A stretch of DNA of 64,000 nt from Pseudanabaena galeata CCNP1313 (GTDB lineage Bacteria; Cyanobacteriota; Cyanobacteriia; Pseudanabaenales; Pseudanabaenaceae). Made by a program: the position numbers and the translations under genes. The number at the start of each line of letters is the position of its first letter. Position 1 is the stretch's first letter. Below are positions 1 through 64,000 of the stretch, piece by piece. The notes under the pieces were generated by a model. That model was not told where the DNA came from, searched no databases, and worked only from the letters and a program-made list of their open reading frames with translations. Location: the NCBI RefSeq assembly GCF_029910235.1, contig NZ_CP112874.1:186001-250000 (forward strand), in the 5' to 3' direction.

Positions 1-2127
1 GTTGGGACAGAACAATATCAATTTAACGCGCTAATGCATTGGATAGAATTGTTGTCTAAATACCAACTAATTAACGAAGATGTATTAGTACAATATGGGG
101 CTTCAACGCATTTACCTGATGGGGCTAAAGCTTATCGAAATTTGTCTGAGCAAGAATTTTTGAATTTTGTAGAAAGCTCTAACTTAATCATTAGTCACTG
201 TGATGAAGATATTGCCCAACTTTTAGAAGATAAAGACACGCCTTATGTTCTTGTACCTCGTTTACATAGGTTCAGAGAATTTATTGATAATCATCAAATG
301 GAAGTTGCTGATGACTTTGAACGTCGAGGCATTCCGATCGCTAGATCCCCTGGGGATCTAGTCAAATTTATCAAATTACGACAGACATCCTCGGTAAGCT
401 CTAAAGTATCCGAGGCTCAATTATGTGAATATTTAAAAGATCGATATAAATCTCAAAAAAAGTTGATGCTTGTTTGTGCTGCGGGAGGATACTTTCGCTA
501 TATGCAAAGCCTCCAAGGCTTTTGGGAAAACTATAACGAGCGTCTGTGGATATCAGTACGAACCAGTATCACTGAGCGCGAGATCGAAGATAGTGATCGT
601 TATTGGGGATACGTTCCTATAAAAGATAACTTACTAAATATTATTCGTAATTTAGTTCTAGCTTTTAGAGCCGTACCGCGCTATAAACCAGATCTAGTTA
701 TTTCTACAGGTTCAGGGTTTTCTCTTCCTTATCTATTAATTGCTAAGTTTTTGTGTGGGAGTAAAGTCGTTTTTATCGAATCGAAAACGCGCTTTCAAAA
801 AATAGGTTTACCAGCGTGGGTACTCATGAAATTAAGAGTGCTTGACCTCATTGTGGTGAGAAGTAAGGCGATCGCAAATTTGTATCCCGAAGCTGTCTAT
901 ATCCCAGTTAGTGACAGTCTTAGTGATAAAACTAAGCAAAAGCGGGATTATAAACAAGCTTCAATAGTCACCTTTGATGAAGTCGCATTTATATTTAGTC
1001 CTGAACGGCTCGTGTTTTCTACCGCTAGAGAATTTTTGCTTGATTTTCAATCTATTTGCAATATTGATGAATCCTATAAAAAGGTTGTGATCGATATGAG
1101 TCACACCACCGTTATGGATAGTGCGGGGCTAGGCGCTTTAACCAATTGCCTACGAATGGCTACAGCAAACAAGACTCAATTAGCTTTGTGGAGCGTTAGT
1201 GATGCTGTCAGTGCTTTGATTGGATTATCTTCAATTAGTAATTTATTTATAGTCGAGCCAACTAGCAACACGTTTAGATTTTCTAATTCCATCCAAAGAA
1301 CCAAAGTTAGCAATATTACGATGTTTGGTTTATTGCTATTTCGGACTCAGCTATTACTCAAAAAGATTCCTATACTCAGAATCTTCTATCCCATTCTCAA
1401 ATTTCTTTTCCCTTTCATTGACATTGATCCTAGCGTGCCTGTGCATCCTTCAGTACGTAATCCCATTAAAAGAATCATTGATATAGTTGGTTCTTTAATT
1501 GGGCTAAGTTTTACTGCTGTTCTATTTGTTCCGATCGCTCTTGCGATTATGCTAGAGAGTAAAGGTAATGTTTTGTTTGGGCAAATTCGTTGTGGGCTAT
1601 TGAGCAAGCCGTTCAAAATTTGGAAGTTTCGATCAATGGTAAAGAATGCCGAGCAACTTAAGATCAAGGTGGAGAATCAGGTTGAGGCAAGTTCAAATGT
1701 TCCTATTATCGGTGGAGATGATACGACAATAAGTGGCAAATTTTTTAAGAATGCCGATGACCCACGTGTAACTAGAGTTGGTAAATTCTTACGGAAGACT
1801 AGTCTAGATGAATTTCCACAATTTTGGAATGTCTTAGTTGGAGATATGAGCTTAGTAGGAACTCGTCCTCCCACCTTTGATGAGATTAACTCCTATGAAT
1901 TAGAAGTTGAGTATCACGATGAGCGCTATACAGAATGGAATCGTCTAGATGTTAGACCAGGGATTACTGGTGTGTGGCAGGTAAATGGACGATCTAATGT
2001 GAGAACCTTTGGGGAAGTGGTTAACTATGATATTGAGTATCGTAAAAATTGGAGTATTTGGTACGATCTCAAATTGATTGTCCAAACTTTTATGGTTCTA
2101 TTTGATAAAAAAAATAAGGCGGTGTAA
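1..2127 (+). CDS. Fusion: Alg13/Alg14-type glycosyltransferase + STAS + initiating sugar-phosphate transferase (5' partial)
   Basis: The frame is open to base 1 and reads [11 protein letters not shown] before the first ATG at 34. That is the glycine-rich beginning of Alg13/PssE-type enzymes, so the true start lies a few codons upstream of the window. Order of parts: Alg13/PssE-like half (about nt 1-400), Alg14/PssD-like half (about 460-900, with [15 protein letters not shown]), a STAS domain (about 960-1270, with [19 protein letters not shown] and its phosphorylatable-type Ser after Asp at 1117), one or two hydrophobic segments, then a bacterial sugar transferase (PF02397 type, about 1460-2120, with [17 protein letters not shown] and [12 protein letters not shown]). 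The C-terminal part would load a sugar phosphate onto a polyprenyl carrier at the membrane; the N-terminal pair would add the next sugar. The STAS domain suggests regulation. The domain calls rest on motifs seen; the coupled activity is inference. Confidence 0.88.
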
Positions 2128-2159
2128 TCAATAAAAAACTCATGTATTTGAAATTAAGG

Positions 2160-2222
2160 GAGGCACAATATTTTTGTTAAAAGTGTTGCAAAGCAACACT
2201 TTTAACAAAAATATTGTGCCTC
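2160..2222. repeat. Perfect 30-bp hairpin, AAA loop
   Basis: Arms 2160-2189 and 2193-2222 are exact reverse complements around AAA, with tip TTGC-AAA-GCAA. The palindromic module AGCGCAAAGCGCT follows at 2230-2242. It lies between the polysaccharide gene and trpD. It may end transcription of the first gene, but no T-run follows the stem. Confidence 0.9.
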
Positions 2223-2287
2223 TTATCTCAGCGCAAAGCGCTAAAGCATTGTATCCTTTTAAGCAATAGCTACATATAGAAGAGATT

Positions 2288-3334
2288 ATGGAACAGAATT
2301 GGTCACAACTGCTAAAGCAGCTTATGGATAGACAAACCCTGATGAGCGAACAGGCTACAGCGCTGATGCAGGGTTGGCTAGAAGGAGCGATCGCCCCAGA
2401 GCTATCGGGGGCAATTTTGACGGCTCTACAATTTAAGGGGATTGAGGCTTCTGAATTAGCTGCCATGTCGAATGTGCTGCAATCTCAGAGTGAAGGGCAA
2501 AAGTTTAAAGATCAATTTGGCCACATTGTCGATCGCACTAAACCTTTAATTGATACTTGTGGTACAGGTGGCGATGGCGCATCGACGTTTAATATTTCCA
2601 CTTCTGTGGCTTTTGTGGTTGCCGCCGCAGGAATTCCCGTTGCTAAACATGGTAATCGGGCAGTGTCAAGTCGCTCTGGCTCGGCGGATGTTTTGGAAGC
2701 GATCGGGATTCACCTTGGTACATCCACAGAAAAAATTTATGAAGCTTTACCTGCGGTGGGGATTACCTTCCTATTTGCTCCAAGTTGGCATCCTGCGATG
2801 AAAGCGGTTGGTGCAATTCGCAAAAGTTTAGGAGTTCGCACCGTATTTAACTTGATTGGTCCATTGGTCAATCCGCTTCATCCTACGGCTCAAGTTTTAG
2901 GAGTCTATAATAAGCAACTAACCCATACCGTCGCTGAAGCTTTGCGTTTACTCGATCGCCAACAAGCCGTGGTTCTCCATAGTCGAGAAGGGATGGATGA
3001 GGCTGGTTTAGGAGATCTGACAGATATCTCATTTTTGTGTGATGGGGTGGTGACGGAAGAAGCGATCGCTCCCCAAGAGTTAGGATTAACTCCTGCTCCA
3101 ATCGAAAGTCTGAAGGGTGGTAATGTTCAGGAAAATGCTGATATTTTACGGGCAGTTTTGCAAGGTAAAGGAAGCCAAGCTCAAACTGATTGTGTTGCCC
3201 TCAATAGTGGCTTAGCTTTAAGAATTGGCGGTGCGGCGAGTACTTGGGCAGAAGGTGTCAGTCTTGCTTCTGAAATTCTCAAAAGTGGTGCAGCATGGTC
3301 AAAAGCAGAGTCATTAGTCGCATTCTTAAAATAA
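2288..3334 (+). CDS. trpD: Anthranilate phosphoribosyltransferase
   Basis: Transfers the phosphoribosyl group of PRPP to anthranilate, the second committed step of tryptophan synthesis, in the cytoplasm. The PRPP-binding signature [17 protein letters not shown] is near residue 95, followed by [20 protein letters not shown] and, later, GLDDL-type GLGDLTD. The 348-residue length is normal for TrpD. The ATG at 2288 follows AGAAGAG. No other trp gene is adjacent, which is usual in cyanobacteria where trp genes are scattered. The stop codon lies inside the next hairpin. Confidence 0.96.
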
Positions 3335-3378
3335 ATAATTAAGTGGCAGGGCGCTTCGCGCCGTCACTTAATTATTTA
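3332..3378. repeat. Hairpin after trpD containing its stop codon
   Basis: The outer arms TAAATAATTAAGTG and CACTTAATTATTTA match exactly; the inner part is imperfect around GGCGC-TTC-GCGCC. The trpD TAA (3332-3334) begins the left arm. A terminator role is plausible. Confidence 0.75.
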
Positions 3379-3381
3379 CTG

Positions 3382-3531
3382 ATGTTACTTAGAACTCAGA
3401 TGATGAACCTCTTGCTGCTAGCATAACAGGGCAACCACGGGGGGATTGCCCCTACCTGTAAATTTTGGATTTTGTAGGGGCTGTGCCCCCGTGCCAGCCC
3501 TAGACTTACGCTATCGCAAAAATTCCTTCCA
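3382..3531 (+). repeat. Dispersed repeat E, copy 1
   Basis: About 150 bp, recurring in the opposite orientation at 7989-8134. Both copies share ATGTTACTT at one edge, CAACCACGGGGGGATTGCCC and CCCGTGCCAGCCCTAGACTT. It holds two small GC-rich inverted repeats. There is no coding capacity, so it resembles a miniature mobile repeat. With the flanking hairpins it fills the 349-bp gap between trpD and the VOC gene. Confidence 0.85.
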
Positions 3532-3581
3532 TGTAACACCAGTTATTTAAGAAGTTATGGTGCTTTGCGCTGCTATTTACA

Positions 3582-3655
3582 ACGCTGTGCGCTCAAATTC
3601 AAACCAATAGATTTTTTGAAAGTGTTGCTTTGCAACACTTTCAAAAAATCTATTG
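3582..3655. repeat. 24-bp hairpin preceded by a GCGCT module
   Basis: ACGCTGTGCGCT (3582-3593) and AAATTCAAACC precede exact 24-bp arms 3605-3628 and 3632-3655 around TTT. The same layout (GCGCT palindrome, AAATT, stem) recurs at 12358-12436 and 57386-57459 and, inverted, at 2160-2242. Confidence 0.8.
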
Positions 3656-3683
3656 TGGTTCGGTTACTCGGTAATTGCTTATT

Positions 3684-4091
3684 ATGGAAATAGACTACAT
3701 TGCCCTATTTGTGTCAGATGTGGCGCGATCGCTGATTTTTTATCGTGATGTTTTAGGCTTTAGCTTTGATAAACCAGCCAAACCCGATGGCGTGGAGGGA
3801 TATAGTGGCAGACTAAAAATCGGCCTTTATGATTGCAGTTGGTTGCCAAAGTTATTTGGCGATCGCGGCAAGCAGATAATTAGTGGTAATCCATTTTTGC
3901 TATCGATGACCGTTGATGATCTCGATCAGGTTTATCAGCAAATATGCGATCGGCAACTTAGCATTCAAGAAAGTAAGCTATTTGATATCATCTCGCCACC
4001 AGAAGTTATGCCTTGGGGACAAAGAATTTTGTTTTTAAGCGATCCTGATGGCAATTTTCTCGAAATAGTCCAATCAAACCTGAACCAATAA
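3684..4091 (+). CDS. VOC (glyoxalase/bleomycin-resistance fold) family protein
   Basis: A 135-residue single VOC protein. It opens with MEIDYIALFVSDVARSLIFY and DVLGFSF, the usual first beta-alpha-beta module, and ends FLSDPDGNFLEIVQ, the usual last strand with a metal-ligand Glu. Such proteins are small cytoplasmic dioxygenases, lyases or binding proteins, and the substrate cannot be told here. A TTG nine bases upstream (3675) is in frame, but the ATG at 3684 gives the typical family N-terminus. The stop codon (4089-4091) is inside the left arm of the next hairpin. Confidence 0.85.
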   Translation: MEIDYIALFVSDVARSLIFYRDVLGFSFDKPAKPDGVEGYSGRLKIGLYDCSWLPKLFGDRGKQIISGNPFLLSMTVDDLDQVYQQICDRQLSIQESKLFDIISPPEVMPWGQRILFLSDPDGNFLEIVQSNLNQ

Positions 4092-4140
4092 ATTTTCTAA
4101 AACTGTTGCAAGGCAACAGTTTTAGAAAATTTATTGGTTC
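4082..4140. repeat. Perfect 28-bp hairpin overlapping the VOC stop codon
   Basis: Arms 4082-4109 and 4113-4140 are exact complements with tip TTGC-AAG-GCAA. The last codons and TAA of the VOC gene are part of the left arm. Confidence 0.9.
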
Positions 4141-4195
4141 GGATAGCTGCGAGCATAGACATACAGCGAAACAAAAATTAACTAGTACAAACCAA

Positions 4196-4247
4196 AAAAC
4201 CAGAGGCGAGTGGCGGCGCGAAGCGCCGCCACTCGTCTTCTGGTTTT
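4196..4247. repeat. Hairpin with GGCGC-GAA-GCGCC tip
   Basis: AAAACCAGAGGCGAGTGGC pairs with a near-complementary right arm that has one extra base. The tip is the recurrent GCGC-GAA-GCGC. It lies in the gap before the VanY-like gene. Confidence 0.85.
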
Positions 4248-4343
4248 ATGTCCTAAGCAAAACTTGATTTGCTATATCTTTGGTATTTTGGAAAAGAGAG
4301 TATATATTTGACCTTGGTTAAAACTTCAAACGTTTGTATACCT

Positions 4344-5258
4344 ATGCCTACCCAAAACGATATCCCCGTTGCTCAAAGAGTCAGCGATCCTAATCGATCG
4401 CCCCAAAAGCAACCTGAAAAAGTTAACTCAATTTCGCGATCGCTACAGTCAGTTCCTTGGTGGGCATATGGTTTGGCATTCCTAGCTTTTTTATCACCTA
4501 TTGTCAGCACCCGCATCTGGTTTGCCCTGAACGCAAATGCTACAGATCAGCCCCAAGAAATTATTACACCTGTTGAAAGTTCGCAACCAGTTTCTTCTTT
4601 GCCTGTGCAACCGTCTGTGAGTCCCACGGTTGCACCATTGATAAACACAACTCCTACGGCTAACAATGTTAATAGCAAAAATCCAGAAGTACTAGCTAAA
4701 GCAAACGACAGTCCTCCAGACTTATTTGGTCATTACGCTTTTAATGAAGTTCCAGCGCATAAATTACGCACTATTAGTAGGGCTAGTGACGGTTATGAAA
4801 TTCGACTGCATGAAGCAGCAGCAAAAAGTTATCTCCAAATGGAGGCTGATGCCAAGGCTGATGGGGTTGATTTTGTTGTAATTTCAGGCTTTCGGACGAT
4901 CCCTGAGCAGCAAGAACTCTTTTTTGACATCAGCAAACAACGCAATCAAACCCCAGCCCAACGCGCTAAGGTTAGCGCTCCTCCAGGTCATAGTGAACAT
5001 CACACAGGCTACGCGCTAGATATCGGTGATGCAGCTGTTCCAAGTGCCAATCTATCTACTAATTTCGAGAAAACTGCTGCTTTTCAGTGGTTACAGAGTA
5101 ATGCTGCTAGATATGGATTTGAGATGTCTTTCCCGCCTAATAATCCTCAAGGGGTAATGTATGAGCCTTGGCATTGGCGATTTGTGGGTGATGATGATAG
5201 CCTCGCGACTTTCTACAAGAAGTCTAATCGCAGTAGTTCCTTTATTAAAAAGCCATAA
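4344..5258 (+). CDS. M15-family D-alanyl-D-alanine carboxypeptidase (VanY-like), membrane anchored
   Basis: A zinc peptidase expected to trim the terminal D-Ala of peptidoglycan stem peptides outside the cytoplasmic membrane. One N-terminal membrane segment (WWAYGLAFLAFLSPIVSTRI) is followed by a Pro/Ser/Thr-rich linker and the catalytic domain with SGFRTIPEQQ, SEHHTGYALDIGD (zinc ligands His and Asp) and EPWHWRF (third zinc ligand region). I chose the ATG at 4344; an in-frame TTG at 4269 would add 25 residues unlike a signal. The product is 304 residues. The stop lies in the first unit of a tandem repeat. Confidence 0.9.
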   Translation: MPTQNDIPVAQRVSDPNRSPQKQPEKVNSISRSLQSVPWWAYGLAFLAFLSPIVSTRIWFALNANATDQPQEIITPVESSQPVSSLPVQPSVSPTVAPLINTTPTANNVNSKNPEVLAKANDSPPDLFGHYAFNEVPAHKLRTISRASDGYEIRLHEAAAKSYLQMEADAKADGVDFVVISGFRTIPEQQELFFDISKQRNQTPAQRAKVSAPPGHSEHHTGYALDIGDAAVPSANLSTNFEKTAAFQWLQSNAARYGFEMSFPPNNPQGVMYEPWHWRFVGDDDSLATFYKKSNRSSSFIKKP

Positions 5259-5486
5259 TGTTTATGTGGGGCGGCAAAGCCGCCCCACATAAACTTAAGC
5301 CATAATTTTCTTGTGGAGAGAGGCAAAGCCGCCCCACAAAACCTTAAGTTATAACTTTCTTGTGGAGAGAGGCAAAGCCGCCCCACAAAACCTTAAGCCA
5401 TAATTTTCTTGTGGAGGGAGGTTTTGCAGCCACCATAAAAACTTAAGTCATAACTTTCTTCAGAGGGAGGCTTTGTCTCCCTCACC
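5244..5486. repeat. Tandem repeat, about five units of 49-50 bp
   Basis: Units start near 5244, 5295, 5344, 5393 and 5443. Each begins TTAAGCCATAATTTTCTTGT or close, then has a GTGG...GGC-AAA-GCC...CCAC stem. Units two and three are nearly identical; units four and five are diverged, but their changes keep much of the stem (AGGTTTTGCAGCC, GGGAGGCTTTGTCTCCC). The first unit includes the VanY stop and forms an exact 15-bp hairpin (5261-5293). There are no unique spacers, so this is not a CRISPR. Confidence 0.9.
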
Positions 5487-5537
5487 AACTTCATAGTGCA
5501 GCACATCCCAAACTTGGGTTTATTTTTGAACTTTGCC

Positions 5538-6248
5538 ATGAATGTTAATGCTACAGATTTACTGGCGATCGCCATATTTACAATTACGATGATGTCTTTG
5601 GTAGGGACGATGGCGGGATTGTCTCCAATTGTTCCTAGTGCGATCGCCATTACACTACTTAGCATATGGGGACTTGATGTTGGCTTTTGGCAAGGGAAAT
5701 TTGGAGCCTATGCTCAAGCGTGGCTGAGGGCGCGATCGCCTAAATACCGCGAGCGCGTTTCCTATCACGAAGCAGGGCATTTTCTAGTGGCGCATGTATT
5801 GGGATTTAAAGTTGTCAAATATGCGATCGCGGGTATCGTTGGCCGATCGTTAGGTGAGATCTTAGCTGATGAGAACTTTACGGGTATCGAAGGTGGTGTA
5901 GAAATCGAGACTGCTGATGTGAATAGTTCTGGCAATTTAGCAACCAATTTATCAGCTAATTTACTTGATCGCTACAGTACTCTCTATATGGCAGGTATTG
6001 CGGCTGAACAACTGATGTGCGAAGGCGAAACTGAAGGTGGTATTGATGATATGCAACGCCTAAGGCAAGCTATTTCCCATTTACCCAATCCGATGACCCA
6101 AGAGCGTTGGGCGTTATTAAATGCTCGTAATTTATTAAGCGATCGGCGTTCAGTATTAATTAAGCTTGCCGAGAAAATGCTTAATGGCGCAAGCGTCGAA
6201 GATTGCTGTCAAACCATTGATCAAGAACTATCTTTACAAAAGAACTAA
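5538..6248 (+). CDS. Stand-alone FtsH-type (M41) zinc peptidase domain protein
   Basis: Two hydrophobic segments come first, then RVSYHEAGHFLVAHVLG, the HEAGH zinc site of peptidase family M41, and GGIDDMQRLRQAI, which fits the region of the third zinc ligand. The AAA+ ATPase module of FtsH is absent: about 236 residues against more than 600 for FtsH. It would be membrane bound with the protease domain on the cytoplasmic or stromal-like side. Whether it acts alone or with an FtsH partner is unknown. The ATG at 5538 is preferred over an in-frame GTG at 5496. Confidence 0.8.
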   Translation: MNVNATDLLAIAIFTITMMSLVGTMAGLSPIVPSAIAITLLSIWGLDVGFWQGKFGAYAQAWLRARSPKYRERVSYHEAGHFLVAHVLGFKVVKYAIAGIVGRSLGEILADENFTGIEGGVEIETADVNSSGNLATNLSANLLDRYSTLYMAGIAAEQLMCEGETEGGIDDMQRLRQAISHLPNPMTQERWALLNARNLLSDRRSVLIKLAEKMLNGASVEDCCQTIDQELSLQKN

Positions 6249-6283
6249 GAGCGTCACTTTCTGCCGCTCTTAGTTCTTTTGTA
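6235..6283. terminator. 19-bp hairpin overlapping the M41 gene end
   Basis: Exact arms 6235-6253 and 6265-6283. The left arm contains the last codons and TAA of the M41 gene; CTTTTGTA ends the right arm. Confidence 0.75.
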
Positions 6284-6366
6284 AGGAGGAGGATTTGGAG
6301 ACCAAATCCCTACATTTTTATAGGTAGGGGCTTGGTTTCCAAGCCCCAATCTCTGCTGAGGATATA

Positions 6367-6415
6367 AACCCCAAAGGTAATGGTGGGGCGAATTACCGTC
6401 ATTATCTTTGGGGTT
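6367..6415. terminator. Bidirectional hairpin before the convergent transporter gene
   Basis: Arms AACCCCAAAGGTAATG (6367-6382) and CATTATCTTTGGGGTT (6400-6415) pair with one G-U. It lies between two convergent genes. A GC-rich small palindrome precedes it near 6325. Confidence 0.65.
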
Positions 6416-6423
6416 GAGCGTTG

Positions 6424-7884
6424 CTATAAATTGAGTGCCTCTTCAGTAGTGACAATAGGAATTTGAGGAGAAGTTTCTTGCTTAATATTTTTCTCTTCGG
6501 GCAACCACTTTAAAAGAGGTAATGGCAAAAGACTGGTGAGATTGGCAATTAAAACCAATAACCATAAATTGTCAAAATTAGATTCAGTAACGCCTAATAG
6601 ATAGGTCAAACCTGCTCCTAGTTGAAAAGAACATAGCGCTGAAATATTCAACACCGACATTAACAAAGCAAATAAAGTCGCCTCGATGCCTTCAGGACAT
6701 AGCCGCGCTGCTAACACCAGCACAGGCATAAAAGCAATTCGCCCCGCCACAGTCAAAATTAAGTTGTCACCAAGACTAAACCAGCGATCGTCAATACCAA
6801 GTGAACGGTTGGCATGGGTGACTAGCAATAAACTTGTAAGTCCCAATAAAGTCGAGACAATCGTTGTCCAGAAGAATATCTTGCGGGTTGGTACACCTCT
6901 AAAAAAGCGCTGAAATAGCCATACACCTAATAATCCCGCCCAACTTCCAAAGAATCGAATTGTCCCAAGAAACTCAGGATTAAAGTTCAGTTCATTGGTT
7001 GTGAAATAGAAGAAAGCAGTATCTGCACTTGGTGAAGCTTGCCAACAGAACAAGAAAGCGGCTGGTAGCCAAATCGCCTTATTGGTAAAGGCTTGACGTA
7101 ATTGGATAAAGTTAAACTTGAGCGACATCCAGATCTGTGAATTTCGCGATAACTGTTCTGGCTTTTCTGGCTTTGTGAATGCTTCTGTCGGTGATGATGG
7201 TGTACCATCGGCGGAATTATGAGCAGGATCGGGAGTCACAATAAAAATTGTAGACATGGGAGGATCGGCGATCGCAAAGGCTGAAATGCCCACCAAAAGC
7301 GGCAAAATCGCTGTAATTTCAAAAACGAATTTCGCGCCAAAATGTTCTAATAGATAGCCACTCAAATAAGCGGAGATGATTGCCCCGATCGACGAAGCAA
7401 TCCAACTAAAGGACTGTAATGATCCTGCATCGCCTTCTGGTTCTAGTCGGGCGCGTTGGACAATCAGAGCATCGGTAATCGCATCAGAGAAAGCAAGGGA
7501 TAAGGAACCAGTCGCAATCATAGCGATCGCCCAAAAGGGAGTCGTGACCCATGAACTCATGCTTACCCATGCAAAAATTCCTAAAACGCTTGATAGCAAT
7601 AGGTAAGGGCGGCGACGATAGCCAAAAACAGGAAATCCGTCAGAGATTAAGCCATATAAGGGTTTAACCGTCCAAGGTAACATCGTAATGCCAACCATTG
7701 AGGCAACTTCCGTAGGGCTAAGTCCCAAGTCATCCTTAAGGAAGAAGCTGACGGCAAGTTGCGAAATTGCCATTGCTCCTTGCACAAAATAAATTATTGC
7801 GATCGCCCCCAACTCTAGGTCAAACGAGCGCCCTCCTAGTCTTTTGAGCCAGTCTGATTGGATTAGCACGATACGATTGCCCAA
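6424..7884 (-). CDS. Folate/biopterin transporter (FBT) family protein
   Basis: A major-facilitator-type membrane protein with about twelve hydrophobic segments, 486 residues. Family marks near the N-terminus are YFVQGAMAISQLAVSFFLKD, MLPWTVKPLYGLISDG and PVFGYRRRPYLLLSS. Cyanobacterial and plant chloroplast members carry folates or pterins across the membrane; the substrate here is inferred only from the family. A hydrophilic loop rich in Pro, Thr and Glu lies mid-protein. The start is uncertain: TTG at 7884 or an in-frame GTG at 7869, neither with a clear ribosome binding site. Confidence 0.88.
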   Translation of the reverse strand: MGNRIVLIQSDWLKRLGGRSFDLELGAIAIIYFVQGAMAISQLAVSFFLKDDLGLSPTEVASMVGITMLPWTVKPLYGLISDGFPVFGYRRRPYLLLSSVLGIFAWVSMSSWVTTPFWAIAMIATGSLSLAFSDAITDALIVQRARLEPEGDAGSLQSFSWIASSIGAIISAYLSGYLLEHFGAKFVFEITAILPLLVGISAFAIADPPMSTIFIVTPDPAHNSADGTPSSPTEAFTKPEKPEQLSRNSQIWMSLKFNFIQLRQAFTNKAIWLPAAFLFCWQASPSADTAFFYFTTNELNFNPEFLGTIRFFGSWAGLLGVWLFQRFFRGVPTRKIFFWTTIVSTLLGLTSLLLVTHANRSLGIDDRWFSLGDNLILTVAGRIAFMPVLVLAARLCPEGIEATLFALLMSVLNISALCSFQLGAGLTYLLGVTESNFDNLWLLVLIANLTSLLPLPLLKWLPEEKNIKQETSPQIPIVTTEEALNL

Positions 7885-7988
7885 ATATTAAGAAACTTTA
7901 ATCTAAGTATATTTTAGTATCAATCCACAAAAGTTGATAGCCATCGTCAGAAGACAATGCTGGCAATCACTAACTGATTTTAAGCGGA

Positions 7989-8134
7989 TGGAATTCTTGC
8001 AATCATACTAAGTCTAGGGCTGGCACGGGGGCGCAGCCCTACAAAATCTGAATTATCGGGGTAGGGGCAATCCCCCCGTGGTTGCCCTGCTTCGCTAGCA
8101 GCAAGAGATTCATCATCTGATTTACAAGTAACAT
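7989..8134 (-). repeat. Dispersed repeat E, copy 2 (inverted)
   Basis: Reverse-complement copy of 3382-3531, about 146 bp, with the same edges and GC-rich cores. It sits in the 338-bp gap upstream of maf. I see nothing else there except an AT-rich stretch just before maf. Confidence 0.85.
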
Positions 8135-8222
8135 GAGTCACTAACGAAAATAGGGTAGGGTAAATAAGAGGAAAGTTAGCGCAGATTCTGAATATTCTCT
8201 CTTTTTTACTTTGTTAGATCCT

Positions 8223-8837
8223 ATGTCCAATCCTATTTTTGTCCTTGCTTCCGCTTCGCCCACACGCAAGAGCATTTTAGAAAATGCTGGTATCAAGCCA
8301 GTAATCAGAGTGAGTCACTTTGACGAAGAGGCGATTCAGGTGAGCGATCCCACATCATTAGTAATGACCTTGGCGCAATGCAAAGCCAAAGCGATCGCCG
8401 CAGAATTTACAGGACAGAATGCATTAGTTATTGGCTGTGACTCAATCATGTATCTCAATGGCATGATTTACGGCAAGCCTGACTCCAAACAAACGGCGAT
8501 CGCCACATGGCAAAAGATGCGCGGCAATTATTGCGAACTCTATACAGGACATTGTTTGATTGATGCTAACAATGAGCGATCGGTTCTGCGATACGGAGTA
8601 ACTAAAGTCCATTTCTCAGAAGTAACTGATGCGGAAATTGATAGCTATGTGGATTCGGGCGAGCCACTATGCTGTGCAGGATGCTTCACTTTGGAGAAAT
8701 TGGGGGGATTGCTAATTGATAAAATCGAAGGATGTCATACCAACGTTTTGGGATTGAGCTTACCGATCTTGCGGCAAATGTTAGCCGAACTGGGTTACAG
8801 CATTCACTTTAGTGAGAATGGAACTGTAATCAGATGA
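8223..8837 (+). CDS. maf: Maf-family nucleoside triphosphate pyrophosphatase
   Basis: Hydrolyses non-canonical or pyrimidine nucleoside triphosphates to the monophosphate and pyrophosphate, keeping the nucleotide pool clean. It opens VLASASPTRKSILENAGI, the Maf SxSxxR substrate loop, with the catalytic-region Asp in VIGCDSIMYLNG and later CCAGCFTLEKLGG. The 204-residue length is usual. I chose the ATG at 8223 rather than a TTG twelve bases upstream. It ends by a 4-base ATGA overlap with menD, indicating coupled translation of the pair. Confidence 0.92.
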   Translation: MSNPIFVLASASPTRKSILENAGIKPVIRVSHFDEEAIQVSDPTSLVMTLAQCKAKAIAAEFTGQNALVIGCDSIMYLNGMIYGKPDSKQTAIATWQKMRGNYCELYTGHCLIDANNERSVLRYGVTKVHFSEVTDAEIDSYVDSGEPLCCAGCFTLEKLGGLLIDKIEGCHTNVLGLSLPILRQMLAELGYSIHFSENGTVIR

Positions 8838-10624
8838 ATACTGCCAATCGGAATACGCTCTGGGCAAGTATCGTTGCTGAAGAACTCTATCGCTCAGGTG
8901 TACGCACAGTTTGTGTGTCTCCTGGATCAAGGTCTACGCCGCTTGTCATCGCTTTTGCAGAATTGCGCGATCGCTGTCCTGATTTTCAGATTTTAGTGCA
9001 TATTGATGAGCGATCGAGCAGCTTTTTTGCCCTAGGTTTAGCGAAGGTAAAAATGACTCCTGTGGCGCTACTATGCACATCGGGAACTGCCGCAGCTAAT
9101 TACTATCCTGCGATTATAGAGGCTTATTATAGTCAGATTCCCCTTGTGGTCTTGACTGCTGATCGCCCGCCAGAAATGCGTGATTGTGGCTCAGGACAGA
9201 CTATCGATCAGATTAATATTTATGGAAAGAATGTTCGCTACTTTTTTGAAGTAGGAACACCAGAGATTCTTGGTTTTCGACTGCGTTATTTGCGATCGCT
9301 AATTAGCCGTTCTGTCAGCATATCCATGGGCAAAGGAGACAGCCCCGCAGGTGCAGTTCACCTCAACTTCCCCTTTGCTGATCCGATGCCACCTTTGACT
9401 GTGGCTAATGATGTGCCAGAAGATTTAGCACTCAGCAGTCCAGAAGCCATGTTTGGTAACCCATCGGGAGCCGCCTATAGTCAAGTCATTACGGGAATGA
9501 GATCGCTCGGTACAGATGCGATCGCGGCTATGGCAAATCAGATTATTAGTCATCCTAAGGGTGTGCTAGTTGTGGGTGTATATGACGCACCCCCAGATTT
9601 TTTAGATGCTGTCCGAAAACTCGCCAAAGCAACGGGTTATCCATTGCTGATCGAAGCCACGGGAGCGCATCGTCGGGATGAAATTGGACATTATGATAGT
9701 TTTTTGCGATCGCCGAATTTCTCTAAGGCTCATGCTCCTGAAATCGTGATTCGTTTTGGAGCAATGCCAACTTCTAAAAGCTACATGCTATGGCTACAGC
9801 AGCATATTGGCTGTCAGCAAATCGTCGTTGGCAGTACCAATAGCGATCCGACCCACGGAATTACTCAAGCGCTAAATGTTCAGCCCGTTAACTTTTGCTT
9901 GCAATTAGCCAATTACTTAGAAAATTATGCTCAACCCATTTGGCAAGATAAACAATGGCGCTTAGATTTTGAACTAGCAGAGAGTATCGCCGAACATGCG
10001 ATCGCCGAATCTCTTGCAGAAATTGATGAATTGTTTGATGGCAAAGTTTATGCAGAACTCGCCGAGATTCTACCTGCGGATACCTATATCTATGTAGCCA
10101 GTAGTACGCCGATTCGCGATCTTGATACATTTTTCCATAGCGATCGCCCGATTACAGTTTTAGCCAATCGTGGTGCAAATGGTATTGATGGAACGCTATC
10201 AAGTGCGCTGGGTGCAGCATGGGGATGCGATCATTCGATGGTTCTCATCTGTGGAGATTTAGCGTTCTATCATGACCTCAATGGATTATTAGCGGCGAAA
10301 AAATATAATATTTCACTCACGGTAATTCTGCTCAATAATGATGGAGGTGGTATTTTTGATTTACTACCCATTTCCAAATTTGAAGATACCTTTGAAGAAT
10401 TCTTCGGAACAAGTCATGGACTAGACTTTGCACCGATTATCTCGGCATATAGTTGCGAACATATGCTCATTCAAGATTGGCAAGATTTTCGCGATCGCCT
10501 TACTAGTTCTTTGAGTGCTAAGGGAACGCAAGTTTTAGAAATTAGAAGCGATCGCAAGCGTAATAAAGAACTCCATTTTGCGATCTGGAATAAAGTGATC
10601 GCAACTTGCGATCGTAATTTCTAA
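8834..10624 (+). CDS. menD: 2-succinyl-5-enolpyruvyl-6-hydroxy-3-cyclohexene-1-carboxylate synthase
   Basis: A thiamine-diphosphate enzyme joining isochorismate and 2-oxoglutarate in menaquinone/phylloquinone synthesis; in cyanobacteria this supplies the phylloquinone of photosystem I. The start region VSPGSRSTPLVIAF and ALLCTSGTAAANYYPA are MenD signatures. The cofactor motif is CGDLAFYHDLNGL followed by NNDGGGIF. At 596 residues it is full length. The start overlaps the maf stop (ATGA). Confidence 0.96.
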   Translation: MNTANRNTLWASIVAEELYRSGVRTVCVSPGSRSTPLVIAFAELRDRCPDFQILVHIDERSSSFFALGLAKVKMTPVALLCTSGTAAANYYPAIIEAYYSQIPLVVLTADRPPEMRDCGSGQTIDQINIYGKNVRYFFEVGTPEILGFRLRYLRSLISRSVSISMGKGDSPAGAVHLNFPFADPMPPLTVANDVPEDLALSSPEAMFGNPSGAAYSQVITGMRSLGTDAIAAMANQIISHPKGVLVVGVYDAPPDFLDAVRKLAKATGYPLLIEATGAHRRDEIGHYDSFLRSPNFSKAHAPEIVIRFGAMPTSKSYMLWLQQHIGCQQIVVGSTNSDPTHGITQALNVQPVNFCLQLANYLENYAQPIWQDKQWRLDFELAESIAEHAIAESLAEIDELFDGKVYAELAEILPADTYIYVASSTPIRDLDTFFHSDRPITVLANRGANGIDGTLSSALGAAWGCDHSMVLICGDLAFYHDLNGLLAAKKYNISLTVILLNNDGGGIFDLLPISKFEDTFEEFFGTSHGLDFAPIISAYSCEHMLIQDWQDFRDRLTSSLSAKGTQVLEIRSDRKRNKELHFAIWNKVIATCDRNF

Positions 10625-10694
10625 AACTACGAAGGGCAGAGCCTCGCTCCGACCTTCGTATATAATTGAATCAAAGTTGGGAGGCTAAAAACTC

Positions 10695-11264
10695 ATGGTA
10701 CTTGCAACAACTAAGCGCTACACCGTAGATGAATATCTCGAACTAGAAGAAAAAGCCGAGTTTAAAAATGAATTTGTCAACGGAGAGATCATACCTATGG
10801 CAGGAGCAAGCGCAAATCATAATAAAATCTCTCTTAATTTCTGTCGTCTTTTTCCCTTGTCGATTCAAGAGCAGGAATATGAGATATTTATGAGTGATAT
10901 GCGTCTATGGATGCCAGATCATAAACGCTATACTTACCCTGATGTTTTGGTAGTAAAAGGACAGCCAATTTTTACGGATGAGAAAAAAACTGGAATTACT
11001 AATCCCTGTTTAATTGTCGAAATTCTCTCTAACTCCACAGGAGAATACGATCGCAAAAATAAATTTAAGCTTTATCGCTCTATTCCTAGCTTTCAAGAAT
11101 ATATCCTTGTCGATCAAACTGACTATGGAATAGAACAATATGCAAAACAGGCTGATGGTAAATGGATTTTATCCGACTATGTGGGTGAAGATGCAATTCT
11201 GGAACTGGAATCGGTAAATTTTGAAATTAGTTTGCGAGATTTATACAAGCGCATTACATTCTAG
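10695..11264 (+). CDS. Uma2-family (DUF820) putative restriction-endonuclease-fold protein
   Basis: A 189-residue protein of the DUF820/Uma2 group, which is greatly expanded in cyanobacteria and has a PD-(D/E)xK nuclease fold. Visible marks are RYTVDEYLELEE, FVNGEII, MSDMRLWMPDHKRYTYPDVL and CLIVEILSNSTGEYDRKNK, holding the Asp, the Glu and a later Lys expected of the fold. A strong GGGAGG at 10679-10684 precedes the ATG. The cellular role of the family is unknown; DNA cleavage is inferred from the fold only. Confidence 0.9.
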   Translation: MVLATTKRYTVDEYLELEEKAEFKNEFVNGEIIPMAGASANHNKISLNFCRLFPLSIQEQEYEIFMSDMRLWMPDHKRYTYPDVLVVKGQPIFTDEKKTGITNPCLIVEILSNSTGEYDRKNKFKLYRSIPSFQEYILVDQTDYGIEQYAKQADGKWILSDYVGEDAILELESVNFEISLRDLYKRITF

Positions 11265-11303
11265 TAACTTAAAAGCCATGTTTCGCATGGCTTTTAAGTT
11301 ACT
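11263..11303. terminator. Shared hairpin between convergent Uma2 and thiO genes
   Basis: 18-bp exact arms (11263-11280 and 11286-11303) around TTTCG. The left arm begins inside the Uma2 stop codon and the right arm holds the thiO stop codon, so one element serves both genes. Confidence 0.85.
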
Positions 11304-12330
11304 GCAAATAGATAGAATCGGTTATGCCATCAACCATAAAATCGGTGATTAGTTTAGCTGTAATTGGTGCGAAGAGAATCCCATTACGATAATGCCCTGT
11401 CGCCAAAACTAGATTCTCATAATCACTAGCCCCTAGTAGTGGAACTTCATTAGGAGCATGGGGACGGAATCCCCACCATGTTTCAGTGATTTGCATATCA
11501 GCGATCGCAGGATATACAGCAATGGCTCTGTTTAATAATTGGGCAATTCCTGCGGCGGTATTACCCTGCGAGAAGCCATTATCCTCAACCGTTGCACCGA
11601 TCACAATAGTTCCATCTTGGCGCGGCACAATATAGCAACTTGGCGCATAAATCACCCGTTGTAATTTACGATCACCATCAAATACTGAAAGCATTTGTCC
11701 TTTGATCGGCTTAATCGGCAAAGGCAGCAGCGATCGCGTCCAAGCCCCTGTTGCCAACACATAGCGATCGCTTTGCAATTTACCAGCACTAGTATCAAGA
11801 TGTGTGACTCGCTTTTGATCACGCACTATTTGATAAACTGTCGTGCCTTCTAGGATTTTAATTGAGAGCGATCGCGCAGTCGTTAATAAAGCTTGCGTAA
11901 GTTTGCGATTATTAACTTGTCCATCTTCAGGTAACCAGAGAGAGCCTAAAATCGCTTCTCCCAAGCCAGATTGACGCTTACGAGATTCTTCACGGTTAAT
12001 ATATTTGGGATGTTGAGAAATAACTTGGCGATCGCTTTCTTCTAAAACTGGAGCGATCATCCCACAACACCAGTAGCCGCAGTCTTGCCCTGATAATCGC
12101 ATCAAGTTCGCTATCCATTGCGGATACATTTCCCGACTGCGAATCCCAAATTCTAGGAGATCTCCCTCTAGTCGTTCTGCTTCAGGTGCGAGCATTCCCG
12201 CCGCCGCCCATGTCGCGCCACGTCCACAAATATCACGCTCAACCACAGTCACGTTTGCGCCTTTTTGAGAAAGGGCGATCGCTGTCGCTAAACCAATAAT
12301 CCCGCCGCCAATTATTAAAACATCAGTCAT
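11299..12330 (-). CDS. thiO: Glycine oxidase ThiO
   Basis: A FAD-dependent amine oxidase turning glycine into dehydroglycine for the thiazole half of thiamine. The N-terminal FAD motif is DVLIIGGGIIGLATAIAL; mid-protein YVLATGAWTRSLLPLP and the closing GHYRNGILFAPITAKLI are typical of ThiO/DAO enzymes. It has 343 residues and is not fused to ThiG, unlike some cyanobacterial versions. The ATG at 12330 is preceded by a hairpin-rich gap, and no thiamine riboswitch was seen. Confidence 0.92.
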   Translation of the reverse strand: MTDVLIIGGGIIGLATAIALSQKGANVTVVERDICGRGATWAAAGMLAPEAERLEGDLLEFGIRSREMYPQWIANLMRLSGQDCGYWCCGMIAPVLEESDRQVISQHPKYINREESRKRQSGLGEAILGSLWLPEDGQVNNRKLTQALLTTARSLSIKILEGTTVYQIVRDQKRVTHLDTSAGKLQSDRYVLATGAWTRSLLPLPIKPIKGQMLSVFDGDRKLQRVIYAPSCYIVPRQDGTIVIGATVEDNGFSQGNTAAGIAQLLNRAIAVYPAIADMQITETWWGFRPHAPNEVPLLGASDYENLVLATGHYRNGILFAPITAKLITDFMVDGITDSIYLQ

Positions 12331-12357
12331 TCTATTTTGCCAAATTCATATTGCTAT

Positions 12358-12436
12358 AGCGCTTTGCGCTAAATTAAAACCCCAGATTTTTTAAAAAGTG
12401 AAGCTTTGCTCCACTTTTTAAAAAATCTGGTGGTTT
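12358..12436. repeat. GCGCT module plus long hairpin
   Basis: AGCGCTTTGCGCT (12358-12370), AAATTAAAAC, then a stem CCAGATTTTTTAAAAAGTG...CACTTTTTAAAAAATCTGG with tip GC-TTT-GC and one mismatch. It overlaps the stop codon of the minus-strand methyltransferase. Confidence 0.8.
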
Positions 12437-13094
12437 AGTTTTCAAGTTCGCAACGAGTTGCTACTACAGCATAAAACGGATCGCTGCTAGCCATACCAAA
12501 CATTGCTAGAAGAGGAGAACTGGGCGGCACATTTGCCACTAGTTCAGGACGGGAAAACCCTTTCGGCACAGAAGCAAAATACTTGAATACTAACTTAGTG
12601 CGATCGCTTTCTTCAGCATCCCGCCATGCTTGAATCGCTTTTTGATAAAACATCCGATTTGAGAAGCTAATAATTGCGATGCCGCCAACTTTGAGAATGC
12701 GATGAATTTCCGCAAATACGGCTTCTGGATATTGCAAATACTGCACTGAGACTGTGTTTAATACAGCATCAAAGGATTGATCGGCAAAGGGTAATACCTG
12801 TTGCTGATTGAGATTTTGGACAAAATAATGATTTAAGCGCGGATTTCGAGCCAATTCCTCAGCATTAAGTCCATGTCCCTCAATATGAGCAAATTCTATC
12901 TCTTCGGGCAGATGCGACACCCAACTACTCATCAAATCAAGAATTCTTGTATGGGGCTGCAATCGCTGACGATAAAGCTCTGTCAATTGCTGAATAAAGC
13001 GATCGTCTACATGGGTGACAAAGCGCGGATAGTCATAGAACAGCGCATCATCAGAGTTATCAAGTTTTGTACGTTGTTCTGAGGCAAGTTGCAT
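12435..13094 (-). CDS. Class I SAM-dependent methyltransferase
   Basis: A 219-residue cytoplasmic methyltransferase of the type 11 kind. The SAM-binding first motif is degenerate, RILDLMSSWVSHLP, without the usual GxGxG glycines. Post-motifs FDAVLNTVSVQYLQYPEAVF and RILKVGGIAIISFSNRMF are typical. The substrate is unknown. It is divergent from the antenna gene, sharing a 267-bp gap. Confidence 0.85.
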   Translation of the reverse strand: MQLASEQRTKLDNSDDALFYDYPRFVTHVDDRFIQQLTELYRQRLQPHTRILDLMSSWVSHLPEEIEFAHIEGHGLNAEELARNPRLNHYFVQNLNQQQVLPFADQSFDAVLNTVSVQYLQYPEAVFAEIHRILKVGGIAIISFSNRMFYQKAIQAWRDAEESDRTKLVFKYFASVPKGFSRPELVANVPPSSPLLAMFGMASSDPFYAVVATRCELEN

Positions 13095-13171
13095 AGATAG
13101 TTAGCAAAAGAGATAAGAACTTAATCATACTCAAATTTGATAAGGGATCTGCGATCTAATGAAGAACCAAC

Positions 13172-13206
13172 GTTTTGGTGGCGCGGCTACGCCGCGCCAC
13201 CAAAAC
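13172..13206. repeat. Perfect 16-bp hairpin GTTTTGGTGGCGCGGC-TAC
   Basis: Exact arms 13172-13187 and 13191-13206. It lies in the gap between the divergent methyltransferase and antenna genes, about 155 bp before the antenna start, so it is not a simple terminator of either gene. Confidence 0.85.
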
Positions 13207-13361
13207 AGCTATTGATTAAGTTTTGTTAAGAATTTTAATGAAAGTAATTGTCAATAAAGAGTTGTCTAGTAAGATTGACTAAGAAAAATTATTGCAAGTA
13301 ATTCTTATTAGTTGAATCTCAAATTTTGACTTTTGAAAACTTACTGTTGATCTAGGTAGCT

Positions 13362-14393
13362 ATGCAAATCTCTGAAAATCCTAACGTAAAATCTGATTGG
13401 TGGGCAGGAAATGCCCGTTTTGCCGATCTTTCTGGTCTATTTATCGTAGCCCATGTCGCTCAAGCCGCTTTGATTACCTTTTGGGCTGGCGCGTTTACTT
13501 TGTATGAAATCTCTTGGTATCGAGCCGATTTGCCGATGGGTAGCCAAGGTTTGATTTTACTACCCCATCTTGCTTCCTTGGGTCTTGGTGTTGGAGAGGG
13601 AGGTACTATTATTGATAGTTATTCCTATTTTGTGATTGGCTCCCTGCACCTGATCTCTTCCGCAGTTTTAGCGGCTGGAGCCTTATTTCACCTCACCAAA
13701 ACCCCAGCTAGTCTTAAGGAATTAAAGGGTTTTGCTAAGAATTTCCATTTTGAATGGAGTGACTCGCGCAAATTGGGGATCATCTTGGGACATCATTTGT
13801 TGTTCTTGGGCGCTGGTGCATTATTGCTGGCTGCCAAAGCAATGTACTGGGGTGGGCTTTATGACTCGACTATTCATGCTGTCCGAGTTGTAACTGTACC
13901 AACCCTCGATCCATTAGTGATCTATGGTTATCAGACTCATTTCGCCGATGTCAATAGCCTTGAGGATCTGGTTGGTGGTCATATCTATGTGGGGCTGATG
14001 CTGATTGGTGGTGGAATTTGGCATATTGTCATGCCGCCAATGGCTTGGGCAAAGAGAGTCTTGATTTTTTCTAGTGAAGCTATTCTGTCCTATTCCTTAG
14101 GAGGAATTGCATTGGCTGGTTTTGTTGCCTCTTACTTCTGTGCGGTGAATACACTTGCTTATCCTGTGGAGTTCTATGGCGAAGTTTTGCAAGTGAAACT
14201 GAGTGTGATGCCTTTCTATGCTGACACAGTATCCTTACCTTTGGGAGCGCATACTCCCCGTTGTTGGTTGGCTAATGCCCATTTCATTCTTGCCTTCTTC
14301 TTCTTGCAAGGACATTTGTATCATGCACTGAAGGCGATCGGCTTTGATTTTAATCAAGTGAGTCGGGCTTTGAACATGACGACTGCGGAATAA
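13362..14393 (+). CDS. CP43-like chlorophyll-binding antenna protein (IsiA/Pcb/CBP family)
   Basis: A six-helix thylakoid protein that binds chlorophyll and acts as an accessory antenna or energy quencher. It begins like IsiA and CP43 ([14 protein letters not shown]) and keeps [29 protein letters not shown] and the final [20 protein letters not shown]. At 343 residues it lacks the large lumenal loop of photosystem II CP43 (PsbC, about 460). Stretches such as [32 protein letters not shown] and [17 protein letters not shown] look nearer to CP43 than to classical IsiA. The neighbouring flavodoxin gene isiB argues for iron-stress expression. Confidence 0.92.
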
Positions 14394-14399
14394 CCTTGC

Positions 14400-14432
14400 T
14401 TTCAAAGGCGTGGCAAAGCCATGCCTTTGAAA
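14400..14432 (+). terminator. Hairpin directly after the antenna gene
   Basis: TTTCAAAGGCGTGGC-AAA-GCCATGCCTTTGAAA pairs with one G-U, 7 bp after the antenna stop. No T-run follows. It could partly end transcription or protect the antenna mRNA, separating its level from the downstream genes. Confidence 0.65.
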
Positions 14433-14467
14433 AGAGAAAATATTAGAGAATATTAGAGAACAAAATC

Positions 14468-14557
14468 ATGGCGATGTTTCTTGGGAGTCTGCTCACGATC
14501 GCTTCATTAACTTATCTGGTCAACTTTTGGTTACTGATGACCTTGATCCAGAGGTAA
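14468..14557 (+). CDS. Candidate 29-residue single-helix membrane peptide
   Basis: ATG at 14468, TAA at 14555-14557. It reads MAMFLGSLLTIASLTYLVNF then WLLMTLIQR: nearly all hydrophobic with a positive C-terminal end, like the single-helix subunits of photosystems and cytochrome b6f. It matches none of those I can recall. It lies between the antenna and Crp genes on the same strand. No convincing ribosome binding site is visible, although AGAG stretches lie upstream. Confidence 0.5.
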   Translation: MAMFLGSLLTIASLTYLVNFWLLMTLIQR

Positions 14558-14586
14558 ATATATAGAGATTTATAGAGGTTCAAGTC

Positions 14587-15225
14587 ATGAATTCCACATT
14601 TGTTAAATTAGCTGACAATCATTTATCAATTTCGATCACTCCCCCCAAGGTCTTACACCTTCTCAATCACGGACTTAAGATCTACAATTTCAAACGTTAC
14701 GAATACATTCCATTGCGTAATGATGTGTTGTGGCAGATTAAAACAGGAATTGTGCGAACCATGACTTGGGATGAGGAAGGTAACCAAATTGTCTTGGGAC
14801 TGTGGAGCGAAGGCGATATTATTGGTAGCCTCATGTCTACCCTTGAGCCTTACCAGATTCAATGTTTAAGTAATGTCGAAGTAGAATTATTGCCATCGAT
14901 TTTGTGGGAGCAAGCTTCTAGTGCGATTATTGCCCATTGTCACCAAACCCAACATTTACTGAGTATTTCCCATTGCCGCACAGTTGATGTCAAGTTGAAG
15001 AAGTTTTTGATTTGGCTATCGGAGAAGTTTGGTAAACCCTGCGATCTCGGTATTTTGATTGACCTCAAGATCACGCATCAAGACATTGCTGACACAATTG
15101 GCTCGACTAGAGTAACAATGACGAGATCTTTAAATCAACTAAGACTTGATGGATTGATTAGTTGGAAAAACCACTATTTGACATTGCATTCAAACTTTAG
15201 TGATAGGTCATTTTCTGCTTTATAA
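14587..15225 (+). CDS. Crp/Fnr-family transcriptional regulator
   Basis: 212 residues: an N-terminal cyclic-nucleotide-binding-type beta barrel (TGIVRTMTWDEEGNQIVLGL, GDIIGSL) and a C-terminal winged helix-turn-helix (LKITHQDIADTIGSTRVTMT, RSLNQLRLDGLI). The phosphate-binding cassette of true cAMP receptors is not evident, so another effector or none is likely. It is placed between the antenna gene and flavodoxin, so control of this cluster is the natural guess. Confidence 0.88.
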   Translation: MNSTFVKLADNHLSISITPPKVLHLLNHGLKIYNFKRYEYIPLRNDVLWQIKTGIVRTMTWDEEGNQIVLGLWSEGDIIGSLMSTLEPYQIQCLSNVEVELLPSILWEQASSAIIAHCHQTQHLLSISHCRTVDVKLKKFLIWLSEKFGKPCDLGILIDLKITHQDIADTIGSTRVTMTRSLNQLRLDGLISWKNHYLTLHSNFSDRSFSAL

Positions 15226-15314
15226 GAAGGTTTTATAAGAGATATTTGCAATCAAATAACCTCAATAAATTACTAACAATTACTATTTAGAAATCATTGA
15301 ATTAGAGAAATATC

Positions 15315-15824
15315 ATGGCTAAGATTGGTTTGTTTTTTGGTACTCAGACTGGTAATACTGAAAGTGCGGCTGAAGAAATACAGAAAATTTTTGGTTCTGG
15401 ATTGGTTGATTTGCATGATGTTGCCAAAGCCGACGCTAGTGATTTGGTAGGCTATGATTGCTTGATTATTGGTTGTCCGACTTGGAATATTGGTGAGTTG
15501 CAATCGGATTGGGAAGGCTTATTTCCTGAACTTGATGATCTTGATTTCTCTGGTAAGAAAGTTGCTTATTTCGGTTGTGGTGATCAGGTTGGCTATGCGG
15601 ATAATTTCTTAGATGCGATCGGTATTCTCGAAGAGAAGATCGCGGAACGTGGCGGTAAGACCGTTGGTTATTGGTCAACGGAAGGCTATGAGTTTGATGA
15701 ATCTAAGGCAGTTCGCAATGGTAAATTTGTCGGGCTGGCTCTAGATGATACCAATCAATCAGATTTGACTGAGCAGAGATTGAAAAAATGGGTAACGCTA
15801 TTAAGGGCTGAGTTCGGTGTCTAA
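15315..15824 (+). CDS. isiB: Flavodoxin
   Basis: A small FMN electron carrier replacing ferredoxin after photosystem I under iron limitation. It starts MAKIGLFFGTQTGNTESAAE, with the FMN phosphate loop at about residues 10-16; the two flavin-flanking loops are CPTWNIGELQSDW and FGCGDQVGYADNF. At 169 residues it is a long-chain flavodoxin. The TAA stop (15822-15824) is also the 3-bp target duplication of the repeat inserted directly behind it. Confidence 0.96.
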   Translation: MAKIGLFFGTQTGNTESAAEEIQKIFGSGLVDLHDVAKADASDLVGYDCLIIGCPTWNIGELQSDWEGLFPELDDLDFSGKKVAYFGCGDQVGYADNFLDAIGILEEKIAERGGKTVGYWSTEGYEFDESKAVRNGKFVGLALDDTNQSDLTEQRLKKWVTLLRAEFGV

Positions 15825-16208
15825 GAAATCATTTAAGAATTGTCTAGATCCCCCCCCTTGCGAAAGCTAGGGTGTACACACAAGTTTCTCTGTCTGCGTT
15901 TCAGTGTTTAGATCCCCCCCCCAGCCCCCCTTAAAAAGCTACCGTGTACACACAAGTTATCAGCTATAGCATGAGTTACGAAAGATCCCCCTCAATCCCC
16001 CTTGCAAAGGGGGAAGAAGAAAATTCTCCCCCCTTTGCAAGGGGGGCTGGGGGGATCAAAACCTTAAAACGTAGTCAGAGAGACTTGTGTGTAACACAGT
16101 TAAAAAGGGGGGAGAATAAATTAAATTATCTTCTTCCCCCTTTTTAAGGGGGATTGAGGGGGATCTCTTAGAGTCTCTGACCGTAGGAAATAATTCTTAA
16201 ATGGTTTC
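15825..16208. mobile_element. Miniature element A with element B nested inside
   Basis: Ends are GAAATCATTTAAGAATT and AATTCTTAAATGGTTTC, flanked on both sides by TAA (15822-15824 and 16209-16211). The interior carries ends of element B (GTGTACACACAAGT near 15880 and 15943, ACTTGTGTGTAACAC near 16085), so at least one later insertion enlarged it. It fills the 412-bp gap between isiB and the permease gene and has no coding capacity. Confidence 0.85.
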
Positions 16209-16236
16209 TAAAGAATTCTTAGGTTAATTTAGATTA

Positions 16237-17262
16237 ATGGTAGTTCAGAAAGTAAATCAGAAAGTTAAATTTAATTATTTGCTGCGCGATCGCTTCTTGC
16301 CCACGTTAGGTTTGTTGACGATTGGACTGCTATTGACAATGGCAGTTTCCCTATGCAAAGGAGCAGTTCCCCTCAGTTGGAACGAACTCTGGCAAGCGCT
16401 TTGGCATCAAGGCGAATCGATTAATCAAACAATTATTTGGGAATTGCGATTACCGCGTATCATTGCCGCGATGGTGGTCGGTGCGGCTTTGGGAATGTCA
16501 GGTGCTTTACTGCAAGGAATGTTGCGAAATGGGCTTGCCGATCCCTTTGTGTTGGGCATTTCCGCAGGTGCGGGACTCGTAGCGATCGCCATGATTACGC
16601 TCGGTGTAGTCCAGACTTTAGTTCCCATAGGCGCATGGTTTGGCGCGATCGCTACGGCAATTCTCGTTTATACCCTTGGTTATTTGGGCGGAGGACTTTC
16701 CGTTGAGCGCTTGATTTTGGCAGGTGTGGCGATTAGTTCTATGTTTGGCGCAATCCAAACCACTCTGCTCTTACTTGCGGATGATGGCAGAATTCAGTCG
16801 GCGCTAAATTGGCTGATTGGTAGCCTGAATGGGCGTGGCTGGGCTGAGGTAAATAATGTGGGTCCCTATGTGGGTATGGCGCTAATCGCAGGTTGTCTAT
16901 TAGCGCGTCCATTGAATTTGCTGAATCTTGGTGACGACCTCGCATCAGGTTTGGGAACTTCGCTAGTGCGATCGCGTTTAGCGATTGGTGCAGTAGCAAG
17001 TTTACTGGCGGCAAGTGCGGTGAGTATGGCGGGACTAATTGGCTTTGTCGGCTTGGTTGTGCCGCATGGTGTGCGCTTGCTAGTCGGTTCTGATTACCGA
17101 TGGATTTTGCCATGTTCCGCGATCGGTGGTGCTTGGGTGTTGACGCTAGCGGATTTGCTGTCGCGACTCGGCACGGTGGAATTACCTGTGGGCGCAGTGA
17201 CAGCGTTGCTTGGTTCTCCATTATTCATCTGGTTACTCTATCGGCGCGGTCAGAGAGGTTAG
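16237..17262 (+). CDS. FecCD-family ABC transporter permease (iron chelate/heme/B12 type)
   Basis: An inner-membrane permease with about ten helices, 341 residues. Family marks are WELRLPRIIAAMVVGAALGM, SGALLQGMLRNGLADPFVLG and the EAA-like VGLVVPHGVRLLVGSDYRW. It pairs with the ATPase two bases downstream (TAG TA ATG). The substrate is a metal chelate or heme judging by the neighbours; heme-type is the best guess from the receptor in the same direction. The ATG at 16237 follows the inserted repeat by 28 bp, so the native promoter may have been displaced. Confidence 0.92.
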   Translation: MVVQKVNQKVKFNYLLRDRFLPTLGLLTIGLLLTMAVSLCKGAVPLSWNELWQALWHQGESINQTIIWELRLPRIIAAMVVGAALGMSGALLQGMLRNGLADPFVLGISAGAGLVAIAMITLGVVQTLVPIGAWFGAIATAILVYTLGYLGGGLSVERLILAGVAISSMFGAIQTTLLLLADDGRIQSALNWLIGSLNGRGWAEVNNVGPYVGMALIAGCLLARPLNLLNLGDDLASGLGTSLVRSRLAIGAVASLLAASAVSMAGLIGFVGLVVPHGVRLLVGSDYRWILPCSAIGGAWVLTLADLLSRLGTVELPVGAVTALLGSPLFIWLLYRRGQRG

Positions 17263-17264
17263 TA

Positions 17265-18131
17265 ATGGATAATCATGATTCCTATAATCTTGCTGAAGCA
17301 TTGCTAGAGGCTCGAAATCTAGTCGGTGGCTATGGTAAGCAGACAATTTTGCAGGATGTGTCCCTATCTCTCCATAAAGGCGAATGGTTGAGTTTAGTAG
17401 GTGCAAATGGTTCAGGCAAATCAACTTTGTTGAAGCTATGCAGTCGAATTCTGACACCGCAAACGGGAACGGTTTTACTGGATGGCAAAGCAATCCATCA
17501 ACAGCCTGCCAATGTTGTCGCTAGGCAGTTAGCGATTTTGCCACAACAGCAAACGATTCCATCGGGATTGACGGTGCGACAACTAGTCAGCCTTGGACGC
17601 ACACCCCATCAACCTTGGTGGCAATGGGATCTGAATGTCGAGGATCGGCAAATGGTGGAAACAGCGATCGCTCAAACTCAACTCACAGAATTAAGCGATC
17701 GCCCCGTTGAGCAGCTTTCAGGTGGTGAGCGCCAAAGAGCTTTCCTAGCCTTAACCCTAGCGCAAGATCCTCAAGTTCTCTTATTGGATGAACCAACCAC
17801 ATTTTTGGATTTGCATCATCAATTAGAACTATTGGAACTGCTGAAGACGCTCAATCAAGAGCGGCAATTGTCAATCGTTACGGTGCTGCATGACATTAAC
17901 CTAGCGATGCGCTATAGCGATCGCCTAGCGATGTTAAAGCATGGTGTGATCAAAGCGATCGGGCGATCGGCTGATGTGATCACTCCTGAAAATCTGCGTC
18001 AAGTCTTTGATGTGGAAGCAGTGACGCTCATTACGCCTGTGGGTTTGCAGATCTGTTTGCTTTCGCCATCGCATACTTTAGTCAAGAGTCGCGATGTGAA
18101 GCCCTCACCCCCCAGCCCCCTCTCCCATTAA
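17265..18131 (+). CDS. FecE/HmuV-like ABC transporter ATP-binding protein with repeat-derived C-terminus
   Basis: Powers import through the FecCD permease. Walker A is VGANGSGKSTL, the signature is QLSGGERQRAFLAL, Walker B is VLLLDEPTTFLDLHHQ and the switch His lies in VTVLHDINLAMRY. I chose the ATG at 17265, two bases after the permease stop, over a longer in-frame start inside the permease gene. The last ten residues (KPSPPSPLSH) and the stop are encoded by repeat element C, so the original end was replaced. It is the only ATPase for the two transporter halves in the window. Confidence 0.93.
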   Translation: MDNHDSYNLAEALLEARNLVGGYGKQTILQDVSLSLHKGEWLSLVGANGSGKSTLLKLCSRILTPQTGTVLLDGKAIHQQPANVVARQLAILPQQQTIPSGLTVRQLVSLGRTPHQPWWQWDLNVEDRQMVETAIAQTQLTELSDRPVEQLSGGERQRAFLALTLAQDPQVLLLDEPTTFLDLHHQLELLELLKTLNQERQLSIVTVLHDINLAMRYSDRLAMLKHGVIKAIGRSADVITPENLRQVFDVEAVTLITPVGLQICLLSPSHTLVKSRDVKPSPPSPLSH

Positions 18132-18181
18132 GGGAGAGGGGGAGTAAGACGAATCTCTTGTTCCCCTCTCCCTGAATGGGA

Positions 18182-18348
18182 GCTACGGTGTACACACAAG
18201 TTATCAGCTATATCGTGAGTTACTAATGATCCCCCTCAATCCCCCTTGAAAAGGGGGAAGAAGAAAATTCTCCCCCCTTTTTCAAGGGGGGCTGGGGGGG
18301 ATCTAAACCTTAAAACGTAGACAGGAAGACTTGTGTGTACACGGTAGC
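18182..18348. mobile_element. Miniature element B, copy 1
   Basis: 167 bp with terminal inverted repeats GCTACGGTGTACACACAAGT and ACTTGTGTGTACACGGTAGC (one mismatch). The interior is the shared D core hairpin (GATCCCCCTCAATCCCCCTT...GGGGGGCTGGGGGGGATC). It is inserted in element C. Confidence 0.85.
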
Positions 18349-18405
18349 CCATTCAGGGAGAGGGGGAGTAAGACGAATCTCTTGTTCCCCTCTCCCTGAA
18401 TGGGA

Positions 18406-18582
18406 GCTACGGTGTACACACAAGTTATCAGCTATATCGTGAGTTACTAATGATCCCCCTCAATCCCCCTTGCAAAGGGGGAAGAAGAAAATTTAATTTA
18501 TTCTCCCCCCTTTTTTAAGGGGGGCTGGGGGGGGATCTAAACCTTAAAACGTAGACAGGAAGACTTGTGTGTACACGGTAGC
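18406..18582. mobile_element. Miniature element B, copy 2
   Basis: 177 bp with the same ends as copy 1. The interior differs by an AATTTAATTTATTCTCC tract. It sits in the same position of a duplicated C segment, so duplication of an already inserted B followed by divergence is likely. Confidence 0.85.
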
Positions 18583-18742
18583 CCATTAAGGGAGAGGGGG
18601 AGTAAGACGAATCTCTTGTTCCCCTCTCCCAAAAGGGGAGAGGGGTTAGGGGTGAGGGTCTTACAATTCCAAACAAAAAGGGCAAGCGCCAACTTGCCCT
18701 CAAATATCGAATTTATCAATATCAAATCGACATCAATATCAT

Positions 18743-21409
18743 ATGAAACTTCATTACATTCTGCTCAGGAATGCTGCTTTTTTATTGTTTAGCATTCCCG
18801 CTCTGGTTTTCCTTGAAGACGTAGCGATCGCTGAAAATGTTCCCAATAACTTAGCAATTCTCACAGAAAACAAGGGGCTTAAGCCCCTTGCCTCACAACT
18901 TGCCCAAGCCGCCCCTGTACAAATCACCAATGTGCAGATCAATCCCACTAGCAGCCGCTTAGAGATTATTCTGGAAACCGCAGAGGGGCGATCGCTGCAA
19001 ATTGACACTAATAACTTTCGGATTGAAGGTAATAATCTCGTTGCTGATATTCCCAATGCGGTGTTAGCAATTCCCGATCAGCAGGAATTTACCAGCGCCA
19101 ATCCCACGGCAGAAATTAGTAACATCAGCCTGACACAATTAGAGGGAAGCACGATCCGCGTCAATGTGGCTGGCAAAGATAAACCGCCTGTGCAAGAAGT
19201 CACTTTAAAAACTCAAGGTGTTCTCTACAGCCTCAATCGCGATGATGATCCCGATGAAGAGATTACGATTACGGGGGCAAGGCGGGCGCGTCCTGTGAGA
19301 CTCACCCCTGGTTCGATTAGCGTCATTGATGCCGACAAAATCGATCAAAATCTCACCCAAGATCTGCGCGATCTTTTTCGCTATGAGCCTAATGTTTCTG
19401 TTGGTAACAATCGCCGCTATGGATTGCAGGATATAAATATTCGTGGACTAGGCGGTAATCGCGTTCTCATTCTCAATGATGGCGTGCGCCTTCCTAATCA
19501 GTTTTCCTTCGGCACACCTTCAATTGGGCGTGACTATGTGGATATTGAGACTTTGCAACGAGTAGAAGTTGTGCGAGGGCCTGCTTCGGCACTCTATGGC
19601 AGTGATGCCCTCGGTGGTGTGGTCAGTTTCCGTACCATTGACCCAGAGGATTTACTCAAAAAGCGTCCCGATCAATCGGTTGTGACCAGTCTATCCACCA
19701 ATTACGAAACCACCGATCGCAGTTTTACAAATACCGCCGCGATCGCTTTTCGAGATGGCAATTTTGAAGGCTTACTGGGATATACGCGCCGTGATGGAGC
19801 CGAGGCAAGGGTTCCCACGGGTAACGAGTTTGTCGATAGCCGTAGCAATGCCCGAAATAATTGGCTTGCGAAATTGGTATATCGCATTGATTCCACTAGT
19901 AAGATCGGCGTGGCGGCGGAGATTTTCCGCAATCGCGATGACTTTAGACTTGCGCCGATTACAGTGGCAGGCTTGCTAGGACCAGCAGGATTTCGGGGGC
20001 AGGATGAAACGATCAATTACAACACTTCCCGCGATCGCTTCAGTATTTCCTACGATTACAACGATCCCAACAGCACGGGATTCTTAACTGCCGCCAAAGC
20101 GATGCTCTATTACCAAAATGCCAATGTCGATGAATTTCGATTTACCGACTTTGTGAGAACAGGGGCAGGCGTGGATCGCCGTCGAACTCGCAATCTTGCA
20201 AACACCTTTAGCGATCGCATCTTGGGTGGTGAAGTTCAATTCCAAAGCCAATTTAAAATCGATCAGATTCCGAATATTCTCACCTATGGATTTGATATTT
20301 CTAACACCAGCAATCAAAGGATTCGCAATGGCATCGAAAATCGTTTTAATGCGGCTGGAACCAATATCCTGAGTACCAATGTGGTTGGTGCTGACAGTTT
20401 TCCAGTTAAAGATTTTCCTGATTCTGATACCTTCCGTTTAGGGATATACGCCCAGAATGAATTTAACTTTAGCGATACCTTCTCCGTAATTGCAGGTTTG
20501 CGCTTTGACTCCTATAAACTCACCACCAAACTCGATCAACTTTTTCTTAATAATTCCCCCAGTGTGATCGCGGCGGATTTCAGCGATTCGGCAGTTTCCC
20601 CTAGTCTTGGCTTTGTTTGGCAAACTACCCCCGAATGGACGTTAGTGGGACGCTATGCCAAGGGATTCCGCACTCCCTTATATAGTGAAATTAATGCTGG
20701 TTTTACAAATCTAACTAATCCTTTCAATCGCTATCAAACCCTCTCAAATCCTAACCTCAGACCAGAAACCAGTGACACCTTTGAGCTAGGGATTCGTGCG
20801 AACTATCCCCAGTTTAATTTTGCCCTGACAGGCTTTTACAACAGCTATAACAACTTTATTCAATCCTTTGCGAGCTTAGGTAGGGGAACGGTTAATGGCA
20901 TTCCCAATGTCAACCTCTTTCAGACTCAGAACGTGGCGCGAGCGAGTACCTATGGCTTTGAGCTAAGTGGTGAATATCGCTTTAGCCCTGAAAAGCATGG
21001 CTTTAGCCTCATTTCGGCTCTGGGTCTGACCGTTGGCGACAATTTGACTACCAATCAACCTTTGGAAACCGTCGATCCAATTAAGTTAGTGACAGGGCTG
21101 CGTTATCGCGCTCCCGAAGATCTATGGGGTGCAGATTTGATCGCCACCTTTGCGGGGCAGCCTCGACTCGCCAGTAATCGTCCTGCCAATTCCTATACGC
21201 CCCAAGGCTATACTGTGATTGACCTGACAGGATTTTATAAGATCACTCCCCAACTCACTTTAAATATGGGCATCTTCAATTTATTTAATAGTCAATATTT
21301 CCTCTATTCCGATGTACGTCCCTTGGTTACGGCTCCTGCGCCGACGGATCTGGCTAGATTTGCCCAACCAGGAGTCAGTTTGAGAGCAGGTTTGACTTTT
21401 GTGTTTTAA
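18743..21409 (+). CDS. AMIN-domain TonB-dependent outer-membrane receptor, heme/hemoglobin-receptor type
   Basis: 888 residues: a signal peptide (about 1-30), an AMIN domain (about 58-150, VQITNVQINPTSSRLEIILE) that in cyanobacteria binds the cell wall, a plug domain (IRGLGGNRVLILNDGVRL, RVEVVRGPASALYGSDALGG) and a 22-strand barrel ending LRAGLTFVF. The plug and the FRTP...NPNLRPE pair resemble heme and hemoglobin receptors, but there is no His between them, where HemR-type receptors keep one, so heme specificity is uncertain. A 20-bp palindrome repeat is read as codons near residue 45. It follows the permease-ATPase pair. Confidence 0.9.
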   Translation: MKLHYILLRNAAFLLFSIPALVFLEDVAIAENVPNNLAILTENKGLKPLASQLAQAAPVQITNVQINPTSSRLEIILETAEGRSLQIDTNNFRIEGNNLVADIPNAVLAIPDQQEFTSANPTAEISNISLTQLEGSTIRVNVAGKDKPPVQEVTLKTQGVLYSLNRDDDPDEEITITGARRARPVRLTPGSISVIDADKIDQNLTQDLRDLFRYEPNVSVGNNRRYGLQDINIRGLGGNRVLILNDGVRLPNQFSFGTPSIGRDYVDIETLQRVEVVRGPASALYGSDALGGVVSFRTIDPEDLLKKRPDQSVVTSLSTNYETTDRSFTNTAAIAFRDGNFEGLLGYTRRDGAEARVPTGNEFVDSRSNARNNWLAKLVYRIDSTSKIGVAAEIFRNRDDFRLAPITVAGLLGPAGFRGQDETINYNTSRDRFSISYDYNDPNSTGFLTAAKAMLYYQNANVDEFRFTDFVRTGAGVDRRRTRNLANTFSDRILGGEVQFQSQFKIDQIPNILTYGFDISNTSNQRIRNGIENRFNAAGTNILSTNVVGADSFPVKDFPDSDTFRLGIYAQNEFNFSDTFSVIAGLRFDSYKLTTKLDQLFLNNSPSVIAADFSDSAVSPSLGFVWQTTPEWTLVGRYAKGFRTPLYSEINAGFTNLTNPFNRYQTLSNPNLRPETSDTFELGIRANYPQFNFALTGFYNSYNNFIQSFASLGRGTVNGIPNVNLFQTQNVARASTYGFELSGEYRFSPEKHGFSLISALGLTVGDNLTTNQPLETVDPIKLVTGLRYRAPEDLWGADLIATFAGQPRLASNRPANSYTPQGYTVIDLTGFYKITPQLTLNMGIFNLFNSQYFLYSDVRPLVTAPAPTDLARFAQPGVSLRAGLTFVF

Positions 21410-21412
21410 ATA

Positions 21413-21698
21413 CCCTCACCCCCCAGCCCCCTCTCCCATTAAGGCTACCGTGTACATACAAGTCTCTCTGTCTACGTTTCAGGGCTTAGATCCCCCCCAG
21501 CCCCCCTTAAAAAGGGGGGAGAATAGATTAAATTTTCTTCTTCCCCCTTTTTAAGGGGGATTGAGGGGGATCTTTAGTAACTCGCGCTATAGCTGATAAC
21601 TTGTGTGTACACCGTAGCCCATTGAGGGAGAGGGGGAGTAAGACAAATTTCTTGTTCCCCTCTCCCTTAATGGGGAGAGGTGCCGCCATCGGTGAGGG
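21413..21698. repeat. Element C with an inverted B element inside
   Basis: C begins three bases after the receptor stop (CCCTCACCCCCCAGCCCC) and ends GGTGAGGG at 21698. It is split by an inverted copy of B at 21444-21618 (GGCTACCGTGTACATACAAG ... AACTTGTGTGTACACCGTAG). This fills most of the 330-bp gap before the VOC fusion gene. Confidence 0.87.
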
Positions 21699-21739
21699 TT
21701 GTATTGATCAATTCTTTTTCTATTCAGGAGCAATTAAAA

Positions 21740-22582
21740 GTGACTATTCAATTCCGACATATCATGCTGATGATCAAAGATGTGCCTGCGGCGGTGAAGT
21801 TCTATCAGGAAGGCTTAGGGCTAACGGTGGTCAACGCCAGTCCCAACATGGCAGAACTAGATGCAGACGGCACAAAAATCATCATCCACGGTGCTGAGAA
21901 TCAAGCCGAAGTAGGCGGATCGCCTATTCTTAGTTTTCATGTCGCTGATTTGCAAGAGACGATCGCCAAATTAGAATCCCTCGGCGCATCCTTACAGGGG
22001 CGGGTGCGTGAACCCTCCTTTGGTAAAGTTGCCGCCATGCGATCGCCCGAAGGACATTTGCTAAGCTTGTTACAACCAAAATCTTCAAGTGAGAGGGCAA
22101 TGTCTTTTGAAGAAGCGATCGCCTATACCGAGACCCTGCTATCGCGCACCGATCTTGATGATGCTCAACTGCAATCGGAAATTACCAATCTTGTCAAAAC
22201 CGCCAATGGAGCTAGAGGCTTTTTCGTTTGCTTCTTGACAGGAGAATGGGAACTTGCCGACAACCCTAGCCCTGCAATCATTCAAGCTTTGCAAGCCGAA
22301 CCGAATGCGATCGCTGAATTGCTAGTCAAAAACCTCGCCATGTCCACCGCTATGGCAATTACTCATCGCCGCAATGGAGATGCAGAACAAGCACAAGGTT
22401 CCGATCGCGTGGCGAAACGCACATCTCTATTAATTGAGAAAGTCGATCTATCTGAAGTGCAAGCGATCGCTACTCAAATGAAGGATTCGGCTAAGACCAA
22501 TGCTGGAGACTATGCCGCTTTCCTTGAGAAATGGGGCTATGACGATGAGCAGAAAATTGCGATCGCTAATGTTTTAGGTTAG
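21740..22582 (+). CDS. VOC-domain protein fused to an unrecognised C-terminal domain
   Basis: The GTG start at 21740 is fixed by AGGAG at 21726-21730; an upstream in-frame ATG lies in repeat C and has no support. Residues 1 to about 116 are a VOC domain (FRHIMLMIKDVPAAVKFYQE, ILSFHVADLQETIAKLESLG, MRSPEGHLLSLLQ). Residues about 121-280 are an alpha-rich domain I do not recognise (GARGFFVCFLTGEWELADNP). An internal ATG at 22100 after GAGAGG could start the second domain alone. Its place between receptor and binding protein suggests a part in handling the imported ligand. The function is unknown. Confidence 0.8.
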   Translation: MTIQFRHIMLMIKDVPAAVKFYQEGLGLTVVNASPNMAELDADGTKIIIHGAENQAEVGGSPILSFHVADLQETIAKLESLGASLQGRVREPSFGKVAAMRSPEGHLLSLLQPKSSSERAMSFEEAIAYTETLLSRTDLDDAQLQSEITNLVKTANGARGFFVCFLTGEWELADNPSPAIIQALQAEPNAIAELLVKNLAMSTAMAITHRRNGDAEQAQGSDRVAKRTSLLIEKVDLSEVQAIATQMKDSAKTNAGDYAAFLEKWGYDDEQKIAIANVLG

Positions 22583-22587
22583 CAAAG

Positions 22588-22663
22588 AGATCCCCCTCAA
22601 TCCCCCTTGTAAAGGGGGAAGAAGAAAATTCTCCCCCCTTTACAAGGGGGGCTGGGGGGATCT
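22588..22663. repeat. Core repeat D, naked copy
   Basis: A 76-bp imperfect hairpin, AGATCCCCCTCAATCCCCCT to GGGGGGCTGGGGGGATCT, the same core found inside elements A and B but without their ends. It follows the VOC fusion stop by 5 bp. Confidence 0.9.
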
Positions 22664-22697
22664 TTCCTTTTGCTCATCGAAAGTAATTCGTAGATTT

Positions 22698-22731
22698 GTA
22701 GGGTGCGTTACGCTTCGCTAACGCACCCTAC
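22698..22731. repeat. GTAGGGTGCGTTA palindromic repeat
   Basis: GTAGGGTGCGTTA and TAACGCACCCTAC flank CGCTTCGC. This sequence is a common dispersed repeat of cyanobacterial genomes. It lies between the VOC fusion and the binding-protein gene. Confidence 0.8.
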
Positions 22732-22762
22732 GCAAGATCCAAATTATCAATGGCTTATAATT

Positions 22763-23686
22763 ATGATTTATCGAGTATTTCAATTTATGCGATCGCTAAG
22801 AAATTGGGTAATTATTTCCCTAATCGCCATATTTACCATAGCTTGCAACCCTGCGATCCCTTCCCAATCTACGGCTCCAACAACACCCGTACAATCCCCA
22901 ACCGCCGAGGTTAAACCCGTTGGCGCTTCTAAAGTGGTTGCTTTAACTTCGCTTTCCGCCGATATTGTGCATCGCTTAGACAAAACGAAACTAGTCGGTA
23001 TTCCTGGAAGTCGCTTATTGAGAGAGAATGCCGAAATCTCTAAAATCACCCAAGTCAGCGAAGGACAAACCCCACCAAATTTAGAGAAAATCATTGCCCT
23101 CAAACCTGACTTAGTAATTGGTGCATCAGGGTTTCATGATCAGGTTCTTGCTAAGTTGAAGGAGCTAGGTATTAAGACCATGACCTCTAGCATTACCAGT
23201 TGGCAGTCCTTAGAGGAATTAACCAAGGCGATCGCCACTGAAATACAAGTCGATCCCACCGCTCTAATTCAGTCCTATCAATCACTAATTTCTGCTAAGG
23301 CGACTACTCCCAAATCAACCCTCGTTCTCGTCAGTTCGCAGCCTATTCTTGCACCTAATAAAAATAGTTGGGCAGGGGATTTATTAACTCAGTTCCAAAT
23401 TAATAATGCGGCTGCCGAGTTACAAGGTCAAAGCCCTATGCGAGGCTACATAACACTTTCAGCGGAAAAGGTTTTAGAAGCGAATCCTCAGGTTCTCATT
23501 CTCGTTGATGTTGGTGATGGCACAATTAATAAATTAAAGGAAACTCCCTTTTGGAATAAGCTCGATGCAGTGACCAGCGATCGCGTTTACACCTTCGACT
23601 ATTTTGGACTAGTCAATCCTGGAAGCATTGATGCAATTACTAAAGCATGTAACAAGTTACAGGAGATTGTTAAAACCAATGCTTGA
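22763..23686 (+). CDS. ABC substrate-binding lipoprotein (HmuT/BtuF type)
   Basis: Periplasmic-side binding protein delivering the ligand to the FecCD permease. The signal with lipobox is WVIISLIAIFTIAC followed by Asn-Pro, so the mature protein is lipid anchored. Two lobes are joined by a long helix: VVALTSLSADIVHRLDKTKL and KPDLVIGASGFHDQVL, then LEANPQVLILVDVGDG. The length (307 residues) and gene direction match the plus-strand uptake genes. I chose the ATG at 22763; a longer in-frame start at 22703 gives no signal-like sequence. Confidence 0.9.
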   Translation: MIYRVFQFMRSLRNWVIISLIAIFTIACNPAIPSQSTAPTTPVQSPTAEVKPVGASKVVALTSLSADIVHRLDKTKLVGIPGSRLLRENAEISKITQVSEGQTPPNLEKIIALKPDLVIGASGFHDQVLAKLKELGIKTMTSSITSWQSLEELTKAIATEIQVDPTALIQSYQSLISAKATTPKSTLVLVSSQPILAPNKNSWAGDLLTQFQINNAAAELQGQSPMRGYITLSAEKVLEANPQVLILVDVGDGTINKLKETPFWNKLDAVTSDRVYTFDYFGLVNPGSIDAITKACNKLQEIVKTNA

Positions 23687-23704
23687 GATCTCTCCATAAC
23701 ATTT

Positions 23705-23750
23705 TCAACTACAAAAAGGATGGTCTTAACATCATCTTTTTTGTAGTTGA
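23705..23750. terminator. Terminator hairpin after the binding-protein gene
   Basis: TCAACTACAAAAAGGATG and CATCTTTTTTGTAGTTGA pair over 18 bp with one G-U and carry T6 in the right arm. It closes the plus-strand uptake operon. A TATAGCAATCCTAAAT-type motif (23843-23858) follows before the convergent permease. Confidence 0.75.
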
Positions 23751-23898
23751 AGGCTTTCCCGAATATTATAGAGAGCCTAAGTGAGTTGTATGATGTGGAA
23801 AATTGTGAAACTACGCCTAAAAGCGACGTACTATCACAATCCATTTAGGATTGCTATAGTTTATATACTGATGCATCTCTTCTCTAAAGAAAATAGTG

Positions 23899-24927
23899 TT
23901 ACTTTCTTCTCAAAATTGTCCAGACCACAATCGGTGCGCCTAGGAGAGATGTTACGGAATTGAGAGGCAGTAGGGTTTTGTTGGGTAATTGCGTAACTAG
24001 ATCCGCCGCGATCGCTAAGTTTGCGCCGACTAGGATCGTGGCGGGGAGAATAATTCGGCAATCGGTGGAGCGAAATAGGGCGCGACAGAGGTGGGGGACA
24101 GCGACACCGAGAAAGGCGATCGGTCCACAGAATGCGGTGACGGTTCCTGCTAATAGGGCGACATTGATTACAATTCCTAATCTCAGTTTAGAAATTTGTG
24201 TGCCTAAACTGCGGGCTTGCATTTCCCCTAGCAGCATTGTATTCAGGGGCTTGATTGCGGCGATCGCTAATAATAATCCCAGCGAAATTGCGCCACATAG
24301 CATCGGTAATCTTGCTACCGTGACCCCTGCGAAACTGCCAAAAGTCCAGTTGATATAGGATTGCACCCGTTCGGGGGAACTGAAATAGAGCAAAATATTC
24401 ACCACTGCGCCTACGCCATAGCCCATCATTAGCCCTAAAACTAAGAGAGTGGTGGAATTCTGCACAAATTTGGAAGCGATCGCCACTAAACCCATGGAGA
24501 AAGCTGCACCAATACAAGCGGCGACTAAGGTGGATTCGCTGCCTAATACGGCACTGACTTGTCCTAATGCCTCCGTTGCCAGAATAGCGATCGCTACGCC
24601 TAAACTGGCTCCAGAGCTAACTCCCAATACAAAGGGACCCGCTAAGGGATTACCAAATAGAACCTGCATTTGTAAGCCACTGACGGCGAGGGCGGCTCCA
24701 CAAAAGATGGCGGTAAGAGCTTTAGGTAGCCGAAATTGCCAAAAAATCTGCGCCCAGCCTGTCTCAGGGGATTGATGAAGTATAATTTTGACGAGATCGG
24801 GGAGGGGAATCCATACGGAACCCACAACTAAGCTGGCGATCGCGCTTAATCCTAGGCTGATTAAAAGCGCGAGAAAAATTAGGGCGATCCGATGTTCTTT
24901 TAAGGAATATTTCAATGGGTAATCCAT
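23899..24927 (-). CDS. FecCD-family ABC transporter permease (second system)
   Basis: 342 residues, about ten helices. Marks are FWQFRLPKALTAIFCGAALA, SGLQMQVLFGNPLAGPFVLG and GVAVPHLCRALFRSTDCRII. It is the last gene of the minus-strand uptake cluster and converges on the plus-strand one. No ATP-binding gene is next to it, so it may use the FecE-like protein encoded at 17265-18131. The ligand is unknown. Confidence 0.92.
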   Translation of the reverse strand: MDYPLKYSLKEHRIALIFLALLISLGLSAIASLVVGSVWIPLPDLVKIILHQSPETGWAQIFWQFRLPKALTAIFCGAALAVSGLQMQVLFGNPLAGPFVLGVSSGASLGVAIAILATEALGQVSAVLGSESTLVAACIGAAFSMGLVAIASKFVQNSTTLLVLGLMMGYGVGAVVNILLYFSSPERVQSYINWTFGSFAGVTVARLPMLCGAISLGLLLAIAAIKPLNTMLLGEMQARSLGTQISKLRLGIVINVALLAGTVTAFCGPIAFLGVAVPHLCRALFRSTDCRIILPATILVGANLAIAADLVTQLPNKTLLPLNSVTSLLGAPIVVWTILRRK

Positions 24928-25001
24928 TCTTCTTGTTTATCCCTAACTTTTTGGGAAGTTACCTTATACATATAATTCATCAGCTACATTTTTATTCTTA
25001 A

Positions 25002-25077
25002 AGATCCCCCTCAATCCCCCTTGTAAAGGGGGAAGAAGAAAATTCTCCCCCCTTTACAAGGGGGGTGGGGGGGATCT
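25002..25077. repeat. Core repeat D, naked copy
   Basis: AGATCCCCCTCAATCCCCCT...GGTGGGGGGGATCT, 76 bp, nearly identical to 22588-22663. It lies between the second permease and its binding-protein gene. Confidence 0.9.
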
Positions 25078-25093
25078 ATTATGGTATTGCAAA

Positions 25094-26329
25094 TCATGGT
25101 TCAATTTTGCGGTAATAGAAGAGTTGATGATCGGGCATGAGTTCGGGATGAAAGATTTTTACAAGATCGGCGAGTACGACATCGGGACTGGTAATGCCGC
25201 TTTGCCAGTAGTCATTGCCACCTGTGGGACTGATGCGGGCATTGGCGCTATACATCTGTCCAGTTTGCCAAGCTTGAAAATCACGATAACGGATATCGGC
25301 TTTGGGAATGTCTTCTTTCTGTTTCCAATCTTGACTACCATTGAGCCAAAAATCTGCCGATCGCCCGCGTCGATAGACTTCTTCAAAACTGAGGGGATTA
25401 CTGCCAGAGGTGGGATCGTCTGCCCAAAGATATTCGGCTCCCGCATCGGTTAAATACTTTGCCACATAGCTTTTGCCACCTGCCACATACCAAGTACCAT
25501 TGCGATGAAATCCTGTAACTACAGTGGGCTTATTTTGAGCGGATTTGGCGATCGCCGCCACCTTTTCATAGCGAGCTTCCATCTCATCAAAAACTTGATT
25601 AGCGCGTTCTTCCTGATTAAAAAATAGGGCTGTAAACTTTAGCCATTCCGCCTGTCCGAGGGGACTAGATTCCATATATTCAGCATTCAGCCCCACTTTC
25701 AGCCCTGCTTCTAGAAGTTTAGGATGGCGATCGCGTTCGGGGCTGCCAGTGCCGAAGGTGGTCACGAGGGCAGGGCTGAGGGCTAATATTTTTTCCACAT
25801 TAACGGTGCTGCCCCGTCCCAGATCCTGTACTCCTTGGCTTTTGAGTTTTGTTTGAGTTTGCTGTCCATAGACCAGATCGAGGCTACTCATAGCAACGAG
25901 GCGATCGAGCAATCCCAGTTTCTCTAAGTGGGCAAGATGGGTGGTGGAGAGAATGGCGATCGATGGTACGGGAACTTGGATGATTTGGTCGGCGCTAAAT
26001 CCTTCGGGAATCGGCGTGCCGCATTGCACCAGCACATAACGGAATACCTGATTAGCGTTTTTCCAAGGTTGTTTGACAGTGATGATTTTGTAATGCTTAT
26101 GGTAGGACACATCAAAGCCGAGCGCGTGCTTAATCTTGGTTTTGACAGGAAAATAATCGCGATCGCTTTCGTATTTAGTAATGCAATTTGAGGAGGTGTT
26201 AGGGCTTTTAGAAGCCAAAGAATTGTTGGGAGCAGGAGAACTAAGGGCGATCGCGCAACCAGTTCCCATAGCCGCCAAACCTAGGCAGAGCAAGCTTAGA
26301 CTGAATTTACGCATAAATCTTTTGAACAT
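25094..26329 (-). CDS. ABC substrate-binding lipoprotein, iron-complex type (second system)
   Basis: 411 residues with lipobox LAAMGTGC near residue 25. It is longer than the plus-strand binding protein because of an extra N-terminal region (CITKYESDRDYFPVKTKIKH). The binding-protein fold marks are PVPSIAILSTTHLAHLEKLG, ALSPALVTTFGTGSPERD and VVTGFHRNGTWYVAGGKSYV. It faces the periplasm and should feed the permease at 23899-24927. The ATG at 26329 is used; a second ATG five codons later is possible. Confidence 0.9.
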   Translation of the reverse strand: MFKRFMRKFSLSLLCLGLAAMGTGCAIALSSPAPNNSLASKSPNTSSNCITKYESDRDYFPVKTKIKHALGFDVSYHKHYKIITVKQPWKNANQVFRYVLVQCGTPIPEGFSADQIIQVPVPSIAILSTTHLAHLEKLGLLDRLVAMSSLDLVYGQQTQTKLKSQGVQDLGRGSTVNVEKILALSPALVTTFGTGSPERDRHPKLLEAGLKVGLNAEYMESSPLGQAEWLKFTALFFNQEERANQVFDEMEARYEKVAAIAKSAQNKPTVVTGFHRNGTWYVAGGKSYVAKYLTDAGAEYLWADDPTSGSNPLSFEEVYRRGRSADFWLNGSQDWKQKEDIPKADIRYRDFQAWQTGQMYSANARISPTGGNDYWQSGITSPDVVLADLVKIFHPELMPDHQLFYYRKIEP

Positions 26330-26356
26330 TCTTTTGGGATGATTTAGATTTAGAAA

Positions 26357-26435
26357 AGATACCCCCCAGCACCCCTTGAAAAAAGGGGGGAGAATTATCT
26401 TCCTCCCCCTTTATAAGGGGGATTGAGGGGGATCT
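26357..26435. repeat. Core repeat D, inverted naked copy
   Basis: AGATACCCCCCAGCACCCCT...GGGGGATTGAGGGGGATCT, 79 bp, between the binding-protein and [2Fe-2S] genes. Confidence 0.88.
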
Positions 26436-26454
26436 AGTCAATTTTCAATTAGAA

Positions 26455-27321
26455 CTAGGGATAAACGTGCTTAGCTACTGGCTGACCTGCGACTAGATGC
26501 TCCTGTACGATTTGTTTCGCAGTTTCAGGAGTTACTCGGCTGTACCAAGTGCGATCGCCTGAATAGAAAACCACAGGTCCCATTTTGCAAACCTCCAAAC
26601 AGCCAGAAACGCAAACTTCCACATCTTCCAAATTTGCCTCCTTGACGGCTGATTGTAAAGCCTCGTAGATGGGCTGATAGTTGCGTGATGGCAGACAACG
26701 ACTAGATCGGCATACCGAAATATATTTCTTATTAAGGGGATTGCGATCGTAAGGGAGTTCCTTTGCCCCTAAAATGTAAGTTTCCCTTAGCTCCTCATAC
26801 AACTTCAACTTTTCCAAGTTTGGCTTGCGCTCTGAGAGCAGATCCTCATTGTCACCAATAAAGGGATTAGGTAAAAAGAAAGTCATCATCTTCACCCCTG
26901 CGCCATTCCAGAACTGAATTCCCCAACTGCGTGGTTCTCCTTCAGGATTAAGGCGGCGATAGAGGGCAGCGCGGCTGACCAGACGGCTTTGGATCTGCTC
27001 AATTGGTGTGCGGCGATCGGGACCACCAATATTTTCAGCGATGCAGAGATGTAAATGCCATCCTTCCGTCACTACGGTCAGATAGCCATCATAGAGTTTA
27101 AAGATTTTCGGTGGAGCATTAAATTCCAATTCCAAGACGCTGCCATCCACCATGTGACCAATGCCAATGTCCTGCCAACGCTCTTGACAGAGATGATGCA
27201 GCAAGGGAGCCGTTACATCAAGATCGGTGGGAAAAAATTCATATTCAATTTGACCGCCATTGGGTAAGGGTTCAATTTCGGTGAGATTAAGGGGAGTGAC
27301 AAGGCGGGAGAAGGTGTTCAT
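26455..27321 (-). CDS. Two-domain protein with C-terminal thioredoxin-like [2Fe-2S] ferredoxin
   Basis: 288 residues. Residues 1 to about 180 are a conserved cyanobacterial region I cannot name (TVVTEGWHLHLCIAENIGGP, WGIQFWNGAGVKMMTFFLPN). Residues about 200-270 are a thioredoxin-fold ferredoxin with cluster ligands Cys204, Cys209, Cys241 and Cys245 (VCRSSRC, SGCLEVCKMGPVV). A redox step on the imported metal compound, such as reduction of a chelate, is plausible given its place between receptor and binding-protein genes, but this is inference. Confidence 0.82.
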   Translation of the reverse strand: MNTFSRLVTPLNLTEIEPLPNGGQIEYEFFPTDLDVTAPLLHHLCQERWQDIGIGHMVDGSVLELEFNAPPKIFKLYDGYLTVVTEGWHLHLCIAENIGGPDRRTPIEQIQSRLVSRAALYRRLNPEGEPRSWGIQFWNGAGVKMMTFFLPNPFIGDNEDLLSERKPNLEKLKLYEELRETYILGAKELPYDRNPLNKKYISVCRSSRCLPSRNYQPIYEALQSAVKEANLEDVEVCVSGCLEVCKMGPVVFYSGDRTWYSRVTPETAKQIVQEHLVAGQPVAKHVYP

Positions 27322-27384
27322 AGTTGTTTATTAATTTAATGAGGATTAGGGCGGCGCGAAGCGCTGCCCTAATCTGTTGATCGG

Positions 27385-29520
27385 TTAAAACTGAAAACTT
27401 AAACTGCCGCGAATCGTGCGCCCACCGTCGGGAAAACCTGCAAATAGCTGAAAGCGTTGGTCGAAGATATTCTCAATACCAAGGGTCGCAGATATTTGGG
27501 CGGTGATGGGAGCGCGAAGTCGCAGGTCGAAGGTGGTCTGTCCAGACAGAAATTCGGTATTCAGGTTATCAGTGGGAAAACCACTAAGGGAATTCATGAA
27601 TAATCCTGCATACCATCCCTGCGGATTTTCGTAGGACAGCCCAATATTCAGTTTATTTGCCCCTGCAAAGCGGAGTTCCTTGCCATTTTCCCCTGCGTTG
27701 ACACTGGAGATGATGCGCGGATCATTGAGCGTGTAGTTGGCAGCAAGGAAAAAGTTGGGAACAATTTGCAGATTTAATGATGCTTCCAGTCCATTTGTCA
27801 CCACCTGACCGAGATTCTGGAAAGTGCCAGAGATGCCATTGACGGGCGGCGCAATTCTTTGGAAAGCAATCAGATTAGAAATGTTATTGGAGAAAGCGGT
27901 CAGCCGAAACAAACCAATATCGCCTAACTTTTGATCGATGCCGATGTCATAACTGTCGCCAGTTTCAGGTAAGAGGTTAGGATTGCCGATATTCGTGGGG
28001 TTGGCATTAAATAAATTGGCGATTGTGGGGGTGCGGAAGTTGCGGATATAGTTTGCCCTAACAGTTGTGGAATCAGTGAGCGCATATTTAATTCCTACCG
28101 ATGGCGTGGTTGCCGAACCATTTACTAAGCTGCTGAACTCTTGCCGCAGTCCTGCGGTAATATTCAATCTATCCGTTAAATCGTTGCTATATTGAGCAAA
28201 CACAGCCCCTTGGGAAATATTGGCATTATAACTAGGGGTAAGCACGTTGGTAGCAAGGTTTGTGGTTTCACTAATCGCATTGGTGGAGCGATAGTCAAAG
28301 CCATAGGTGAGGATCTGTGTGGGCGCAAATTTCCAATTGTGCTGAATTTGAAAACCGAGGCTATTTTGACGGGTTTCAAATCGCTGTGGAGTTCGTGGCG
28401 TATTTGTCAGAACGGGAGGATTGCCAACAAGGGTATTAGCGGCGGTGGTGCGGTTGTCAAAGCGCGTATTTAAGCGATCGCTAAAAGCTCTCACCAACAA
28501 TAGCGAGTCATCCCCTTCACCTAACTTCTGTTCCAATCCTAAATCAAGAAATACCTGATCGGTAAATTTGCGATTATTATCGGTGAGACTATTAAAAAAT
28601 CCTTGCCCAAACAAGGGATTGGCAATTGGCACACCCCCAGGGGTTCCCTGATTTTTAGCAAGATAGAAGCCTGTGAATGAGAGTTTTGTGCGATCGCTGG
28701 GCTGATATTCTAATTTGATGTTCGTGTTATTAGCGATCGCGTCATTATTCGTTCTGACACCACTAAAGCCGACTTCAGGAATGCTAAAAGGATAGTTATT
28801 TTGAGCCTGTGTGCGTGAAAATCCCACTAAATAACTAAATTCACCGACACGCTGACTCAGTTGTAATGACTGCTCATTTAAGCCATAACTTCCTAATTCC
28901 ACCTTGGCATTAGCCGTAAATTTTTCCGTTGGGCGGGTAGTAATGATGTTAATAATCCCACCGATCGCATCGGAACCATAGAGAGTCGAACCACCGCCTG
29001 GGATGACTTCAATCCGTTCGATAATACTGGCGGGAATTTCTGATAGGTCAAAGCCACCACCACCAACATTATTCACGGGGCGACCATCGATCAAAATCAA
29101 AACTTGATTGGTATTGGAACCCCGAATAAATTGACCACTAAGGGCATTGAATTCTGTGCCAACAGTGCCGCCACCAAGAATACTGGGCAGAAATTTCAAG
29201 GCTTCTTTGGCAGTTCTTGCACCCTGTTGTTCGATCTCTTGGCGATTGATCGTGTAGGCAGGACGAGTGCCATCCTGCAAGGTTGCATCACGACGTTGAG
29301 TGGAAGTGACGGGGCGATTGAGGATTTTGCCAGTTACGGTAATGTCAATTTCAGGCTCCTCATCTTCCACCGCGATCGCTACAGGGATCACCATTATCGA
29401 AAGCCCCAGCAGCATCCAAGACAATCCAACAATTTGAAAAGATTGGACAAGAAAATATTTTGTGAATTGGCTTGATAATTGACTTAATAATTTATGGGTG
29501 AAGCCGTTCCTTCTAGTCAT
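27385..29520 (-). CDS. TonB-dependent outer-membrane receptor
   Basis: 711 residues: an N-terminal signal (GLSWMLLGLSIMVIPVAIA), a TonB box region PEIDITVTG, a plug (FIRGSNTNQVLILIDGRPVN, IERIEVIPGGGSTLYGSDAI) and a barrel ending in aromatic RGSLSFQF. There is no AMIN domain, unlike the plus-strand receptor. A near-perfect Fur box lies about 110 bp before the start, so iron repression is likely. The ligand may be a siderophore or a cobalamin-like compound; the DUF1636 gene just upstream has a B12 riboswitch. Confidence 0.92.
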   Translation of the reverse strand: MTRRNGFTHKLLSQLSSQFTKYFLVQSFQIVGLSWMLLGLSIMVIPVAIAVEDEEPEIDITVTGKILNRPVTSTQRRDATLQDGTRPAYTINRQEIEQQGARTAKEALKFLPSILGGGTVGTEFNALSGQFIRGSNTNQVLILIDGRPVNNVGGGGFDLSEIPASIIERIEVIPGGGSTLYGSDAIGGIINIITTRPTEKFTANAKVELGSYGLNEQSLQLSQRVGEFSYLVGFSRTQAQNNYPFSIPEVGFSGVRTNNDAIANNTNIKLEYQPSDRTKLSFTGFYLAKNQGTPGGVPIANPLFGQGFFNSLTDNNRKFTDQVFLDLGLEQKLGEGDDSLLLVRAFSDRLNTRFDNRTTAANTLVGNPPVLTNTPRTPQRFETRQNSLGFQIQHNWKFAPTQILTYGFDYRSTNAISETTNLATNVLTPSYNANISQGAVFAQYSNDLTDRLNITAGLRQEFSSLVNGSATTPSVGIKYALTDSTTVRANYIRNFRTPTIANLFNANPTNIGNPNLLPETGDSYDIGIDQKLGDIGLFRLTAFSNNISNLIAFQRIAPPVNGISGTFQNLGQVVTNGLEASLNLQIVPNFFLAANYTLNDPRIISSVNAGENGKELRFAGANKLNIGLSYENPQGWYAGLFMNSLSGFPTDNLNTEFLSGQTTFDLRLRAPITAQISATLGIENIFDQRFQLFAGFPDGGRTIRGSLSFQF

Positions 29521-29629
29521 TAATAGAATCCCTAGGTTTATTACAAAAGTTTTAAATGGAGTCTCTGAATGAGGGGATTGTTAAATTACTTGAAGTCAAA
29601 TTTTTAGAGTTTTTGCATAAACAAAATCA

Positions 29630-29646
29630 AGAATGATAATCATTCT
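29630..29646 (-). promoter_or_regulatory. Fur box upstream of the minus-strand TonB receptor
   Basis: AGAATGATAATCATTCT is an exact 17-bp palindrome centred on A and matches the core of the Fur consensus (GATAATGATAATCATTATC). It lies 110-126 bp before the receptor ATG and after the DUF1636 stop. Confidence 0.85.
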
Positions 29647-29753
29647 CATAATTTAACATTTACATATAGGTGGTAATTGTGTCAACCCTAATTACCTATC
29701 GATCGAATCACAGGAGATTTGAGTGCAAAGCTCTGTAACCGTTGTGGGAAAAT

Positions 29754-30119
29754 CTATGAAGGCGGTAGTACCACAAAAAGTTTGCGCTTGATCGCCTCTG
29801 GACGCTCTTGGTAGGGAACGGCTCCCGTGGGATGCTCTAAATATTGTTGGCAAAATTGCGATACATCAGTTGCCGCCTCTAACGGGTGCAGATCGCTAAA
29901 AATAAACGTATGCTTATTCGCTCCTGTAAAGGCAACCGCACAGGCGCGATCGCAAGCTGCCATACACTTCACAGGCTCAACTTGTAAGCGATCGCCTAGT
30001 CCTGCCAGATTCTCGCTGAGAGCATTAAAAAGATGCTGTCCACCTCTCAAGCCTTCATATTCCTTTTGGGTATTGGAAAAACGGCAAAGGGTACAAACAA
30101 AGAGTTTATGTTGAGTCAT
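29754..30119 (-). CDS. DUF1636 family cysteine-rich protein
   Basis: 121 residues from the ATG at 30119; an in-frame start 33 bases upstream lacks support. Cys pairs FVCTLC and KCMAACDRAC suggest metal or [2Fe-2S] binding in a ferredoxin-like fold. DUF1636 genes commonly stand next to cobalamin or cobalt uptake genes in cyanobacteria and proteobacteria. The cobalamin riboswitch upstream fits that. The molecular function is unknown. Confidence 0.85.
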   Translation of the reverse strand: MTQHKLFVCTLCRFSNTQKEYEGLRGGQHLFNALSENLAGLGDRLQVEPVKCMAACDRACAVAFTGANKHTFIFSDLHPLEAATDVSQFCQQYLEHPTGAVPYQERPEAIKRKLFVVLPPS

Positions 30120-30436
30120 TCTGTCTATCTCGTGTTTACTTATTTCGCACAAAAAAATTCAGTGATTTCTGTATTTCTCAAATTTTTCCAATGAGAAACT
30201 AGCCAAATATTTGGAATGGAATAGATATAAAGAATCTCAGAAAAGTTGGCAAAAGCTCTCTTAACTTTGATTTGAGATAGATCGCTGCGAATGCAAAAAA
30301 AGACAAATTAGTGAATAGTTTGCCCAATGGTCATATAAAGATGTGAATATGACAAGCTGTCTAGCTTGCCACGGCAAAGCTTTGATAGAATCACTCATTC
30401 TGTAACTCGCAGATGGGATATAGGTTTACAAGAGTT

Positions 30437-30581
30437 GTTTGGTGGGCATCCTGACTCGAAAAGCTTGTTAAGAAAGATCAATTAATGATCAATCAACTTT
30501 CATCACAGTTGCGGTACAGCGTCGGATTTACACCGAACTTTCCCCGTTTCCTCTAGTGACTGCTCCTCACTAGAACCAAAC
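30437..30581 (-). ncRNA. Cobalamin riboswitch
   Basis: Read on the minus strand it has the family-specific parts: closing stem GTTTGG...CCAAAC, GGGGAAAGTTCGGTGTAAAT, CCGACGCTGTACCGCAACTG (B12-box neighbourhood) and GAGTCAGGATGCCCACC. It precedes DUF1636 with a leader of about 318 nt, so cobalamin would lower expression of that gene and possibly the receptor behind it. The rest of the 608-bp gap between DUF1636 and padR holds an imperfect GAGGC-TTC-GCCTC hairpin (30664-30700). Confidence 0.93.
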
Positions 30582-30727
30582 AATGTACTGAACTATATCA
30601 GTATGATTGCAACATAGCAAATGACCCATCAGAATTGCCGCAGAAAATTAAACGAAGCTACCAATTTTTGGTAGTGAGGCTTCGCCTCGCCATCAAAAAT
30701 CTTAAATTACAGAACCCTTTGTCCTTT

Positions 30728-31261
30728 TTATTTTTGCTGTAACTGCGCGATCGCCTCATCACACCATTCAACCCACATTGTCTCGTAGCGAATTCCGCAA
30801 CGCAGGGTTAAATAGAGATGTCGTTGTGGACGCGCCAAATTTGTTGTATCGCCAAATTCTGGTTCAATGGAGTAATAATAATTGAGCTTTTGTTGATGGA
30901 TTTGTTTACGTCTTTTAATTTCATTAATGAGAATCTCTTCAGGAACAATAAACCCACTACGGACTTTTACTAATAATCCTTCTCGAACAGAAGTAGGTTC
31001 TGATGGTTCCATAATCCAATTGATTAAATCCTGTTTGCCAGCTTCCGTAAGGGAGTACATTTTTTTATCGGGTCGATTTAACTGAGGGATATTTTCCATT
31101 TCAACTAAACCTTTTTCTTGCATTTTTGCTAGTTCGCGATAAATCTGCTGCGATGTGGCTTGCCAATAGCAACTTACTTTTTCGTCAAATTCTTTGCTGA
31201 GGTCATAGCCAGTATGGGGAGACTGAAGCAAGATGGTGGCGATCGCATGGGATAGGGACAT
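30728..31261 (-). CDS. PadR-family transcriptional regulator
   Basis: 177 residues with an N-terminal winged helix (SHAIATILLQSPHTGYDLSK, QQIYRELAKMQEKGLVEMEN) and a C-terminal helical dimerisation region (PADR_C type). It is divergent from the RND efflux pair at 31656-36234, and two dyads in the shared region look like its operators. The likely role is repression of itself and the pump, relieved by a toxic ligand, as for other PadR regulators next to efflux genes. Confidence 0.92.
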   Translation of the reverse strand: MSLSHAIATILLQSPHTGYDLSKEFDEKVSCYWQATSQQIYRELAKMQEKGLVEMENIPQLNRPDKKMYSLTEAGKQDLINWIMEPSEPTSVREGLLVKVRSGFIVPEEILINEIKRRKQIHQQKLNYYYSIEPEFGDTTNLARPQRHLYLTLRCGIRYETMWVEWCDEAIAQLQQK

Positions 31262-31302
31262 AGGTTTTAGTTTTATTTGAATTTATTAAATTTTACTTGA
31301 CA

Positions 31303-31334
31303 TATACAACTTGTTGTATAAAACTGATTTTATA
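31303..31334. promoter_or_regulatory. Tandem operator dyads, probable PadR sites
   Basis: TATACAAC-TT-GTTGTATA (31303-31320) and TATAAAA-CTGA-TTTTATA (31317-31334) are both exact dyads and overlap by four bases, 40-75 bp before padR. They are followed by AGTTGGTTTTATA. The first fits the ATAC/GTAT symmetry of PadR-type sites. Confidence 0.7.
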
Positions 31335-31380
31335 AAGTTGGTTTTATATGGCTATCTAGTTTTTGTAATTAATTACATTA

Positions 31381-31489
31381 GAAACAATTTAAGAATTGTC
31401 TAGATCCCCTCCAGCCCCCCTTAAAAAGGGGGGCTGGAGGGGGATCTCTTAGAGCTTTTGCCCGCAGAAAGTAATTCTTAAATGGTTTC
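31381..31489. mobile_element. Miniature element A, solo copy
   Basis: 109 bp with ends GAAACAATTTAAGAATT and AATTCTTAAATGGTTTC, flanked by TTA on both sides (31378-31380 and 31490-31492). The interior is a shortened D core. It lies in the 394-bp gap between padR and the pump, between the operator dyads and the pump genes. Confidence 0.87.
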
Positions 31490-31521
31490 TTAAGTAACTT
31501 AGCGCAATTAAATATAAAACC

Positions 31522-31564
31522 CTAAAACCTGTGGCGCACGCTGCGCGTGCGCCACAGGTTTTAG
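31522..31564. repeat. Perfect 20-bp hairpin, tip GCACGC-TGC-GCGTGC
   Basis: Arms 31522-31541 and 31545-31564 are exact complements (CTAAAACCTGTGGCGCACGC). It is about 90 bp before the adaptor start, so it would sit in the leader of the pump mRNA. Confidence 0.88.
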
Positions 31565-31655
31565 ATCTGGTTTTTAATAATCACGTTGAGTTTTAGGGAT
31601 GTTTTAGCAGATTATCCCTCACAACCGCCGCAGAGCAAATTACACATAGCAGATT

Positions 31656-32984
31656 ATGAATACAGAGAAAATCAGCAGCATCGGTTGGCAGCGCAACTCT
31701 TGGATTGGCATTGTTGCGAGCGGTTTAGTTGTAGTAGGTACAGGAGTTATTCTTTATCAACGTTTTGTGCTTTCAGAACAGCCTGCGCTAACGAAACCCC
31801 TGACTGTATCTACCGTTAAGCTTGCACCTGTGAATTCCTACAACATCACGCGCTATTACACAGGCGAAGTCGTAGCAACAAGACGCACTGATCTGGGATT
31901 TGAGCGTGCAGGCAAAGTAATTGAAGTTTTGTATGATCGCGGACAGATTGTTGAAGCGGGAGCCGTAATTGCCAGATTAGATACGCAAAATCTACAAGCA
32001 CAATTATCGCAATTAGAGGCGCAGAGATTACGAGCTTTAGCGCAATTACAGGAATTACAGAATGGTTCGCGGCAAGAAGTAATTGCATCGGCGCGATCGC
32101 AGGTTTCTGATTTAGAAAATCAATTGCGCCTAGCCAATACGCGGAGCCAACGCCGAGAATCGTTATATCAAGAAGGGGCAGTGAGCAAAGAGCAGTTTGA
32201 AGAAGTTGCTTTTAATCGTGATGCCTTGGCGGATCGCTTAGCGGCGGCGCAAAGTCAATTGGAAGAAGTCCAAAATGGCGCGAGAATTGAACAAATCAAT
32301 GCTCAAGCGGCGGCGGTGGCTCAGATCGAAGCTAGTATTCTGGATTTAGAAATCACGATCGCCAAGAGTAATTTAACGGCTCCCTTTCGGGGTGTCATCG
32401 GTGAGCGCAATCTTGATGAAGGCAGCGTCGCACAGGCAGGACAAGCGATCGTGCGGCTAGTGGAAGCGGTAAATCCAGAACTGGAAATCGGTGTACCTTT
32501 TGCAGTGGCGGCGACTCTGAGAGTGGGCAGTAGTCAAACTGTGGAGATTGGCGATCGCACTTATGCCGCGACCGTGATCGCCATTAAGCCTGAAACTAAT
32601 TTGCAAACCCGAACTAGTACAGTGGTTTTGAAATTGCAAAGTTCTAGTCAAGGTTCCAATCAAGGGGCGAAGAAAGCAAGTGCCAATACCGCTAATTTTG
32701 CGATGCCCAAATCGGGCGAAATTGCCCGCCTGAAAGTATCACAAACTGAGCAGATACAGGGGTTTTGGTTGCCAACTACGGCGCTCTCTAGGGGTGAGCG
32801 TGGTTTGTGGTCATGTTTTGCGATCGCCCGCGATGGTGATGCCTATCGAGTAGAAAAACGCGATGTGGAAGTTCTACATACAGAAGGCGATCGCGTTCTC
32901 GTCAGAGGTACTATTTCTGCCAGTGAAGAAGTTGTCAGCAGTGGTACACAGCGCTTAGTTAATGGACAAACGGTAACTAAATAA
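31656..32984 (+). CDS. RND efflux periplasmic adaptor (HlyD/AcrA family)
   Basis: 442 residues. One N-terminal membrane segment (WIGIVASGLVVVGTGVILYQ), a biotinyl-lipoyl half (GEVVATRRTDLGFERAGKV), a long alpha-hairpin rich in Gln and Ala (about residues 95-205), then the other lipoyl half (SNLTAPFRGVIGERNLDEGS) and beta-barrel. It links the inner-membrane pump to an outer-membrane channel. No channel gene is adjacent. It is first in the operon with the pump and divergent from padR. Confidence 0.92.
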   Translation: MNTEKISSIGWQRNSWIGIVASGLVVVGTGVILYQRFVLSEQPALTKPLTVSTVKLAPVNSYNITRYYTGEVVATRRTDLGFERAGKVIEVLYDRGQIVEAGAVIARLDTQNLQAQLSQLEAQRLRALAQLQELQNGSRQEVIASARSQVSDLENQLRLANTRSQRRESLYQEGAVSKEQFEEVAFNRDALADRLAAAQSQLEEVQNGARIEQINAQAAAVAQIEASILDLEITIAKSNLTAPFRGVIGERNLDEGSVAQAGQAIVRLVEAVNPELEIGVPFAVAATLRVGSSQTVEIGDRTYAATVIAIKPETNLQTRTSTVVLKLQSSSQGSNQGAKKASANTANFAMPKSGEIARLKVSQTEQIQGFWLPTTALSRGERGLWSCFAIARDGDAYRVEKRDVEVLHTEGDRVLVRGTISASEEVVSSGTQRLVNGQTVTK

Positions 32985-32993
32985 AACGTAAAA

Positions 32994-33091
32994 CCCTCAC
33001 CCCCCAGCCCCCTCTCCCATCAAGGGAGAGGGGGAGTAAAACTATTTCTTGTTCCCCTCTCCCCTTTTGGGAGAGGGGCTAGGGGTGAGGG
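32994..33091. repeat. Element C, intact copy
   Basis: 98 bp, CCCTCACCCCCCAGCCCC to GGGGCTAGGGGTGAGGG, with internal CCCTCTCCC/GGGAGAGGG pairs. This uninterrupted copy shows what the B-interrupted copies at 18102 and 21413 looked like before. It lies between adaptor and pump genes. Confidence 0.88.
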
Positions 33092-33132
33092 CTTAATTTA
33101 GACAAACTTACAGCCGCTAGGTTAGGCAAACT

Positions 33133-36100
33133 ATGGCACAACTATTCTTTCGTAATCTCCGCCTATTAGCCTTGGTCATCTTTTTGATCGTTGCTTGGGG
33201 AACCGTCAACTATGAATCTTTACCGCGATTAGAAGATCCTGAACTGACATCCCGTTTCGCGCTGATTACCACATTCCTCCCAGGTGGCACTGCCGAGCGT
33301 ACTGAAACCTTAGTTACCGATCCCATCGAAGAGAAGATTGCCGAAATCTCTGAAATTAAGACCTATGAATCAACTTCAAGGACAGGAGTATCAGCGATTT
33401 CTGTCGATCTTTTGGATAGTGTTAGTAGAAGTCAAGTGCCTCTAGTTTGGTCTCGAGTGCGCGATAAATTGCGTGATGTCCGCGCTACTCTCCCCGCCGA
33501 AGCAACGGAACCAGAACTAGATGAGGGTGAAGTGCGTGGCTACGCATTGTTAACTTCCATTAATTGGGATCAGGATAGTCCGCCCAACTATGCGATTTTG
33601 CGACGTAGAGCCGAAGTGTTAGAAACTTCGCTTAAGGCAATATCAGGAACCGATGAAGCCAAAATTTTTGGTGCACCCGATGAAGAGATTGCTGTAGAAG
33701 TGAATACCAGTAATCTCGCTAGTTTGGGCATTACCACCGCCGAACTCGCTAACCAAATCCAACAAAGCGATGCCAAAACCTCCGCAGGACAGTTTCGGGG
33801 TGAGAATAATTTACTGTATGAAGTTAAGGGTGAACTCGACACATTGAGCCGTCTGCAACAGATTCCGATCCGATGCCCATCCTGTCAATCTAATCGTGAT
33901 TTTCGCCTATTGGGTGATATCGCGACTGTCAGTAAAGGGATTGCCATGCCGCCCACAGAATTGGCGATCGCTAAAGGCAAACCTGCGATCATGATTGGAG
34001 TCTATGTACAGCCCCAATATCGCCTCGATCGCTGGTCAGTCGATGCTCAAAAAGTTCTTAGAGAATTTCAAGCGGATTTGCCAAAGGGACTCAGTTTAGA
34101 AGTTGTCTTTGATCAAAGTCGCTATGTGACAGCAAGATTAAATAATTTAATTAGTAATCTGCTATCAGGTGCGCTGATTCTCTTTCTAATCTGCATCTTG
34201 ATGATGGGTTGGCAACAGGCGATCGTCGTGCAAATTACATTGCCCCTTTGTGTGGCGATCGCCTTAATTGGTATGGGCATTTTGGGCATTCCCTTACACC
34301 AAATGTCGATTACAGGGCTAATTGTCGCTTTAGGCATTCTCATTGATAACGCGATTATTTTAGTCGATGAAATGAATATGCGAATCAAGCAAGGAATGCC
34401 CCTTGAAGCCGCAATTCTCGATACAGTGCAGTATTTGCGAGCGCCACTTTTGGGTGGCACATTAACTACTGTCTTCTCATTCGCACCGATCGCATTACTT
34501 TCGGGGGCTGTGGGCGAATTTGTGGGGACAATTGGACTGAATGTGATTTTGGCAGTTATGGCTTCCCTCGTGGTTGCTCTGACGATTACCCCAGCGATCG
34601 CCGCCATTGTCTATCGCTGGAGTCATCAACGCACTTTTACCAGCAGTGGCATCATTTATCAGGCGATTGGTAATCGTCGATGGTTACAGACAGGATTCGC
34701 CAATCAAGGCTTAACTCGATGGTATCAGCGATCGCTAAGCTGGGCACTGAGCCATCCTAAAAAGGCGATCGCGCTTACCCTGATTCCTTCCTGCATCGGC
34801 TTTGGGCTAATGAGTACCCTCAGCTTACAGTTTTTCCCACCTGCCGATCGCGAACAGCTTACCCTAGAGCTAGAGATGCCCGCCGCCAGTTCTCTCAACC
34901 AAATTCAAAAGCTGACTCAAGATGTGGAAAAGCAGTTACGGACTCATCCAGAGATTCAGCAGGTGCATTGGATGCTAGGGCGGAGCGCTCCCAAGGTTTA
35001 CTACAACCAAATCACAAATCGTGAGAATGACAGCAGCTTTGCCAATGCGATTTTACAAACTCAAGGTGTTGCCTCTAACAAACTAATTCATGATATCCAA
35101 ATAGAAATGGATGCCGCCTATCCTGCGGCGCGGGTATTGGTGCGTCAATTTGAGCAAGGACCGCCTTTTGAAGCCCCGATTGAATTGCAGGTTTATGGCA
35201 ATGATGTTGATGTTCTGCAAAATATTAGTGAGCAATTGCGATCGCTATTGGTACAGTTACCATCAATTACCCATGTGCGAACTCGCCTGACCGATCGCTT
35301 TCCCCAACTCGCCTTACAGGTTGACGAACCCGAAGCGCGATCGCGGGGTCTGAGTCGCCGCGACATCGCTCAACAGTTAAACAGTGCCACCGAGGGCATT
35401 CGTGGCGGCACAATTCTCGAAGATACGGAAGAAATTCCTGTGCGCGTCAGGTTTAGCGATCGCGAACGGGCTGATCTCAATCAACTGCAATCGACCAGTA
35501 TTCTGCCCAGCGATCGCAACGGCTATATTCCCCTAGAGTCCATCAGCACCCTCACCCTCGAAGCTAAAAATGCGGCGATCACCCGTAAAAATGGGCGGCG
35601 AGTCAGCACCGTCGAAGGCTACCTCACAGCAGGAACCATCCCTAGTCAAGCTCTAGCCGAGTTTCGTCCCATATTAGCCAAGCAGTTTCAACTGCCACAG
35701 GGCTATAGCTTAGAATTTGGTGGCGAAGAAGCCGAACGTACAAGCGCCACAGGCGGACTGTTAGGCTATGGCATCATTTTAGGAATCGCCCTTGTGGTTA
35801 CGTTAGTTTTATCGATGGATTCCTTTGCCTTAGCTGGATTTATTGGCATTGTCGCAATTCTCTCCGTGGGATTAGGTGGACTCTCCCTCTGGCTATTTAA
35901 CTATCCCTTTGGCTTCAACCCGATCATTGGCACTGTTGGACTAGTCGGTGTAGCGGTGAATGATTCTATTACCGTGCTGACTGCGCTTAAAACCGATCTC
36001 AAAGCACAAACAGGCGATCGCCAAGCCATGATCGAGGTGATTCTCCACACCACTCGCCATGTTCTCACCACCACCTTCACCACGACGGCAGGCTTTTTAC

Positions 36101-36234
36101 CCTTGATTCTATCGGGAGGAGGCTTTTGGCCTCCCCTCTCAGTGGTCATTGCAGGTGGTGTATTTGGCGCAACGATGTTGGCGCTCTACTTTGTTCCCTG
36201 TACCTATCTACTGTTTGTGGATAATCGTGGATAA
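33133..36234 (+). CDS. RND-family efflux transporter (AcrB/MexB-like inner-membrane pump)
   Basis: 1033 residues with the twelve-helix, two-large-loop layout: LPRLEDPELTSRFALITTFL and PGGTAERTETLVTDPIEEKI at the start, LIVALGILIDNAIILVDEMN in helix four carrying the proton-relay Asp, and the pseudo-repeated VGLVGVAVNDSITVLTALKT in the second half. It exports hydrophobic or toxic compounds with the upstream adaptor. It is of the general HAE type, unlike the heavy-metal-type pump at 52755. Confidence 0.94.
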   Translation: MAQLFFRNLRLLALVIFLIVAWGTVNYESLPRLEDPELTSRFALITTFLPGGTAERTETLVTDPIEEKIAEISEIKTYESTSRTGVSAISVDLLDSVSRSQVPLVWSRVRDKLRDVRATLPAEATEPELDEGEVRGYALLTSINWDQDSPPNYAILRRRAEVLETSLKAISGTDEAKIFGAPDEEIAVEVNTSNLASLGITTAELANQIQQSDAKTSAGQFRGENNLLYEVKGELDTLSRLQQIPIRCPSCQSNRDFRLLGDIATVSKGIAMPPTELAIAKGKPAIMIGVYVQPQYRLDRWSVDAQKVLREFQADLPKGLSLEVVFDQSRYVTARLNNLISNLLSGALILFLICILMMGWQQAIVVQITLPLCVAIALIGMGILGIPLHQMSITGLIVALGILIDNAIILVDEMNMRIKQGMPLEAAILDTVQYLRAPLLGGTLTTVFSFAPIALLSGAVGEFVGTIGLNVILAVMASLVVALTITPAIAAIVYRWSHQRTFTSSGIIYQAIGNRRWLQTGFANQGLTRWYQRSLSWALSHPKKAIALTLIPSCIGFGLMSTLSLQFFPPADREQLTLELEMPAASSLNQIQKLTQDVEKQLRTHPEIQQVHWMLGRSAPKVYYNQITNRENDSSFANAILQTQGVASNKLIHDIQIEMDAAYPAARVLVRQFEQGPPFEAPIELQVYGNDVDVLQNISEQLRSLLVQLPSITHVRTRLTDRFPQLALQVDEPEARSRGLSRRDIAQQLNSATEGIRGGTILEDTEEIPVRVRFSDRERADLNQLQSTSILPSDRNGYIPLESISTLTLEAKNAAITRKNGRRVSTVEGYLTAGTIPSQALAEFRPILAKQFQLPQGYSLEFGGEEAERTSATGGLLGYGIILGIALVVTLVLSMDSFALAGFIGIVAILSVGLGGLSLWLFNYPFGFNPIIGTVGLVGVAVNDSITVLTALKTDLKAQTGDRQAMIEVILHTTRHVLTTTFTTTAGFLPLILSGGGFWPPLSVVIAGGVFGATMLALYFVPCTYLLFVDNRG

Positions 36235-36786
36235 TCATTGATGCAAAATGGTGAGCAGTTGGTATGTTTTCTTGCTTTGTCTTGACGCTTATTCGACCAC
36301 GATGGGCTTTCTAAAAAGTGATTTTTATGATGAGAATTGCCGCACAAAAGTGTGACGGTACTTTCGTGAATTGGGATAAAGCTAAAATTAATACCAATTC
36401 ATGAAAGTGTTTTCATACTTTTGTGAATTAAAAACCAAATCCAGTAAGGTTTTTAAAAGCACAAAAGCCAAACTCAGCAAGGTTTTTAGAGCATGTTGGA
36501 GAAGTTTTTACCCCCTCTAACTCCCCCTTGTAAAGGGAGAGAATTTAAGTTTCTCCCCTTGTAAAGCGGGGATTAAGGGGGGTAAAAGCAGAAATTTATG
36601 CTAAGTAGGAGACTTCTCAAATACACTCTTAAAAACATAAAATAACTTCAGTTCGATATAGCCATTTGCGGTGTGCAAAGCACGCCGCAAATGGCTATAT
36701 CGAACTGAAGTTAAAATAGTGTAGCCATTTTATGTTTTGGTATATAGAGCTATCTGTCATACGAACATTGATTTAGGGATTTTGAA
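36235..36786. other. 552-bp gap with four inverted repeats before purK
   Basis: Contents: ACTTTCGTGAATTGG...CCAATTCATGAAAGT (36360-36408), whose right part recurs near 55953; a decayed D core (about 36509-36586); a 33-bp hairpin with one G-U (36644-36676 and 36680-36712, tip GTGC-AAA-GCAC); and outer ACATAAAAT/ATTTTATGT arms around it. No open frame of interest. Confidence 0.75.
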
Positions 36787-37947
36787 GTGATTACTCGACA
36801 AAAAATCGGGGTGATTGGAGGTGGGCAACTAGCTTGGATGATGGCGATCGCTGCCAAGCATCTCGACATTGAGCTAACCGTACAAGCAGCAAGTCCTGAT
36901 GACTCAGCCGTAACCGTAGCCGATCGCGTGATTTACGGAAAAGTTGCTGATGCTAGTGCTACCGCCCAGCTTGCCGATCATTGCCAAGCGATTACCTTTG
37001 AGAATGAATTTGTCGATCTGGTTGCTTTACAAAAGCTGACTGATCGTACTGGCGATCGCAGCTTATTGTTTTTACCAAAATTAGAAACCTTGGCGATCTC
37101 TGTCGATAAGCTAAATCAACGTCAACATTTTCGCGAGCATCATATTCCCACGCCCGAATTTTATGCTGTTGATACAATATTCGACCTTTTAACGGCAGCT
37201 GAAAAATTGAGTTATCCTTTAGTACTCAAAGCGAGAAGACATGGCTATGACGGCAAAGGTACTTGGGTAATTGCCGATGAAAGTGAAATGCGATCGGCTT
37301 GGGAAAGTATGCATCAAGCCCCTGCGATCGCTGAAGCCTTCATTCCCTTTGAGCGAGAACTTGCTGTCATTGCCGCACGATCAGAATCAGGGGAAATAGC
37401 CATTTATCCCGTTGTCGAAACTCTGCAAACCAATCAAGTTTGTCGTCGCACGATCGCCCCTGCAAGGGTTGACTCGACAATTAGTAAAAAAGTAGAAACC
37501 ATAGCGCGACAGATTGTGACCACCCTAGATGCGATTGGTGTATTTGGAATCGAATTCTTTTTAACAGTCGAAGGCGAAATCAGCGTTAATGAAATTGCAC
37601 CGCGTACCCATAACTCAGGACATTACACCATCGAAGGATGTCAAACTTCCCAATTTGAGCAGCTATTGCGCGTTGTTAGTGGGAGGCAATTAGGTAACGT
37701 CTCAATGGTTGCATCTGTGGCTGTGATGGTCAATTTGCTGGGTTTTGAGAAAACATTGGGTGTAGATGCTGATTATTTAGAAAAACGCAAGGCGATCGCT
37801 AGTTTCCCTAATACTCATATCCATTGGTACGGTAAAAAGAGTTCTTCAGTCGGGCGTAAACTTGGTCACGTTACAATTTTGGCTGAGACTCATGATCTAG
37901 CTATAAATATTAGCGATCGCATCGAAAGCATTTGGTACAGCAATTAG
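36787..37947 (+). CDS. purK: 5-(carboxyamino)imidazole ribonucleotide synthase
   Basis: An ATP-grasp enzyme making N5-CAIR from AIR, bicarbonate and ATP in purine synthesis. GVIGGGQLAWMMAIAA opens the protein; LKARRHGYDGKGTWVI is the ATP-grasp lysine loop and VNEIAPRTHNSGHYTIEGCQ the active-site stretch. 386 residues. The start is GTG at 36787: an in-frame TGA lies 18 bases upstream, and AGGGAT serves as a weak ribosome site. Confidence 0.95.
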   Translation: MITRQKIGVIGGGQLAWMMAIAAKHLDIELTVQAASPDDSAVTVADRVIYGKVADASATAQLADHCQAITFENEFVDLVALQKLTDRTGDRSLLFLPKLETLAISVDKLNQRQHFREHHIPTPEFYAVDTIFDLLTAAEKLSYPLVLKARRHGYDGKGTWVIADESEMRSAWESMHQAPAIAEAFIPFERELAVIAARSESGEIAIYPVVETLQTNQVCRRTIAPARVDSTISKKVETIARQIVTTLDAIGVFGIEFFLTVEGEISVNEIAPRTHNSGHYTIEGCQTSQFEQLLRVVSGRQLGNVSMVASVAVMVNLLGFEKTLGVDADYLEKRKAIASFPNTHIHWYGKKSSSVGRKLGHVTILAETHDLAINISDRIESIWYSN

Positions 37948-37961
37948 AAATCACTAGGTAA

Positions 37962-37981
37962 CAAGGGGCTTAAGCCCCTTG
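37962..37981. repeat. 20-bp palindrome CAAGGGGCTTAAGCCCCTTG
   Basis: Exact palindrome just after purK. The same 20 bp is inside the AMIN-TonB receptor gene (18871-18890), and a one-mismatch copy is at 51718-51737. The rest of the 256-bp gap before lipA shows nothing recognised. Confidence 0.85.
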
Positions 37982-38176
37982 GCTCTTAATACAGTATTAA
38001 AAATTTCTGAATCAAGCCAAAATGCTTATATAGAAAGCATTTCAAATAAGCGCTTTAGCTGATGAAAACCCTTTTCGCTTCGTGGGAAGTTATACATGCG
38101 TCTCAATTGTTTCATTGAACAAGAGTTAGCGGGAAGTGGATTTACTGACGTTGCCATGACCCGCTATTTTTTTGCG

Positions 38177-38207
38177 ATAAAAACGCTCCCGTAGGGAGCG
38201 TTTTTAT
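38177..38207 (-). terminator. Terminator of lipA
   Basis: ATAAAAACGCTCCC-GTA-GGGAGCGTTTTTAT, exact 14-bp arms. On the minus strand it overlaps the lipA stop codon and ends in T5. Confidence 0.85.
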
Positions 38208-39064
38208 AAGGTTTGACTAGCATGATAGGAACTGCGTACCAAAGCGCCCGATCGCACATGGGTAAACCCAACCTGCTTAGCGATCGCCCCTAGTTCATCA
38301 AACTCCTCAGGAGTCCAATATTTTTGTACAGGCAAATGCTCAAGGGATGGACGCAAATATTGACCAATCGTCAGGGAACTACAACCGATCGCATACAAAT
38401 CTTGCATCGTCTCCGTTAACTCTGCCACCGTTTCACCATGCCCCACCATTAGCCCCGACTTGGTAATAATGCGTGAATCGATCTCTTTTACAATCGCTAA
38501 AACCGACAGCGATCGCTCGTACTTTGCCCCACGTCGTACTTTGCCTTGTAAACGCTTTACGGTCTCAATATTGTGGTTGTAGCACACAGGCTCAGCCAAA
38601 GCTACCGTCTCAATGCAACGGCGATCTCCCCGAAAATCGGGAGTTAGTACTTCAATTTTGACATTGGGACGCGATCGGCGAATCTCTTGCATCGTTTCCA
38701 CAAAACAACTAGCCCCCTGATCCGCCAAATCATCCCGCGCCACCGAAGTCAGCACCACATAATCCAACCCCAATAAATTTACTGCCTCCGCTACTTTCTT
38801 CGCCTCATCGGGATCAAGTTGCATGGGCTTATGTCCCTTATCAACTTGGCAAAACCCACAAGCACGAGTACAAGTTGGCCCCATTAATAAAAAAGTTGCT
38901 GTCTTTTGGGCATAACATTCCGCACGATTGGGACAGCGACCCTCCTCACAAATAGTATGAATTCCTCGCTGCTTAATAATTTGCTGAACTTCAGATATTT
39001 CATCAGCTTTGCCGATTTGAGGGCGCAACCAACTGGGTAAACGTAACTCTTCTTTAGCGGACAT
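38204..39064 (-). CDS. lipA: Lipoyl synthase
   Basis: A radical-SAM enzyme inserting two sulfurs into protein-bound octanoate. The auxiliary cluster motif is [12 protein letters not shown], the radical-SAM cluster [11 protein letters not shown], and the C-terminal RSSYHAS supplies the conserved Ser ligand. 286 residues, full length. The ATG at 39064. Cyanobacteria often carry two lipA genes; this one is not beside lipB. Confidence 0.96.
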
Positions 39065-39140
39065 ATTGTTATATAAAAAATATATAGCTCTCTTATTAAA
39101 ACCTATAAATTTAGAGCCATATCAAAGTATAACGGTAGCC

Positions 39141-39193
39141 AAACCCAAGAAGAGAGTTACGGCGCGAAGCGCCGTAACTCTCTTCTTGGGTTT
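39141..39193. repeat. Perfect 25-bp hairpin, GGCGC-GAA-GCGCC tip
   Basis: Arms 39141-39165 and 39169-39193 are exact. The outer 15 bases AAACCCAAGAAGAGA match the hairpin at 48700-48754, while the middle differs. It lies in the 362-bp gap between lipA and the next gene, with no other feature except an AT-rich region before 39427. Confidence 0.92.
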
Positions 39194-39426
39194 ATTATCG
39201 CTACACCAATGCTGAATTTATAGGTTTGTCATAAAAAGTCTGATAAAACCTGACTAAAACCCTTTACAGATGCAACCCTATTGACTAGCATATTGCACTG
39301 ACACATTTTAATAGCCGTCATGATGCATGGGACACAAGCAAAAAACAAGGGAGAATAAGGTGCAAATAGCCCTGTTCTCTCTTGTTTTTTACTTCATAAG
39401 CAATAGTAAAGAATTTTGGAGGGGTA

Positions 39427-40746
39427 GTGTTTGATCTATTAACCAATATTCTGATTTGGATTATTGCAATCCCAATTTTCGTAATTCTGTTTAGAGCTAT
39501 TCCCAAAGACTGGTTTCGTCTTTTTGGATTAGTCATATTTACAGCGTTAATCGCAATTATTTTTGCGAACTTCAGATTTGTTGAAGACCCGATACCCAGA
39601 ATTGTTGTTGATTTCCTCACTTTCCCCTTTACGCTAGTGGGAATTATCCTACTCTTGCTGTTCTTTAACTTCTGGTTAAGGCTCAAAGATCTAAAGATTA
39701 AAAGTGGTGATAAGGTTGATAATAAAGGTGCTTCGGATAAAATTGCCACAGTTAGCAAGGAAATATTAATAGTTTTACTGATTTTTGCGATCGCTACAAA
39801 TAACGCCACCTCAGAACTATTTACCTGTTATTTAGAACAGCAAGGAGCCAATGCGATCGAGCAATCTTACCGTCGCCCAGTTCGCAATTTGACAGAACAA
39901 GAACTGCTGGATTTTAGACGCGGAGTCTACGATCTTATTGTTGTGCTTGCCGAAAATCCTCCCTATGAACCCCGTCTCCAAGAAGCGATCAGATTATGGA
40001 ACGAAGCTGATATGCAAAAAAAGCCATACATCATCTTAAGTGGCGGTAGACGTACATCTTATCCATCCACTAAAGGATATCCATGCCTGACATCACCACC
40101 ATCTCCTCCAACGCGCACTAAAGAAAATGTCAGAGATCAGATTGCCAGTCGTGCAGACATACCCAACATTGGATTGCGCTATGACCCCCGCTATGAAGGC
40201 TACTTTACCAATCCTGCTAATCCTAGCGAAGGCATTCCTGAAGTCGATCTCACTGAAGCCGATCAAATGTGTAGTGCATTGACTAGTTTCCCAAATATTT
40301 CTTTCATTCGTCCCTTTGTAATTATTGAGCCATCAGGTCGAACAATCCGAAGTAGTGGCGATGAAATTAGTAAACTGATCAAATTTATGGAAACAAACAA
40401 GTTAATCGCCGAAGATACTCGTAATAGTCGCAGAATTTTACTGATTACTTCTCCAATTGAAGCAACACGGGCTTTTTTGTCTTTTAGAAACCAAGACCTT
40501 AATGCTTCTCTGACCACGGCTAGTTATCCCTCCGATAGTCATAGTAATCTGGGCGAGCAATGTCCTTGGCCGATTGGTAAACAGTTTAGACTTAAGCCAC
40601 AATATTTTCTATTTAATGCCGAGGCTTTTGTAGATTCTGAACGAGTGTGGACAGAAATCAAAGAACTAGTCTTTTACACGCTCAGATTTTGGTTGCGTCC
40701 CCCATTAACAGACGAACGCTCTTACTATCCCAAGCAACCAACCTAA
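39427..40746 (+). CDS. Membrane protein with YdcF/SanA-like (DUF218) domain
   Basis: 439 residues. The GTG start at 39427 is backed by GGAGGGG at 39418-39424. Three or four hydrophobic segments fill the first 125 residues (ILIWIIAIPIFVILFRAI, LVGIILLLLFFNFWL). The rest resembles DUF218: ELLDFRRGVYDLIVVLAENP, KPYIILSGGRR, VDLTEADQMCSALTS, EPSGRTIRSSGDEISKLIKF and RRILLITSPIEATRAFLSF. DUF218 proteins act in envelope processes; the exact reaction is not established here. It ends in a strong terminator. Confidence 0.72.
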   Translation: MFDLLTNILIWIIAIPIFVILFRAIPKDWFRLFGLVIFTALIAIIFANFRFVEDPIPRIVVDFLTFPFTLVGIILLLLFFNFWLRLKDLKIKSGDKVDNKGASDKIATVSKEILIVLLIFAIATNNATSELFTCYLEQQGANAIEQSYRRPVRNLTEQELLDFRRGVYDLIVVLAENPPYEPRLQEAIRLWNEADMQKKPYIILSGGRRTSYPSTKGYPCLTSPPSPPTRTKENVRDQIASRADIPNIGLRYDPRYEGYFTNPANPSEGIPEVDLTEADQMCSALTSFPNISFIRPFVIIEPSGRTIRSSGDEISKLIKFMETNKLIAEDTRNSRRILLITSPIEATRAFLSFRNQDLNASLTTASYPSDSHSNLGEQCPWPIGKQFRLKPQYFLFNAEAFVDSERVWTEIKELVFYTLRFWLRPPLTDERSYYPKQPT

Positions 40747-40747
40747 T

Positions 40748-40786
40748 AAAAAAGAGAGTCGGCGCTTTGCGCCGACTCTCTTTTTT
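40748..40786. terminator. Perfect 18-bp bidirectional terminator, GGCGC tip
   Basis: AAAAAAGAGAGTCGGCGC-TTT-GCGCCGACTCTCTTTTTT, exact, with A6 and T6 at the ends so it can serve both convergent genes. A second small hairpin AAGCCTCG-TTTAG-CGAGGCTT with a T5 tail follows. Confidence 0.9.
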
Positions 40787-40820
40787 GAGAAGCCTCGTTT
40801 AGCGAGGCTTTTTATTGAAT

Positions 40821-41339
40821 CTACTTAGCTGCACCCTGAGCTTCTAGAAGCTGCTGTTTCAAACGCTCTAGGTCTGAAGCCCAACGGGGATCAGGTTGAT
40901 GTGCCTCAGAAGAGCTGCTAGAGCTAGATGTGCTTCCAGTGGTCTTCTTGTTGTTATTATTACGTTTTTTGCGTTTTGCTGCTGCTTTAATTGGAGCATC
41001 AACTGTACTTGTTACTGAAGACTCGCTCTTTGACTCAGATGAATCATCAGCACCTTCTTCCAAATCAGAACCATCTTCGGCTTTACCCTTAGTGCGAGGC
41101 AAAGCTTTTTCTAGCTTTAACACAGCACCATTAAAGTCATAACCATTAAATTTTTCAATGACAGTGTCAGCAACTTCATCAGAGCCGACGGTCACAAAAC
41201 CAAAACCACGGCATTTGCCTGTTTTGCGATCAGTTATAACTTTCAAAGATACTGAATCACCTGATTCATTGAAAATTTTTTCTAGAGCTTGGCGATCTAA
41301 TTCTGCTGGCAAGTTGCCAACATAAAGGCGAATGGACAT
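40821..41339 (-). CDS. RRM-type RNA-binding protein
   Basis: 172 residues. One RNA-recognition motif fills the first 85 residues, with RNP2 LYVGNL and RNP1 CRGFGFVTV. The rest is low-complexity: Ser/Asp/Glu rich, then Lys/Asn rich, then a Ser run, closing with PRWASDLERLKQQLLEAQGA. Cyanobacterial Rbp proteins of this kind bind mRNA, respond to cold, and can guide thylakoid-protein mRNAs to membranes. Which applies here is unknown. Confidence 0.92.
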   Translation of the reverse strand: MSIRLYVGNLPAELDRQALEKIFNESGDSVSLKVITDRKTGKCRGFGFVTVGSDEVADTVIEKFNGYDFNGAVLKLEKALPRTKGKAEDGSDLEEGADDSSESKSESSVTSTVDAPIKAAAKRKKRNNNNKKTTGSTSSSSSSSEAHQPDPRWASDLERLKQQLLEAQGAAK

Positions 41340-41775
41340 GATAATAGAAAACCTCTACGCTATAAAATCTTCAGCAGGTGACTAGAGCAGCCGCTACAAA
41401 AAACTTGTTTAAAAAACTTGTTTGCTACTTGTTAGCTTAAATTTGAGCTATTGATTACGTGCTACCTGCGATTAATCAAATTGATACGACACTCTTGTGC
41501 CATGTAACAACATAACATACAAAATGCTTGTAGTTAAAATAAAATGTAATGAAAGTATCAAAATTCAATCCTTTGCAAAAGCTAAATAGGGAGCGATCGC
41601 TAGGTTGATTAAGCCCTAAAAGCTATACAGTTAAATCTTTTACTTGGCAGTAGACACAGCTTTAAATTGTTTCTGATTGCTAAATGTTAAGTTCTAATGT
41701 TTTTACAGCTAATTACTTGACTAATAAATTTCCCCTACTGTACTATCCAATTCCATAAATTTACATGGAATTTAC
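41340..41775. other. 436-bp gap upstream of the RRM gene
   Basis: AT-rich leader and promoter region of the RRM gene. I see duplicated CTTGTTTAAAAAACTTGTTT near 41403 but no open frame, element end or strong hairpin. A long leader is common for cold-regulated rbp genes. Confidence 0.5.
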
Positions 41776-41934
41776 ATGGAATTTTTTGGCGCTATGATCA
41801 TTGGTTACTGTTTGTGGATTAGTCAGGCACTCAATGATGCCCAAAAGAAGCAAGAACAGGAAGTTGAAAAACGGATCAAAGAAAAGATGAAAAACGATCA
41901 ATACGTAAATATCCGAATTATTGAGAAGCCTTAG
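41776..41934 (+). CDS. Small membrane-anchored protein, 52 residues
   Basis: ATG at 41776, TAG at 41932-41934. A hydrophobic start MEFFGAMIIGYCLWISQAL is followed by a charged helix rich in Lys, Glu and Gln (AQKKQEQEVEKRIKEKMKND) and a short strand-like YVNIRIIEKP. The split into anchor plus amphipathic tail looks like a real small protein. GGAATTTACATGG upstream offers only a weak ribosome site. Function unknown. Confidence 0.55.
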   Translation: MEFFGAMIIGYCLWISQALNDAQKKQEQEVEKRIKEKMKNDQYVNIRIIEKP

Positions 41935-41974
41935 ATTTATGGACTTATTCCTATCCGTAGAATGCATTAGGCTA

Positions 41975-42068
41975 TATAGCGCTCCTAAATGATTTGTAAG
42001 ATTTGGAGGGTTGTGAGAGTGCCGCTCCGAAGGGGCGGCACTCTCACAACCTATTTAGGATTGCTATA
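41975..42068. repeat. Composite inverted repeat TATAGCnnTCCTAAAT with inner 20-bp hairpin
   Basis: Outer arms TATAGCGCTCCTAAAT (41975-41990) and ATTTAGGATTGCTATA (42053-42068) enclose GGTTGTGAGAGTGCCGCTCC-GAA and its complement (42009-42051, one G-U). Outer-type arms recur at 23843-23858 and 51675-51690. Confidence 0.75.
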
Positions 42069-42150
42069 GATTAAAGCATCTTCAGCTAAAATTGCTATGA
42101 TTTAGGCTGTCAAAGATGCAATCAATGTATGATTCGGTGTAATAAAGATC

Positions 42151-42735
42151 ATGAAGCTAAATCTGCAAGCTATTGGTGGTGAGCTAAAAACTCAAGTTAA
42201 AATCTTGGCGGCTTCGGTAGCGACTTTTTGGATTATTTTTATCTTAAATGAAGTAATTTTTGGGGGCAGACTTAATGCTCTGGGAATTCTACCGCATAGA
42301 TTTATCGGGTTGCGCGGGATCTTATTCGCACCATTTCTGCATGGAAATTTTTATCATATTGCAGCAAATACTGTCCCGTTTGTGATTTTGGGCTGGATGG
42401 TGATGTTGAGAAACACTAAGGACTTTTATTTTGTATCTTTTATGTCGGCATTGGTGGGAGGTCTAGGGACTTGGTTAATTGGTAGACCTAATTCTGTGCA
42501 TATTGGGGCGAGTGGTGTAATTTTTGGCTATTTTGGCTATCTACTTTTTCGCGGTTATTTTGAAAAGAGCTTTGTGGCGATCGCTATTTCGATCGCGATC
42601 GCGATTGGTTATGGAGGCATGATCTGGGGAGTATTGCCAACAAGATCGTATATCTCATGGGAGGGGCATTTATTTGGCTTTATTGGTGGCATCCTTGCCG
42701 CTAAGCTATTGTCCGCAAGTAAACCCGCCCAATAA
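42151..42735 (+). CDS. Rhomboid-family intramembrane serine protease
   Basis: 194 residues, six hydrophobic segments. The catalytic Ser is in HIGASGVIFGYFGYL and the catalytic His in ISWEGHLFGFIGG; the oxyanion-side HGNFYHIAANTVPF is also present. It cuts membrane proteins within the bilayer. Substrate unknown. The ATG at 42151 follows AATAAAGATC without a clear ribosome site. Confidence 0.92.
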   Translation: MKLNLQAIGGELKTQVKILAASVATFWIIFILNEVIFGGRLNALGILPHRFIGLRGILFAPFLHGNFYHIAANTVPFVILGWMVMLRNTKDFYFVSFMSALVGGLGTWLIGRPNSVHIGASGVIFGYFGYLLFRGYFEKSFVAIAISIAIAIGYGGMIWGVLPTRSYISWEGHLFGFIGGILAAKLLSASKPAQ

Positions 42736-42768
42736 AAAAGAGTCGGCGCTTAGCGCCGACTCTTTTTT
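42734..42768. terminator. Perfect 16-bp bidirectional terminator, GGCGC tip
   Basis: AAAAAAGAGTCGGCGC-TTA-GCGCCGACTCTTTTTT, exact. It overlaps the rhomboid stop and faces the convergent response regulator. It shares GAGTCGGCGC with the terminator at 40748, although the loops differ. Confidence 0.9.
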
Positions 42769-42776
42769 ATTGATGT

Positions 42777-43154
42777 TTAACCAACACTTTTGATTGCTTC
42801 TAGCAAACTACGAGTACAAGCCCCTTTGTCACAAAAAGCATCAATATTTGCGCCATTAGAAAGAGCTTGAGCTTTACCACCATCGGCGGCGGAGTAAGCG
42901 ACAATTTTAATATGGGGATATTTAGTTTTAATAGCGTTTGAAGCTGTCCAACCATCCATTACAGGCATGTGTAAATCCATGACCACAACATCAGGTTCAT
43001 GGTTTTGTACTTTAGCGATCGCTTCTTTGCCATTTGTTGCTACTTCAACAACGTCAATACAGGATTGGAGGGAAAGTGCTAGCTGTAAAGTACATCTGGT
43101 TAGTTCGTGGTCATCCACCACCAAAACGCGCAAAGTTTTTGTAGAAGATGTCAT
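42777..43154 (-). CDS. Single-domain response regulator (CheY-like receiver)
   Basis: 125 residues, receiver domain only. The acidic pair is at Asp14-Asp15 (VLVVDDHELTR), the phosphorylation site at Asp60 (VVVMDLHMPVMDG) and the conserved Lys at about 110 (FCDKGA). With no output domain it must signal by protein contact. No histidine kinase is adjacent. Confidence 0.92.
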   Translation of the reverse strand: MTSSTKTLRVLVVDDHELTRCTLQLALSLQSCIDVVEVATNGKEAIAKVQNHEPDVVVMDLHMPVMDGWTASNAIKTKYPHIKIVAYSAADGGKAQALSNGANIDAFCDKGACTRSLLEAIKSVG

Positions 43155-43265
43155 GGTAGGTACGGTAAGAAGGGCTTGACAATTAGTTTGTTATGTAATT
43201 AAAGATACCTCTTTTCTTACTTTAAGGCTTCTACCGCAGGGACTAAACCCAGCGCTTCTCATTAT

Positions 43266-43322
43266 AAAAACGATGTTGGTGTTTCCAGTGCCTTCGGCAC
43301 TGGAAACACCAACATCGTTTTT
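43266..43322. repeat. Perfect 27-bp hairpin with C(TTCG)G tip
   Basis: Arms 43266-43292 and 43296-43322 are exact around TTC, giving a stable CTTCGG turn. It lies in the 412-bp gap between the response regulator and sqdB, followed by a TTTTTGAAAGTC/GACTTTCAAAAA pair (to about 43357). Confidence 0.9.
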
Positions 43323-43393
43323 TTGAAAGTCTGCCAACGGAGGACTTTCAAAAAACGATGTTTATAATAAGAAATGTCAGTTCTACGAAAGCG

Positions 43394-43432
43394 AAAAATG
43401 GTAAGAATCGCTTAGCGATTCTTACCATTTTT
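43394..43432. repeat. Perfect 18-bp hairpin, tip CGC-TTA-GCG
   Basis: AAAAATGGTAAGAATCGC and its exact complement around TTA. An imperfect CCATTTGCG/CGCAAATGG stem (about 43436-43470), resembling that at 36664-36692, follows at once. Confidence 0.88.
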
Positions 43433-43566
43433 CACCATTTGCGGCGTGCGAAGCCCGACGCAAATGGCGATATCGAACTCACGTTAAGAAGTGCTGGACT
43501 AAACTCCAAAGGAAAGTAGTGCCGCTACTTTCCTTTGGGGTAATTGACGATAGCTACATTAGGCAA

Positions 43567-44730
<1,164 letters not shown>

Positions 44731-44856
44731 TTACAAAAATTTTGAGTTACAGTTTCCAAATTAACCCTATCAGGATTTCTCTCCTTTGTGATGCACAAGA
44801 CCGAAATTTATTAAGTTGTATGTGTCGAGAAACACATGGAGTGTTTGGGGTCTGAG

Positions 44857-44917
44857 GATTATTCTCAAAAAGTCGAGTGGGGCGCTGTGCGCCCCACTCG
44901 ACTTTTTGAGAATAATC
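44857..44917. repeat. Perfect 29-bp hairpin, GGGGCGC-TGT tip
   Basis: Arms 44857-44885 and 44889-44917 are exact (GATTATTCTCAAAAAGTCGA and on). It lies upstream of sqdB and of the next gene, which start in opposite directions, so it cannot terminate either. It is the only feature in the 336-bp divergent gap. Confidence 0.92.
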
Positions 44918-45054
44918 TATATAATAAATATTTGATACAATCACGCAATTTAGCCGATCGCAGCTTTTAATCGGCAAGTGTAATGTATTGAAATTAAGAT
45001 AGCCAAGAGTAGCCAGTCAGCTATTCACTATTAGCCTAGGACGATTAGTCAAGT

Positions 45055-46116
45055 ATGCTTTCGATTGCCGAACTTGCCCATAAACGAGATCCAAAGGCGA
45101 TCGCCGAAATTATTTGTCAGGAATTACAGCCCCTTGACATTGATAAACTTGATGTGGCAGTAGAAATTGTCGATAGTAGCTTGGAGCTACAAATTCATAC
45201 AGATTCTGCCATTGACAAAGAAAAATTGCTGACATTAGTCCATGGCAAACTTCAAAATTTGCATGTAGAATCAGTAGCTAAATTTAAGATTCACTGTTGG
45301 CGCAATGATCAAGAAATGCATGAGCAGCGCCTACTATGGACGGAGCAATTTATGCTAGATTTGCCGAAATCATCACCCAGTAACATCTCTGACTTAGAGC
45401 CAGATGTTGCTAATACGCGATCGCCAGAAACCAGAGCGCCAGAGCCAAAGCTTTCTAAGCATTCTGTCCTGCAACAAGCGATTTCAAAAATTGCTCCAAA
45501 TCATAATCAAACTCAAAATCATTTACCAGCTTCAAATCAAGAGCCTTCTTCCTCTAAGAGGGTAAGCAGTTCATCACTTGTGCTTACCAATCATCATCAG
45601 CAAAAAACTCAGTCAATTGGTAATTATTGGCAGTTGGTATTGGTGGGGTTATCGATTGTTTTGTTAGGTTTAGGTATTGGTGCATCTGTCAGAGCCATAA
45701 CATCTAGGGGAGTGGTTGAGTCCAGTTCGGTTACACCAGTTGTAGACTTACCTATAGAAGACAAGGTGGAAAAAAATCTAACGACTAGCACTCCAGCCTC
45801 TACTCAAACTAGAGAACCATCCGTTGTCACTTCCCCAGCTAAACCTACTGCTTCGCCATCAGTTGAGGCGATCGCCTCTTCTCCTGATGTTCAGGAGTCA
45901 GAAGCGGTTACTTTGGAAAAGTTTAATCGTATCCAAAAAGGGATGACCATTGAGCAAGTGGAAAAGGTTTTTGGTAAATCTGGACAGGTCATTGCTGAAA
46001 ATAATTCTAACGATAGTATTGGAAAGGTTTATTCGTGGAAAAATCCTCAGGGTAGTAATGCCATTATTGAGTTTAAAGATGGTCAAGTAGTGGCTAAAGC
46101 TCAAGCTGGTTTGTAG
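45055..46116 (+). CDS. Membrane protein with C-terminal BamE/SmpA-like domain
   Basis: 353 residues. The N-terminal cytoplasmic domain (about 1-95, IAELAHKRDPKAIAEIICQE) is unrecognised. A Ser/Pro/Gln-rich linker leads to one membrane segment (LVLVGLSIVLLGLGIGASV) and a Thr/Ser/Pro-rich linker. The C-terminal FNRIQKGMTIEQVEKVFGKS followed by YSWKNPQGSNAIIEFKDG is the BamE/SmpA-type fold, here outside the membrane. Function unknown; an envelope role is likely. Confidence 0.7.
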   Translation: MLSIAELAHKRDPKAIAEIICQELQPLDIDKLDVAVEIVDSSLELQIHTDSAIDKEKLLTLVHGKLQNLHVESVAKFKIHCWRNDQEMHEQRLLWTEQFMLDLPKSSPSNISDLEPDVANTRSPETRAPEPKLSKHSVLQQAISKIAPNHNQTQNHLPASNQEPSSSKRVSSSSLVLTNHHQQKTQSIGNYWQLVLVGLSIVLLGLGIGASVRAITSRGVVESSSVTPVVDLPIEDKVEKNLTTSTPASTQTREPSVVTSPAKPTASPSVEAIASSPDVQESEAVTLEKFNRIQKGMTIEQVEKVFGKSGQVIAENNSNDSIGKVYSWKNPQGSNAIIEFKDGQVVAKAQAGL

Positions 46117-46130
46117 TATTCCTTAAAACT

Positions 46131-46189
46131 CAATAGCACCAAAAAAGAGAGAGGACGCGGAGCGTCCTCTCTCTTTTTTGGTGCTATTG
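46131..46189. terminator. Perfect 28-bp hairpin with T6 in the right arm
   Basis: CAATAGCACCAAAAAAGAGA... pairs exactly over 28 bp around GGA (46159-46161), with GGACGC/GCGTCC tip. It is placed right after the BamE-like gene. Confidence 0.88.
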
Positions 46190-46277
46190 CTATAAAATTA
46201 CATGGTGGGTAGCTAACTAATTTCTTGATTTAAACAGCTAGTAAAACCCAGTCAAAGCCTCGTGGGAGAAAAATTTT

Positions 46278-46916
46278 TTGGGTATCGATTTACGCAGCTA
46301 CGTTTATCTAGACAACTTACAAAAACAACATGCTGCTTACTTAGGAACGATCGCACAAGGATTTTTGCCATTACCAGGTGACACCTCCCTCTGGATCGAA
46401 ATTTCTCCAGGTATTGAAATTAACCGCATTACCGATGTAGCTCTGAAATCAACGTCAGTTCGCCCAGGTGTGCAAATTGTTGAGCGCTTGTATGGATTGT
46501 TGGAAATTCATTCGGCTAGTCAAGGCGAGACCCAAGCCGCAGGTCGTGCCATTCTAGAGATGTTGGGCGTAACTGAAGAAGATCGGATTAAGCCAAGATT
46601 GTTATCTAGTCAAATTATTCGTAATGTGGACGCGCATCAAACCCAGCTAATTAATCGCTTTCGGCGAGGTCAAATGCTGCTGTCGGGGCAAACTCTGTAC
46701 ATTATGGAAGTGGAGCCTGCCGCCTATGCGGCTCTTGCCGCTAATGAAGCGGAAAAAGCTGCCTCAATTAATATTCTCGAAATTGTCGCGGTAGGTAGCT
46801 TTGGGCGTTTATATCTCGGTGGTGAGGAGCGCGATATTATGGCGGCGGCGGCGGCGGTATTGACTACCATTGCTAATGTTAAAGGCCGTGATATCTGGAG
46901 CGATCGCAAGGAATAA
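46278..46916 (+). CDS. ccmP: Carboxysome shell protein CcmP (tandem BMC domains)
   Basis: 212 residues of two bacterial-microcompartment domains. CcmP forms stacked trimers with a gated pore in the beta-carboxysome shell. Marks are [40 protein letters not shown] and [20 protein letters not shown], then [20 protein letters not shown] in the second half. The start is TTG at 46278 with GGGAG at 46264-46268; no in-frame ATG fits. It is away from the main ccm cluster, as usual for ccmP. Confidence 0.9.
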
Positions 46917-46941
46917 TCAAAATTTGCGGCGCAAATACTAA

Positions 46942-47232
46942 TTACAAATCATCTTCCCAGCCACAGCATTTGCAACGCCATTGCTCAGGTGGTATCCGCA
47001 TTCGCGAAAAAGGAGTGCGACATTCTGGGCATTTGCCTGTAAAGATGGGATGCCAGCCACATTCTGATTCCATGTCAGGATCATAGCTGTGGGGATCATC
47101 AGGTTCCCATAATTCTGCTGAGGCAAAATCCGAGCAAATTCCCCACTCTGGCCCATAAGGATGTACTGCACAGACCAAAAGCTGGCTGTGAGAGTAAAAA
47201 TTACAGCGATCGCACAGAGATATTTTTGCCAT
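46942..47232 (-). CDS. Small zinc-ribbon-like protein
   Basis: 96 residues with paired cysteines at both ends: SLCDRCNFYS, then GKCPECRTPF and WRCKCCGWEDDL. They fit one or two zinc knuckles. Acidic middle (WEPDDPHSYDPDMESECGWH). An overlapping longer frame on the same strand is not Cys-patterned and is rejected. No assigned function; likely a conserved cyanobacterial hypothetical. Confidence 0.72.
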   Translation of the reverse strand: MAKISLCDRCNFYSHSQLLVCAVHPYGPEWGICSDFASAELWEPDDPHSYDPDMESECGWHPIFTGKCPECRTPFSRMRIPPEQWRCKCCGWEDDL

Positions 47233-47342
47233 AGATGTATTTTAACTAAGAATACCAAAACACAAAATGGCTACGCTATATTGAACTCTCGTTATATTAA
47301 GATCATCGCGTTATTTATTATTTGCGGATTACAGAGTCAGTT

Positions 47343-48671
47343 ATGTCTGAAATTGCCACCGAGATAATTTTTGTGCTTCTACTCATTATTGCTAATGGAG
47401 TCTTTTCAGGATCGGAAATTGCCGTGATTTCGGCGCGGAAGGTGCGTTTAGAGCAGTCGGCTAACCAAGGCAACGCAAAAGCCAGAGTCGCTCTGAAGTT
47501 AGCTCAAGATCCTAATGATTTTCTCTCCACTGTGCAGATCGGCATTACTTTAATTGGTGTTTTGAGTGGGGCAGTGGCTGGGGCAACCCTCGCGGCCCGT
47601 TTAGCATTAGTCCTTGACGCAATTCCTTTTTTGCAATCTTACAAAGACGGGCTGAGCGTGGGGATCGTGGTCGGTGTGATTACATTTCTGTCTCTTGTAA
47701 TCGGAGAGCTAGTCCCCAAACGGATTGCCCTGAATGATCCTGAGCAAATTGCTTGTACAGTTGCTAAGCCGATGCGGTTGTTGTCAAAGATCGCTTCGCC
47801 GCTAGTTTATTTATTGAGTATTTCTACAGATTTGCTGCTCAAAGTGTTGGGAATCAAAGCATCGGATGAGCCATCGGTTACGGAAGAAGAAATCAAGATG
47901 ATGATTCGCCAAGGTGCTGATACGGGAATGTTTGAGGAGTCGGAGCAGGAAATGGTAGAACGGATCTTTCGCCTTGGCGATCGCTCTGTTAAAGGATTAA
48001 TGACACCGCGTACAGAGATCGTTTGGCTAGATGTTGAGTCTCCCCTATCTGAAACCCTTGATGAAGTGATCAATAGTCCCTATTCACGGTTTCCCGTTGG
48101 TCGTGACAGCATTGATCAATGTTTGGGAATTGTGCGGGGGAGCAGTCTATTATCTGCCTGTTTAACCGATCAAAATCAAAATAACGTTTCCTTAGAATCC
48201 TTAATTCAGCCACCTGTTTATGTTGCTGAAAGTACTCGCGCTCTTAAACTTCTAGAGCAGTTTAAGCAAACTGGTGTACATATTGCCTTAGTAACCGATG
48301 AGTACGGCGGCGTTGAGGGATTAGTAACCCTAAATGACCTCATGGAAGCGATCGTCGGTGACTTGCCATCCATAGAGAATCCCGATGATCCCACTGCCGT
48401 GCAAAGGGAAGATGGTTCTTGGCTATTAGATGGATTGCTCTCGATTGATGAATTTAGGGATGTTTTATCAAGCGATAACATCTCTCTGCCTGAGATTCAA
48501 ACCGATGATTACCATACCCTCGGCGGCTTTGCAATTTATTCGCTCAAGCGGATTCCGCGCACGGGTGAGCATTTTGAGTGGCATGGCTTAAGGTTTGAAG
48601 TCATGGATATGGATGGTACAAGGGTTGATAAGGTTCTAGTTTCTAAGGTTGCTGCTAATCCATCGGTATAG
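47343..48671 (+). CDS. CNNM/CorC-type transporter-associated protein (DUF21 + CBS pair)
   Basis: 442 residues. N-terminal DUF21 membrane domain (VFSGSEIAVISARKVRLEQS), then a CBS pair (VKGLMTPRTEIVWLDVES, ALVTDEYGGVEGLVTLNDLM) and a CorC_HlyC domain (DYHTLGGFAIYSLKRIPRTG). Often annotated as hemolysin; members act in magnesium or cobalt homeostasis. I chose the ATG at 47343 over an in-frame start 21 bases upstream. Confidence 0.92.
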   Translation: MSEIATEIIFVLLLIIANGVFSGSEIAVISARKVRLEQSANQGNAKARVALKLAQDPNDFLSTVQIGITLIGVLSGAVAGATLAARLALVLDAIPFLQSYKDGLSVGIVVGVITFLSLVIGELVPKRIALNDPEQIACTVAKPMRLLSKIASPLVYLLSISTDLLLKVLGIKASDEPSVTEEEIKMMIRQGADTGMFEESEQEMVERIFRLGDRSVKGLMTPRTEIVWLDVESPLSETLDEVINSPYSRFPVGRDSIDQCLGIVRGSSLLSACLTDQNQNNVSLESLIQPPVYVAESTRALKLLEQFKQTGVHIALVTDEYGGVEGLVTLNDLMEAIVGDLPSIENPDDPTAVQREDGSWLLDGLLSIDEFRDVLSSDNISLPEIQTDDYHTLGGFAIYSLKRIPRTGEHFEWHGLRFEVMDMDGTRVDKVLVSKVAANPSV

Positions 48672-48699
48672 CTGCTGTCGATAGTGTTAGGGCAAAAGC

Positions 48700-48754
48700 A
48701 AAACCCAAGAAGAGAATGGCGGCGCTTCGCGCCGCCATTCTCTTCTTGGGTTTT
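48700..48754. repeat. Perfect 26-bp hairpin, GGCGC-TTC-GCGCC tip
   Basis: Arms 48700-48725 and 48729-48754 are exact. The outer arm AAACCCAAGAAGAGA is shared with 39141-39193, but the inner arm reads ATGGC instead of GTTAC, matched on both sides. Confidence 0.92.
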
Positions 48755-48945
48755 ATGTCTACACTTGGCGATAGCTATAAATGAAAATTAAGGCTAAAAC
48801 CTCAACCTAGGGGGCTTGAATATTTCTTTAGGATGTTGTGCAATATTTTTAGCAATTAGTTTTATTTGCTAAAAACCGTGACGATCGCTATTTTCGATTA
48901 ACAATCTTGATTAGCGATCTTTATCCACAAAATTGTTGAGTTTTT

Positions 48946-51663
48946 TTGGAGGAAGCATCTCTCATTTTATTACCTCACCCGTGGCATCATCTAACCGTAG
49001 AGAAAGTATCTCAAATTCTGGGAAGTGATTCGGATTGTGGTTTAACCTCTGAAGAGGTGGTCAATCGACAGACCGAATATGGCTTAAATCGCCTCACTAA
49101 TCAATCCAAAGAAAGCATTTGGCAGCGATTTATTAAGCAATTTCAGCAGCCAGTCCAATATATTTTGCTAGTGGCGGCAACAGTCACAGCCCTATTTAAA
49201 GAACCTGTGGATGCAGGTGTGATTTTTGCAGTGGCAGTCGGTAACGCCGTGATTGGATTCATTCAGGAAGCAAAGGCAGAAAATGCGATCGCCGCTCTTG
49301 CGGAGGTTGTTACCGTGAGTGCGACCGTACTGCGGGACGATCAGAAATTACAGATTTCGTCCCGTGAATTAACCATTGGCGACTTGGTGGTGCTGGCGGC
49401 AGGAGATAAAGTACCAGCAGATCTGCGCCTTACCGATACCTTTGATTTGCAGATTGATGAATCGGGGCTGACGGGTGAGTCAGTGCCAATCATGAAAATC
49501 ATAGAACCCATAGACTCAGAGATTTTGCTTGCCGATCGCCTGAATATGGTTTATGCGGGGAGCTTGGTGACAGCAGGGCAAGGCATGGGCTTTGTGGTGG
49601 CGATCGCCGATCAGACTGAGACAGGGCGAGTCGCTCAACTGATGCAGCATTCCACTAATCTGAAAACGCCGCTAACCCGCAAGATTGACAAGCTAAGCCG
49701 AACTTTACTCTATGCAGTTTTAGGACTGGCGGCGATGACTCTGGCGATCGGGCTGGGGCGCGGCGGCGATTTTTTTGAAACCTTCAAAGCGGCTGTCGCC
49801 TTGGCGGTAAGTGCTGTTCCAGAGGGCTTACCTGCGATCGTCACGATTATGCTGGCGAGTGGGGTATCGCGGATGGCAAAACGCAATGCGATCGTGCGCG
49901 AACTTCCCGCCGTGGAAACCTTGGGCAGTACCACCGTGATCTGTTCCGATAAAACGGGAACCCTGACCAAAAACCAAATGACGGTTCAAGAAATTGTGGC
50001 AGGTGGGTTGTCCTATGGGGTGACTGGGGTTGGTTATGCTCCTGAAGGGCAGATTTTGAGCAATCAGCAGCTAGTGGATCTTGCCACCAATCAAGCACTG
50101 CGGGAATGTCTCCAAGCAGGACTACTATGCAATGACGCGCATCTTCAGCTTGATGATGATCAATGGGAAGTTGTTGGTGATCCCACTGAGGGAGCCTTGC
50201 TGGTAGCGGCTGGAAAAGCGGGACTAGATCGCGATCGCCTCGAGACAGAACTGCCGCGCCTAGATGTACTGCCCTTTAGTTCCAAAACCCAGTACATGGC
50301 GACTTTGCACGAACATGAAGGAACCCGCGTTGTTTATATCAAGGGTTCCATTGAAGCGATTTTGCCACGCTGTCTCAATTTACTACAGCCGCAGTCAGAG
50401 CAAATTCCGTTAGACCTTAATCAAGCACAGCAACAAGCAGAAGCGATGTCTAAACAGGGATTACGGGTGCTTGCCTTTGCTAAGAAAGTAATTGCAAACC
50501 ATGCGGAAACCATTGAGGTTGAAACCATCGAGCCAGAGGATTTAGAACAGGATCTCATTTTTCTGGGTTTGCAAGGCATGATTGATCCGCCTCGTCCCGA
50601 AGCGATCGCCGCCGTTCGTGATTGCCACAACGCAGGTATCCAAGTGAAGATGATTACGGGCGATCATCCCACGACAGCCAAGGCGATCGCCCAGTTGATT
50701 GGTTTACAAAAAGTCCAGACTGCACTCACGGGTTACGAACTTTCGCAAATGCCCCCCGATGATTTGCGCTATGCGGTCGAATCCACGGATGTATTTGCGC
50801 GGGTCGCCCCAGAACAGAAACTGCGACTGGTGGAAGCATTACAGGCTAAGGGTGAGATTGTGGCGATGACAGGCGATGGAGTCAATGATGCTCCTGCCTT
50901 AAAGCAAGCAGATATCGGCGTGGCGATGGGAATGGGAACAGAAGTCGCTAAGGAAGCGGCGCAAATGGTGTTGACCGACAATAATTTTGCCTCAATTCGC
51001 ACAGCCGTAGAAGAAGGACGTACTGTTTATCGCAATCTCCGCCGTGCGATCGGGTTTATCTTGCCGATTAGCGGCGGCGAGTCATTGACGATACTATTAG
51101 GCATATTACTGGGAACGGTGCTACCCATTGTTCCCGTCCAAATTCTCTGGATAAATCTAGTCAGTGCGATCGCCCTATCTCTGCCCCTAGCCTTTGAACC
51201 AAAATCTCAGAGCGCTATGCAAAGACCACCCCGCGATCCTAATGAGGCATTACTTTCGAGAGGTTTACTGCTTCGCATATTGATTATTTCGGTTTGGAAC
51301 TGCATTGTCACTTTTGGGATGTTTGATTGGGGCTTACGATCTACCAATGATCCAGATATTGCCAGAACGATCGCCATCAATGCCTTAGTATCTTCAGAAA
51401 TCTTCTATCTGTTAAGTATCAGCAGTTTAGTCCCCAATCTTGTCGCCAAGCTGCGCGGAAAGCGTCGCCAGCTAAGTTATGCTCCTGCGATCGGTGCGAT
51501 CGGGCTAGGAATTTTACAGGTTCTATTCAGTCAATGGGCTGTGATGAATGAACTTTTTGAGACGCAACCTCTAACTTTTACCCAAGGTGCTTTAAGCCTT
51601 GTGGCAGGACTGCCCATCATTCTCTGGGCGAGCCTAGTCCAAAAAATCGATCCTATCGATTAA
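48946..51663 (+). CDS. P2-type cation-transporting ATPase (PacL-like)
   Basis: 905 residues from TTG at 48946. N-terminal cation-ATPase domain ([13 protein letters not shown]), TGESVP actuator loop, phosphorylation site [13 protein letters not shown] (Asp codon 49948-49950), and hinge [20 protein letters not shown]. Exports Ca2+, Na+ or K+; the ion cannot be fixed by eye. The start is doubtful: GGAGGAAG (48948-48955) overlaps the TTG and is spaced ideally for an ATT codon at 48964, with no ATG or GTG nearby. Confidence 0.92.
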
Positions 51664-51674
51664 CCAAAGATATA

Positions 51675-51843
51675 TATAGCAATCCTAAATGAATTATGAG
51701 AAACAGAAGCTTATAACAATGGGCTTAAGCCCCTTGCCTTTCTCACAAATGAAATAGGATTGATATATGCTGACAAGATTGTAAGCATATATCAATCCCA
51801 AAAGTGTGAGGTGGCGCGGCGCACCGCCTCACACTTTTGGGGT
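51675..51843. repeat. Cluster of palindromic repeats after the P-type ATPase
   Basis: TATAGCAATCCTAAAT (51675-51690), a palindrome CAATGGGCTTAAGCCCCTTG (51718-51737), an inverted pair GGATTGATATATGC/GCATATATCAATCC (51758-51798) and an imperfect stem CCCAAAAGTGTGAGGTG... with GCGC tip (about 51797-51843). Together they fill the 277-bp gap. Confidence 0.75.
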
Positions 51844-51940
51844 TTTGACTTGATTTCATCTAAGTTTCATTGCACCTCTGGCAAACTACTTAATAATTTA
51901 TTAAGTTCATTGAATTATTAATTGCTTGTGAGGATATCCC

Positions 51941-52525
51941 ATGAAAAAGTTTTCTCTATTTAGTTCTATATTTAGCCCACTATTGGCGGCAGCTTTGACC
52001 CTGAGTACCACTGCGATCGCCTTAGCCCATGTGGGACATGGCGATGAATTTCAGGCAACGGGCGGCATCGAGAGGGTAAAGGTAAATGCTCCTACCGATA
52101 AACAGTTGGGCATTGAAGTCAAGGCGATCGCCCCTGAAGTTGTCAGCGCCAAAGCAGTGTTGATTCCTATGACGGCGCTGGTGGATGTCGATGGCAAGCA
52201 GCTAGTTTTTGTGCAGTATGAAAATTTCTATGAGCCAGTGCCTGTGAAAACTGGCTCCTCTAAAGGAGATTTAATTGAGATTACCGAAGGTCTGTCCGTT
52301 GGCGAAAAGCTGGTCACTCAAGGCAGTCTCACCCTCTATGCCGAGTCTCGCAAAACTAAGCCCACCAATACTGCTGCGAGTCCATCAGCAGCACCAATTA
52401 CCAAAACCGATGCGACCGTAACTAACACGTCTGCAAACAATGCTCCTGCGAATAACACGACTGCAAATAACACGACTGCAACAGCACGGAAGGGGAATTT
52501 CCAATCATGCAAGCATCAATTGTAG
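51941..52525 (+). CDS. Short periplasmic RND adaptor-like protein (CusB C-terminal type)
   Basis: 194 residues. Signal peptide (LLAAALTLSTTAIALA), a His-containing HVGHGDEFQATG, then VKVNAPTDKQLGIEVKAIAP and VPVKTGSSKGDLIEITEGLS, VGEKLVTQGSLTLYAES, matching the membrane-proximal end of CusB-type adaptors. The lipoyl and alpha-hairpin parts of a full adaptor (about 400 residues) are missing. A low-complexity Asn/Thr/Ala tail ends it. It precedes a heavy-metal-type RND pump, so it is probably a minimal metal-efflux adaptor or a remnant. Confidence 0.75.
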   Translation: MKKFSLFSSIFSPLLAAALTLSTTAIALAHVGHGDEFQATGGIERVKVNAPTDKQLGIEVKAIAPEVVSAKAVLIPMTALVDVDGKQLVFVQYENFYEPVPVKTGSSKGDLIEITEGLSVGEKLVTQGSLTLYAESRKTKPTNTAASPSAAPITKTDATVTNTSANNAPANNTTANNTTATARKGNFQSCKHQL

Positions 52526-52605
52526 GTGGCGGTGCATTATTAGTTGCCACAGGTGTGATTGCTTTCACAGCGACTCGTGGCAAGGGCAAGAAGGGAGACT
52601 CTTAG
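52507..52605 (+). CDS. Candidate 32-residue membrane peptide overlapping the adaptor gene
   Basis: ATG at 52507 inside the last codons of the adaptor gene, in another frame: MQASIVGGGALLVATGVIAF then TATRGKGKKGDS. One helix with a Lys/Arg-rich end. Its TAG stop is made from the TTA duplication plus the first G of the inserted element A, so the ancestral frame may have been longer. It could instead be the frameshifted tail of the adaptor. It sits just before the pump gene. Confidence 0.45.
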   Translation: MQASIVGGGALLVATGVIAFTATRGKGKKGDS

Positions 52606-52745
52606 AAACCATTTAAGAATTGTCTAGATCCCCCCCAGCCCCCCTTAAAAAGGGGGGAGAATTCAAATTCTTCCCCCTTTTTAAGGGGGATTGAGGGGGA
52701 TCTCTTAGAACTTTTGACCGCAGCAAGTAATTATTAAATGGTTTC
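52605..52745. mobile_element. Miniature element A, copy 3
   Basis: 141 bp with exact-type ends GAAACCATTTAAGAATT and AATTATTAAATGGTTTC, flanked by TTA on each side (52602-52604 and 52746-52748). The inside is the D core. It ends nine bases before the pump ATG, so it supplies the pump's leader. Confidence 0.9.
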
Positions 52746-52754
52746 TTAATCTAG

Positions 52755-55700
52755 ATGTTTAATTCTCTGCTCAATCAAACCCTCAAAAACTCGATCGCTC
52801 AGCGTTGGCTGATTGTCACCTGTGCAATTGTGGTAACGGTATGGGGCGTTTTCACGATTACGCAAATGCCGTTGGACGTTTTCCCCGAATTTGCACCGCC
52901 TCAAGTTGATATCCACACTGAAGCAACGGGACTCGCGCCTGAAGAAGTGGAATCGCAAATCACGATCCCCATCGAGAGCGCTGTCAATGGCTTACCAGGG
53001 GTGACGATTGTGCGATCGTCCTCCAAGGTGGGGCTGTCGATGGTGAATGTGGTCTTCGATCAAGATGCTGACATTTACAAAGCGCGTCAGTCAGTGACAG
53101 AGCGCTTGCAACAGGTCATGAACCAACTGCCTGAAAACGTGCATCCGCCCGAAATTTCGCCCCTCGCTTCGCCGCTAGGTACGATTTTGCAATATGCCTT
53201 TACAGTGAACGGTCAAGGCAAAACTTCATTAATGGATTTGCGCCGTCTTGTTGACAGCACGCTCAAAAATCAGATCCTGTCAGTGGCAGGGGTGACGCAG
53301 GTAACTGTTTATGGAGGTGATGAGCGTCAAGAACAGGTGCTAGTCGATCCTGCCAAACTGCGATCGCTAAATGTATCTCTCAATGAAGTAGCCGCAGCCG
53401 CTAAGGGTGCAAACTCTAGCGCTCCTGCGGGGTTCCTGATTGGTGGTGGTCAAGAGGTGCTAGTCAGGGGGATAGGTAAAGTCAATTCCATTCGTGATCT
53501 GCAACAGTCAGTGGTGAAGGTTAATGATGGTAAGCCGATCCTGTTGCGCGATGTTGCCCAAGTTAAAACGGGTGCTGCATTAAAACGTGGCGATGGCAGT
53601 TTTAATGGTCAACCTGCGATCGTGATGATGATCAATAAGCAGCCCGAAATCGACACGCCCACGGTAACGCGATCGGTTGAAGCGGTGATGGCATCTTTAC
53701 AGAAGACTTTTCCTGCGGATGTTCAGTTAGCGAGAACCTTCCGTCAGTCAAATTTTATTGATGCAGCGATTAAGAATGTGAGCGGCTCTCTGATTGAGGG
53801 AATTATCATCGTGTCGGTGATTATGCTGCTATTTTTGATGAATTGGCGGACGGCGGTAATTACCCTGAGCGCGATTCCTCTATCTTTGCTGATTGGATTG
53901 ATGATCATGAAGGCAGTTGGTTTAGGCATCAATACCATGACCTTGGGCGGCTTAGTCGTAGCGATCGGCTCTGTTGTCGATGACTCGATCGTGGATATGG
54001 AAAACTGCTATCGAGGAATGCGGACAAACCAAGCACAGGGCAATCCTAAGCATCCTTTCCAAGTTGTCTATGACACATCGGTAGAAGTCCGTTTGGCGGT
54101 GATCTTTTCCACCGTAATTATCGTGGTGGTGTTTGCGCCAATTTTTAGTCTTACGGGTGTAGAAGGACGCATTTTTGCACCAATGGGATTGGCTTATTTG
54201 ATCTCGATCGCTGCCTCTACCCTTGTCGCCATGACCCTTTCCCCAGCCCTTTGTGCGATTTTATTAGCAGGTCAAACCCTGCCGCAAGAAGGTACTTTTG
54301 TTTCCCGTTTAGCCGAACGGCTCTATCGCCCTTTGTTAAATATTTCAATTCGCACACCACAAATTATTCTGGGTATCGCTCTTGCAGCGCTAGTTGCGGC
54401 TGTGGCGATCGTACCTTCTCTTGGTCGAGTCTTCTTGCCAGAGTTCCAAGAAAAATCAATGGTTAATTCGATGGTTCTCTTCCCTGGTGTGTCTCTCGAC
54501 ATGACCAATCGGGCAGGGATAGCGCTCTATACTTCCCTCAAGGGCAATCCCCTATTTGATTGGGTGCAAGTGCGATCGGGACGCGCCCCTGGGGATGCCG
54601 ATGGTGCGGGTGTGAGCATGGCTCATGTGGATGTCGAACTCAGTGACGCTGCGTTAAAAAATCGTGAGGAAAGCATCAAACAATTGCGCGAAGCCTTTAC
54701 CAATTTGCCAGGAGTTGCTCCTAATATCGGTGGTTTTATCTCCCACCGTATGGATGAAGTGCTGTCGGGTGTTAGAAGTGCGATCGCGGTCAAAATCTTT
54801 GGTTCTGACTTGGTTGAACTTCGCAAAATTGGCGAACAAGTGCGCGATGTGATCCAACCGATTAATGGACTTGTCGATTTACAGCTAGAGCCACAGCTAC
54901 CAATTCGCCAAGTTCAAATTGAATACGATCGCACGGCAGCAGCAACCTACGGCTTGACGATGGCGCAGGTGTCAGAAGTTGTAGAAACGGCTCTCAATGG
55001 TCGTGTTGTGTCACAACTTGCTCAAAATCAGCAATTAATTGATGTCACAGTTTCCCTTGCTGACAATGCTCGTAATAACATAGATGCGATTCGGGCGATT
55101 CCATTGACTGCTCCGACTGGTCAAACGATCGCGCTTGGAGATGTAGCGAAAGTGGAGTACGGTATGGGTGCAAATGTGGTCAACCGTGAAAATGTTTCTC
55201 GCCTAATCGTAGTTTCGGCAAACGTGGCGAATCGTGATTTGGGTAGTGTTGTCGGCGATATCCAAGCCCAGATTCAGCAAAAAGTGCAACTTCCCAATGG
55301 TTACTTCATCCAATACGGCGGACAGTTTGAATCTGAGCAACGAGCCACCAATAACCTATTTTGGTACAGCATCCTTGCGGCGATCATCATTGCGGTGTTG
55401 ATGTTCTTCTCTGTGAAGTCCCTTCCTGCGGCGATCTCGATCATGGTTAACTTGCCCCTAGCTCTAGTTGGTGGCATTGTCTCGATCGCCATCACTAGTA
55501 AAGTCATTTCCATCGCTTCGCTGATTGGATTTATTACCCTATTTGGTGTCGCTGTCCGTAATGGTTTATTGCTAGTGGATAACTACAACAATAAGTTTCT
55601 CGAAGGTATGCCGATCAAAGAAGCTATCTCTAAAGGCTCCCTAGAGAGAATTAATGCGATCCTGATGACTGCGCTTACCTCGGCGCTAGGCATGTTGCCT

Positions 55701-55895
55701 CTAGCCATCTCTGGCAGTTCGGGCAATGAGATTTTGCAGCCTCTAGCGATCGTGGTTTTGGGTGGTTTATGTACCTCCACCGCCTTGACCTTGTTAGTGA
55801 TTCCTTCTGTCTATGCCAAGTTTGGTAAATTCATGGTTCCCAGACAGAAACTTGCAGAACAAGAGTCAGTTTTTGTCTTAGAGTCTAAGGCGTAA
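52755..55895 (+). CDS. Heavy-metal-type RND efflux pump (CusA/CzcA family)
   Basis: 1046 residues, twelve helices. The family start MPLDVFPEFAPPQVDIHTEA and APEEVESQITIPIESAVNGL is the CusA/CzcA pattern. Helix four has VVDDSIVDMENCYRGM, the acidic proton-path residues of metal pumps. The second half repeats FITLFGVAVRNGLLLVDNYN. It moves metal ions out of the periplasm or cytoplasm. No outer-membrane channel gene adjoins. The ATG at 52755 has only element-derived sequence upstream. Confidence 0.93.
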   Translation: MFNSLLNQTLKNSIAQRWLIVTCAIVVTVWGVFTITQMPLDVFPEFAPPQVDIHTEATGLAPEEVESQITIPIESAVNGLPGVTIVRSSSKVGLSMVNVVFDQDADIYKARQSVTERLQQVMNQLPENVHPPEISPLASPLGTILQYAFTVNGQGKTSLMDLRRLVDSTLKNQILSVAGVTQVTVYGGDERQEQVLVDPAKLRSLNVSLNEVAAAAKGANSSAPAGFLIGGGQEVLVRGIGKVNSIRDLQQSVVKVNDGKPILLRDVAQVKTGAALKRGDGSFNGQPAIVMMINKQPEIDTPTVTRSVEAVMASLQKTFPADVQLARTFRQSNFIDAAIKNVSGSLIEGIIIVSVIMLLFLMNWRTAVITLSAIPLSLLIGLMIMKAVGLGINTMTLGGLVVAIGSVVDDSIVDMENCYRGMRTNQAQGNPKHPFQVVYDTSVEVRLAVIFSTVIIVVVFAPIFSLTGVEGRIFAPMGLAYLISIAASTLVAMTLSPALCAILLAGQTLPQEGTFVSRLAERLYRPLLNISIRTPQIILGIALAALVAAVAIVPSLGRVFLPEFQEKSMVNSMVLFPGVSLDMTNRAGIALYTSLKGNPLFDWVQVRSGRAPGDADGAGVSMAHVDVELSDAALKNREESIKQLREAFTNLPGVAPNIGGFISHRMDEVLSGVRSAIAVKIFGSDLVELRKIGEQVRDVIQPINGLVDLQLEPQLPIRQVQIEYDRTAAATYGLTMAQVSEVVETALNGRVVSQLAQNQQLIDVTVSLADNARNNIDAIRAIPLTAPTGQTIALGDVAKVEYGMGANVVNRENVSRLIVVSANVANRDLGSVVGDIQAQIQQKVQLPNGYFIQYGGQFESEQRATNNLFWYSILAAIIIAVLMFFSVKSLPAAISIMVNLPLALVGGIVSIAITSKVISIASLIGFITLFGVAVRNGLLLVDNYNNKFLEGMPIKEAISKGSLERINAILMTALTSALGMLPLAISGSSGNEILQPLAIVVLGGLCTSTALTLLVIPSVYAKFGKFMVPRQKLAEQESVFVLESKA

Positions 55896-55898
55896 TAC

Positions 55899-55933
55899 AA
55901 AAGCACAAAATGGCTACGCCATTTTGTGCTTTT
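55899..55933. terminator. Perfect 16-bp hairpin, tip GGC-TAC-GCC
   Basis: AAAAGCACAAAATGGC and exact complement around TAC with TTTT end, between the convergent pump and glyA genes. CACTTTCTTGAATTGGTATT next to it matches part of the inverted repeat near 36360-36408. Confidence 0.85.
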
Positions 55934-55974
55934 AAAAATCCCCAAAAGTGTTGCCACACTTTCTTGAATTGGTA

Positions 55975-57273
55975 TTAGGCTGCTAGAGCAGGTTCTTTAG
56001 AGCTAATTGTCGGATACTCCAGTTCAGGATAGAGAGGGAAGCGATCGCATAGAGCTTGAACTCTAGCAATACAATCAGCTTGGACTGCATCGCTGTCTGG
56101 GCTTAGTAGGCGATCGGCGATGATATTGGCGATTTCGCGGAAGTCAACTTCCTTCAAGCCGCGAGAAGTCATTGCAGGAGAACCAAGACGCAAACCACTG
56201 GTCACAAAAGGTGATTCAGGATCGAATGGAACTGTATTTTTGTTGGCAGTGATATTGATACCACTTACTAATAGGTCAGCAACTTTGCCAGTCATACCGA
56301 TAGAGCGTAAATCGACCAGCAACAAATGGTTGTCAGTACCATTGGAAACTAACTTCAAACCACGTTCTTGCAATTGAGCAGCAAGGGCTTGAGAATTGGC
56401 AATCACTTGTCCGCAATAGGTTTTGAACTCAGGACGCAAGGCTTCACCAAAGGCAACAGCTTTAGCGGCGATCACATGTTCGAGGGGGCCACCTTGAGAA
56501 CCTGGAAAAACTGATTTATCAAACTTTTTACCGAGAGCAGCATCACGAGTCATGATCAAGCCACCGCGAGGGCCACGTAGAGTTTTGTGAGTAGTGGTGG
56601 TGACAACATCACAGTAGGGGATGGGGTTAGGATGATGTCCAGAGGCAACTAGTCCCGCAATGTGAGCGATATCTGCCATCAAGTATGCGCCCACTTCATC
56701 CGCGATCGCTCTAAATTTAACAAAATCAATAATCCTTGGATATGCCGAGTAACCGCAAATAATTAATTTGGGCTTATGTTGCAAGGCAAGATCACGAATT
56801 AAATCAAAATCTAACTGCTCAGTTTCTTTATTTAAGCCGTAATGGACTTTGTTAAACCACATACCTGATACGTTCACAGGGGAACCGTGGGTCAAGTGTC
56901 CGCCGTGGGACAAGTCCATACCCAAGAAGGTATCTCCTGGTTTGAGGAGGGTTAGAAATACTGCAAAGTTAGCCTGTGCGCCAGAGTGGGGTTGGACATT
57001 GGCATGGGCTGCGCCGAACAATTCTTTGATGCGCTCAATGGCGATCGATTCGATCTCGTCTACAAATTCACAACCACCGTAATAGCGCTTGTTGGGAAGT
57101 CCTTCAGCATATTTGTTGGTCAATACTGATCCCTGTGCTGCCATAACTGCAAGGGATGTAAAATTTTCGCTGGCAATGAGTTCGATATTATTGCGCTGTC
57201 TTTCGATTTCTTTGCCGATAAAGCCTGCGACAAGGGGATCGGATGCGGCGAGGATGGGAAACAAGTTGGTCAT
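55975..57273 (-). CDS. glyA: Serine hydroxymethyltransferase
   Basis: A PLP enzyme interconverting serine and glycine with tetrahydrofolate, feeding one-carbon metabolism and photorespiration. [10 protein letters not shown]-type [20 protein letters not shown] is at the start; the PLP lysine lies in [16 protein letters not shown]. 432 residues, full length. No glycine riboswitch was recognised in its leader. Confidence 0.97.
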
Positions 57274-57385
57274 TTTGCTAAGCTTCTGTGCTGATTGTCT
57301 GAAATTAATATTGGTCTAAAGCGGTGCTGGGTTAGCCTAAACGAAAACACCCGTCAAATAATAATGCTAACACGCGGTGATAGGT

Positions 57386-57459
57386 AGCGCTTTGCGCTAA
57401 ATTAAAATCCAAAGAAATTTTTTGTGGGCGAGGCTTTGCCTCGTCCACAAAAAATTTCT
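57386..57459. repeat. GCGCT module plus 22-bp hairpin, tip GAGGC-TTT-GCCTC
   Basis: AGCGCTTTGCGCTAAATTAA (57386-57405) leads into AGAAATTTTTTGTGGGCGAG... (arms 57413-57434 and 57438-57459, one G-U). The first 20 bases match those at 12358 exactly. It lies just before the helicase start, between divergent genes. Confidence 0.85.
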
Positions 57460-57481
57460 ACTTAAATCCTCAATAGGCTAT

Positions 57482-60400
57482 ATGTCAACCAAGTTTTTTA
57501 CGAATAACGAAGAAAATACTTTAATCAAAAAGTTTGAAGGAGTATTTACCTATAATCCGAATATCGAATATTTTGATGCTTTGGTTGGCTATTTTAGAGC
57601 GTCTGGTTATTTTAGAGTTAGACCTTTTTTAGATAGGGTTCCTAAAATCAGGATATTGGTGGGAATTAATGTTGATCGCTTGCTTGCCGAAGCGCAAAAA
57701 TCAGGACTAGAATTTTTTAAGAATCACGATAAGACTAGAGACGAATTTATTGAAGGAATTCAGAAAGATATTGCGGAAGCAAGTTATGACAGAGCTACGG
57801 AAATGGGGATTTTGCAATTTATTGATGACATAATTCAAAAAAAGATTGAAGTTAAAGCGCATCCCGACAAGAAAATTCACGCTAAGGTTTATATTTTACG
57901 TCCTGAGCCATTTAATGAACATACACCTGCGATCGCAATAACAGGCTCTTCAAATCTTACGGATGCGGGGCTTGGTGGCGGTAACTTTTTTAATTATGAA
58001 TTCAATGTTCAACTGGGAGAATATGCTGATGTGAAGTTTGCGACTGATGAATTTGAAAAACTTTGGGCTGAATCTGTTGATATTTTGCCAGTCGATCTTC
58101 AGGGGATGAAGAAGAAAACTTATCTGAATGAAGATACTACTCCATTTGAGTTATATATCAAACTGTTGGCTGAATATTTTGCTAGTAATGTTGATTATGA
58201 TCCTGATTCGATTGGGGATTTACCGCAAAACTTTAAGAAGCTTTCTTATCAGGTTGATGCGGTGAATGAAGGTTTTAATATGCTGATTAAGCATAATGGT
58301 TTTATTTTGGCTGATGTTGTGGGCTTAGGTAAGACGGTGATTGCGGCGATGGTTGCAAAAAAGTTTTTGAGCAAAAATGGTCGGGATAATACAAAAATAT
58401 TGGTTGTGTATCCGCCAGCAGTTGAGAAGAATTGGAAAGATACTTTTAAATATTTTGATATTGATAAATATACTAAATTTATTACTAATGGAAGTTTGGA
58501 TAAGATTATTAATGGACATCAGGACTATTGGAATAAAGAAGAGTACGATTTGGTGATAGCGGATGAGGCGCATAAGTTTCGGAATCATACGACGGGAGCT
58601 TTTCAAAATTTGCAGTTGATTTGTAAAAGTCCTAGAGTGAATAAGGGATTTATTTCTGGACTACAGAAAAAAGTGATTTTGGTGTCAGCCACGCCTTTAA
58701 ATAATCGACCTGATGATATTTTTTATCAGATTCAAATGTTTCAAGATGCGAGACAATCAACTTTAGAGGTTACGAACTTAACGAGATTTTTTAATCCATT
58801 GATGGAGCAGTATAAGGAATTAAAGCGTTTTGATGAGCTAGATGTAAATAAACTCAGGGAAATCTATGGGAAAATCCGTAAGAATGTAATTGAACCAATT
58901 ACGGTGAGGAGAACGCGCAAAGATTTAGAAAATAATGATGATTATAAACTTGATTTAGAGGCGCAGGGGATTAAATTTCCGAAGGTAGAACCACCGCAAA
59001 AGGTGGAATATGTGATGGATGACAAGTTAAATACTTTGTTTCATACAACTGTTTTCTATCTCACTAACAAAGAAAAATTAAACTATAGCCGCTATCAGGC
59101 GATCGCTGGTTTACATCCCGACATTCAAAAGAAATATTATGAGAATGCGGAAACAGTTTCTAAGTCTTTAGCTTTTATCATGAAAACGCAGTTGGTCAAG
59201 CGCTTAGAAAGTAGTTTTGATGCGTTTAGAAATTCGTTACGCAATTTCAAAAAAGCAACTGATCGCATGATTGTGATGTTTGAGAATGATAAGGTATTTA
59301 TTGCTCCTGATACTAATGTGAATAAGTTGTTAAATGATGGTTGGAGTGATGAGGATATTGAGAAAAAGATTGAGGAATTAGCGGAAGAAAATCCCAAGAA
59401 TCAAACTTTTAGTAAAGACGACTTTAAGCCAGAATTTATTGATAATTTAAAAAATGATGCGGAATTATTACGAGAGTTACTAAGTAGGTGGGAGGCTGTA
59501 GATAATGATCCTAAGTTGGATATTTTTGTTGCTAATTTAGATAATTTGTTTTTTAATCCAGAGACTAATTTAGAAGGAAAGTTAGTTATATTTTCGGAAT
59601 CAAAGGATACTTTGGATTATTTGGCTGATGTTTTGCAAAATCAAGGTCGTAAGGACGTATTGGTCGTTTCTAGTAAGAATAGAAAGCAGTTATATGAGAC
59701 GATCACTAGTAATTTTGATGCTAATTGGGAAGCTACTAAACAGGTGAATAATTATAATATTATTCTGACAACTGAGGTCTTGGCGGAGGGGGTTAACTTA
59801 CATCGCTCTAATGTGGTTATTCATTACGATACGCCTTGGAATTCGACTAAGTTAATGCAAAGGATTGGGCGAGTTAATCGGATTGGTACGAGAGCCGATA
59901 CTATTTATAATTATGTGTTTTATCCTTCGGCACAGGGGGATGAACAGATTAAATTAAATAAGACAGCGTTTATGAAAATTCAGGCTTTTCATACTGCTTT
60001 TGGTGAAGATAATCAGGTATTTTCTACTGAAGAAATTCTAGATGAGGTATCGCTTTTTAGTCGCAATTTTAAGGAAGAAGAAGATGAAAGATTAAAGTTT
60101 TTGTTTTTCTTGCGTAATTTTAAAAAGAAGAATAAAGATTGGTTCGATCGCATTAAAAAGCTACCTCTCAAATCACGGGTTGGACGTAATGTGATCGCTA
60201 TTAATAAGCCTGAGTCTCAAAATGGTACGGTGGCTTTTCTCAAAACTTCACAAAAGTTTGAGTTTTATTGGGTGGGTAGTGATCATCAACCGAAAGAGAT
60301 TACGGCGATCGCTGCCTTTAAGATTTTTGAGGCTGATCAAGCTGAGAAGGCGGTTGAGTTAATTGCGGAACATCATGATCATGTGAATTTAGCGATCGCT

Positions 60401-60760
60401 GATTTTGAAGGTTTAGAGCAGGAGTTAGTGCAGTCGCAAATCGATCCAGAAGCATTGGGTGGTGTGGCTATGAGGTCTAAGAATTGGCTTTCTGAAGTTG
60501 TTATTAAATGTCCTCAAGTTACTGATCAACAAAAGGAAAACATAAAAAAAATGTTGAATCTGATTAATATAGGTAAATATGCTAATTTGACTACTGAGGT
60601 TGATAAGCTGAGAAAAAAGAATTTAAAACCAGATTCTGCGATCTTGTTAGAGATTGATAAAATCTGCGATCGCTATAGTATTAATCTGTCTGATTTTGAA
60701 AAAGGCAAAAAGAGAAAAGCTGAAAAACCGATGTTAATTCTTTCAGAATCTTTTAGTTAA
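57482..60760 (+). CDS. PLD-nuclease/SNF2-family helicase (phage-defence or restriction type)
   Basis: 1092 residues from the ATG at 57482 (a longer in-frame start lies in the hairpin). The N-terminal phospholipase-D-like nuclease domain has His133 and Lys135 (HAKVYILRPE) and GSSNLTDAG (155-163). Superfamily 2 helicase follows: Walker A DVVGLGKTV (Lys284), IADEAH (361-364), VSATPLNN (402-409) and QRIGRVNRIG (about 793). A C-terminal helical region has no match I know. Translocating PLD helicases occur in restriction and DISARM-like systems. The adjoining type IIG-like methylase supports a two-gene restriction system. Confidence 0.88.
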   Translation: MSTKFFTNNEENTLIKKFEGVFTYNPNIEYFDALVGYFRASGYFRVRPFLDRVPKIRILVGINVDRLLAEAQKSGLEFFKNHDKTRDEFIEGIQKDIAEASYDRATEMGILQFIDDIIQKKIEVKAHPDKKIHAKVYILRPEPFNEHTPAIAITGSSNLTDAGLGGGNFFNYEFNVQLGEYADVKFATDEFEKLWAESVDILPVDLQGMKKKTYLNEDTTPFELYIKLLAEYFASNVDYDPDSIGDLPQNFKKLSYQVDAVNEGFNMLIKHNGFILADVVGLGKTVIAAMVAKKFLSKNGRDNTKILVVYPPAVEKNWKDTFKYFDIDKYTKFITNGSLDKIINGHQDYWNKEEYDLVIADEAHKFRNHTTGAFQNLQLICKSPRVNKGFISGLQKKVILVSATPLNNRPDDIFYQIQMFQDARQSTLEVTNLTRFFNPLMEQYKELKRFDELDVNKLREIYGKIRKNVIEPITVRRTRKDLENNDDYKLDLEAQGIKFPKVEPPQKVEYVMDDKLNTLFHTTVFYLTNKEKLNYSRYQAIAGLHPDIQKKYYENAETVSKSLAFIMKTQLVKRLESSFDAFRNSLRNFKKATDRMIVMFENDKVFIAPDTNVNKLLNDGWSDEDIEKKIEELAEENPKNQTFSKDDFKPEFIDNLKNDAELLRELLSRWEAVDNDPKLDIFVANLDNLFFNPETNLEGKLVIFSESKDTLDYLADVLQNQGRKDVLVVSSKNRKQLYETITSNFDANWEATKQVNNYNIILTTEVLAEGVNLHRSNVVIHYDTPWNSTKLMQRIGRVNRIGTRADTIYNYVFYPSAQGDEQIKLNKTAFMKIQAFHTAFGEDNQVFSTEEILDEVSLFSRNFKEEEDERLKFLFFLRNFKKKNKDWFDRIKKLPLKSRVGRNVIAINKPESQNGTVAFLKTSQKFEFYWVGSDHQPKEITAIAAFKIFEADQAEKAVELIAEHHDHVNLAIADFEGLEQELVQSQIDPEALGGVAMRSKNWLSEVVIKCPQVTDQQKENIKKMLNLINIGKYANLTTEVDKLRKKNLKPDSAILLEIDKICDRYSINLSDFEKGKKRKAEKPMLILSESFS

Positions 60761-60783
60761 TAAAAAAATGTTAAATGCCAAGA

Positions 60784-60850
60784 GGGTAGAGCATTTGCGA
60801 ATCGAAATTGTTGTGGAAAATTGATGAATTGTCGCGCAAATGCTCTACCC
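60784..60850. repeat. Inverted repeat GGGTAGAGCATTTGCG, 35-bp spacer
   Basis: Arms 60784-60799 and 60835-60850 are exact 16-mers. They lie just after the helicase stop, so they may end its transcript. CCCCTACAATTTTTTTTGTG follows. Confidence 0.7.
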
Positions 60851-60911
60851 CTACAATTTTTTTTGTGTAAATTCTAATTTAATTTGTTCATGCAGAATAT
60901 CAGGTTATTGT

Positions 60912-60938
60912 AATTCTCGTACCAGTGGTACGAGAATT
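60912..60938. promoter_or_regulatory. 27-bp palindrome, possible operator
   Basis: AATTCTCGTACCA-G-TGGTACGAGAATT: exact 13-bp arms with a single central base and no T-run. It is shaped like a repressor site rather than a terminator. It lies between the helicase gene and the HicB-like gene, about 60 bp past the end of the latter. Confidence 0.55.
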
Positions 60939-60998
60939 TGGCTGGAGTAAATGTATTGCTATTTTAAAAAAGTGTAAAAACACCAAAAAATGCAGATT

Positions 60999-61148
60999 TT
61001 ATATTTTTAAACAGCCTTCCACGGCTTCATATAAATTTTGTAATAGTTCTTCAAAGGTATCTCCCTGTGTTGCACATCCAGCGATCGCAGGAACTTCTGC
61101 CCAATAGCCGCCTTCTTCGGCTTCATGAATAACGACTTTAAGTTTCAT
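60999..61148 (-). CDS. hicB: HicB-type antitoxin, orphan, 49 residues
   Basis: ATG at 61146-61148 on the minus strand, stop at 60999-61001. It reads [20 protein letters not shown] then [20 protein letters not shown] and EAVEGCLKI, the partial RNase-H-like HicB fold (HExEGGYxAxxPxxxGCxTxGxTxEE). No HicA toxin frame is visible on either side. The ribbon-helix-helix DNA-binding tail of long HicB proteins is absent, so it is a short solitary form. Confidence 0.85.
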
Positions 61149-61222
61149 AAATTTACGATTACGTTTTGAATTATTTTTATATTAACATTTTGCATTGACA
61201 GCCCTAAAAATGTGATGAAATA

Positions 61223-61274
61223 TCTGATAAGATTAATGAATATTTTAGTCTGATAAGATTAATGAATATTTTAG
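61223..61274. repeat. 26-bp tandem duplication before the methylase gene
   Basis: TCTGATAAGATTAATGAATA plus TTTTAG occurs twice in direct succession (61223-61248 and 61249-61274), 22 bp before the methylase ATG. The duplicated unit is AT-rich and could double a promoter element or protein site. Confidence 0.85.
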
Positions 61275-61295
61275 TTTGAAGCGATCTCCTTAGTC

Positions 61296-64000
61296 ATGCC
61301 TGAAATTAAACAGCTATTTAGCAATGCTTATAACCGAGCTAGTTGGAAACAGTTTTTGGCTGGGGTATTTGTGGGCGCTGACTTATTTCTAGAACCCAAT
61401 AGCGTTGATGTTGATACCCATGTTGCTACTAGCGCTCAAAGATTGGGTTTTATTAAGATTAATGAGGATGGAATTGAGAAACAAATAGTGCTGTATGAGG
61501 TGACGCTAGCGGATGGAATTATTTTGGAACGTAATCGGGTGGGATTACGGAATGCGTTGCGAAAACATTACGGTAATTATGCTGCCGCTTTTATTGTTTA
61601 TCATCGTCCTGAAGATCGCAATTGGCGCTTAACTTATGTCTCAGAATTTGCAGGGACGGAACCGAAGCGCTATACCTATGTTTTGGGTGAGGGGGAAACG
61701 GTGCGGACGGCGGTGAGTCGTTTTGAGAAGATTCAGGAGAAGGGGCGCGGGGTTAGTTTAGATGATGTGAAGGATGCCTTCTCGGTGGAAAAGCTTTCTA
61801 AGGTGTTTTTTGGTGATTATAAGAAGCATTACGAGGATTTTTGTAATCATATGCTTGCTGATCCTTATAGTTATCAGACAATTTTTAAGGGCGATGAGAA
61901 GGGGATTCGGGATTTTAGTAAGAAGTTGTTGGGGCGGATTGTGTTTTTGTACTTTATCCAGAAGAAGGGTTGGCTGGGTGTGAAGGTTGGGGATGCTTGG
62001 GGGAAGGGTGATTTTAATTTTTTGACGGATTTGTTTCAACGGAACAAGGCTCTTTTTTATGAGCAGTTGTTGTCGCCTTTGTTTTTTGATACGTTGAATA
62101 CGAAGCGTGATCATGATGTGATTGAGTTGGTTGCGGGGGAGCCTTGTCGGATTCCTTATCTAAATGGTGGTTTGTTTGAGGAAGACGATCGGATTCATCG
62201 TAGTTTGGTGTTTCCTGTGCAGTTATTTGAGAAGCTGTTTGAGTTTTTCAATCAATACAATTTCACGATCTATGAGGATGATCCGAATGATCATACTGTG
62301 GCGGTTGATCCTGAGATGTTGGGACATATTTTTGAGAATCTATTGGAAGACAATAAGGATAAGGGGGCTTTTTATACGCCGAAAGAGATTGTGCATTATA
62401 TGTGTCAGGAGAGTTTGATCGAGTATCTGACGACTTGGTTTGAGAATAATGGTTATAAAGTGGTGGGTTTTGTCACTATTGGTAAGCCTGAACAGCCGAG
62501 TTTGCTTTCTGAGAATACGGTGCGGGAGGGTCAGTTAGAGTTAGAAGTGCCTGTGGAGGCTGAGTCTAATACTAAACAGATTAATCGGGTTTTGATTGAG
62601 AAGTTGTTGAAGAAGACTTTGAGTGATGATGAGAGGTTGTTGGTTGGCGGCTATGCGGATAAGTTCAATGTGGCGTTGGATGCGGTGAAAATTTGTGATC
62701 CTGCGATCGGTTCGGGGGCGTTTCCGATGGGATTGTTGCATGAGATATTTACGACAAAGCAGACTTTGTATGGGATTGTGCATGGTAATGCAAATGGGTT
62801 TGCGGCTTCGGAGGTGAAGTTAAATATTATTCAGAATAGTATTTATGGTGTGGATATCGAGCGCGGGGCGGTGGATATTGCGCGGTTGCGGTTTTGGTTG
62901 AGTTTGATTGTGGATGAGAGTGATCCGAAGCCTTTGCCGAATTTGGATTATAAGATTGTGGTGGGGAATAGTTTGGTGAGTAAGTTGGATGATCAGGTGA
63001 TTGATCTGGATTGGGGAATGAAGGGGATTAAGCAGACAAATATTCTCTATGATGTGTCGAAGCCTGAGAGAATTTTGCGGTCTATCGGTGAGAAGCAACG
63101 GGAGTTTTTTAGTCCTGACAGCAATAAAAAGCAGTTGTCATCGGAGATTCGGGATCTCAAGATTGATTTGTTAATCAGTCAGTTGGAGTTGATGATTAAG
63201 GATCGCGGGTTGGAGGCTGCGCCGATTGGTACAGGCAAAAAGTTAGCGGAAGAAACCAAGAAGCATTTACAAACGCTTGGATGGAAAAGTACGATCTCTC
63301 AGTTAAAGAAGTTACGGGCTAAGCCTGATGGTGTGCTTAACTTTTTTGATTGGAAGTTGGATTTTCCAGAGGTGATGAATGAGCGGGTTTGCGATCAGGT
63401 TGGATTTGATATTGTAATTGGTAATCCTCCATATAAAATCATTTTTGATACTGAAGAGAAAAAAGTACTTGAAGATAAATTCCCAACATTCAAGAGAAAT
63501 AATGATCTGTATGTTGCTTTTTTTGAAAAATGTTTTAAATTATTGAAAAACAAATCAACTCTTAGTTTTATCACTCCTAATACATTCATTAACGGAGATT
63601 ATTTTAAACCATTACGAAAAGAAATCACTTCGTATTTTTGGATTATGGAATTAATTGGTTTTAAAGAATCAAAAGTATTTAGTGATCCAACTGTGTATGT
63701 ATCAATCTCATTTTTTAAAAAAATCAATCAAAATGAGATTGACAATAAAAACACAAAACTAAAATTGAGTAACGAAGACTTCTCTTCAACTATTGTTAAA
63801 AATATTACCCTAAAGTTGTCATCAGAAGAAGCATTTAAAGAGTCTAATTATTTACTTGATAGATTTAACAAAAACTATTTAGATGAGTTTTTCTATGTTA
63901 AAGATGTCGGCTTTAAATACTGGAGTATAGGGAAGGGTAAAAAGAGAGATGGTAATTCTATTGGCGATAGAATTTTATATTCTGGAAAACAAAAAGATAT
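61296..64000 (+). CDS. Eco57I-like (type IIG) DNA methyltransferase/restriction protein, 3' partial
   Basis: Open from the ATG at 61296 to the window end: 901 codons with no stop, so the gene continues beyond. Residues about 1-350 are an unrecognised N-terminal region (QIVLYEVTLADGIILERNRV, LRNALRKHYGNYAAAFIVYH) that may hold the cleavage activity. Then GAFYTPKEIVHYMC (from residue 357), SAM motif DPAIGSGAFPMGLLHEIF (from 468), IYGVDIERGAVDIARL, and the adenine-methylase catalytic NPPY (710-713). A target-recognition region should follow. The codon bias favours TTG, GGG and GTG, and no complete HIP1 octamer was noticed, unlike the neighbours. Confidence 0.9.
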   Translation, partial: MPEIKQLFSNAYNRASWKQFLAGVFVGADLFLEPNSVDVDTHVATSAQRLGFIKINEDGIEKQIVLYEVTLADGIILERNRVGLRNALRKHYGNYAAAFIVYHRPEDRNWRLTYVSEFAGTEPKRYTYVLGEGETVRTAVSRFEKIQEKGRGVSLDDVKDAFSVEKLSKVFFGDYKKHYEDFCNHMLADPYSYQTIFKGDEKGIRDFSKKLLGRIVFLYFIQKKGWLGVKVGDAWGKGDFNFLTDLFQRNKALFYEQLLSPLFFDTLNTKRDHDVIELVAGEPCRIPYLNGGLFEEDDRIHRSLVFPVQLFEKLFEFFNQYNFTIYEDDPNDHTVAVDPEMLGHIFENLLEDNKDKGAFYTPKEIVHYMCQESLIEYLTTWFENNGYKVVGFVTIGKPEQPSLLSENTVREGQLELEVPVEAESNTKQINRVLIEKLLKKTLSDDERLLVGGYADKFNVALDAVKICDPAIGSGAFPMGLLHEIFTTKQTLYGIVHGNANGFAASEVKLNIIQNSIYGVDIERGAVDIARLRFWLSLIVDESDPKPLPNLDYKIVVGNSLVSKLDDQVIDLDWGMKGIKQTNILYDVSKPERILRSIGEKQREFFSPDSNKKQLSSEIRDLKIDLLISQLELMIKDRGLEAAPIGTGKKLAEETKKHLQTLGWKSTISQLKKLRAKPDGVLNFFDWKLDFPEVMNERVCDQVGFDIVIGNPPYKIIFDTEEKKVLEDKFPTFKRNNDLYVAFFEKCFKLLKNKSTLSFITPNTFINGDYFKPLRKEITSYFWIMELIGFKESKVFSDPTVYVSISFFKKINQNEIDNKNTKLKLSNEDFSSTIVKNITLKLSSEEAFKESNYLLDRFNKNYLDEFFYVKDVGFKYWSIGKGKKRDGNSIGDRILYSGKQKD

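Follow-up and report, generated by a model that had tools for sequence, protein, structure and literature searches.

Behind the isiA gene of Pseudanabaena galeata CCNP1313 lies a 90 nt open reading frame, designated here ORF29, which raises three questions: whether it is a gene, where it came from, and what its product may do. It was analysed within a window of 64,000 nt (contig NZ_CP112874.1, positions 186,001–250,000); all coordinates below refer to this window.

ORF29 lies between isiA and a Crp-like regulator gene

The gene order at the locus is isiA, ORF29, a Crp-like regulator gene, and isiB, all on the forward strand. The initial annotation had described the upstream gene as an antenna gene, and this identity was confirmed: isiA (13362–14393) encodes an iron-stress chlorophyll-binding protein of 343 aa (TIGR03041, E 6.5e-137), and it contains on the opposite strand (13755–13932) a match to the antisense RNA IsrR (RF01419, 103.7 bits, gathering threshold 52), which further supports the assignment. 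The same match indicates that the IsrR regulator is retained in Pseudanabaena. Just 3′ of isiA is a 15-bp hairpin without a T run (14400–14432, forward strand; fold z-score −6.32), which could act to protect the isiA message or to attenuate it; palindromes of different sequence are visible by eye in two other loci (L002 and L004).

ORF29 itself (14468–14557) starts 74 bases past the isiA stop codon in the same direction and runs from ATG to TAA over 29 codons, with the translation MAMFLGSLLTIASLTYLVNFWLLMTLIQR, exactly as initially annotated. It is directly preceded by a conserved ribosome-site block of the TTAGAGAACAAAATC type (14451–14467), in which column identity is 90% with 0 gap cells across 11 copies; this block is an indirect pointer to translation. 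The Crp-like gene (14587–15225; 212 aa) begins 29 bases downstream of ORF29 and matches PF13545 (E 6.1e-13) and PF00325, while remaining under the NCBIfam cut-offs. It is followed by isiB (15315–15824), which encodes a flavodoxin of 169 aa (PF00258, E 5.5e-32; TIGR01752 above its cut-off). Further downstream, the open reading frames at 16237–18131 resemble by eye an FecCD-type permease and an ABC ATPase, and probably serve iron uptake. The locus resembles the isiAB and isiABCD loci of Synechococcus and Synechocystis (PMC8635728) in that isiA precedes isiB and IsrR is present, but it differs by having ORF29 and the Crp-like gene inserted between the two, neither of which is mentioned in the accessible part of that article.

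ORF29 accompanies the isi cluster and is under purifying selection

Among 26 Pseudanabaena genomes, all nine that carry a full-length isiA also carry an intact ORF29, and the other eight copies are 79–93% identical to that of the window. In two further genomes, G018 and G012, isiA is truncated by a deletion (L035, 1078–1473, and L042, 1179–1487, respectively; in G012 it also contains a stop codon), yet the 29-codon ORF29 is still open, as is the Crp-like gene. In G018, no isiB was found in the part of the 3-kb locus that follows the Crp-like gene. The G012 copy has changes at two residues that are invariant elsewhere (G6 and L9), a weak hint of relaxed selection after the loss of IsiA. At the G010 locus, isiA and isiB are lost, the Crp-like gene is reduced to a scrap, and ORF29 is broken, its start codon gone; around the broken frame, the UBA1465 locus (L097) has an identical reading. 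In the remaining 14 genomes, no isiA match rose above the psbC level, and the ORF29 matches did not surpass E 0.004. The presence of ORF29 thus follows that of the isi cluster. Within the cluster, ORF29 outlasts its neighbours: besides the two loci with truncated isiA, it is intact in L004, L008, and L009, where only a C-terminal remnant of the Crp-like gene is left. These three remnants also indicate that the local regulator was lost repeatedly.

A pattern scan of 84,980 species genomes returned nine loci with ORF29 or its remnant: five from Pseudanabaena sp. (SR411, lw0831, ‘Roaring Creek’, UWO311, and UBA1465), and one each from P. biceps PCC 7429, P. frigida ULC066bin1, Phormidium tenue FACHB-1050, and an uncultured cyanobacterium MAG. 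So far, ORF29 has been seen at the isi locus only.

The alignment of the 11 intact copies separates the frame sharply from its surroundings. Every copy is 90 nt long with zero indels; there are 149 gap cells at positions −60 to −18 from the start codon, 0 at −17 to −1, 0 within the frame, and 99 in the following 60 nt. Conservation is 90% in the 17 nt upstream of the ATG and 88% in ORF29, compared to 50% in the stretch before and 63% in the stretch behind. We then calculated pN/pS for ten copies, excluding that of G012 because isiA is broken there. The ratio is 0.198 in the ORF29 frame, 0.676 in the next frame, and 2.685 in the frame that corresponds to psbC (see below); for codons 2–29 it is 0.208, and none of 1,000 column shuffles was as low (mean 0.84, minimum 0.317). 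Consistently, the variable columns fall at codon positions 1, 2, and 3 in 13, 3, and 17 of the 29 codons, respectively. For comparison, the pN/pS of isiA is 0.074 (nine sequences). Collectively, these results indicate that ORF29 is under purifying selection for its protein sequence, looser than that on IsiA, and ORF29 is very probably a genuine micropeptide gene.

ORF29 is so far known from one genus and matches no known family

The initial annotation proposed conservation of the frame behind orthologous antenna genes as a check, and its absence from relatives as a refutation. Within the genus ORF29 withstands this check, being conserved at all nine intact isiA loci, but the conservation does not extend further: tblastn (E up to 1e-5) found no ORF29 match at any of 60 isiA loci of other genera, which were taken from the matches listed and are not a random sample. 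In 57 of them the sequence continues for over 1,200 bases past isiA (L110, L143, and L152 are shorter). Of nine positive controls, tblastn recovered all nine, and a hydrophobicity filter missed one (L002). Small hydrophobic open reading frames do exist behind isiA elsewhere, and none of them resembles ORF29 by the same tblastn search (E up to 1e-5). Two of the 60 loci, in genomes of another family, contain a Crp-like gene close behind isiA, 38–42% identical (L117, 416–997, and L137, 505–1011, counted from the isiA stop), so the pairing of isiA with a Crp-like gene may predate ORF29.

A profile search of 386 genomes of the phylum, limited to a maximum of 21 first-look candidates in each, gave nothing below E 1e-4 outside the genus and two genus members below it. 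Among the weaker matches (E 1.5e-4 to 0.1), the best, in G049 (L062), overlaps the psbC gene of that genome, and L065, L066, L068, L071, L074, L077, L083, and L085 contain the psbC motif. The 23 pattern matches in viral contigs included 0 relatives of ORF29. Pfam and PDB gave no match at E up to 10; the sole NCBIfam match, to an exchanger, came from one of eight ORF29 members at E 0.52 and is not meaningful. We also found no description of the ORF29 peptide among the articles listed for isiA, small membrane proteins, overprinting and de novo genes, and psbC copies.

The DNA of ORF29 resembles the 5′ part of psbC in another frame

The origin of ORF29 was first indicated by weak matches in many genomes of the genus at the start of psbC, which encodes CP43, in a frame other than that of psbC; this out-of-frame likeness is absent from the initial annotation. 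When ORF29 of the window is compared to the 5′ part of psbC from the same genome, a core of 54 ungapped bases (14477–14530, forward strand) has 38 identities (score 126) and lies in the +1 frame relative to psbC, so that codon position 1 of ORF29 falls on codon position 2 of psbC. A gapped alignment extends from 8 bases upstream of the ATG into the last third of ORF29, whose first nine bases have no ungapped match to psbC. When the alignment is read by eye, the stop codon of ORF29 coincides with that of the psbC +1 frame.

Is this resemblance due to chance? If it were, ORF29 would be a real gene whose source was non-coding DNA or some other sequence. The match is short (54–67 bp, about 70–78% identity), and psbC is absent among the 30 matches listed when the region is searched by blastn against its own genome, both of which would suit such a coincidence. 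To set against this, the background was scored at 923,764 positions on both strands, comprising 400 kb of the same genome and the window. The best background score for the window copy is 85, compared to 126 for psbC, and a fit to the tail expects 0.007 such matches genome-wide. Across copies, the best background is 81–107, whereas psbC scores 126–175 in seven of ten. The own-psbC scores in the ten genomes compared (G011 was left out) are 126, 144, 149, 175, 106, 91, 126, 140, 126, and 71. With the background of the window's genome used for all, the expected genome-wide counts are 0.0072, 8.9e-5, 0.0023, 3.6e-6, 0.006, and 0.011 in six genomes, where the match is thus significant genome-wide, and the match is weak and not significant by itself in the other four, at 0.3 (L007), 2.3 (L008), 27 (L009), and about 660 (L042). 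L008 and L009 form the longest isiA branch, and the isiA next to the L042 copy has decayed; divergence would produce weak matches in these three loci, although they are no evidence when taken alone.

The register is equally consistent. In all ten genomes, the top match within the psbC locus, searched on both strands, sits in a single register. Among 30 psbC loci that were fetched by psbC similarity only, the placing motif is present in 28, and all 28, of which 22 are from outside the genus, show the identical register; since the psbC genes are orthologous, this common register is one observation repeated. Against these 22 loci, the window copy scores 98–178 in 20; the remaining two give 85 and 77, and nothing elsewhere in the 22 loci exceeds 72. 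The single register, the stop at the same place, and the identity of the target, a paralogue of the neighbouring isiA, all argue against coincidence, which we regard as quite improbable.

Given this paralogy, isiA was also considered as the donor and rejected. The isiA gene of the window's genome scores only 55, and 39 isiA sites elsewhere give a median of 52 and a maximum of 92 with the consensus ORF29, compared to a median of 120 for non-genus psbC genes. The maximum, in L115, shares the psbC register, which a paralogue of psbC would be expected to do. The flanks of ORF29 at all eight full-isiA loci have no psbC similarity (scores 52–74), and hence no longer, intermediate psbC remnant was found there; in L035 and L042, an upstream match to psbC is what the isiA remnant itself would produce.

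Another way to read the psbC similarity is that the segment acts as RNA, a sense copy of psbC that titrates a regulator of the psbC message, with the open reading frame incidental. The similarity does lie on the sense strand, as this would demand, but the changes in the ORF29 frame are mostly synonymous, the similarity is lost in L009 and L042, and the fold of the segment is ordinary (z −0.41). An RNA role is therefore extremely unlikely.

Taken together, the DNA similarity makes it probable, in our judgement with good confidence, that ORF29 originated as a copied psbC fragment that was overprinted. In a forebear of the species that carry isiA, a copy of roughly 70–100 bp from the 5′ part of psbC would have come to lie downstream of isiA, and the fragment would then have been translated in the +1 frame, ending where that frame of psbC ends. 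The start codon and ribosome site show no clear derivation from psbC. Comparable are bacterial genes that arose by overprinting, for example nog1, which lies within citC of E. coli (PMC4683798); there, an old coding sequence likewise gives a new protein in another frame. ORF29 differs from nog1 in that its parent was seemingly copied first, so that the two do not overlap, and in being far shorter and conserved across a genus. The articles listed for psbC and overprinting yielded no description of an out-of-frame psbC copy.

The ORF29 product is predicted to be a partner-binding membrane helix

The ORF29 peptide consists of a single hydrophobic helix (19-residue Kyte–Doolittle maximum 1.78) with a basic C-terminus; ten of the 11 copies end in R or K, and L004 ends in KG. 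Ten of the copies vary at positions 3, 4, 10, 14, 18, 22, 25, 28, and 29, to which G012 adds 6 and 9. Those inside the helix (10, 14, 18, 22, and 25) form one stripe, the helix also has a conserved face, and variability is periodic within 90–110 degrees (permutation p 0.0038 for 11 copies and 0.0058 for ten). This pattern fits a helix with one side toward lipid and one toward a partner.

The stripe bears on a further explanation, in which ORF29 encodes a leader peptide and its translation regulates the Crp-like gene that begins 29 bases further on. The spacing between ORF29 and an intact Crp-like gene is indeed short (17–37 bases), and G018 retains both; on the other hand, a leader peptide has no need of such a stripe, the Crp-like gene possesses an AGAGG-like site of its own, and ORF29 is intact in the three loci with only a Crp-like remnant. 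We consider this role very unlikely.

The product could instead be a free, stress-type membrane peptide that acts at the membrane or in transport or signalling and is no subunit of a photosynthetic complex. TisB-like peptides are the natural comparison for this type, and ORF29 is similar to them in length and hydrophobicity; moreover, it sits in a stress-gene cluster and is retained in two genomes despite the truncated isiA. A helix that is conserved on one face and varies along a single stripe points to a protein partner, though, and the restriction to the isi locus seen so far also speaks against a free peptide, leaving this possibility unlikely.

Our best guess is that ORF29 encodes an accessory subunit that serves the thylakoid under iron stress, based on its tie to the isi cluster, its partner-type helix, and the habit of photosystems of carrying such peptides. 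The peptide would be made together with IsiA and flavodoxin under iron shortage and would insert into the thylakoid, probably with its N-terminus out and its C-terminus in, as judged by the positive-inside rule, and its conserved face would pack on a larger membrane protein. It is similar to the small one-helix subunits that cyanobacterial photosynthetic complexes contain, among them PetN, PetL, PsaM, PsaI, and Psb30, in length, in having one hydrophobic helix, and in having photosynthesis genes close by, but differs from them in that it matches no family and occurs in a single genus.

The partner is harder to name. The initial annotation proposed an antenna-associated peptide: the single helix conserved beside isiA agrees with that proposal, which stays plausible, but two genomes keep ORF29 open beside a truncated isiA, so IsiA may not be the partner, and these open frames, together with the lack of ORF29 behind isiA outside the genus, weaken an antenna role. 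IsiA or the IsiA–PSI supercomplex is the likeliest single partner, albeit a tentative choice. That ORF29 is a gene of psbC origin encoding a partner-binding helix, whatever the partner's name, is jointly rather likely; the more specific reading, that it is a single-helix subunit of the IsiA–PSI antenna, derived from part of the CP43 gene that was duplicated to a place behind the paralogous isiA and overprinted in one genus, is, taken whole, doubtful.

If the proposed origin and role are true, ORF29 would represent the birth of a bacterial gene whose parent sequence is still recognisable, with the source gene, the frame change, the inherited stop codon, and the later selection all to be seen in living genomes. 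The response to iron stress, in which cyanobacteria rebuild their photosystems, would also gain one more membrane peptide, and lineage-specific micropeptides, to which family-based annotation is blind, would be worth seeking near other photosynthesis genes.
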